A stretch of 34,569 bases of DNA from a virus. This document shows positions 1 to 34,569 of this stretch, in pieces; the first letter of the stretch is position 1; every line of letters begins with the position of its first letter. The stretch covers positions 1-34,569 of the IMG/VR virus record IMGVR_UViG_3300042332_001088; one strand, given 5' to 3'. The notes below the pieces were generated by a model. The model saw only the letters and a program-made list of their open reading frames with translations. It had not been told where the DNA came from and made no database searches. Position numbers and translations under genes: made by a program.

Positions 1-771
1 TAGTTTTTCTACCATTCCTTCCAGAACGTCATACTTTTCTTCAGGCATTTCCACATAATGTTGTTCACAAAGTCCCTTAAGACCTTCTAAGAAAGATTCG
101 GTTACTTTAACCTTGATACCGGTCTCCACTTGAAGACGGTTTTCCTCTAGCCATTCTTCTGATACATAATCCAGATAAGCATCTACTCTTTCTTCAAGTT
201 CTTCCTTGATTGCTTGTACTTCTTCCTTAAGAGCGATTTCATACTTGACTTCAAGAGCTTCTTTGAGTTGATTTGCTCTAGTCTTAAGAGCAGCCTCAAA
301 AATAGTGCGAGCCTTTTCTTGGAACTCTTCAGAAAGTTCTTCACCTTCCATAAGAGCATTTACATCTTCATCTACATTGAAGTCTTCAACATAGATTTCT
401 TCATCTAGCTCATCTTCTACTTCTTCATCTTCATCTTCTAGCTCTTCGCCCTCTAGTTCCTCATCTTCTAGAACTTCTTCGTCTTCATCATCTAGAGATT
501 CTTTAACCGCACCGGATGCCAACTTGGGCATGGGTTCGGCAGACTTTGCCTTGCGGTTGACTACATCCTTTACTACAGAAAGGCGAGCGGATGGATCCTT
601 AAGTTTTGCTGAATCATCATCATTCTTATAGTTTTCAGGAGTGGGACCGCCCAAGTCTTCCCAACCTACAGTTTGACCAGGAGGAATATTGCCAGACAAC
701 TTTTGCATTGGTTCAGCGGGCTTAGCACCGCTATTCACTGCAGTTTTTGATTGAGAATTCTTGGCATCCAT
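1..771 (-). CDS. 22: Prohead scaffold core protein gp22 (3' end outside window)
   Basis: Major scaffold of the T4-type prohead, degraded by gp21 during maturation. The frame is open from an ATG at 771 to the window edge, 257 codons without a stop. Residues 1-90 contain two copies of a short motif (GAKPAEPMQKLSG at 15-27, KAKSAEPMPKLASG at 74-87) around VGWEDLGGPTPENYKNDDDS (35-54). Residues 93-129 are a highly acidic tract. From 129 the conserved gp22 body follows: EDFNVDEDVNALMEGEELSE, then QEKARTIFEAALKTRANQLK, RVDAYLDYVSEEWLEENRL and VTESFLEGLKGLCEQHYVEM, a long alpha-helical coiled coil. Because T4 gp22 has 269 residues, most of the protein is probably present. It is followed in T4 by gene 23 (major capsid), which lies outside this window. 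Confidence 0.94.
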   Translation of the reverse strand, partial: MDAKNSQSKTAVNSGAKPAEPMQKLSGNIPPGQTVGWEDLGGPTPENYKNDDDSAKLKDPSARLSVVKDVVNRKAKSAEPMPKLASGAVKESLDDEDEEVLEDEELEGEELEDEDEEVEDELDEEIYVEDFNVDEDVNALMEGEELSEEFQEKARTIFEAALKTRANQLKEALEVKYEIALKEEVQAIKEELEERVDAYLDYVSEEWLEENRLQVETGIKVKVTESFLEGLKGLCEQHYVEMPEEKYDVLEGMVEKL

Positions 772-801
772 ATTGAAATCTTTTTATTGGTAATCTATGT
801 T

Positions 802-809
802 TATTTAGT
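802..809 (-). promoter_or_regulatory. Late promoter box before gp22
   Basis: Minus-strand ACTAAATA, 31 bases upstream of the gp22 ATG, in the 51-base gap after gp21. Confidence 0.55.
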
Positions 810-822
810 AAAGTAATTGTTT

Positions 823-1470
823 TCAGATGTTATTTAAGAAATGATTGAATAGGTCTAATTTCTTTTCTTCTAATTGGCGGGATTGAACTAACTTGTTGAT
901 AGTCTTTTTAGTATTCTCAAGTAACCATTCTTTCTTTGTTACATCAAAGTACCATTCTTTGCCTTCCATAATTCCATTAACAAATGCAGTAGTACAGGAA
1001 GGATCGTGAACAATATCTGCGACAGTTGAGAACATTAGGTCATCGCCTACGATGTTTACTCCTTCATTGGTAGATCTTAAAGAACCAACCGCTCTTGAGG
1101 AAACACCAAAAACAACACCTTCTTCGTGGAGGTTTTTTACGATGTTTCCCATTGGGGTATTAACAATTACAGCCTTTCCTATAAAATTATTACCTTCTCT
1201 TTGGAGAGATGTAATCTTATGGGATACTCTATCATAGTTAATCGTCGGGGCCGCCGGATGATTTAATTCCCCTACGGCCCTATTTTGCTTAACAAAGTTC
1301 TCAATATAATAATTTACGGCATTATTAAGAGTCTGGATCGGATAAACTCTTCCATTTCTGTTTTTAGTTTCAGCCTGACAGAAAACTCCTTCAATATACA
1401 ATTTCTTCTTACCATTTACGCTTTCAGTAAGCATTTTCACATCTTGAGCTTCTTCGGTAATGAGTTTCAT
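823..1470 (-). CDS. 21: Prohead core protease gp21
   Basis: Serine protease of the herpesvirus-assemblin type that matures the prohead by cutting scaffold and capsid proteins, at L/I-x-E sites in T4. Evidence: KLYIEGVFCQAETKNRNGRV (23-42), the catalytic histidine in GELNHPAAP (His71), and the catalytic serine in FGVSSRAVGSL (Ser124 or Ser125, by analogy with T4 His85 and Ser140). DPSCTTAFVNGIMEG (156-170) is also typical. Length 215 against 212 in T4, so it looks complete and active. It lies before gp22, its main substrate, as in T4. The accessory cassette separates it from gp20 and the gp67-like gene, which in T4 are only a few hundred bases away. Confidence 0.96.
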   Translation of the reverse strand: MKLITEEAQDVKMLTESVNGKKKLYIEGVFCQAETKNRNGRVYPIQTLNNAVNYYIENFVKQNRAVGELNHPAAPTINYDRVSHKITSLQREGNNFIGKAVIVNTPMGNIVKNLHEEGVVFGVSSRAVGSLRSTNEGVNIVGDDLMFSTVADIVHDPSCTTAFVNGIMEGKEWYFDVTKKEWLLENTKKTINKLVQSRQLEEKKLDLFNHFLNNI

Positions 1471-1493
1471 TAAAATTGCTTAATACTATAAAT

Positions 1494-1501
1494 TATTTAG
1501 T
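1494..1501 (-). promoter_or_regulatory. Late promoter box before gp21
   Basis: Minus-strand ACTAAATA, 24 bases upstream of the gp21 ATG, in the 42-base gap after the accessory cassette. It has the same octamer as the box before gp22. Confidence 0.55.
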
Positions 1502-1512
1502 TGTTGGATTGA

Positions 1513-2037
1513 TTATAGTAATCCAACAATTAAAGAAGTGTCCTGTTTTATTTTTGATAGTGCCCCTTCTGATGGAGTTAATGGTGTGGATCCACTTGTG
1601 GGGATTCCGAGGACTGTACGAATGGCTGATTTTTCTCCGGCTGTCCAATCTCCGCTTCCACCACCAGATGAATTGACGACGGTGCTTGCGGCGGATTGAA
1701 TGAGCAGAACTTGGACTCCGGGACTATACGCGATCGGGTCTCCTGCTGGTCCTCCAACGAGGTTTCCTCCGGCGACCCTGGCAATATAGTTTCCTGTTGT
1801 GAAGCGAAGTTGCCAAATCCCCAATAATTCGACGGTGAGACCGACTTGAACCCCTGGCCCGAGTTCAACGAGTCCTGTTCCTGCTGCGATTCCTTCATAG
1901 ATAATTCCCTCCTCGCTTGCTTGAGCTAATTTTATTGCAGTGTAAAGTGTTGTGCAGTCAACATCGTTGACGCCGCTATCTACGTTGATAAGCGAATTTT
2001 GAAAATCAAATGTAAACGGGGCCGAATAAAAAGGCAT
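1513..2037 (-). CDS. Small conserved virion-associated protein, last gene of the cassette
   Basis: A 174-residue protein with an N-terminal signature PFYSAPFTFDFQNSLINVDS followed by CTTLYTAIKLAQASEEGI (28-45), then GPGVQVGLTVELLGIWQLRF (60-79) and GNYIARVAGGNLVGGPAGDP (82-101). I have seen this family next to the family of the 480-residue neighbour in phage genomes, so the two may work together; the function is not known. Residues 121-132 form a Gly/Ser linker, and the C terminus with WTAGEKSAIRTVLGIP and a following helix looks like a separable short domain. The stop at 1513 is followed within about 20 bases by the late promoter box for gp21, so the cassette ends here. Confidence 0.75.
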   Translation of the reverse strand: MPFYSAPFTFDFQNSLINVDSGVNDVDCTTLYTAIKLAQASEEGIIYEGIAAGTGLVELGPGVQVGLTVELLGIWQLRFTTGNYIARVAGGNLVGGPAGDPIAYSPGVQVLLIQSAASTVVNSSGGGSGDWTAGEKSAIRTVLGIPTSGSTPLTPSEGALSKIKQDTSLIVGLL

Positions 2038-2040
2038 TTC

Positions 2041-3483
2041 TTATACATCACTATTACGGCTGGCATTGACGCTACCCCCTGCTGCCGTTACCGAGAGCAG
2101 AGTATTGAATGGAATAATCGGAGAGACACCCGTGCCATTTCTCACATCCACTCGCACGGTGAAATTTGCGGAAAAGATAAAAGTCACACTTTCACTGGTT
2201 CCAGAAGAAACCTTGTCAATATAAGGAACGAAAACATCATCTGCAGTTACAATGTTTGATGCAAGACCCGGAGATAAGCCAGAGAATGTCTTGGTTCCAG
2301 CATTAAACGAAGTGTAAGTGTAACGTAGATTTTTAATGCGAATTACTCCGGAAGATGGAGTGTCAGTCTTAATTGATTCAACTACTTGAATTGAAGTTGC
2401 ACCACTAGATGCTGCTACAGGAGTATATTCATCCTTGAGGATACCCCCCGAGCCATTTTCTCTTGCGGCTAACACTCGGTCTCCGGCTACAAGATTCCCT
2501 AATGTGATTGCGCTTATAGTAGGTGGAACTTGACTGGTTCCGTCATGTGCTATTAGCTGATATTTTGTAGCTTCTGCTGGCAATACACCTGTTAACCACC
2601 AACCTTGAGCAACGAAGAATGTTCCCCCTGCAAAAGTTCCAAATGGAGCAGATGGAATTTCAGTGTAAGCCGAGTTTAGAACTCTGTATCTCCAACCTGG
2701 AATACTGTTAAGTGTGGTGGTGCTATTTTCTCGCGTGATATACTGTAAATATTGATAAGCCTCTTGTAGTGTGCAAGAATTAGATAAGGCAATAGTACCC
2801 TTGTATAATTTGGAACCGTTTCCATTTCCCAAATCTTGGTTTGTATCGCCAAAAGTAACTGTGACCTTACTAGACAATAGAGCGGCGTTGACTTCTGATA
2901 ACACAATGTTAGAGTCAAGTGCTGTAGAAAGAGCGGCATTGGATTCACCGCCAGCCGCAAGGTTTACGTCAAAGTGTGAATAAGACTGGCCCCATTTTCT
3001 GGAAAAGGCTGTAACGTTACCCGAATCAATTAGAGAACCACCTGTGCGAACCTTTACTAAAATCTGAATGTGACCATTAGACCAAAATGTGGTGAGTTTA
3101 GAACCACTCTGCACAACATAAACTGGAGATGCAGCAACAATACCACCGATGGTTTTTAGGCCGGAATACTGAACTGCAGCACTCTGCTGTTTGATAGAAC
3201 CAAAGTTTATAAATTGTGCTGCAGTTTCATCAAGGTTAAATGCCACCGAACCATCGGTCAATAGGTTAAGCCTTGAGGCTACTGCTCCGTCACGAGGACC
3301 ATCCAGTTTAGATGGGTTGGGTGCTAAAATGTCTAGTAAATCGTTGCCGGATGCTGCTGCATCGTCGGCTAAATCTTGTAGCCACTCGTGTAGAGCTAGT
3401 ACCGTATAAACCTCCGTACTGGCTCCAGCCTGGCGGCGAACATCTCCAGTGGCTGAAATTGTAAAGTCTGTTGCAATAGGCAT
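2041..3483 (-). CDS. Virion-associated protein of a recurring marine phage family, unknown function
   Basis: A 480-residue protein that begins PIATDFTISATGDVRRQAGA, followed by YTVLALHEWLQDLADDAAAS (27-46) and GNDLLDILAPNPSKLDGPRD (47-66). I recognise this opening from a family in marine and metagenomic phages in which it is followed by a long beta-rich body. Here the body contains SHFDVNLAAGGESNAALST, TLQEAYQYLQYI and WRYRVLNSAYTEIP, and it ends NASRNSDV. No enzyme motif is seen. Base composition is intermediate between the GC-rich gene upstream and the AT-rich phage core. It starts 12 bases after the adhesin-like gene with a purine-rich leader and is followed after 3 bases by the 174-residue gene, so it belongs to the same cassette, perhaps as a fibre or appendage part. 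Confidence 0.75.
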   Translation of the reverse strand: MPIATDFTISATGDVRRQAGASTEVYTVLALHEWLQDLADDAAASGNDLLDILAPNPSKLDGPRDGAVASRLNLLTDGSVAFNLDETAAQFINFGSIKQQSAAVQYSGLKTIGGIVAASPVYVVQSGSKLTTFWSNGHIQILVKVRTGGSLIDSGNVTAFSRKWGQSYSHFDVNLAAGGESNAALSTALDSNIVLSEVNAALLSSKVTVTFGDTNQDLGNGNGSKLYKGTIALSNSCTLQEAYQYLQYITRENSTTTLNSIPGWRYRVLNSAYTEIPSAPFGTFAGGTFFVAQGWWLTGVLPAEATKYQLIAHDGTSQVPPTISAITLGNLVAGDRVLAARENGSGGILKDEYTPVAASSGATSIQVVESIKTDTPSSGVIRIKNLRYTYTSFNAGTKTFSGLSPGLASNIVTADDVFVPYIDKVSSGTSESVTFIFSANFTVRVDVRNGTGVSPIIPFNTLLSVTAAGGSVNASRNSDV

Positions 3484-3495
3484 AGCGGTTCTCTT

Positions 3496-6400
3496 TTACT
3501 GATCGGATTCTTGTAGGGCGACAACGTTTATCGTTGCAGTTGGAGAAATGGATACTTGGGTTATCCAAGGCTTATATGCAGGAATACTGCTCGCATTTCT
3601 GGCCTCAATTTTTACAGACCCGGTGTATTGAAAATCAAAGTTTAGGGTCGTGCCATCACCACAAGATGCCTGTTGTAACAGGCCGCCAGTATCTGCTCGT
3701 GTTACTTTTACCCGAGTTTGTGGTATAAGATTAGTTATGTTAACTAAAGATCCTGGTAGAGGATGTTGAATTTGTTGGGATGTTGCATCGGTTTGAATAG
3801 ACATAGACAGAGCAGTTAACAAGGTTGTTGTTGCCGCTGCGGTTGGGTAGGTGCGGACTTGCAAAGCATACCCATCGGCTGCGCTGACAGCCACGTTGAC
3901 AGGCGAGAAGGTCACAAACTCGCTTGACGTAAGGTTGGCCGTGAAGTTGTTCGAGCAGGTGATGACATCGCCCGCGATATTGGTGACGGTCGTGTTTGCG
4001 GGCAGTCGGAAAGAACCCGTCTGCACGAAATCGCCAACCTGCGGCTGGCGTGTCAGGGCGGTTCGTTCCGCTGTCGTGACCGTGACCGTGTTGGTTCCGC
4101 TTGTCCCGCCGCCTGACCGGCGCACGGTGTTTGCCAAGAAAGCCCACGAGCCGCCGAAGCCTGGCCCTGTGTCGATCTTGTATTCAAAGATCAGGTTTTG
4201 GCAGTCGGTCCCCGACACTGCACAGCCACCAGCAAAGGCGGTATGTCCATACATTTTGAGCGGCGTCGTCCAGTTCACCACGTCAGTCAGACGCGAGATA
4301 ATCATGGAGCCTGAGCCGTTGAACCCGGAGCCTGCGCCTAGCGTGACATTGCACTGCGCTGCCGAAGCCCCTGTCGGCTCGTTTGCCATGATGGTAATTC
4401 GGCCTGTGGTGGTCGAATTGTAAGCATCGTCCCAATGCGACCCTTGATTGCCGGACAGGCCGGTGCGCTGATTTGTCCACCGCCCGCCGCGAGTAATCAC
4501 GTTTGACGAGGCTATCGTTTGCAGCGTCGTGCCATCGCCCCATACGTCAAAAGCTGTAACGACCGGCCCCGCAGGCGATAGCGCCATAACACTTGAGCGA
4601 AGGTTTGTGACGTAGCAGCGGCGAAGTTCAAACGTGGTCCCTGCGTTGCTTCCTAGCAAAGCGATGGTCCCAGTCGGATTAACCGTGCCCGCGTTTAGCG
4701 GTGCAGTAGGAGACCCGATGTTGTGGATCGTAAGGTTAGAAGTAAAGCCGTTCTGGTTGACATATTCAGCAAAGGGGTGGTTATTGTCTATTCCAGCCAA
4801 TGCCGAAATGCCATCAATCAGAATGTTCGACCCCTGCACAGCGACAGCACGCGAAGCCACCGCTGGCGTGGTGCCGGTCATATTGTCGCAGTACGTGAGG
4901 TTTCGGACACTGTAGTTCTGCACGTTAATGGTGGCCGAGCCGCCGATCACGGTGCAATCAACAAACTCCCCGCCAGACGACACGATGCTAACCGCGCTAG
5001 GGTTTGAACCGAATGCGGCGTTTCGCTGTGTCCTGCCCTGTAACTGCCGAATGTTCTCGAATCTACTTCTGTAAGCGTTGACATTAGCCGAAGCCGTGGC
5101 TTGGAAAGCAATGCCCGACGCCCTTACAATACGACTATCGTAAATGAAAGCGTTCGCGCTGTTTTGAACCAACACCGCGCCACCAGCATTTGCGTATAGA
5201 ATTGGTGCAATACAGGAGTTGCGAATCTCACTGCTGAAATTGAGTACGTTGAAAGTATTAGCCCAAGCCGCATTTTTAACGACAAACGAGATAGGGGTTA
5301 CGTTTGTCAGAAACCAACCCCATGTGGCGGTGTCCAAGTCAAACACACCGCCCGAAATGTTCATGGTGTACCGCTGCGAAACAAAAGAAAGGTGTTGAGC
5401 GGCATAATCTGCCGCCGTTGAAGTCCCAAGGATTACGTTCGGGATGTGGATTTTCAGGCCAGAAGCAGGCTTGAAGCCTGCATTATTCGCGCCGCGCTTG
5501 GCGAGTTGAATGGTCCCTGCAAACGGATCGGAGTAGAAGAACTTGCCGCGCACATCGGTCGGGACGAAGGCGTGGCTGTTTTGAACGACAGTCCAAAACC
5601 CGACATAGACGCCCTCCGAAGTGCTGCCAGCATAGGTCGGCAAGCCGTTCGCATAAGTCGGAGTAGCGGAATTGGAAGGGGCAACGAAAGATTGCATGTT
5701 GGTGTTGGTGATGTGATCGAGCGTCACGTCAACCTGATACCAGCCGCCGCCGAGCGAAGTGATGGAAGATGCGGTTCCGGTCGGGCTTCCCACGGTCGGG
5801 GTCGCGATGATCGTACCAGCCGCCAGATCAACCAACGCCCCGAACCGTGTGGCACCGCTATTGGTGGAAAGCTGCACCACGCACCATTGGCGCGTTTCCT
5901 GCTTGACGATTGCCCGGTGCGTGTAAGACCCCGCGTCCATTTGGGCGGCTTGCAGGTTTTGGCCGTTGAACGAGTGAACCCCGTTCGCCGTAGTCTCGCG
6001 CACCCGCTCTGCCGCTGGATAATTCGCGGGACCGGCGATAGTATTTCGCGTGAAGGTCGCGTTTGTAAATGTGGCCGCGTCTGTGTTTGGATACCAGCCA
6101 TTCCACGCATCAGCCGCGTTCACCCACCATTCATAGATTCCAGACCCCGGCGCAGTCTCAATCTGCACTGCCGGAAATTCATCCCGCACAGGCATCTGGA
6201 TTGTTTGGTTGTCAGTGCCGTCAGTAGTGCCAATCTCGTACCAGTCCCCTCGAGTAGTGACGTTTGCCATGCGGGGTGTGGTCATGGTGGAGCCTGAGTT
6301 TCCCACCACATGAATCCAGCTACGCTTGCCCGCATTGGCAGCAACAATCGTGGCACCCCCCGGCAGTGTAATGGTCTCACCCGCTTGGAAATTCCCGGCC

Positions 6401-6792
6401 TTGGACCGCAGCTTGATGAAGCCCGCCATAGGCATGGCAGCGCCCGCTACAGCCGGGGTGAACGATCCGCTGGCCCATACACGGGTCAACTCGCCTGTCG
6501 CGCCGCTGGTGCCTCCTGTGACCGTGTTGGACCCAAGGGCAGCCTGAGTGGGAACCAGTCCTATCGCCATAGAAAACGGCACTTCCCAAACTTTGGTGCC
6601 ATCTATTGCTACCACACCCCCGAGCGTTGAAGAAACTGTGATGTTTCCAAAAACCGCCGCCTGTTGGTTAAACCGAGTATCGGCATCAATCGTCATTGAC
6701 CCACCGTTAATGTTGATAGTTTCTCCGTCGAGTAGTCCCGAGATTGAATCGCTGTCGTAATTAACTGTGGTTGTGACAGTTTGGTTGGCCAT
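3496..6792 (-). CDS. Large tail-fibre or adhesin-like protein, GC-rich
   Basis: A 1098-residue protein. Residues 1-75 are a beta region with LLDGETININGGSMTIDADT. Residues 130-150 hold NFQAGETITLPGGATIV. Residues about 240-410 look like a carbohydrate-binding-module-type beta sandwich: FTRNTI, then SYTHRAIVKQETRQWCVVQL, GGGWYQVDVTLDHI and EGVYVGFWTVV, a pattern I associate with sugar-binding domains in phage and proteobacterial proteins. About 450-760 is a repetitive stretch with NANVNAYRSRF-like and FVDCTVIGGSATINVQNYSV segments, consistent with a beta helix like those of pectate-lyase-fold tailspikes. The C terminus (about 980-1098) returns to lower GC. No catalytic residues can be assigned. 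It is probably the host-recognition or receptor-binding component; enzymatic activity is possible but unproven. It follows the YD-repeat gene by one base. Confidence 0.75.
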   Translation of the reverse strand: MANQTVTTTVNYDSDSISGLLDGETININGGSMTIDADTRFNQQAAVFGNITVSSTLGGVVAIDGTKVWEVPFSMAIGLVPTQAALGSNTVTGGTSGATGELTRVWASGSFTPAVAGAAMPMAGFIKLRSKAGNFQAGETITLPGGATIVAANAGKRSWIHVVGNSGSTMTTPRMANVTTRGDWYEIGTTDGTDNQTIQMPVRDEFPAVQIETAPGSGIYEWWVNAADAWNGWYPNTDAATFTNATFTRNTIAGPANYPAAERVRETTANGVHSFNGQNLQAAQMDAGSYTHRAIVKQETRQWCVVQLSTNSGATRFGALVDLAAGTIIATPTVGSPTGTASSITSLGGGWYQVDVTLDHITNTNMQSFVAPSNSATPTYANGLPTYAGSTSEGVYVGFWTVVQNSHAFVPTDVRGKFFYSDPFAGTIQLAKRGANNAGFKPASGLKIHIPNVILGTSTAADYAAQHLSFVSQRYTMNISGGVFDLDTATWGWFLTNVTPISFVVKNAAWANTFNVLNFSSEIRNSCIAPILYANAGGAVLVQNSANAFIYDSRIVRASGIAFQATASANVNAYRSRFENIRQLQGRTQRNAAFGSNPSAVSIVSSGGEFVDCTVIGGSATINVQNYSVRNLTYCDNMTGTTPAVASRAVAVQGSNILIDGISALAGIDNNHPFAEYVNQNGFTSNLTIHNIGSPTAPLNAGTVNPTGTIALLGSNAGTTFELRRCYVTNLRSSVMALSPAGPVVTAFDVWGDGTTLQTIASSNVITRGGRWTNQRTGLSGNQGSHWDDAYNSTTTGRITIMANEPTGASAAQCNVTLGAGSGFNGSGSMIISRLTDVVNWTTPLKMYGHTAFAGGCAVSGTDCQNLIFEYKIDTGPGFGGSWAFLANTVRRSGGGTSGTNTVTVTTAERTALTRQPQVGDFVQTGSFRLPANTTVTNIAGDVITCSNNFTANLTSSEFVTFSPVNVAVSAADGYALQVRTYPTAAATTTLLTALSMSIQTDATSQQIQHPLPGSLVNITNLIPQTRVKVTRADTGGLLQQASCGDGTTLNFDFQYTGSVKIEARNASSIPAYKPWITQVSISPTATINVVALQESDQ
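3840..6560. other. GC-rich, probably transferred segment
   Basis: Covers most of the 1098-residue gene. Base use changes from the AT-rich background of the window to clearly GC-rich DNA, with G/C in most third codon positions and long chance open frames on the opposite strand (5446-6297, 3851-4423). The first about 75 codons and last about 110 codons are closer to the rest of the window. The limits are by eye. Confidence 0.7.
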
Positions 6793-6793
6793 T

Positions 6794-7648
6794 TTATAGT
6801 ATCACCTCTGATATATTAACGAGTCTTTCTTGGACATCATAAGTAAAAATCTTTCGCAGAGTTTGGGTTCCGCTTACGTGGTTGGATTGGGTAAGTTTAC
6901 CACCCACATCGTAAGTTAAAGTTTTTATGCTTCCATTGGAATATGTTAAAGATTCTACTCTCCCTTGTGTATCATAAACTATTGTTGGGGACTTTCCTAT
7001 AAATGGGTTGGTCTGGGATGTAATACCGGTTAATTCTGAACCGTCTCCCACAAATTTTGTGGCGGTTACAATTCCGGCATTCACGTTATTTATATTGAGA
7101 TTGCCTAAAACTGCTACATTCCCTTTGAATTCAGTATTAGTTCCGGCAAAGCTAACGACAGTAACACCAGAGGATGATAAAATATTATTGCCGCCTATTC
7201 TTATCTTTCCGCTAAATGATGTGATTCCTGTAATGGAACCATTACCAATATAAAAGGAAGTTGGACTGTAAATTAGGTGATCTGGACTAATTTGAATGCT
7301 ACTTCCAATTGATAAATTTTCAATTGATGGATTATAGGTTAAACCATAATTTGTATAAACTGTTTCCTTAGCTGCTGGACTATTATCCGAATCAACTAAA
7401 GTTAGATAGAGTGATGCATTGGAATTATTACTTTGCGTGTAGATAGTGTATGCACTATCTGACATAGGGTCTTGAATGGTACTAACGAATATATCTTCTT
7501 CTGAATTATCAAAAGTTAGTTGTAGAGCAGCATCAATAGTATTACTTTCTGTGTGAATATTGTAAACGCTATTTTCAGAAGGATCCCGAACTATGCTTAC
7601 AGATCTAGAGCTATTTGGTTCAAAACGTACTCTATAACCTTCAATCAT
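6794..7648 (-). CDS. Fibre-like protein with internal duplication and C-terminal YD repeats
   Basis: A 284-residue protein. Residues 17-91 are a diverged tandem duplication (see separate entry). Residues 92-210 are beta-rich and contain GIVTATKFVGDGSELTGI (192-209), a turn motif I know from marine phage tail fibres. Residues 222-284 hold three YD-type units (VYDTQGRVESLTYSNGS, LTYDVGGKLTQ, FTYDVQERLVNIS) like those of RHS and other surface proteins. The gene starts in an ATGA with the upstream gene and ends one base before the ATG of the 1098-residue protein. It probably forms part of a fibre or its base together with the neighbours; the exact role is unknown. Confidence 0.75.
   Translation of the reverse strand: MIEGYRVRFEPNSSRSVSIVRDPSENSVYNIHTESNTIDAALQLTFDNSEEDIFVSTIQDPMSDSAYTIYTQSNNSNASLYLTLVDSDNSPAAKETVYTNYGLTYNPSIENLSIGSSIQISPDHLIYSPTSFYIGNGSITGITSFSGKIRIGGNNILSSSGVTVVSFAGTNTEFKGNVAVLGNLNINNVNAGIVTATKFVGDGSELTGITSQTNPFIGKSPTIVYDTQGRVESLTYSNGSIKTLTYDVGGKLTQSNHVSGTQTLRKIFTYDVQERLVNISEVIL
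7376..7600 (-). repeat. Diverged tandem duplication inside the YD-repeat protein gene
   Basis: Codes for residues 17-53 and 55-91. The copies share V-S-x-x-x-D-P-x-S-x-S-x-Y-x-I-x-T-x-S-N followed by L-x-L-T (SIVRDPSENSVYNIHTESN against STIQDPMSDSAYTIYTQSN). Similarity is also visible at the DNA level, so this is an old in-frame duplication. Confidence 0.75.
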
Positions 7649-7977
7649 ACCGATGAAGTATCCTCTACCATGATTGTGCCCTTAACGGGCTTAATTGTCT
7701 CAAATTGATTAGTAAGAAGTATATCAAAGTAGTTTCTACCGGTGGATAAAAGTTTTGTGGTTTCTTTATTCATACTAATAGTAACACGTCCGGTTCCGCC
7801 TAAAACCTCAGCAACGAAAGAATTGAATTTGACAGAAGCTGGATATTTTCTTATTTTGGCTGTTGCGACATAACCGTTTATTGGTAGCGGTTGTCCATCA
7901 AAAGAGTCAATCAAAAAAGATACAGAAAAATCTGTACCCTTTTCAATAGTAATTCCGGTTATTTCTTGTGTTGCCAT
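7645..7977 (-). CDS. Small beta-sandwich virion protein, unknown function
   Basis: A 110-residue protein with EITGITIEKGTDFSVSFLID, YVATAKIRKYP (36-46) and TGRVTISMNKETTKLLSTGR, ending in a strand with VKGTIMVED. The pattern (an opening strand, then KGTDF, then a G-Y-x-A-x-x-K-I-R-K turn) recurs in small genes beside phage fibre genes and recalls N-terminal adaptor domains that attach fibres to baseplates or capsids. That comparison is from memory. The stop overlaps the start of the next gene as ATGA, which suggests that the two products are made together. Confidence 0.7.
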   Translation of the reverse strand: MATQEITGITIEKGTDFSVSFLIDSFDGQPLPINGYVATAKIRKYPASVKFNSFVAEVLGGTGRVTISMNKETTKLLSTGRNYFDILLTNQFETIKPVKGTIMVEDTSSV

Positions 7978-7983
7978 TGTTTA

Positions 7984-8250
7984 TCAGTTAGTAAACCCAA
8001 CTTTATTGACCTTAATCGCTGAACTTGTAAAAATGACTTCCGTAGGCAGTTTTTGTAAAAATTCTACGCTATAACGGGGAATAGTAAAAGAATTTGAAGT
8101 GCTCGCTCCGACCGATGTTGAAATGCTGACTATAATTTCACCGCCGGTATCGTTGCAAATTCTAACACAGGTTGCCGAATTGAGACTTGTTGCAGTTCCG
8201 GTTGTAGTTGGAGTTGAAACCTGGGTTTCAATTAGCTTTGTAATTTGCAT
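7984..8250 (-). CDS. Small beta-rich virion protein, unknown function
   Basis: An 88-residue protein predicted from sequence to be all beta: CVRICNDTGGEIIVSISTS, SFTIPRYSVEFLQKLPTEVI and AIKVNKVGFTN. This pattern (nucleotide-free, no charge clusters, VEFLxKLPTDVI-type segment) resembles small structural proteins of marine T4-like phages that I cannot name. It is the first gene after an exact late promoter and is followed after 6 bases by the 110-residue gene. Possible roles are a decoration protein or a fibre collar; neither can be shown here. Confidence 0.7.
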   Translation of the reverse strand: MQITKLIETQVSTPTTTGTATSLNSATCVRICNDTGGEIIVSISTSVGASTSNSFTIPRYSVEFLQKLPTEVIFTSSAIKVNKVGFTN

Positions 8251-8273
8251 TATTATAAATCATTCTTATGTAT

Positions 8274-8281
8274 TATTTATA
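8274..8281 (-). promoter_or_regulatory. Late promoter box before the 88-residue gene
   Basis: Minus-strand TATAAATA, exact T4 late consensus, 24 bases upstream of the ATG at 8250. It is the only box seen within the accessory cassette, so it probably drives the six genes from 8250 down to 1513. Confidence 0.7.
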
Positions 8282-8284
8282 AAT

Positions 8285-9514
8285 TCATCTACTGATCTCT
8301 TCCCAATCCACCGAACCATGTATATTAGAGTTACCTAAACTTGCGGCAGCCGCTAAAGTTAATTCAAACGGTTTATTGTTCAATCCGTCTCTTTCTAGCT
8401 GAAACTTAAATAAAGCCTCTTTTAAAATATCTACAACTGTATTAGATTGATTTGAGGCACTGAGATACCCAGATGCTAAAACATGTCCTCCTGTCATACT
8501 TTCACCATTAATTTTATATTCAATTGAAGAGTTTATTCCTGAATCAATCCAAGTTCCACCACTTGTTGATCCTTTGGAAACGACTTTCCAATTGTAATTA
8601 GAATTATTCGTAATACCCATAATGGATAGTGCAGTGAGAATTACTATTGCATCCATTCTATTCGGTGTTGCTTTCAGTCTAATTGAAATAATAGGATATA
8701 AAATTCCCGCGACCGGTAGATTTACTGGACTTGTGATGGGCGTGCCAATGGTTTGTTGTAATCCTCTTAATTCATAACCACCCTCAGAAATTACGGTTGA
8801 ACAAACTTGTTTCAATGTACTGGAACTGGTTGTAATTCCAGTATTAGTAATTTCATACCTTAAGGGTAAGCTAGCGGTTGTTATGTAAGTTGTTTGGATT
8901 TTATTTGCATGGTGAAAGGAATGTGCATGGATATATTTACCGTCTATTACAAATCCGGCTCTGACTGTTCCTTCCCCCAACCATTGAATATCGGTCCAGA
9001 AAATTTGAGCCTTAGAAATATCCAATTTAATTCCAGATGGATTAGATACCCCGGCCCCCGTTAAGGTGTCAATATTCCATGAAGACTGTGGAACTCTTGT
9101 TTCTGAGACTATTCCGGTGACATTACTTCTTTCTACGATATTTACAATATTTCCATCTTGTTCAAAATATATTCCATTATCATCTCCAAAATAACCAATT
9201 CTTTGGCGAAGATTTGGTTTTGGCGCATTCATAATTCCGGTATTTTCAATGGTTAAACCCTTACCTGGCTGATAAGAGATTACTTTAGTTGTTTCTCTTA
9301 TTATTTGGCAGGTAGAACCTGTACCAACCGTGAGATCAACCAGCCCCTGGTATTGATTAAATGAAAAAGTGCTACCTGCACCAACAACTATCGTTGACCA
9401 TAAATCATTATCCCTATAACGGTGACTTGAATCAAATAAGGTTAAAGGGTTTGAAACCTTTAGCCTTCCAAATGCATCATATAAATTTTTACTTGGTTCA
9501 TATAAATGAGACAT
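8285..9514 (-). CDS. Virion protein with N-terminal DAFGRLKVS motif, unknown function
   Basis: A 409-residue protein. An upstream in-frame TTG at 9529 would add five residues, but the ATG at 9514 forms a TAATG with the preceding stop and has a GGAG ribosome site at good spacing, so it is chosen. The opening (residues from M1) has LYDAFGRLKVSNPLTLFDSS and a HRYRDNDLW segment, a signature I have seen in structural proteins of many large tailed phages with no assigned role. Conserved-looking stretches include QRIGYFGDDNGIYFEQDG, KAQIFWTDIQWLGEGTVRAG and GKYIHAHSFHHANK. No catalytic motif, signal peptide or membrane segment is seen. A capsid decoration or fibre role is possible from the context, but unproven. 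Confidence 0.75.
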   Translation of the reverse strand: MSHLYEPSKNLYDAFGRLKVSNPLTLFDSSHRYRDNDLWSTIVVGAGSTFSFNQYQGLVDLTVGTGSTCQIIRETTKVISYQPGKGLTIENTGIMNAPKPNLRQRIGYFGDDNGIYFEQDGNIVNIVERSNVTGIVSETRVPQSSWNIDTLTGAGVSNPSGIKLDISKAQIFWTDIQWLGEGTVRAGFVIDGKYIHAHSFHHANKIQTTYITTASLPLRYEITNTGITTSSSTLKQVCSTVISEGGYELRGLQQTIGTPITSPVNLPVAGILYPIISIRLKATPNRMDAIVILTALSIMGITNNSNYNWKVVSKGSTSGGTWIDSGINSSIEYKINGESMTGGHVLASGYLSASNQSNTVVDILKEALFKFQLERDGLNNKPFELTLAAAASLGNSNIHGSVDWEEISR

Positions 9515-10278
9515 TAGATTATTCTCCAACCATTTCTATAAATTACTGTTAATGAGCCATAATCATAAGCTAAAGTTGCACTATCTTTTCCATCAATTGT
9601 ATCTGTTCCAGACGGAATTAAAACTATGTAACGGTTGGGACCATTAGAAGCCTGGCCTAATTCATCTTTGATTACATAACAAGTTCCATCCTCAGCATTA
9701 ACAGGAAGATTGATTGTTACAGAACCAGGATAGTTGACTCCAATATAATAATCGGTTTTTTGGATATTATAAACATTTGAAGTTACGCTTACGGTTGAGT
9801 ATCTAACTCCACTACTTCCTGGGTCTGCACCTTCCCACTTTTTGGTGTCGGCATTATATCTTAAAAACTTATTGCTAATCTTTACAGAATTTCTGTCTAC
9901 ATCATCTAGGAACTCTAGGCGGGTTTCGCCTCCTCCGCCAAGAGTTGAAAGTTGTTGTTGTATTCTTACTAAAAATAACTGATAATGCTTTTGAAAAGCA
10001 TCAACAGTCATAAAGGTTTGATCTAGAGGTGTTAATGGATCTTTATTTTTTACTTTGGCCGGCTCAGCAATAAGACCCAAAGAATTTTCATGTAAAGATT
10101 GGCTTTCAACTTTAGGCGCAGATTTTACAGCTTTAGCTTTTCTTTTTGGTTTAAATTCTTCACTTAAAGGTTTGACGAAAAAATCATCAAAAGAAGTAGA
10201 AATTATTTCTTCTACTTCTTGTTGTTGTATTTTCTTTTCTCTACTTACGGCCTCAAAAAATTTTTTGAGGTCTTTCAT
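9514..10278 (-). CDS. Structural protein with helical N terminus and beta C-terminal domain, unknown function
   Basis: A 254-residue protein, first of the accessory cassette. Residues 1-110 are charged and mostly helical: LKKFFEAVSREKKIQQQEVE, a Lys-rich linker at 44-57, then FMTVDAFQKHYQLFLVRIQQ at 89-108. A glycine hinge (GGGGE, 114-118) leads to LEFLDDVDRNSVKISNKFLR (121-140), a segment I know from marine phage fibre-like proteins. The C-terminal domain (160-254) is beta-rich with YYIGVNYPGSVTINLP, CYVIKDELGQ and SLTVIYRNGWRII, a module often found at the ends of phage virion proteins. The start overlaps the gp67-like stop (ATGA), so it is translated with a head-core gene although its C-terminal half looks like a surface or fibre domain. 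Function unknown. Confidence 0.75.
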   Translation of the reverse strand: MKDLKKFFEAVSREKKIQQQEVEEIISTSFDDFFVKPLSEEFKPKRKAKAVKSAPKVESQSLHENSLGLIAEPAKVKNKDPLTPLDQTFMTVDAFQKHYQLFLVRIQQQLSTLGGGGETRLEFLDDVDRNSVKISNKFLRYNADTKKWEGADPGSSGVRYSTVSVTSNVYNIQKTDYYIGVNYPGSVTINLPVNAEDGTCYVIKDELGQASNGPNRYIVLIPSGTDTIDGKDSATLAYDYGSLTVIYRNGWRII

Positions 10279-10436
10279 TCATCTTCAGAGCCGTTAAATA
10301 ATGATGCAGATACTTCGGGAACCAATTCATCAATCTTATCTAGGGCCTTTCCGGATAGAATTTGTTTAATTCTATCACTAATTTGAGCCTGTGAATCATC
10401 GGCTGCAATTAAATCAAGCAAATCTTGTTCGTCCAT
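10275..10436 (-). CDS. 67: Small prohead core protein, gp67-like
   Basis: A 53-residue acidic protein starting MDEQDLLDLIAADDSQAQIS and ending VPEVSASLFNGSEDE. It lies immediately downstream of the portal gene, where T4 has gene 67, encoding an 80-residue acidic prohead core component that is cut by the gp21 protease. The helical pattern with an aliphatic core (ISDRIKQILSGKALDKIDEL) and acidic tail fits short marine T4-like gp67 versions. The stop overlaps the next start as ATGA. The symbol rests on position, size and charge more than on sequence identity. A promoter box precedes it. Confidence 0.7.
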   Translation of the reverse strand: MDEQDLLDLIAADDSQAQISDRIKQILSGKALDKIDELVPEVSASLFNGSEDE

Positions 10437-10458
10437 TTTGTTATATAATAACTAAGTC

Positions 10459-10466
10459 TATTTAGA
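10459..10466 (-). promoter_or_regulatory. Late promoter box before the gp67-like gene
   Basis: Minus-strand TCTAAATA, 23 bases upstream of the ATG at 10436. The TAA stop of gp20 is the TAA of the box. Confidence 0.5.
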
Positions 10467-12168
10467 TTTCTCCTCCCTTGGGCATTTTTGGTTCAATGGG
10501 AACTTTACCAGATTGACCCTTTATATTATTTCCGGCCTGTGAGGCCACTACAGGGGCTTCTGGGGGGCTTACAGGGGCTTCCTGGGGTGCCATATTAGGA
10601 TCTAACGGTAAACCAGTTTCGGGATCAATCGGGGCATTTGGATCTGGAATAATTCCATCCTTTATCTCCTTACTAATAATCTCATCTTGCTCAATAATTT
10701 CTTCATCAGTCTGACGAAGAATTTTCCGGCGTAGATAATCTTGCGAGAAATATCTTCCAACATAAGGTTCTGCCATAGTTACCATATTGAGCCGTTCAGT
10801 AAATAGCTCAGATTCCTTAAGTTCGGCAAAGTGATTATCGTATAGGAAATCAAACTGAATGTGTTCAGCCATCTTTTTCCAATCTTCTGGTGTCACAATA
10901 TTCTTTAGTTGAAGTTGTGTACCCAAAAGATCAATAAAAAGTTGAGAAAATCTCTTGCGCAGTCTCCCCACAAATTTTGTAAATTTAACTTCATCTCTTA
11001 GAATTTCAGTTGAACGTCCCAGATTAAAACCGCTATCTCCGCCGATTCTAGTTTCGGGTACGTTTAGCGACTTATAGAGATTTCTTTTGAAATATTCCAA
11101 ATCAGTTAATTCGCCGAGATTGCTGCCCGCAGGTAAGGTATCAACTTCAGTACCTCTACCGCCTTCGCGTCTTGCAAACCAATAATCTTCCATAAGACTC
11201 ATAAACTTACGGGAAGAATCAACTTCACCCGTAATATTATTATAGTTCATCTTATTACGATACCTTAACATAACTTCACGCAGGTATTGTTCGGCCTTAG
11301 GCTTTGGCATATTGCCCACGTCAATATAGAAGATTCTCTTTTCTGTGCTTCTACTAAGACGATAAATTACAATACTATCTTCAATCATTCTGAGCTGATT
11401 GAGAATCTTAATTGCCTTATTGAGATAAGAAAGTGTGGTTCCTTTATTGCGATCAACTAAACCTGATGTGCAATATGCAATGGATTCTTTCGTGAATCTA
11501 ATTCCCTTTTCTGCTCCGGCTGACATATCTGCAGAGCCAACAGGATAGGTTTGCTTAGGATTATAAACAAAATATTCTTCCAGTTCTGGAAATGCCATTT
11601 CATTTGGATTTTGGTCTCCATATATTTTTGGAGCCATATTATCACGCTTTTGCTTTTTGGCTTGTCTTACAAAACGAATCTTCATGGAATCAACATACCT
11701 AAGGTCTTGAATTCCTTCAAGAGGTTTCTTGAAGTCAATTAGCTTATGATAATGTAACCTGCCGTCAATATACCAATTTCTAAATATTTCGTGAGACTTT
11801 TTATCAAAATCTAACATCTCAAGAATATGCTTAAACTCTCTACGAATTGAGGTTTTTATGCCGTCACTGGCACTAAGATTTGATAATTCAATTTCAACCG
11901 GAGAATCATTAGTATCTGAGACAATCGCCTCATTTACAATATCTTCAATTGCAGTATCAACCTCGTGATGAAGTGACATTTCACGATACCGCTTGATTAA
12001 GTCAAATTCGGTTCGGTAGACACCTTCAATGTCTACATAAGAACCAAAAAAGCCAGTAGTCAAATAATGATCAGAGCCGTCATCATTATTTGGTGGTACT
12101 GGCGATTGTAGATCTTTTATTAATTTCTTAGATTCATCTTCAATAGAAAACCCAAATAATTTAGCCAT
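10462..12168 (-). CDS. 20: Portal vertex protein gp20
   Basis: Dodecameric portal at the packaging vertex; it nucleates prohead assembly and holds the gp17 motor. Recognised by SLHHEVDTAIEDIVNEAIVS (66-85), by RYVDSMKIRFVRQ and the following lysine-rich stretch, by LNKAIKILNQLRMIEDSIVI (about 250-270), and by YRLSRSTEKRIFYIDVGNMP then YRNKMNYNNITGEV, all strongly conserved in T4-like portals. ETRIGGDSGFNLGRSTEILR fits the cyanophage g20 marker region. Length 568 against 524 in T4. The C terminus (about 510-568) is proline-rich and low in complexity (PNAPIDPETGLPLDPNMAPQ) and is probably a flexible tail. Its TAA stop is inside the promoter box of the next small gene. Confidence 0.97.
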   Translation of the reverse strand: MAKLFGFSIEDESKKLIKDLQSPVPPNNDDGSDHYLTTGFFGSYVDIEGVYRTEFDLIKRYREMSLHHEVDTAIEDIVNEAIVSDTNDSPVEIELSNLSASDGIKTSIRREFKHILEMLDFDKKSHEIFRNWYIDGRLHYHKLIDFKKPLEGIQDLRYVDSMKIRFVRQAKKQKRDNMAPKIYGDQNPNEMAFPELEEYFVYNPKQTYPVGSADMSAGAEKGIRFTKESIAYCTSGLVDRNKGTTLSYLNKAIKILNQLRMIEDSIVIYRLSRSTEKRIFYIDVGNMPKPKAEQYLREVMLRYRNKMNYNNITGEVDSSRKFMSLMEDYWFARREGGRGTEVDTLPAGSNLGELTDLEYFKRNLYKSLNVPETRIGGDSGFNLGRSTEILRDEVKFTKFVGRLRKRFSQLFIDLLGTQLQLKNIVTPEDWKKMAEHIQFDFLYDNHFAELKESELFTERLNMVTMAEPYVGRYFSQDYLRRKILRQTDEEIIEQDEIISKEIKDGIIPDPNAPIDPETGLPLDPNMAPQEAPVSPPEAPVVASQAGNNIKGQSGKVPIEPKMPKGGEI

Positions 12169-12192
12169 TATTAATTAATAATTTAACTGAGC

Positions 12193-12200
12193 TATTTAGC
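12193..12200 (-). promoter_or_regulatory. Late promoter box before gp20
   Basis: Minus-strand GCTAAATA directly after the gp19 stop codon and 25 bases upstream of the gp20 ATG. It differs from TATAAATA in the first two bases, as do the boxes before gp67-like, gp21 and gp22. Confidence 0.55.
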
Positions 12201-12827
12201 TTAGGTGATTGGAGAATTTACCTGATCAGTGATTCCGGTTGCATTTCCTGCGGTCCAGTGAGTCATATGAAATTCTACAGTAAAAGTTTGAATCTGATCA
12301 GTAGAATCCCAGCTTAAATCAATAGGACTCAGATTTGAGGGCCAGGCATTATGAAGAACATATGTACGGATGGGTCTAAAAGTTGAGCCGCTAGTTGCAT
12401 TAGAAATAGTTGACGATTCAATACCGGTATCATAACCACGACCCAATTGTTTAACGTGAATAGCATTTGCCATATAAGAATCTGGCCGTGTTACGCCGGT
12501 TCCAGTTTCCATACGGTTAATTGCATTTGACCATGCCTCAAATGCAGTACGAATTTTGAAATTTTCGTCGTTCATAATTGTAACCGTCCAAGGATCATAA
12601 GTTCTATCGCCTGGAACTTTGAGGATTCTGCCTCTAAAATTGACATCCACTGGATTTACATTAGATGCCGGAATTGCTCCACCTTTAGCCATAAATGTAA
12701 AGGTTTCATTGTCCCAACCGGGGACAATAGTGGGGAATGCAGGAATGCTAAGCTCAAATAGATTAGCTCGGGCTCCTCCACCAGCAAGTTTGGATTTAAA
12801 TGCGGTAATCGTTTTTAGTGTTGCCAT
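12201..12827 (-). CDS. 19: Tail tube protein gp19
   Basis: Stacks as hexameric rings to form the inner tail tube. Recognised by the N terminus (TAFKSKLAGGGARANLFELS), by VNFRGRILKVPGDRTYDPWT (63-82), by VTIMNDENFKIRTAFEAWSN (83-102), and by the C-terminal IQTFTVEFHMTHWT, all characteristic of T4-type tube proteins. Length 208 against 163 in T4, with some extra residues in the GIESSTISNATSGSTF region (about 134-149) and at the C terminus. No late box is seen in the 40 bases separating it from gp18, so it should be cotranscribed with the sheath gene. Its TAA stop abuts the gp20 promoter box. Confidence 0.95.
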   Translation of the reverse strand: MATLKTITAFKSKLAGGGARANLFELSIPAFPTIVPGWDNETFTFMAKGGAIPASNVNPVDVNFRGRILKVPGDRTYDPWTVTIMNDENFKIRTAFEAWSNAINRMETGTGVTRPDSYMANAIHVKQLGRGYDTGIESSTISNATSGSTFRPIRTYVLHNAWPSNLSPIDLSWDSTDQIQTFTVEFHMTHWTAGNATGITDQVNSPIT

Positions 12828-12867
12828 TTTAGTTCTTAAACCTCTGTGTTAATGTTGTATTGATAAA

Positions 12868-15033
12868 TCAGGCTCGGCCAATCACTTCATCAAAGCTTAC
12901 TCCATTGCGAGTGGCAACGAAAGTAAGAGTGACGTAGTTGATGGATTTAACCGGTTTTAGATAAATATCAGCCCGGAACTCGTTATTATCAATTACCGCA
13001 TCTTTATTGTTACTGGTATCACAGATAACCCGGAAATCATAAACACCACCTTTAGCCTGAATGTCTCTTAGGTAGGGTTCAACAATATTGATAAAGTTTG
13101 AGCGGGTTTGTTCGGTATTATTTTCAAATAGAGTTGCATTGGCAGTAGAGCCAAGAGCTTGTTCAACCGTAAGAAAGAGTCTACGAACATTAATTCTATC
13201 AAATGCAGAGGCATATCCAAGAGCAGTCTTGTCTCCCCATAAAGTAGGCCCGAAACCTGGAAGATTTACAACAGCATTTACACGGGCTGGGTATAGGCGA
13301 TCTCGTTGGCTATTATCGGGACTATATGCTAGATTGATTGCACCATTAAGAACTCCACGTTGTTGTCCAGCAGGAGAGTTCCAAGGATAGGCAATAATGC
13401 TAGTACGGATCATTAGACCAGCAATATCAGGATTGCATGGAATATAACGATAGCGATTATTAAAGCGGTCAAAGACATACTTATAACCAGAATCAAACAC
13501 CGCGAATGAAGAACTGGATAGTGAGGTAAAGAACTCAATAACATTATTGGTTTGAGCTTCAGTGTCTGTTAGACCAACAACATCGGTTCTATGTGGAGAA
13601 ATTGTTGCAATACAATCCTTTCGTTGATTAGCAAGTGAAATGAGTTGATTTGCCTTGGCCTGTGAGTCAATCTTATTGATATATCCTGGACCCATAATCA
13701 AATAATCCAAGGGATACTTATCCTTATTTGAGAATAGTTGATAACCCGAAATAATCTCAGCCAGAGTTGGCAGCATCCCACCATTAGCCCCGTAATCTTT
13801 ACCGCCTAAAAGTGAAAAGACCGAATTTCCGATAGAGCTGAAAGTTTTACTTTGAGTGGGACCATTCCATAGACCTTCGGCTACAGTCAGTTTTGTGAAC
13901 CCTGAGCTAAATCCAGTCGGATAAACGGTTTCATTGTTACTATTATCAGAAGGATTGTCGCCAACATAAACATATGCAGAATTAGCTGCAATATAATCCT
14001 TCCAGAAAATACTTTGGGGTGCATTTACAGTAGAACGCGCATCAATAGCCTTGGAAAGATTTAGATGCTTCTCTAGCAAATTACCTTGAATACCAGTAAT
14101 GTTACCAGTGTCGTCAACAACTACAACGTGAATTGCATCATTTTTACTATTTCTATCTAAAGAATATTGATTAGTAGACGGCTTAGCTGCAACAGACTTC
14201 CAGTAAATTGTACTGTTAGTAAGAGGAATCACCTGCTCATTATACCAATCCTTGGCATCAGTGACTGTTGCGATTGCAACATTGGCTCCACTATTGTTTA
14301 TAATTCTAACGACGTTTGTGGCTAAAAATGAGCGTAGTTGAGAGCGTTCTGCATAGTTTACTTTGGTTTCAACGTTAGCAGAATCAACAACAGAAACAAT
14401 TTTTACATCAACCGTACTGTTTCCAATACCAGTAACGATTGACTTGAGATAACCATTGAAAAGAGTCGTGGAGCCAATACCAGCAGATGGCTGATTTACT
14501 AGTGGTGTGGTAACACCAAATCCGGCAACAACTTGAGTGGCTGCAGCACCAACCGTAAGAATTTGATCAGCTTTATCGTCAATAATTGCAACCTTTAGAT
14601 TATTTGCCCATTCCCCTGGCGTCTTGGCTGCAAAAATATATGTCTTTACGTCATCAGTGTGATTGAGGCTGTAATCTTGAAAGTTTTTAATTTTTAGGTC
14701 AACTTGACCGACAGTTGAAACGCCAACATTATCGTGCCTAGAATTGGCATTAACTAAATTACTACCATTACACCGAATTACGTTTAATGTTCCACCGTAT
14801 GATAGAAAAGAAGCCGCAGATAGCCAATACTCGTATTGTGCATCTGTATTCTGGGGTTTACCGAAAACGTTAATTAAATCCTGCTCGGTTCTAACATTTA
14901 CGGCTTCCTCTACTGGGCCAATACTAAAAGGACCGACGATTGCTCCAATATTGTCAACAATATTATCTACCCGTCCAACAGTTTGGTCAACTTCTCTAAT
15001 GATATAACCGGGAGATAGTTGCGGAGTCGCCAT
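12868..15033 (-). CDS. 18: Tail sheath protein gp18
   Basis: Contractile sheath subunit that surrounds the gp19 tube. Recognised from the N terminus (LSPGYIIREVDQTVGRVDNI, then GAIVGPFSIGPVEEAVNVRT and DLINVFGKP) and from the C-terminal sheath core, with NYVTLTFVATRNGVSFDEVI at 696-715, FGPTLWGDKTALGYASAFDR at about 596-615 and the following RRLFLTVEQAL. The C-terminal half carries the conserved interlocking domain of sheath proteins, and the middle (about 95-400) is the more variable outer part. Length 721 against 659 in T4. It is followed after 40 bases by gp19, the usual sheath-tube pair, and preceded by an exact late promoter box, as expected for one of the most abundant virion proteins. 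Confidence 0.96.
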   Translation of the reverse strand: MATPQLSPGYIIREVDQTVGRVDNIVDNIGAIVGPFSIGPVEEAVNVRTEQDLINVFGKPQNTDAQYEYWLSAASFLSYGGTLNVIRCNGSNLVNANSRHDNVGVSTVGQVDLKIKNFQDYSLNHTDDVKTYIFAAKTPGEWANNLKVAIIDDKADQILTVGAAATQVVAGFGVTTPLVNQPSAGIGSTTLFNGYLKSIVTGIGNSTVDVKIVSVVDSANVETKVNYAERSQLRSFLATNVVRIINNSGANVAIATVTDAKDWYNEQVIPLTNSTIYWKSVAAKPSTNQYSLDRNSKNDAIHVVVVDDTGNITGIQGNLLEKHLNLSKAIDARSTVNAPQSIFWKDYIAANSAYVYVGDNPSDNSNNETVYPTGFSSGFTKLTVAEGLWNGPTQSKTFSSIGNSVFSLLGGKDYGANGGMLPTLAEIISGYQLFSNKDKYPLDYLIMGPGYINKIDSQAKANQLISLANQRKDCIATISPHRTDVVGLTDTEAQTNNVIEFFTSLSSSSFAVFDSGYKYVFDRFNNRYRYIPCNPDIAGLMIRTSIIAYPWNSPAGQQRGVLNGAINLAYSPDNSQRDRLYPARVNAVVNLPGFGPTLWGDKTALGYASAFDRINVRRLFLTVEQALGSTANATLFENNTEQTRSNFINIVEPYLRDIQAKGGVYDFRVICDTSNNKDAVIDNNEFRADIYLKPVKSINYVTLTFVATRNGVSFDEVIGRA

Positions 15034-15062
15034 ATTTTATGCCTGTCATTAAGTCTTATTAG

Positions 15063-15070
15063 TATTTATA
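15063..15070 (-). promoter_or_regulatory. Late promoter box before gp18
   Basis: Minus-strand TATAAATA, identical to the T4 late consensus, 30 bases upstream of the sheath gene ATG in the 59-base gap after gp17. Likely also drives gp19, which has no box of its own. Confidence 0.75.
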
Positions 15071-15092
15071 TTATTGTTCATTTAAGAGGTAT

Positions 15093-16775
15093 TTAATAGT
15101 TATATTCCCAGAAATAAGAAGCCGCATCATCATTATCAGCAGTAAACCATACGTTTCCATCCACATCGGTTGTTCCATCCTTTGCAAGAGAAAGGTATCT
15201 TTCGGTTATTTCTGGTAAAAGTTCGGCTGCTGGGGCAAACCCAAATGGTAAGCCTTCATTTTCCTCCATCTCTCTTTCGTGTTCTTCTCTTATATGTTTA
15301 CGAATATCAGTTTCTGTCATTTCTTTAAAATAATCTTGAGTGACAATCCAGGAGAAGAGAACTAAACACATTACAAGGTCGTCATTTTTACCTTCTTCTG
15401 CACTAAAGCTATTATATCTCGATACGAAAGTAGTAAGTTCACCGTAAATATCGGAATCTCTAATTAATAGCTTATCTTCTTCGATGAATTGTTTAAGACT
15501 CATGCAACCTTTACTTTTAACTGGCTTTGACATTTTAATGCCATACTTGACTCCTTTACCTGAGAAATTTTGACCCGCAACTTGACCACCTCTACCTAAA
15601 GTTTTAGTCTGAATTACATTTGGATACCCATATTCATTGTGTAAAATGTCTGCAACGTGTGCATCATTATTGATTTCACATAATACATAAGCATTGTTAT
15701 ACGCCCTAGCAATTGGCTCAATAATATCTGGAAATCTCAGAGATGGGATATTATTATTTCTATATTTTGCGACAACTCTATAAGGTATTTGGGTTGCATC
15801 AAAAACAATAAAGGCTGAATAATCTAATTCAATTCCCTCTGCAATATCTACAGTTATTACATAGATTTTATCTGGTTGTGGTTCTTCATATACATCCAAA
15901 AGTTCCTGATTGCGTATTGGATGATCTAAAACCATATTAGATAGTTTTGCACCACTAATGAGTGTATCAGATGAGCCTAAAAATGCACACTCGTATTCTG
16001 CGTCCCAACGAGACTGACCAATATTTGCAATGGTCTCCTCTTTAAATGCGTTATCATATTTGTCTTGCCAATAAACTCTCATAGGAATATAATTATTCAC
16101 CTGCTTTATTGCGTCATCCCACATTCTATAATAATGATTCATACCCGCCGGGGTTGAAACTATTATAACCTTTGATTCTTTACCAGATGTAATAGTTGGA
16201 TAGACCGAACTCATAAATTCGTCTGCAACTTGGTGAGGTACGAAAGCAAATTCATCAAGAAAGATAATATTATAAGAACCACCCCGCACGGATGATGCCG
16301 AAGTTGAGGCTGAAAAGATTTTAGAACCGTTTTCTATTTCCAATGATGCTTTATTCCAAGAAATAACACCCTGTTGGAGCCATTTTGGAAGATTTTCGTA
16401 ACCTTTCTGTAATCTACCAAGAAGCTCTTTGGCCGTGCTTGCTTTATTTGCGAGGACTGCAATATTTACGTTATCATTAAAAATTGCATAGTGAAGTAGA
16501 AAGGATACCACTGCAGTAGATTTGCCAACTTGACGAGGGCATAACACGATATTGAATCTGTTAGCTTGAAATGCCGATAGCATCCGCTCTTGAAAAGGAT
16601 ACATATTGAAATTTTGCAACCCGTGGTCAAGGGTCACAATTTTCATATATTTCTTTGCAAAATAAATGGGATCCAAAGAGCATCTAGTCAATTCTTCTAA
16701 CTGCTCTACGGTGAGATTAACTCTAGTGTTTGCTTTCTTTAAGAGCGGATTACCAAGATAATGTTCTTCAGCCAT
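15093..16775 (-). CDS. 17: Terminase large subunit gp17 (ATPase and nuclease)
   Basis: Motor that translocates DNA into the prohead and cuts the concatemer. The N-terminal ATPase has Walker A CPRQVGKST at 79-87 (T4 SRQLGKTT), Walker B with catalytic glutamate IIFLDEFAF at 170-178, and coupling motif STPAGMNHYY at 207-216. The C-terminal RNase H-fold nuclease has the expected acidic residues: D310 in VDIAEG, E367 in CEIN, and D465/D466 in GKNDDLVM. TLISG at 271-275 also matches T4. Length 560 against 610 in T4, so all catalytic parts are present and the protein looks functional. The weakly conserved C-terminal tail (about 500-560) is typical in this family. No good ribosome site is visible in the AT-rich leader. 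Confidence 0.97.
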   Translation of the reverse strand: MAEEHYLGNPLLKKANTRVNLTVEQLEELTRCSLDPIYFAKKYMKIVTLDHGLQNFNMYPFQERMLSAFQANRFNIVLCPRQVGKSTAVVSFLLHYAIFNDNVNIAVLANKASTAKELLGRLQKGYENLPKWLQQGVISWNKASLEIENGSKIFSASTSASSVRGGSYNIIFLDEFAFVPHQVADEFMSSVYPTITSGKESKVIIVSTPAGMNHYYRMWDDAIKQVNNYIPMRVYWQDKYDNAFKEETIANIGQSRWDAEYECAFLGSSDTLISGAKLSNMVLDHPIRNQELLDVYEEPQPDKIYVITVDIAEGIELDYSAFIVFDATQIPYRVVAKYRNNNIPSLRFPDIIEPIARAYNNAYVLCEINNDAHVADILHNEYGYPNVIQTKTLGRGGQVAGQNFSGKGVKYGIKMSKPVKSKGCMSLKQFIEEDKLLIRDSDIYGELTTFVSRYNSFSAEEGKNDDLVMCLVLFSWIVTQDYFKEMTETDIRKHIREEHEREMEENEGLPFGFAPAAELLPEITERYLSLAKDGTTDVDGNVWFTADNDDAASYFWEYNY

Positions 16776-16797
16776 AATAAGCGAAATTATTGTATTC

Positions 16798-16805
16798 TAT
16801 TTATC
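16798..16805 (-). promoter_or_regulatory. Late promoter box before gp17
   Basis: Minus-strand GATAAATA, 23 bases upstream of the gp17 ATG. The TAA stop of the preceding gene is the TAA of the box. Confidence 0.65.
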
Positions 16806-18327
16806 GGCACTTCCAACGGCGTCTTGCTGCTCTTCCCCTCGCACGGTTCCAACCTCTAGAACGACTACAAAATCTCTTACGACGTTTTGCTGCCTCACTT
16901 CCAGGTTTAACATCTCCGGTTACAGGTGCCTTAAGATTAGATCCGGTTTCTCTATTATAACGGTCCCTCCCCTTTTGGGTTAACCCACCACCTCTTGATA
17001 CTGGAAGTTTTTCACCCCTACCTACAGATAGACTCGGCCCATCTTCATTTAAACCATTACGTTTTTTGTCAAATAACTTATCATCATTTCTCAGCTTGGT
17101 TATAGTTTTATTATCTTCACTATTTTCCCATGGGCAAGGTTTATCTTTTGGTTTTTCTGGTTCTTTAGGTTGAGTTTCCTTTGACTTTCTAGAATTTTCA
17201 ATGCGCTCTTTTCTTTTCGCGGTTTCTCGTTCTATTCGCCTCTTGTTTAAATTATCTCTAATTCCATCTAAGAATCCTTCATCTATAATATCTGCCTCTT
17301 CGCCAATTGTTTTATTATTGAGTAGATAATTTTTTGATTGCTTATTTGGAACTTGAATTAGGGGTTGGCCAACATTTTGACTACCCAATTTGTAGTTTAA
17401 TACCTTTGCATCGGGATAAACCTTAAGAAGGGCATCTGTAACCTCTCTGCGATTTGGAACTCTAACTTGAGGAAAGAATAATTGAGAAGACATCATCTTT
17501 CCTCTCCACGAGAAAAGAATCTGCATTACTTGACCATTTTGAACGGGCAGCGTGGCCTCTTTGACGCAATTTGGAACAGTTTTACCACTCTTTTTCTTGG
17601 TTCCGATCATTTCATAGCCATCCCAGCAGGGATCTTTTTTCATTTTTTTGACTTCGGAAATAAAATCAAACTGAATATCATTTAGAAGATCTGCAACTGC
17701 CGTAGATTCTGATTGAGTATTCTCCATCTTCTTCAATCTACTATAATAATCAGGCTTTTCGGCAAGATGTTGTAGGGCTATTCCTTCGGCTTCTTCTTTA
17801 TTATTGGTATGCTCTTTTTCAACTTTGGTTCCCATCTTCAACTGGTTCTGTATTTTTTCTACAGAAACTCCATGCTTTTCGGCAATTTTTTGAACACTTC
17901 TTACGGGTTTTGAGTCAGTTTCTTTCTCTTCGGGGTTGCTTGCATCCTCTTCATATAGTGAATTTAATATTTTATCAACGACTGACTCTTTAGTAAATTT
18001 AGGTAGAAGTGGTGTATTTTTTGTCACTTTACTAATATTGGATAGCTTACTTGTTGGAATATTTCTGACCGCCTTTGTACCTGGCTTGGGTTTGGAGTTT
18101 TTATGTTCTTCTGGATTAATTTTAAAGGAGGATTCCTCTATGGGTTCACCAGTATTCATATATTGAGCGGCATCGGTTGTATAATCTGCTGCTCTGGTAA
18201 TTTTGGATTGAATCCAGGCGGGAATTTGTTGATCTTTGGACTTAATTTTGGATTTTAATAGTCTAATATTCTTCTCAATAGTTTCTAATTCAACATTGGA
18301 CATATAACCTTCAGTATCTTTCTTCAT
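16801..18327 (-). CDS. Modular basic protein with DUF5661-like and DUF6321-like domains, between the terminase genes
   Basis: A 508-residue protein of unknown function that looks assembled from at least five modules. First, residues 10-60 with IPAWIQSKITRAADYTTDAA, a short motif common in marine T4-like phage proteins. Second, 144-202 with IAEKHGVSVEKIQNQLKMG and KVEKEHTNNKEEAEGIALQH, resembling DUF5661. Third, 230-256 with CWDGYEMIGTKKKSGKTVPN. Fourth, 262-326, an alpha/beta segment with LFSWRGKMMSSQLFFPQVRV. Fifth, 424-508 (GLNEDGPSLSVGRGEKLPVS to RAARRRWKC), resembling DUF6321. Between the last two lies a strongly charged helix and low-complexity linker (about 350-425). The last 30 residues are very rich in Arg/Lys with two Cys, consistent with nucleic-acid binding. 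Family names are from memory. Position with its own promoter between gp16 and gp17 suggests a link to packaging or head DNA, which is inference. An internal ATG at residue 9 (18303) is an alternative start. Confidence 0.8.
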   Translation of the reverse strand: MKKDTEGYMSNVELETIEKNIRLLKSKIKSKDQQIPAWIQSKITRAADYTTDAAQYMNTGEPIEESSFKINPEEHKNSKPKPGTKAVRNIPTSKLSNISKVTKNTPLLPKFTKESVVDKILNSLYEEDASNPEEKETDSKPVRSVQKIAEKHGVSVEKIQNQLKMGTKVEKEHTNNKEEAEGIALQHLAEKPDYYSRLKKMENTQSESTAVADLLNDIQFDFISEVKKMKKDPCWDGYEMIGTKKKSGKTVPNCVKEATLPVQNGQVMQILFSWRGKMMSSQLFFPQVRVPNRREVTDALLKVYPDAKVLNYKLGSQNVGQPLIQVPNKQSKNYLLNNKTIGEEADIIDEGFLDGIRDNLNKRRIERETAKRKERIENSRKSKETQPKEPEKPKDKPCPWENSEDNKTITKLRNDDKLFDKKRNGLNEDGPSLSVGRGEKLPVSRGGGLTQKGRDRYNRETGSNLKAPVTGDVKPGSEAAKRRKRFCSRSRGWNRARGRAARRRWKCR

Positions 18328-18355
18328 TTAATTTGAATAATAGAGAGCTTTTTAG

Positions 18356-18363
18356 TATTTATG
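18356..18363 (-). promoter_or_regulatory. Late promoter box before the 508-residue gene
   Basis: Minus-strand CATAAATA, 29 bases upstream of the ATG at 18327. The TAA stop of gp16 is the TAA of the box. Confidence 0.65.
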
Positions 18364-18787
18364 TTTCTTCGCTAAATTGTTTCTTTATCATCTTTAATGC
18401 CTCTGCAGTTGTTCCGGTAAAAACTACATTATTTGTAGTAACACTTGATGGGCCTTTAGGTCTGATGTCTTCAATATCCTTCATCTTTTGTTGAAGATTG
18501 ATCAATTTGTCAGCAGCATCTGAAACACTCTTAATAAGGTGGCCAACTACCTCATAGCCTCTGGCTGTATCAAGTTCTTGAGCGAGTTCTAGAGCATTTT
18601 GAATAGCCTCTTGGCCCTTTTCTATAATACTATAGTAATTTTCTCTTGAATACTTATAATCGGTTTCAATATCTGTGACTGTTGGTTTTGCCACTGGCTC
18701 GGATTTAACGATCTCCACCTCTACATCAACCGGATTTGCAATGTTAAAAGTATCATTTAATTTGGTAAATTTTTGAGTCCTAGTCAT
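18359..18787 (-). CDS. 16: Terminase small subunit gp16
   Basis: Small terminase subunit, which in T4 forms rings that bind DNA and stimulate the gp17 motor. The central helical region aligns with T4 gp16: YEVVGHLIKSVSDAADKLIN then LQQKMKDIED (78-107) with T4 [20 protein letters not shown] and LHKDMKDITS. The tail NNVVFTGTTAEALKMIKK (117-134) fits T4 NATVFMGSPTELMDEI. It has 142 residues against 164 in T4, mainly through a shorter C terminus. A strong ribosome site (AAGGAG) lies just upstream of the ATG, unlike most genes here. In T4 gene 16 is followed directly by 17; here a 508-residue gene intervenes, and the gp16 stop is inside that gene's promoter box. Confidence 0.9.
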   Translation of the reverse strand: MTRTQKFTKLNDTFNIANPVDVEVEIVKSEPVAKPTVTDIETDYKYSRENYYSIIEKGQEAIQNALELAQELDTARGYEVVGHLIKSVSDAADKLINLQQKMKDIEDIRPKGPSSVTTNNVVFTGTTAEALKMIKKQFSEET

Positions 18788-18798
18788 CGTTTTTCTCC

Positions 18799-19803
18799 TT
18801 AAAACTTATTAAATGTAAATCCAAAACTATCATCATATGGTATTAAGGAATTGTCTTCTAAAGTAATTCGTTTGACCTCAGAACCATTTGGATGAACTTT
18901 TATTGTAGTTCCATCTTGTCCCCTCTTCACTTTTATTTTATTATTATCCTTACTTTCAACTAGCATTTCCTCGTCATCAATATCAATATAAGAATTTACT
19001 ACTATATTGCTAGAATTTAAAACTTCAATAACCACATCGGTTATTGAAACTTCTTTCGTTAAAGTGGTTTCAACAATACCTGTATAATTTTGAATTGCCC
19101 TTGGGGTACTCTCTAAAACTGCATCTCTAATGGGGGATTTGGTTAATTCTCCGGCAACAAGTCCAATAGAAACTTTCTTGATTATTTGGGAATCTAAAGA
19201 TTTAGATGAAACTGGACCAAAAATAAAAGTTTTTACTGTAAATTTTAAAGTATAAATGAGGGCACGCCTTTCTCTGAAATCACCTTCATAGGTATCTGAG
19301 GTTGAGATATTATCTAAAACAATATCTAAATCTCTTTTCTCGGTTATTGAATCTAATAAGGTAACACTGACCTTTAAATTTGGTTGAAAGTATGGTAAAA
19401 TTTGCTCAACAATTTGGAACATATCATCACTGTGTTGTGTCATTATGCTCAGCTCATAATTAATATTATAAGGTGCCGGCATAAATGTCATTCTCATTGC
19501 ATTATTATTAATATCTTTAGAGCAAAAAGAAGTAGTTGTAGTTACCTTTCGGGAAGAATCATAACTTATGCCAATCAATTCATATGACATCCTAGGCAAT
19601 GTAATTTGAATGGGTTTATTGAGATCCGGTACTTCTTTTAATCTGGCTAAAAACTTTTGAGTTGGTCCATATGCAATTGGGACCTTTCCTTTGAAAAAGA
19701 TTTTGCCTTCTTCATTTCTCTGCTGTATCTGAATATTATTGAAGAGTGTGCCAAAAATTATACTAGCTTTACGGATGGTTTCGTTGTAAAAATAATCAAA
19801 CAT
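18799..19803 (-). CDS. 15: Tail completion / sheath stabiliser protein gp15
   Basis: Terminates the tail tube and sheath and provides the joining surface to the head neck in T4. Recognised by the N terminus (MFDYFYNETIRKASIIFGTL), by VPIAYGPTQKFLARL (41-55), by LPRMSYELIGISYDSSRK (69-86), and by MTFMPAPYNINYELSIMTQH (105-124), all typical of this family. It is 334 residues against 272 in T4. Extra length lies near the C terminus at 246-313, where a module with YIDIDDEEMLVESKDNNKI and KRGQDGTT is followed by a short tail. The ATG overlaps the gp14 stop (TAATG), giving tight coupling of the two neck/tail joining proteins. gp16 starts 12 bases downstream. Confidence 0.92.
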   Translation of the reverse strand: MFDYFYNETIRKASIIFGTLFNNIQIQQRNEEGKIFFKGKVPIAYGPTQKFLARLKEVPDLNKPIQITLPRMSYELIGISYDSSRKVTTTTSFCSKDINNNAMRMTFMPAPYNINYELSIMTQHSDDMFQIVEQILPYFQPNLKVSVTLLDSITEKRDLDIVLDNISTSDTYEGDFRERRALIYTLKFTVKTFIFGPVSSKSLDSQIIKKVSIGLVAGELTKSPIRDAVLESTPRAIQNYTGIVETTLTKEVSITDVVIEVLNSSNIVVNSYIDIDDEEMLVESKDNNKIKVKRGQDGTTIKVHPNGSEVKRITLEDNSLIPYDDSFGFTFNKF

Positions 19804-21182
19804 TAGAATTCGCCGAATGGGTTTTTAATTGTAAAATCAATTATAGTTTTAGATTCTTCTTCAATATCTATGTTATCTGCATATTTATCTGATATATTGT
19901 CTCCATAACTTGGAATTTCAATTTTGTAAGTAGCACCACTTTCTTGGCCAGTTATAGTCTCACCTTGACCAAAAGTTCCGGTTGGATTAGAAAGTTGTAG
20001 AATACCTGAAGGCTTATCCCAACTTTTGACTCTTGCGGTTATACTGGATGCACTACCGGTAACAACCTCATTATAAATGTAAGTTCCATAGCCAACGAAT
20101 ACTGGATCGGATATGACAACTATGGGTGCTGTTGTGTATCCTAACCCAGCATTGGTTAGTTGAATTGAGGTTATTTCGCCATTTTGAACATTTGCCTTTG
20201 CCACTGCTGGTTGTGAAGAAATCCCAACAAATGAGACTGTAACTATTCCAACATAACCGCTTCCACCATTAGAAACACTGATAGAATTAAGAACGCCATC
20301 GCCTAATGTTGCTAATGCCTCAACACCCGAGCCGCCGCCACCATTGAATAACACTGAAGGTGGTGTGGTATAGCCAAATCCTGAATTTATTATATTGACA
20401 GCCTGAACTCTTAACTTATCTGGATCTGGACCACATATGTCAACAATACCACCAATCATTTCAGCAACACCTGTTGCGGTTTGACCGTTAGCCGGGGCAG
20501 TTCCGAATGTTACAGTTGGAGAGGTGCTAAATCCGTAGCCTCGGTTTAGCATCGTTACAAATCTAACTCCACCATTTACAACATTTGCGGTTGCTATTGC
20601 GCTTGAACCGGAACCAACCATTACATAAGATTGAATGAAACCTTCATTCTCAACATTATCGTCAATGATATCAATATTTGTATTAATGACCTCATTCTGA
20701 TAACGAAATAGTTCACAATTAAGACTATAAGTATATGTTTTTCCTAACTGATAAAAGGGCTTTTCGTGCTCAACAAATTTTATCTCAAAGATTCTGTCAC
20801 CCAATGGAAAATATATTAAATCACCTTCTTTGGGTCGGGTTGACAGTTCAACATTTGGAAGTCTTTTTATTAGCGGGGCAATATATGTTTCAAATCTTTC
20901 TCTGGAAATAGTTATAGTTAGGTCATTCATCGGTTGAATGCCAAATTTGGTCATTAAAGTTCCAGCCCCTTCATAACCATCATAAGTTTCAACATATGCT
21001 TCTATAGGATAGGCATTATTAAATTCCGACTCAATAACCTCACGAATCACACGCTTTTTTGTGAGATAAAATCTCGGTAGATAGAAAACATCTACGCCGT
21101 AGATTTTAATAGATTCGTTGATTAGATCCTGAAGGAACCCTTGTTCTACTTTTGAATCGTTATGAAAGAAAGGATTGAGCAT
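19803..21182 (-). CDS. 14: Neck protein gp14 with inserted beta-repeat domain
   Basis: Neck protein partner of gp13. The first 170 residues align with T4 gp14: VDVFYLPRFYL (30-40) with T4 VECYYVPREYV, YDGYEGAGTLMTKFGIQ (67-83) with FEGYEGAKSFFSNFGMQ, and EGDLIYFPLGDRIFEI then KPFYQLGK (119-148) with EGDLIYFPMDNSLFEI and DPFYQLGQ. The protein is 459 residues against 256 in T4. The excess is an insertion at about 203-421: four repeats ending in GYGF, GFGY, GSGY and GLGY, then a module with GQGETITGQESGATYKI. The gp14-like C terminus (DKYADNIDIEEESKTI...NPFGEF) resumes at about 432. The stop overlaps the gp15 start as TAATG. Confidence 0.92.
   Translation of the reverse strand: MLNPFFHNDSKVEQGFLQDLINESIKIYGVDVFYLPRFYLTKKRVIREVIESEFNNAYPIEAYVETYDGYEGAGTLMTKFGIQPMNDLTITISRERFETYIAPLIKRLPNVELSTRPKEGDLIYFPLGDRIFEIKFVEHEKPFYQLGKTYTYSLNCELFRYQNEVINTNIDIIDDNVENEGFIQSYVMVGSGSSAIATANVVNGGVRFVTMLNRGYGFSTSPTVTFGTAPANGQTATGVAEMIGGIVDICGPDPDKLRVQAVNIINSGFGYTTPPSVLFNGGGGSGVEALATLGDGVLNSISVSNGGSGYVGIVTVSFVGISSQPAVAKANVQNGEITSIQLTNAGLGYTTAPIVVISDPVFVGYGTYIYNEVVTGSASSITARVKSWDKPSGILQLSNPTGTFGQGETITGQESGATYKIEIPSYGDNISDKYADNIDIEEESKTIIDFTIKNPFGEF
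19920..20576 (-). repeat. Beta-repeat insertion inside gp14
   Basis: Codes for gp14 residues 203-421. Four units of about 38-58 residues share a pattern of hydrophobic strand, N-x-G-x-G-Y, T-x-P-P-x-V-x-F (NRGYGFSTSPTVTF, NSGFGYTTPPSVLF, NGGSGYVGIVTVSF, NAGLGYTTAPIVVI). Related units occur in gp8, the 835-residue protein and the giant protein at the right edge. T4 gp14 has no such segment. Confidence 0.75.
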
Positions 21183-21184
21183 GA

Positions 21185-21991
21185 TTAACCGATAAGGTCA
21201 AATGGTGGCATTTCATAGTCATACGTCATTCTTTCCATTATATTGTCAATTTCTCGTTGTGCATCGTCATAAATCTGACGGCCATTAAATTCTACTCCAC
21301 CAGGAAGTTTCATTCCTTGATATTTAATCAAGTTTTGGCCCCATTGGCGTTTGATAATGGCGGTTGCATATCGTTTGACAAATGAATCATTCCACACCTT
21401 ATCAGATTCAGAAGGATCCATTGCCCTATAGCAATCAATAACGATATAATTGCCGACATCAACATCGGACCAATTCATATCAATATACAATTTATCGCCT
21501 CTTTTATTAAATCTAACGACTTTTTCCGGATTCAAAATCCAATTAATATCTTCAAGATACCTTTGAACCATCGTATAAGAAAGGAGTTCCATTGAACCCC
21601 AATAATATAGATCATTTAGAAATAGTTGATACTTGATATTGAAAAGGCCACTAGAAAGCGTACTTCCCATAGAAAAATTAAATATCTTATTGACTCCAAT
21701 TATATGTGGAGGAATCTTAATATAATTTGCTGTCTCTGAAAAATTGTAACCGTCAATTGATGTTGTTGCAATTCCAACTGGTCCCTTAGATCTATCAATA
21801 TCTTCTTGTCTTATTTGATATTTGAGGTATGTTTGTATAACACCATCAAAATGACGCTCTTGAAACAATTGTAGAGCATCATCAATCAAATCATCTAGTT
21901 GTTCATCTGCAATAGCGATATTAATTACGGGAGCACCCAACTGCCTTAGGCAATAGTCAATTAATTGTTGACGGGAAGCGGGTTTTGCCAT
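21185..21991 (-). CDS. 13: Neck / head completion protein gp13
   Basis: Neck protein that in T4 forms a ring with gp14 on the portal after packaging and makes the head competent to join the tail. Recognised from the N terminus (RQQLIDYCLRQLGAPVINI, then DEQLDDLIDDALQLFQERHF at 29-48), and from the middle segment with YYWGSMELLSYTMVQRYL and ILNPEKVVRFNKRGDKLYID, all typical of gp13 in marine T4-like phages. At 268 residues it is a little shorter than T4 gp13 (309). It is followed after 2 bases by gp14, keeping the T4 order 13-14-15-16. The 35 bases upstream hold no late box; it is probably read from the promoter at 24784. Confidence 0.92.
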   Translation of the reverse strand: MAKPASRQQLIDYCLRQLGAPVINIAIADEQLDDLIDDALQLFQERHFDGVIQTYLKYQIRQEDIDRSKGPVGIATTSIDGYNFSETANYIKIPPHIIGVNKIFNFSMGSTLSSGLFNIKYQLFLNDLYYWGSMELLSYTMVQRYLEDINWILNPEKVVRFNKRGDKLYIDMNWSDVDVGNYIVIDCYRAMDPSESDKVWNDSFVKRYATAIIKRQWGQNLIKYQGMKLPGGVEFNGRQIYDDAQREIDNIMERMTYDYEMPPFDLIG

Positions 21992-22026
21992 TATTTTAAA
22001 ATGAGCACTACTACTATGTATAAAGG

Positions 22027-22254
22027 TTATTGAAATTTACTTAAAACTGTTTTTAAAAGATCTTTTATTTCAGTCATATCTTCCTTTAGAATATCAAGTT
22101 CTTCTTCAATCTTTTCAACTTTAGTTTGTTGAAGTTTTTTAATTTGTGCTGCTAATAAGTATTTTTCATACTCACTTCTATTTTTATTCAATATGGCATT
22201 AGATTCTGTATCCCTAATTAAATCAGGGTGTCCTTCAATTTTAGAATGCTTCAT
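22027..22254 (-). CDS. Small coiled-coil protein, unknown function
   Basis: A 75-residue charged protein. Residues 20-75 read as a continuous amphipathic helix (KNRSEYEKYLLAAQIKKLQQ, then VEKIEEELDILKEDMTEI and DLLKTVLSKF), consistent with a coiled coil. It has no signal peptide or membrane segment. The ATG overlaps the stop of the 835-residue gene in a TAATG, which suggests translational coupling and a product needed with its upstream partner, for example an assembly chaperone or trimerisation peptide. That role is inference; I do not recognise the family. Confidence 0.7.
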   Translation of the reverse strand: MKHSKIEGHPDLIRDTESNAILNKNRSEYEKYLLAAQIKKLQQTKVEKIEEELDILKEDMTEIKDLLKTVLSKFQ

Positions 22255-24761
22255 TAATAGGATCCAGCTAGGGCAATAACTCTCAGGTCTTTAATTCTTG
22301 GTGGATATGCTTGATTAGTAGAAGAACCAACTAATTTAATACTATAATATCGGAAAGTCGGTAGATTGTCAACTGTAAAGACGTATTCTTTATATTTAAC
22401 TTGGTTTCCTACAAATCCAAGAGAATCATCTTTAATGATTTTAATATCAGACACACCACTATTTTTTGATGGATCTATAACTTTATTATTAGAATTTAGA
22501 TTATCATAACCAGGAAACGGATAATATACCAGGGCTACATCTTTAGTATTAGATACAGAATATAAACATTTAATTTCGTTGAATACGTTAATGTGGCCAG
22601 TTAAATAAACTTTAATTGCATTTGCGGGCAATTCAAGTTCAATTGGAACATTTGCATAAAAAAATGCTGATGGGTCTTCTCTTAGAGTTGATACTCTATC
22701 ATCTGTGACAAAATCTGTAATTAAATTGTCAACCCTATTAGAGGTGAAACTCATTGCAACTCTCTGGAGTTCAATAGCCGGAGACACGTAAGAATTTTGT
22801 GTATTCAATTGCATATTGAGTGTTAGTGACTTGTTGCCAATAAGAGAACTTAAATTCTGATTTTCGTTCACTTTGGATGCCACAATTCTTGTGGAATTTA
22901 AATAATTATTTTCATTTAGTATAATGTCCGTAAACCCAGAATCAACATATGACAACTCGTTACCACCGATGCTCGTCCCGGTTACAGACCGCATTTTTGT
23001 GGATATATTTGTTTGAGGTATTACTACCACATCTACTATGGGATGAACGATCTCAAATGGAATATTTTGAGTAGCCTGAACCTTGGTGCCACCGGCAGAT
23101 TTTTCCAAATTGAAGAACAATCTACCCAAAGAAGAACCCGAACTCCTATCAGTCAGTCCCTGGGGCAGGGTTGGAGTGGTTGTGGTATTAGTAAAATCTA
23201 TTTTAAGTTTATAATAATCTAGCCCAATTGAATCAGGTTCGGTGGAATTGCTTAGAATATGTTCTTTATTTATTCTTCTTAATGAAACGCCATTTAACTC
23301 GTATTTCATAACTGGTGTCAAGGTGGCATATTGACTTGCTAAAGTCTGGTCTATTTGACGAGTGATTCCCGTTAAGTTATTGCCAGAGATTCCGGTGTAT
23401 GCAATAATTTCTTGTCCTATTAGGACATATCCAGGATTTGAAACCGATACGGCTACATTCTCAAATATCGTAAAATTAGATGAATCTTGAATTGCGATAT
23501 TTCCGGTCGCAGTGTTTGTATAAACGGTTGTTAGCTTTGTGGCATTTACGTCACTGGAAACACCTCTTAAAATTACTTTATTGACGTTGGAGTGCATACC
23601 ATGATTTTTGTGAGCCACTTTAATGTGTTCTCCATTTTCAACTACCACTAAACTGTTAGGATATGCTTTAGTTGAATTTGAAAAATAAATATCACTTGTC
23701 ACACCAGAGTTATTGACATATGTTAGGGTATTCGCTAAATTTCCGGTTGAAAATTCTCCTTGAACATTATTGATTATCAGTTCGTTGACTCCCGCTACAC
23801 TTTGAACTGAAAGTTGTAAATTTAGTCCTAGACTTGAGCTACCAATTTGGGGTGCAGTTAAAACGTCTCCAATTAAATAACCATTTCCACCACTAAGAAT
23901 TGTGGCGCCAACTGCAGCTACTGAACCGTTTGTAATGGTAATATTTGCGGTTGCATTTCTTCCGCTACCTGTTAGAGGTGATAACGGGACGTTATTGAAG
24001 GTGTGTGTACCCGATGATGGCGTATAACCTATACCCGCATTGATAATTCCTAAAGTATTTGTGGCAGACCCAGCCGCTCCAACATAATTACCTCTACCCG
24101 TTGAATTAGCCTGAGTTACAGTATTTCCTGGAGTTATATTAGATGCAAGTGTAGTAGCACCTAACCCAATTCGGATTTGTCTAGAATTTATTTCTATAGG
24201 ATTATTAACTAAATTTGCAATTTGACGATTTCCAATTGAAAGTTCTGGATTGTAAAAATTAATATCTCCAACTGATGATTTAAAGTTAGCTCTATAGAGA
24301 GTAAATTTTAGATCATCGCTTTGAATTGGTGTCCAAGTTGTTCCATTTTGTGATTTAAAGAGAGAGCCAGAAAGGGGCTGCTTTGTGACAAAAATACCGC
24401 TAGTGGAGCTGGACACTAAATCCTTTTCAGTTAATCTTGAAATGTGAACAAGATATTGATCGGAATTTGATAGCAAACATATACAATGAAATTCATCACC
24501 TTTTAGGTAGACTGGAGAGTCAAACGTAACCCTAGTTGCCAAAGACCCATCATTAGAAGTTGAAATTTTATCCGGGGTTAAGACTACTTCTGAATGGCGA
24601 TATACCGAATCTGTTGGCAACCCATACTCTAAAGGACGCAATTGAATGGTTACGGGTAAATCTATGTCCTTACTATAGAAAAATAAATCTAAAGATGTTA
24701 CAAAATAACCACTATTGGGCTTAACATAAAAAGATTGGGCAATAGGATCTACTAATTTCAT
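22254..24761 (-). CDS. Virion structural protein, partner of the DUF4815 protein
   Basis: An 835-residue structural protein. It starts DPIAQSFYVKPNSGYFVTSL and continues with DLPVTIQLRPLEYGLPTDS (35-53), a beta-sandwich-like opening that I know from marine T4-like structural proteins, sometimes as the C-terminal half of a DUF4815 protein. Residues 236-310 hold two glycine-tyrosine repeats (AGIGYTP, GGNGYLIGDV). Residues 376-400 contain EHIKVAHKNHGMHSNVNKV. Residues 418-488 hold a module with LIGQEIIAYTGI that resembles one in gp15. The C-terminal third (about 560-835) ends in a conserved-looking segment with YYSIKLVGSS and PRIKDLRVIAL. It has its own promoter box and shares a TAATG stop/start overlap with the next gene. 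Baseplate or fibre-network location is inferred from position between gp8 and gp13; exact function is unknown. Confidence 0.8.
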   Translation of the reverse strand: MKLVDPIAQSFYVKPNSGYFVTSLDLFFYSKDIDLPVTIQLRPLEYGLPTDSVYRHSEVVLTPDKISTSNDGSLATRVTFDSPVYLKGDEFHCICLLSNSDQYLVHISRLTEKDLVSSSTSGIFVTKQPLSGSLFKSQNGTTWTPIQSDDLKFTLYRANFKSSVGDINFYNPELSIGNRQIANLVNNPIEINSRQIRIGLGATTLASNITPGNTVTQANSTGRGNYVGAAGSATNTLGIINAGIGYTPSSGTHTFNNVPLSPLTGSGRNATANITITNGSVAAVGATILSGGNGYLIGDVLTAPQIGSSSLGLNLQLSVQSVAGVNELIINNVQGEFSTGNLANTLTYVNNSGVTSDIYFSNSTKAYPNSLVVVENGEHIKVAHKNHGMHSNVNKVILRGVSSDVNATKLTTVYTNTATGNIAIQDSSNFTIFENVAVSVSNPGYVLIGQEIIAYTGISGNNLTGITRQIDQTLASQYATLTPVMKYELNGVSLRRINKEHILSNSTEPDSIGLDYYKLKIDFTNTTTTPTLPQGLTDRSSGSSLGRLFFNLEKSAGGTKVQATQNIPFEIVHPIVDVVVIPQTNISTKMRSVTGTSIGGNELSYVDSGFTDIILNENNYLNSTRIVASKVNENQNLSSLIGNKSLTLNMQLNTQNSYVSPAIELQRVAMSFTSNRVDNLITDFVTDDRVSTLREDPSAFFYANVPIELELPANAIKVYLTGHINVFNEIKCLYSVSNTKDVALVYYPFPGYDNLNSNNKVIDPSKNSGVSDIKIIKDDSLGFVGNQVKYKEYVFTVDNLPTFRYYSIKLVGSSTNQAYPPRIKDLRVIALAGSY

Positions 24762-24783
24762 TTATTTTTCTAATCTTATATTC

Positions 24784-24791
24784 TATTTATT
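24784..24791 (-). promoter_or_regulatory. Late promoter box before the 835-residue gene
   Basis: Minus-strand AATAAATA, 23 bases upstream of the ATG at 24761. The TAA stop of the preceding gene is the TAA of the box. Confidence 0.55.
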
Positions 24792-27700
24792 TACCGGCGA
24801 GGCGCCTGGCGGCAGCGTTTAGTTGATTTAGGTCGGAGACGCTATTAATCTTTTTAATTCCGGCTGCGGCTCTCAACTGCGTAACACTAAATGATGTCCC
24901 GTTTCGTGAATTAATGCTATCAACCAATCGCTGTCCTTCGGCAGATTCTGTAATATTCTTACTGCGAATATCAATAACCCCATCTCTCCATGGTTCTGGG
25001 GTTTGCACAGTTGGCGGTGGCGCCGGAACGGCAATTTGAACCACAGGTTGAGTATATTGGGGTGGGTTTGGTGGAGTTTGAGGGGGTTCATTCCTGACTA
25101 TATTTTCCTCAATAGAGTTGAGTCTACCTGAGGAGTAATATTTTTCCTCGGAAAAGGTTGTGGCAACCCCATCAATTAATGAGTTTGTGGAACTATTTGT
25201 CAGTCTAAAAACTCTCGTCCCACTCTCAAATGATGGATTTTGTGGTATATTTCTATCTGGAATAAACATACAGCCGATAGAGTCGCCAGAGCTATCAGTT
25301 AATATTTTTATGTCAACGTTAACTCTAGCCTCTGCACCAGAAGTTTGCCCCTTAAGAGTCATACCAGAATCAATATAACCACCAAAATTTCCTTGAACCA
25401 TATTAGCCAGACTATACGTGTCAACATTCAAAACCGTGCTGGTAGAAGAATAGTTTTCCGGAACAAGTCTATCAATTGAATAAGGATTTTGTTTGTATGT
25501 CACGGTTGGACTATCGTAGGGGCCAAATTTATGATTGCTCTTTGCACACCTAAACCTAATTTGCGCTCCAGTATTAACGTTAGTTCCCGCAATAACTTCT
25601 CCATGATTAAACGTTCCACTAATCATGGTTATCTCAATTAGTTTGGGAATTATGAATCTATCAAATGACCTACCGTCAAAATATGAATATAATCTAGTAA
25701 ATGGTTTTAATCTCTTTGCCGTAAATTCAATATTTCTAGAGCGAAGATACGGTACGATCTGGCTACTAAGAAGGGTGTTACCTCTAGCCCAAATGTTAGA
25801 TACCGCATTCCACAAGACTGGATTTAGACCAGTTTGCTGGTCATATCCTAATGCTAAAAGTTGCTGAGGTGTTGGAGTGTAGTTAGAGATTGCTGTAACA
25901 ACTTTAGTTGAAACTGTTACTTGATCTGCCCATACATCTGATGAGGGATATAGTATAATAGTACCACTAAAGGTATTATTACGATAAGAAGCAACATTGT
26001 CAACTCTAGTTGAATATGGTTGGACGAGTTCTACAACCTCATCGTAATCTAAGGTGAGGAGTTCTCCGGTCTTTTTGACATTTGAACCTATTAGGTCATT
26101 TGAAAATCTTAGGTCTACGAGAGTATCTGCAACTGTTCCGATACCAACGATGGAATTTGATGCAATAATGAGGTCCAATTCTGTAGTATAATGACTAGGA
26201 CGAAGTTCTTTATTGTCAATATCAATACTATTTTTTATAATAGTATCTTTTTGTTGATTGGATGTTGTTGTGAAATTATCAACAAAGAAACCAGACTTAA
26301 ATCTATTCAGACCAGATTCATCGGGAATAAAAAGATTAGAAGTGTCTGTTTCCAATAAAGTCAAAGATGTGTAGTATTCTAAGCTTGAAATTCTATCTTC
26401 AAGATTCTTAATATCCACCATTCGGTATCTCTTGTGAGATACGAGTTCAACATTTACTCCCTTATTGTCACAAAGATATGCAGGTAAATATATTGATGCA
26501 ATTTCCAGAGCACCATCTACGGAATTTGGTGGTTGCGGTAGTTCCGCTGGAACACCGGTTACTAATTGAATTTGATTGTCTTTGGTTAAAAATAGTTTAT
26601 CATAACGGGGCAAATAGAATGAATAATCAAGACTAATAGATTCATCTGAGGCTAAAATATTTTTGGGATTAGCTGAAATGTTAGAAAAATCTCTACCTAA
26701 AAATTCAAACGGTGATCTAGAGTTTTCTGTGATGTTATACTGAGAGACTCTGGGTCTTACGTCTATAATATCAGAAAGCGGAATTCCATCAACTTCTTGT
26801 AGATCACAATAATCAAAATTGGCATAAGAGTTTGCTGTTACAATGTCACCTACATCTGAGTTTAAATAATTAGCAGACTCAAATACTACCGTTATTCTTT
26901 TATTGGGCTCCTTTACATTCGGACTTCTTGTAATTTTTGAATAATCATAAATTGTTGATTGCTGTCCAGATTCAAATATAAAATGTGATGTTATGTTAGA
27001 ATCACCGCTCTCGTTTGATACAATACTCGCGGAGGCGCCAGTCTCCTGGAACGTAATGGTTTCATTCACCACAAAACTGGAGGAATTTAGATAAACAAAA
27101 TTAATTTCCAGGTCATTAACTGCCCTGACGTAAATTCCAACGGCCTTAGATAATGATCCAATAAATCTTTCACCAATAAGAAAGTCGCCTGTTTTATTTG
27201 TTTGACCGGTAATAGCGGATAATGTTAATTTTGGTAAAGACGGGGAATTTATAGTAGAAGATTCAAATACTCCATAAATTTTAGTAACATCTGGAGAAAG
27301 TAAACATATATCTTTATCTTGAACTCTTGAGCCATATGGATAATTACCATAGGTTAATCCATCATTCAGTGAACTGATGCCTATACCAGATGTATTATAT
27401 TTGGATTTGTCAAATGTTACAATATTGACCCTATTTTTATATTTTACTTTTTCTTTAATATTTACTCTTCTTAATGTTGCAATAAGTCTTGCAGTTGAAT
27501 TACTACCCAGACCACTTATAGTCAAAGTGGACGAACCGCTACCATATGAGAATTTATCTGGACTAAGTGTCTCGGTGGAACCATCTTCTCTTATTAAGAC
27601 ATAGCGTTCCTCATCAAATGGTAAGAAAGTCTCATTTACATCTGCCGAAATCGGACCAACAGCATTAGAGGAAATATTAACATCAAATTGCCTTCTGATT

Positions 27701-29793
27701 ACCAAATTAGATTTTGAAAGATTTACATTTGATACTTTTTCTTTCGGTAATTTTGTGTAAAGTGTGTTATCTTGAGACTTCGTAAACCTTGAAGACAGGA
27801 TCGTAAAATCAGACGGATTAATTGGTATTGACGGAAGTTTACCGTCACAGATTCCAGTAACCGAAGAAACGCCGACAACCGATAAAGATTTTGAGTTTAC
27901 TTTGGTTACTTTTGCAAATGTGCTCGTGGTCAATCCTGGAGAGGTGAATGCAACAATATTTCCAACATTTACTACGCCAACAAAGGTATCAGTTGACCTT
28001 GATACTGTTGAGATGCCACTACCAGTATCAACCGCACTTATAGATACTTGTCCAATCGGTAGAGTTGAATACTGCTTAACATCAGCAGTAAAGGTGAATG
28101 CTGTACCAACTACACCGTAGACTGACTTTACATCGCTCAACGAATATGCTGTGACTGCCGTAGACACTCTAGTATTTTCTATGCCGTTAAAGACTAACCT
28201 TTCTCCGACCGCAAATGTTCCTTTAATATCATATGCGGTTACAATTCCACTATTTCTGGAATCATATCGTAGAAACCCGGTTGCACCACTAGATTTTCCT
28301 ACAATTTGACATGGGATATTATAGAGAGTGCTACTATCTAAATTTTGGTTAAGAGTTATTTCAGAGTATGACTGAACATCAAATAAAGAAATGTCCCATT
28401 CGTTTAAATTTGGGTTGGCAGAAGAATAAGAACCAGATTCAAGAGCAAAATCATAAACCCTGGCTAGGCCGATCTCCTTTCCGGGAGCTATTGATTGAAT
28501 ATTCCCAACTCTTGAATCGCGAAGACTTAAAGTGTAATTAGTTGAAATGCCAATTGTTGGCGAACCATATACTCTATTGAGAGTTAAACTTGAGCCAGTA
28601 TAGTAAATGAGTTCCTGGTTTTCAAGTAACTTGGTAGTTCTTGGCTTTTTAAAATCAATAAAAGTGGGGCTTATGGTTTTGGTTTCGTATCCTTGAACAT
28701 AAGCCTTTAGTGGTGAAACTTGGTAGATACTTAATGCTTCACTGGGAGTATTTCCATTATAAGTTACTTCTGATGCGTCATATATTCCATCGTTACCTAA
28801 AAGGTCATTTAAAGATTCACTAATAGAAACGGAAGGTGGGTTTACATAATAATTACCAGATTCATCAAAAGTTCTTTTTGCAAATTCTTGTTCTAAAATA
28901 TTATAAGACGAAACTTCTTGAGTTGATACTAGATTACCATCTCTGACTTCTAAAAGTTGAACAAAATTACTGGGCTTGTCGTCATCGGTACTATACTTTG
29001 TTAAAATTAATTGAATAGAGAACCTGTCTGCGCCAGGAGCAGTATAATTAGGAGAACCATTGGCATTATCAAGAAGTTCAATTTTTTCATCGGATCCAAT
29101 GATGGTTTCTTCAACGAAAAATCCAACTTTATATGATGCTATATTTGAATATTGCTCTAAGAGTAAAGTTTGCCTGTAGACATTTACAAAATTTCCTCTA
29201 ATAAAATAAACTCCATCTGAAACAGTAACCGAGGAAGCAACAGAATTACAGTTGCTTGCTATAGTTGCCGCGATTGTTTCGCCTTCAGTAAAAACTACAG
29301 TTTCCCCAGTTGAAATGGTTACATTTGCAGATGTTTCTAAAGTAATTTCTTCGTCATCGGCAAAAAGTTCTACGATACCATTGGTGGAATCTGAGCCAAT
29401 ATATTTAATATACAGTGAAGCGTTGCCTCTTATCGACTCGTCTTGTGTTTTAATTAATATAACCGTAGCTCTAATGCCACTAGTCTTACCTTTGATAGTC
29501 TTACCAATTAAAAGCGGAATATATGATGATACTGAGATTCCGTTATAAGAATTTTGGAGTTCTACTACATGAAGATTGTCATCGTAATCAATATTGCCGG
29601 GAATTACAATTGAACCTTCTTTAAAGATATGACTCCCGAATTTTTCAATTTGGTTCTGTAAAATTGACTGCAGGTTATTAACTTCTCTTGCCTGGACGGG
29701 TTTTGACGGCTTAAAAAGTACCCGATGATAATTATCTTTAGGATTAAAGTCGTCGTTATATGGATTAATATTTAAATTCGTTTCCTGGGGCAT
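24787..29793 (-). CDS. Very large baseplate-associated structural protein, DUF4815 type
   Basis: A 1668-residue virion protein. The N terminus (PYNDDFNPKDNYHRVLFKP, then PVQAREVNNLQSILQNQIEK) is the hallmark of DUF4815, a family I know from T4-like marine phages and related viruses, with no established biochemical role. The middle carries several modules of the form GxxIxGxxSGA (for example KGKTSGI, VGKSSGAT, KGQTSGAEARV), and a conserved stretch with RISSLEYYTSLTLLE. A proline-rich linker (about 1570-1601) leads to a helical C-terminal tail ending in NAAARRLAGK. It follows gp8 by 6 bases with a weak ribosome site and has no own promoter box, so it is likely cotranscribed with gp8. It occupies the place of the T4 gp9/gp10 genes. 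A role as outer wedge or fibre-anchoring component is inferred. Its TAA stop lies inside the next promoter box. Confidence 0.85.
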   Translation of the reverse strand: MPQETNLNINPYNDDFNPKDNYHRVLFKPSKPVQAREVNNLQSILQNQIEKFGSHIFKEGSIVIPGNIDYDDNLHVVELQNSYNGISVSSYIPLLIGKTIKGKTSGIRATVILIKTQDESIRGNASLYIKYIGSDSTNGIVELFADDEEITLETSANVTISTGETVVFTEGETIAATIASNCNSVASSVTVSDGVYFIRGNFVNVYRQTLLLEQYSNIASYKVGFFVEETIIGSDEKIELLDNANGSPNYTAPGADRFSIQLILTKYSTDDDKPSNFVQLLEVRDGNLVSTQEVSSYNILEQEFAKRTFDESGNYYVNPPSVSISESLNDLLGNDGIYDASEVTYNGNTPSEALSIYQVSPLKAYVQGYETKTISPTFIDFKKPRTTKLLENQELIYYTGSSLTLNRVYGSPTIGISTNYTLSLRDSRVGNIQSIAPGKEIGLARVYDFALESGSYSSANPNLNEWDISLFDVQSYSEITLNQNLDSSTLYNIPCQIVGKSSGATGFLRYDSRNSGIVTAYDIKGTFAVGERLVFNGIENTRVSTAVTAYSLSDVKSVYGVVGTAFTFTADVKQYSTLPIGQVSISAVDTGSGISTVSRSTDTFVGVVNVGNIVAFTSPGLTTSTFAKVTKVNSKSLSVVGVSSVTGICDGKLPSIPINPSDFTILSSRFTKSQDNTLYTKLPKEKVSNVNLSKSNLVIRRQFDVNISSNAVGPISADVNETFLPFDEERYVLIREDGSTETLSPDKFSYGSGSSTLTISGLGSNSTARLIATLRRVNIKEKVKYKNRVNIVTFDKSKYNTSGIGISSLNDGLTYGNYPYGSRVQDKDICLLSPDVTKIYGVFESSTINSPSLPKLTLSAITGQTNKTGDFLIGERFIGSLSKAVGIYVRAVNDLEINFVYLNSSSFVVNETITFQETGASASIVSNESGDSNITSHFIFESGQQSTIYDYSKITRSPNVKEPNKRITVVFESANYLNSDVGDIVTANSYANFDYCDLQEVDGIPLSDIIDVRPRVSQYNITENSRSPFEFLGRDFSNISANPKNILASDESISLDYSFYLPRYDKLFLTKDNQIQLVTGVPAELPQPPNSVDGALEIASIYLPAYLCDNKGVNVELVSHKRYRMVDIKNLEDRISSLEYYTSLTLLETDTSNLFIPDESGLNRFKSGFFVDNFTTTSNQQKDTIIKNSIDIDNKELRPSHYTTELDLIIASNSIVGIGTVADTLVDLRFSNDLIGSNVKKTGELLTLDYDEVVELVQPYSTRVDNVASYRNNTFSGTIILYPSSDVWADQVTVSTKVVTAISNYTPTPQQLLALGYDQQTGLNPVLWNAVSNIWARGNTLLSSQIVPYLRSRNIEFTAKRLKPFTRLYSYFDGRSFDRFIIPKLIEITMISGTFNHGEVIAGTNVNTGAQIRFRCAKSNHKFGPYDSPTVTYKQNPYSIDRLVPENYSSTSTVLNVDTYSLANMVQGNFGGYIDSGMTLKGQTSGAEARVNVDIKILTDSSGDSIGCMFIPDRNIPQNPSFESGTRVFRLTNSSTNSLIDGVATTFSEEKYYSSGRLNSIEENIVRNEPPQTPPNPPQYTQPVVQIAVPAPPPTVQTPEPWRDGVIDIRSKNITESAEGQRLVDSINSRNGTSFSVTQLRAAAGIKKINSVSDLNQLNAAARRLAGK

Positions 29794-29799
29794 TTGGAG

Positions 29800-31347
29800 T
29801 TAGAATAGCAAAATTACTTTAACGTCTTCTTGTTGGTTAACTGATCTAGGTGTAGATGGTCTATTATCAACGTGAATAATATCTCCAGAATATTTCTTTA
29901 CTTCAGGATTTGATAAGCCATTCGTAAAGTTTTGCCCTAGATAATTATTATTTATTGTATTGTAATCACCGTTAAAGGTGCTATCAATAGGTATTACACT
30001 TGATCTACAAAATAAATTCAAGGAACCACCAGTTGCCGGGGTAGTAGTAAATTCGTTCACATTGAAACCATAAATCGGCGAAGGATTTTGGGTTCCATTT
30101 GTATTAAACCCAACCATAGAGCGATCTTGCCAGTATTTTAAGACATTATTAGTATAATCAAATGCCGCAACTCGTCCAACCGCAGTGGCGCCAATTCCAA
30201 TAGTTTGAGTAAATGTTGCATTTGCCGGGAAAGTATTAGAATTGTGATTAGATCCTGAGACCTTAATTGCATAAAGCGCACTTGCTCTATCTACATTTAA
30301 TAGAGTGGAAGATCCATTAGTTTGAGCATTTTTTACGATACCAAATCTTGCAGTCTGGTTTCCCACAATAAAATCTGGATTTAAGGTGTCATTTTCAAAT
30401 CTAGTATATAGAATGACTCGTGTGGAACCCAATTCTCTATAGATGTCATAACCATGACCACCTTTTGGTGGAATAATTACATTAAATATTGGGGCAGTTG
30501 TTCCAACTTGAATATTAGCAGAACTTAAATCAACAGTTCCATATGTATATCCAGATCCACCTTTCGTTACGGTAATAGAATCAACTTTTGAATCATTATT
30601 TATCACAATTGTAGCTTCGGCTCCAGTGCCATCGCCTTTAATTTGAACCTTAGTGATAGCAGTGTTTGGAGTTCCTACTGCAACACCCCTATTGGTAATT
30701 GTAACAACTTTTAGTTGACCGCTATTCGTGGCATTATTTCTTAATGATGAATATTCTGAATTTGTTTCCCAATCTAAAGGAACTGGAATGTAATTTGTGG
30801 TTACAAATTTAATAATGTCGCTTGGTTTAATCGTGTAGAGATATTTCCAAATATAACCATCAGCCCCATCACCAGCACCTCTTGGCTCTAAATCTATAAA
30901 AGTTGGTTCATTCAGTGAGGGTCTTCCATTGGGATTTTCGGGGTCGGTGCCATTAAACAGACAAATGTAAACTTTATAATCATCATTAACAACATAATAG
31001 TTTGATGAATATAGTGATGTTGCACCCGAAGGTTTGGAGACATTTGTTCTGGTAATATCATTACGATACATATCATAAGTCGTGCCAGGCGTCCAAGATG
31101 ATCTTTTAACCGCAAGTCTGGCATTATTAGCGGTAATTTTCTTAAGAGCAATCATTGTATCCCAATAATCGTTCTCTTGGTCAAAGCTATCTTTCGGAGC
31201 TGGAGGATTTGTATTCCAATCAGATTGATAATCTGTCGCATTAGGTAGACCAATAAAAGTATAATATGTATCTTTACCGGTAGACACCGAATCTACAAAA
31301 TTCTTTGCTAGAGATATTCTATGTTGTTCTGTAATTATTGCAGACAT
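29800..31347 (-). CDS. 8: Baseplate wedge protein gp8
   Basis: Wedge subunit of the T4-type baseplate, which joins gp10-gp7 to gp6 and gp53 in T4. The assignment rests on clear matches at both ends to T4 gp8. Residues 163-189 (DGYIWKYLYTIKPSD then TTNYIPVPLDW) match T4 DGYVWEYLFEIPPD and TNEYIVVPW. The C terminus (YSGDIIHVDNRP then EDVKVILLF) matches T4 HSGEMIYMENRP and EEINILFTF. The N terminus (ITEQHRISLAKNFVDS) and YWDTMIALKKI at 61-71 also fit. At 515 residues it is much longer than the 334 of T4 gp8. Part of the excess is a beta repeat at about 210-290 (GSGYTYG), followed by PPKGGHGYDIYRELG at 293-307. The preceding gene stops 18 bases upstream, and the stop lies in the promoter; the next gene starts 6 bases after this stop. 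Confidence 0.92.
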   Translation of the reverse strand: MSAIITEQHRISLAKNFVDSVSTGKDTYYTFIGLPNATDYQSDWNTNPPAPKDSFDQENDYWDTMIALKKITANNARLAVKRSSWTPGTTYDMYRNDITRTNVSKPSGATSLYSSNYYVVNDDYKVYICLFNGTDPENPNGRPSLNEPTFIDLEPRGAGDGADGYIWKYLYTIKPSDIIKFVTTNYIPVPLDWETNSEYSSLRNNATNSGQLKVVTITNRGVAVGTPNTAITKVQIKGDGTGAEATIVINNDSKVDSITVTKGGSGYTYGTVDLSSANIQVGTTAPIFNVIIPPKGGHGYDIYRELGSTRVILYTRFENDTLNPDFIVGNQTARFGIVKNAQTNGSSTLLNVDRASALYAIKVSGSNHNSNTFPANATFTQTIGIGATAVGRVAAFDYTNNVLKYWQDRSMVGFNTNGTQNPSPIYGFNVNEFTTTPATGGSLNLFCRSSVIPIDSTFNGDYNTINNNYLGQNFTNGLSNPEVKKYSGDIIHVDNRPSTPRSVNQQEDVKVILLF

Positions 31348-31362
31348 ATTATTCTTTTTAGC

Positions 31363-31370
31363 TATTTATG
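31363..31370 (-). promoter_or_regulatory. Late promoter box before gp8
   Basis: Minus-strand CATAAATA, one base from the T4 late consensus TATAAATA, 16 bases upstream of the gp8 ATG. Its TAA is the stop codon of the preceding gene. In T4 such boxes are read by host RNA polymerase with gp55 and the gp45 clamp; use here is inferred. Confidence 0.65.
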
Positions 31371-34300
31371 TGTAATTTTTAGATTTCAAAGGATTAATAC
31401 GTTTCACTATAGGTGAGGTATTTATTCCAGAAATTCCATTATTGTAGACAGTAAACTGATTTGTGATTCCATTTGGTATTGTAATTCTACCCCAACTATA
31501 GGTGCCATAGAAACTTGTTGAACCGAGACCGATAATGTTGTTATTATCCACCGAGGTAGTAACTCTGACGATAGATGTAATTCCAATACCAGAAACAAAT
31601 GTGCTAGCAACAGATACCGATGCAACTTTATAAACGTTATCAAGATAAGAGGTGCCGATTGAAATTAGGGCGCCAGACTCATCTAGAGAGGTAATACCAT
31701 TACCAAGATAAGAGGTTTTAACTGCAAAATAATAGCCGGTTTGAATACCACTAACTGTAATTGCAGAACCGACAATATTAGAGTCTCTTAAAAAGGAATC
31801 CTGGGGAATATAAAGATTAAATATAAGAGCCGTTGATGCAATTCCAACGGATGTTTTTCCTATGCCAGAAATTAGGCCAAAATCGCCCTCGAAATTGCTT
31901 GCGGTAACATCTTCAAAAATGCCTCTAGGTGGTTCAATTAAAGCATTTGGTGGAGAGGTAAACGTGTATCCGGCACCAGGAGAGTTTATCGTGATTGAAC
32001 TTATAGAACCCGAAGAAACCGATGCGGTAGCATATGCTCTCGCAGTAGTGGTCATACCAACTGGAATTGGAAACGAAATTTCCGGAGGAGAGATATAGCC
32101 GGCACCTCTATCAACAATTGTTATAGAACTAATCGAGCCGGAATTTGATACTGTTGCGGTGGTTATAGCAACTCTAACTTGATCTTGAGATACAATTCTT
32201 AATTCATTTCCGTAATTTTGAACGGTATTTTCCCTCACGTTGTCAAAAATTGTCTTAACATTTTCAACAAATAGTACACTCGTATTAATTCCAGCCGTCT
32301 TAATAAGATTCGTGGAAGGTTCTATAATTTCTCCATAAATCTCTCTATTTTTCGCGATTTCAGTTTGATTAATGAAGAGATCTTCGGTTTGCATTCTCCA
32401 TCTAAGGGGTCTAATATATGTTTCATCCTCGGAGACGCCTGGACCAGTATAAGCAATCGTATTAACCGTATCGGAGGATAATATTGCCGAAACTAGCCTA
32501 TCAGTTTGGTCATAGTTAAAATCGTCTTGTAAGCGGACTAAATCACCGGGTTTTATTGTCTCTAAAACATCAACATCAGTTACATCAGTTTCCCCGGTTC
32601 CACGATAGAATAAAATTGAACAGGTATAATCTTCTTTGGGGGCTTCACTAAAAGTTAGGAAACTGCTACCAGTAATAGTGTAACCCTCTCCCGGATTTTG
32701 TAGAATACCATTTACGAAAACTAAGAATATATTGTTGATGTCAATCAATGAACCAAAGTTAGTTCTAATACTTCTCAATTCATTGTCAATTTTAATGGGG
32801 AAAGATCTCCTAACTCCATCAAATAAATTTTCAATTGAGTCTATGAACTGCAATTCCCCAAATGACCAACCGGAGAATGTATTATTGTAAATTTCGTCCA
32901 CCAAAATCTTAAAGTCTGAATATTGTGGTCCGGCTGGGGGTGGAATTGTTACAGTAGGTATTCCCACAGTACCACCAATAGCCACAGTTAAAATATCACC
33001 TTTTTTATAGCCAAACCCGCGATTAACTATTTCAACATCTATTACGCTGGAATTAATCCCCACCGTTAGATTAGCCCCGGCGCCCGTTCCAATTCCAGAA
33101 GACAATAGTGGTATATTTGAATATGTAAGTGGTGCATCAAATGTTATGGTTGGGGGATTCGTAAAAGTATAACCAACACCTGGGTTAGTTAAATTGACTG
33201 AAACAACTCTACCATTTAGAACGGATGCTATTCCTATATTTTGAAAAGTTGACAACCCGGCAGTTGGTGAGTATGCACCCACTCTTACAGTTTGCAGACC
33301 CGATCTATAGCCGGAACCCGCATTATTTACGGTTATAGATGTAATTGTGCCGGCCATTGAAACGTTAGCCGTGCCACCTGCGGAAACCAATGGCTGAAAC
33401 CCGAAACCCTGTGTAAAGCCTATGGATACAATTACTCCTCCTACGGGTAGCCCTGACCCATTTACGTCATTCGTTTGTGTTGCAGGGGCTCCTAGGAACC
33501 TTATAGAAGAGATTCCGGCGGTTTGTGAAATGGTGTAACTGTTATATGCCCGGTTGAATCCGGTTAATTCTGATGGTGCCTGGAAAACCTCATTGAGTAG
33601 TATGGCTCCATTATTGGTCGCAATTCCCGTGATATTTTGGGAATTACTTTTTAATGTAAAGGTTGATGAAATTCCATTGAAATCACTGGAAATATCATCC
33701 AGAATAAAATTATTATAATAAGCATCATTTGGTGTATTTTTAACACCATTCCGCATAAAAATTCTACCATTAAAATTTAGAGTTGAAGTTATACCAACAA
33801 AATCAACATTTTCAGGAGAACCTCCAACTGTTCCGATTGGAGATGGCCCTTTCGGTGGATCTACAAAATGTATAGTGCTATCAACAATATTGTAATCTCC
33901 TTGTAATTTATAAACTACAGAGTTTATTGCATGAGTAGAAATTCCAGTTCCAGCCCAGGATCTGTTAATTGCTATACTATTGGTTGATGCGATGCCAACT
34001 GAAATAACTTTTACGATTTCATCATTAATTTTGGCATAATCTCCACTGGCGAAATCTCTATTGCTCAAAAGAGAAATTGAAGTGGAACCAATTCCAACAT
34101 AAGATGTGGTCCTAGTTGAGGTTGCTGTTGCTACAATCGGGGATTGAATAATTCCACCCAAAGAAATAATTGCCTTGGTATTTTGATTTGTAGATTTCAG
34201 TACATGTGTACTACCGATTCCAACAGTAGACAGAATGATTGGCGTTACCTTTTCTTTGAGTGCATTTTCTGCGGTATCAGCAAAACCAATCTCAGATTCG

Positions 34301-34569
34301 CTATATTTTATGACATACAGAGTTTGCGGCAATTTGCTGGTTAGACCTATTCCACTTATATTTGCTGTTTGTATTCCAATGGGGCTGCCTCCGTGTGTAT
34401 AAGAAACCTTTTCCCCGTTAGTGAAATAGTGATTTGGTAATTTTAGGACATTGTTCTGAATATCAACAATATTTTGAGAGCTTCCATCAAAACTTCTCAA
34501 AAAGACGTTTCGGTTGTTGCTGGTTAAGTCAAACTGGCGAGTAATTCCATCAAATTTTGGGCTGATGTC
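31366..34569 (-). CDS. Giant virion structural protein, positional equivalent of T4 gp7 (5' end outside window)
   Basis: The reading frame is open to the right edge of the window, so the true start lies outside; 1067 residues are visible. The first possible start inside the window is a TTG at 34500 with no reason to prefer it, since 23 in-frame codons precede it. The protein is built from beta-rich repeats: GSGY/GVGY/GFGY/GAGY units near visible residues 410-430, 455-475, 505-530, 810-830 and 855-875, and several FDGxxxxF-type units (for example FDGVRRSF followed by VFVNGILQNPGEGYTI). It ends in a segment with YSWGRI, a form I associate with marine T4-like structural proteins. It sits directly upstream of gp8, the place of gene 7 in T4, whose product is the large baseplate wedge protein of 1032 residues. 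I see no residue-level similarity to T4 gp7, so the gp7 role is inferred from position and size only. Its TAA stop is embedded in the gp8 promoter box. Confidence 0.7.
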   Translation of the reverse strand, partial: DISPKFDGITRQFDLTSNNRNVFLRSFDGSSQNIVDIQNNVLKLPNHYFTNGEKVSYTHGGSPIGIQTANISGIGLTSKLPQTLYVIKYSESEIGFADTAENALKEKVTPIILSTVGIGSTHVLKSTNQNTKAIISLGGIIQSPIVATATSTRTTSYVGIGSTSISLLSNRDFASGDYAKINDEIVKVISVGIASTNSIAINRSWAGTGISTHAINSVVYKLQGDYNIVDSTIHFVDPPKGPSPIGTVGGSPENVDFVGITSTLNFNGRIFMRNGVKNTPNDAYYNNFILDDISSDFNGISSTFTLKSNSQNITGIATNNGAILLNEVFQAPSELTGFNRAYNSYTISQTAGISSIRFLGAPATQTNDVNGSGLPVGGVIVSIGFTQGFGFQPLVSAGGTANVSMAGTITSITVNNAGSGYRSGLQTVRVGAYSPTAGLSTFQNIGIASVLNGRVVSVNLTNPGVGYTFTNPPTITFDAPLTYSNIPLLSSGIGTGAGANLTVGINSSVIDVEIVNRGFGYKKGDILTVAIGGTVGIPTVTIPPPAGPQYSDFKILVDEIYNNTFSGWSFGELQFIDSIENLFDGVRRSFPIKIDNELRSIRTNFGSLIDINNIFLVFVNGILQNPGEGYTITGSSFLTFSEAPKEDYTCSILFYRGTGETDVTDVDVLETIKPGDLVRLQDDFNYDQTDRLVSAILSSDTVNTIAYTGPGVSEDETYIRPLRWRMQTEDLFINQTEIAKNREIYGEIIEPSTNLIKTAGINTSVLFVENVKTIFDNVRENTVQNYGNELRIVSQDQVRVAITTATVSNSGSISSITIVDRGAGYISPPEISFPIPVGMTTTARAYATASVSSGSISSITINSPGAGYTFTSPPNALIEPPRGIFEDVTASNFEGDFGLISGIGKTSVGIASTALIFNLYIPQDSFLRDSNIVGSAITVSGIQTGYYFAVKTSYLGNGITSLDESGALISIGTSYLDNVYKVASVSVASTFVSGIGITSIVRVTTSVDNNNIIGLGSTSFYGTYSWGRITIPNGITNQFTVYNNGISGINTSPIVKRINPLKSKNYT

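Follow-up and report, generated by a model that had tools for sequence, protein, structure and literature searches.

What does a 508-residue basic protein do when its gene stands between the two terminase genes of a T4-like aquatic phage? The window analysed here, the whole 34.6-kb virus record (34,569 nucleotides), carries one T4-like structural block on its minus strand in the order gp13, gp14, gp15, gp16, X, gp17, gp18, gp19 and gp20, followed further on by gp21 and the start of a gp22-like gene, X being the gene in question. The following features make up the locus:

16801..18327 (-), gene X, a 508-aa ORF with ATG start encoding a T4-GC119-like modular protein, with homologues at the same place
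18359..18787 (-), gp16, terminase small subunit (PHROG 3e-43)
15093..16775 (-), gp17, terminase large subunit (Terminase_6N 1.5e-23), without the insertion found in relatives
823..1470 (-), gp21, prohead protease (Pfam Peptidase_S77 2.7e-37), the proposed processing enzyme
1..771 (-), 5' part of a gp22-like scaffold protein exceeding the window edge, the same protein as in L226 and L229
18356..18363 (-), late promoter CATAAATA, ending 28 nt 5' of the X start codon

PHROG and Pfam matches of the flanking genes confirmed the initial annotation in placing X between the small and large terminase genes. Its claim that X has a late promoter of its own also held. The published late-promoter consensus is NATAAATA (PMC2984593). 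Six of the 12 ATAAATA sites on the minus strand sit 15-29 nt 5' of a gene start, versus 0.5 expected, and the plus strand contains only two such sites. Like X, gp17 and gp18 of the window are also preceded by a late promoter.

The five modules proposed for X were likewise borne out: DUF5661 and DUF6321 lie above the Pfam cut-offs, and the other three are recurring families in our own HMMs.

18157..18318 (-), aa 4-57, module C, a predicted helical hairpin with PAWIQSKITRAADY (own HMM; AF2)
17722..17907 (-), aa 141-202, module G, DUF5661 (Pfam 8.8e-16; AF2)
17563..17634 (-), aa 232-255, module D, a DPCWxGYxxxGxKxKxGxxVPNC hairpin (own HMM; AF2)
17368..17547 (-), aa 261-320, module E, SWRGK alpha/beta domain (own HMM; PHROG 10346; AF2)
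16804..17043 (-), aa 429-508, module F, DUF6321 (Pfam 7.6e-15; AF2 pLDDT 91)

In Pfam, DUF5661 (PF18905) scored 58.4 bits against a cut-off of 27 (aa 147-203, 8.8e-16) and DUF6321 (PF19846) 55.8 bits against 28.5 (aa 445-496, 7.6e-15). Over 221 loci our HMMs matched the AWIQSKITRAADY segment 77 times, the DPCWDGYEMIGTKKK segment 97 times and the SWRGK domain 135 times. X also matched the C-terminal half of PHROG 10346 (7.4e-33), a family listed as of unknown function. The AF2 model of X consists of five folded islands with low-confidence linkers between them, residues 61-141 having a pLDDT below 50. The whole protein has a net charge of +31 (pI 9.7) and module F one of +18 (pI 11.9). Foldseek with the whole model returned nothing significant, as expected from its pTM of 0.24. 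With the DUF6321 model it found no similar fold in the PDB, the matches being other DUF6321 proteins only, and PDB sequence searches gave no match. Neither DUF6321 nor DUF5661 was named in any paper found by literature search. DUF5661 also matched IF2_N weakly (E 0.0012, below the cut-off), and this match was given no weight in judging function.

The initial annotation had implied that a gene between gp16 and gp17 is a rarity. Among the relatives an X-type gene was found there in 51 of 51 loci in which both flanks were visible, and of 103 loci encoding an X-type protein with several modules, 97 had gp16 upstream or gp17 downstream. This weakens the picture of X as a special wedge: the gene's place between gp16 and gp17 and the orthology of its C-terminal E and DUF6321 modules assign X to T4-GC119, a conserved and already catalogued gene cluster of marine T4-like phages. 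Members from Kyanoviridae (S-SM1_115, S-SM2_109, and the 'structural protein GC0119' of S-B43) share with X its place, the C-terminal E and DUF6321 modules and a mosaic N-terminal part; the window protein differs in having DUF5661 and in lacking modules A, B and H. A single GC119 query matched 502 phage records. Sullivan et al. 2010 list GC119 as a hypothetical protein, with function unassigned there (PMC3037559).

Such a constant place could mean that X works with gp16 and gp17 via its basic DUF6321 tail, either as an accessory factor in packaging or as a regulator of the terminase. Stand-alone DUF6321 genes of small phages fit this idea, since they lie near terminase genes: TerL was recognised in 22 of 87 such loci, with a median separation of 426 bp. 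The gap is, however, an insertion hot spot with unrelated genes inside (PMC3037559, PMC2984593), and a passage of PMC2984593 that cites Millard et al. 2009 describes g15 to g18 as a known hyperplastic region. PTOX, gnd and zwf separate the X-type gene from gp17 in S-SM1/S-BM3, and in contig G008 it lies ~22 kb from gp16. Neither terminase subunit, moreover, is in the virion protein list of S-CREM2 (PMC10665884), a phage in whose virions a relative of X was identified. We therefore consider a role in packaging or terminase control very unlikely.

Profiles for twelve modules showed that X-type proteins are shuffled module chains. X itself reads C-G-D-E-F, the S-SM2 protein C-I-A-B-D-E-F and that of DSL-LC02 G-A-L-B-C-D-E-F. 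In unrelated small phages, modules A, B2 and F are also encoded individually by small genes, often mutually adjacent and near a terminase gene; at least 20 of the 87 loci with stand-alone DUF6321 contain an A, B or B2 gene as well. The DUF6321 gene of P-SCSP1u adjoins the capsid gene; its protein is unmentioned in the searched passages of the cryo-EM paper on this phage.

Several relatives seem to carry inserted elements. One X-type gene (L024, 7761-10319) contains an intein-like insertion (Hint, E 1e-3) in the conserved module B motif PSAYA/SGALVKC; inteins tend to occupy functionally important sites. The gp17 gene has 880-911 codons in L011, L012, L016, L017, L018, L024, L106 and phage B23 and is split in L020, the window copy having 560. 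Close relatives may thus have an intein or intron in their large terminase gene that is missing from the window phage. Between gp22 and gp23 of L226, a 261-aa ORF (653-1436, minus strand) that starts MFQKNDERVYDVRSDYYVYHLINPLSWSPFYIGKGKKWRCY resembles a GIY-YIG homing endonuclease; it overlaps gp22, which lies on the other strand.

The linkers between the modules hint at a mode of action. The T4 prohead protease gp21 cuts after L/I-X-E (PMC9026906), and its consensus is present in every linker of X, with all candidate Glu residues inside AF2 low-confidence linkers (a slash marks the candidate bond):

18133..18135 (-), candidate scissile Glu65 (IEE/S), linker C-G, consensus, within the AF2 low-pLDDT region 61-141
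17653..17655 (-), weaker candidate Glu225 (ISE/V), linker G-D, where relatives have ISEA or LKEA
17557..17559 (-), candidate scissile Glu257 (VKE/A), linker D-E, consensus
17278..17280 (-), candidate scissile Glu350 (IDE/G), linker E-F, consensus
17044..17046 (-), candidate scissile Glu428 (LNE/D), directly before DUF6321, consensus

Cutting after E65, E257, E350 and E428 would leave pieces of about 7.5, 21.7, 10.6, 9.4 and 8.9 kDa, the last with a charge of +18. Among X orthologues the hydrophobic residue and the Glu are kept and the middle residue varies (IEES, IDEA, LEES, LDEA at one site; VKEA, VSEA, VTEA at another). In the linkers of 71 non-redundant relatives the consensus [LIVM]-x-E-[AGSD] was enriched about three-fold, with 258 sites where shuffled linkers predict 86 (z about 20). 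When the spacing of these residues was altered as a control, the counts were 100 observed to 88 expected (one shorter), 150 to 85 (one longer) and 111 to 82 (two longer), and the folded modules of these proteins held 3 sites versus 47 expected. Shuffling leaves shared ancestry in these counts, and the offset and module controls remove part of it. Among 20 proteins with mutual identities below 50% the linkers still had 83 sites to 27 expected (z 11) and the modules 0 to 13. Conserved core head and tail proteins showed no consensus excess (203 vs 239 expected). The scaffold gp22 of relatives, which belongs to a T4 substrate class, served as positive control and contained 13-14 sites versus about 5 expected; in gp23 of relatives a single LxE stands at the propeptide end, e.g. 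GMLFE/APS. The protease gene itself is encoded in the window and in six of six relatives tested. A similar protease-like pattern was seen in long proteins (731-1105 aa) of other phages (L115, L119, L120), in which modules are split by repeated QGVAE or QGVTE linkers; over six proteins of this type there were 40 sites versus 16 expected.

The resemblance of this signature to that of gp22, together with the late promoter and the lack of a capsid-targeting sequence on X itself, would suit a scaffold-like component of the prohead core (cf. T4 gp67 and gp68), cut by gp21, mostly removed before DNA entry and serving head assembly. A relative of X nevertheless persists in virions (PMC10665884), the modules are folded and depleted of sites, and a scaffold fits poorly with the extreme mosaicism and with single-module genes in phages that have no T4 head. 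A scaffold role thus appears unlikely.

Further evidence came from N-termini in the gp16-gp17 gap. We scored an N-terminus as T4-like when it matched positions 4, 7, 8 and 10 of the targeting sequence of IPIII, MKTYQEFIAE. T4 internal proteins enter the head via such an N-terminal capsid-targeting sequence; in IPIII residues 4 and 7 serve targeting and residues 8 and 10 cutting (PMC9026906). The pattern occurred in 21 of 252 gap ORFs versus none of 1975 ORFs outside the gap in the same loci, and in 46 of 312 module ORFs versus 8 of 8124 others. Examples are MKSFKQFLSES, MKDLNQFISEA, MKTFKQYITEA and MRTFESFLAEA. Carriers include single-module E proteins (MKSFKQFLSES), the DUF6321 protein S-SZBM1_192 (MKTFKQYITEA) and several unrelated proteins. 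X of the window begins MKKDTEGYMSNVEL and has no capsid-targeting sequence. The idea that linkers of X-type proteins are fossil targeting sequences from gene fusion was dropped: a few do resemble them (LKTFQQFMEDW in L075, KKSFKDFTEG in L005), at a number no higher than chance would give (3 vs 1.3). Over three large contigs the pattern was rare; a 243-kb contig with an X orthologue has it in 3 of 899 ORFs, all three located elsewhere.

Relatives of X have been found in virions. S-CREM2_137, encoded between gp16 and gp17 and containing the E and DUF6321 modules, was identified in purified virions by mass spectrometry with 4 unique peptides (PMC10665884 Table 3), at a coverage of 4.1% and with the authors' remark that carry-over is possible for some non-structural proteins (PMC10665884). 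Its gap neighbour gp136, with the N-terminus MQTFSMFFSED, gave 8 unique peptides (PMC10665884). S-SCSM1_29 is labelled a virion protein in its record, whose authors performed virion mass spectrometry. GC119 of S-SM1 is labelled only hypothetical, although the virion proteome of this phage was determined (PMC3037559), and may therefore be scarce or absent in S-SM1 virions. S-SZBM1_190, a gp16-gp17 gap protein detected by virion mass spectrometry, was dropped as a relative because its sequence is unrelated.

The S-SM1 label and the hot-spot location would both agree with X being an accessory gene with a role inside the infected cell; carry-over would then account for its detection in virions, and its linker signature would have another origin, for example module shuffling at a common linker. 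Such an origin is hard to reconcile with a signature that fits gp21 specificity only when the spacing is correct and that stays conserved as its middle residue varies, or with capsid-targeting sequences on neighbouring genes, and we judge this explanation, too, to be quite improbable.

Taken as a whole, the gp21-type sites in the linkers, the targeting sequences on neighbours and single-module relatives, and the relatives in virions point to X being probably an internal-head cargo polyprotein that gp21 processes and that travels with the DNA. Sequence and literature show the order of the genes, the modules and promoter of X, the enrichment of sites, the neighbours' targeting sequences and the virion relatives. 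X would be expressed late as small domains (C, DUF5661, D, E, DUF6321) on flexible linkers and would enter the prohead core during head assembly. Cleavage there by gp21 would yield fragments of roughly 7-22 kDa, ending with a strongly basic DUF6321 peptide of 80 residues. Like T4 internal proteins, the fragments would remain with the packaged DNA and would probably be delivered into the host together with it. Against this stand the missing targeting sequence of X, the merely hypothetical label of GC119 in S-SM1 and the low coverage of S-CREM2_137 with its possible carry-over. Of the three roles offered by the initial annotation, that of an internal head protein thus gained support from linker sites, neighbours and virions; the packaging factor and the terminase regulator, for which gene position speaks, did not.

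Some distance remains between X and known head cargo. T4 IPI-IPIII and Alt are likewise late, basic, small folded units with gp21 consensus sites, and their targeting sequence recurs on the single-module relatives and neighbours of X. X differs in being a chain of several domains that has sites in each of its linkers and no N-terminal targeting sequence, whereas the T4 internal proteins are single proteins losing only an N-terminal propeptide, Alt losing also a C-terminal one (PMC5694885). Because the targeting sequence is a defining feature of the T4 internal-protein class, X was not assigned to it. The processed ejection proteins of the giant phages phiKZ, 201phi2-1 and SPN3US are similar in being head cargo cut after x-x-E by a gp21-related protease (PMC5694885); we saw no sequence relation to X, and mainly terminal propeptides are removed there.

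The new element is the likely mode of action, the gene itself being known as T4-GC119. More tentatively, and with somewhat less than even confidence, marine and freshwater T4-like phages may join several small effector domains, which are separate genes in unrelated small phages, into one gp21-cut precursor that is loaded into the prohead; the resulting defined cocktail would be injected with the DNA, and the gp16-gp17 gap would be a cargo locus. In T4, IPI inhibits a restriction enzyme of the host, and Alt modifies the host's RNA polymerase (PMC3012670, PMC9026906); by analogy host take-over or anti-defence would be a natural guess for delivered pieces of X. The cargo reading would explain the repeated fusion and reshuffling of small unrelated domains at this locus and would mean that T4-type head maturation includes a polyprotein strategy. 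Aquatic ecosystems widely harbour T4-like cyanophages, and we found no publication that names the internal head proteins or injected proteins of these phages. A rule combining a targeting N-terminus with LxE-spaced linkers in the gp16-gp17 gap would flag cargo genes in hundreds of deposited genomes and give candidates for host take-over or anti-defence proteins.

Two minor observations concern other possible head proteins. S-SZBM1_195 (L045, 14378-14641, 87 aa), which adjoins gp16, ranked third in virion abundance by emPAI in S-SZBM1 (PMC9146016), and by a comparison made by eye only it may be related to an 88-aa ORF of the window (7984-8250). Outside the terminase region, genes with targeting-type N-termini were found in contigs G010 (37107-38360, 47972-49300) and G001 (129659-130105, 132627-133379, 223706-223936), and these are candidate internal head proteins.
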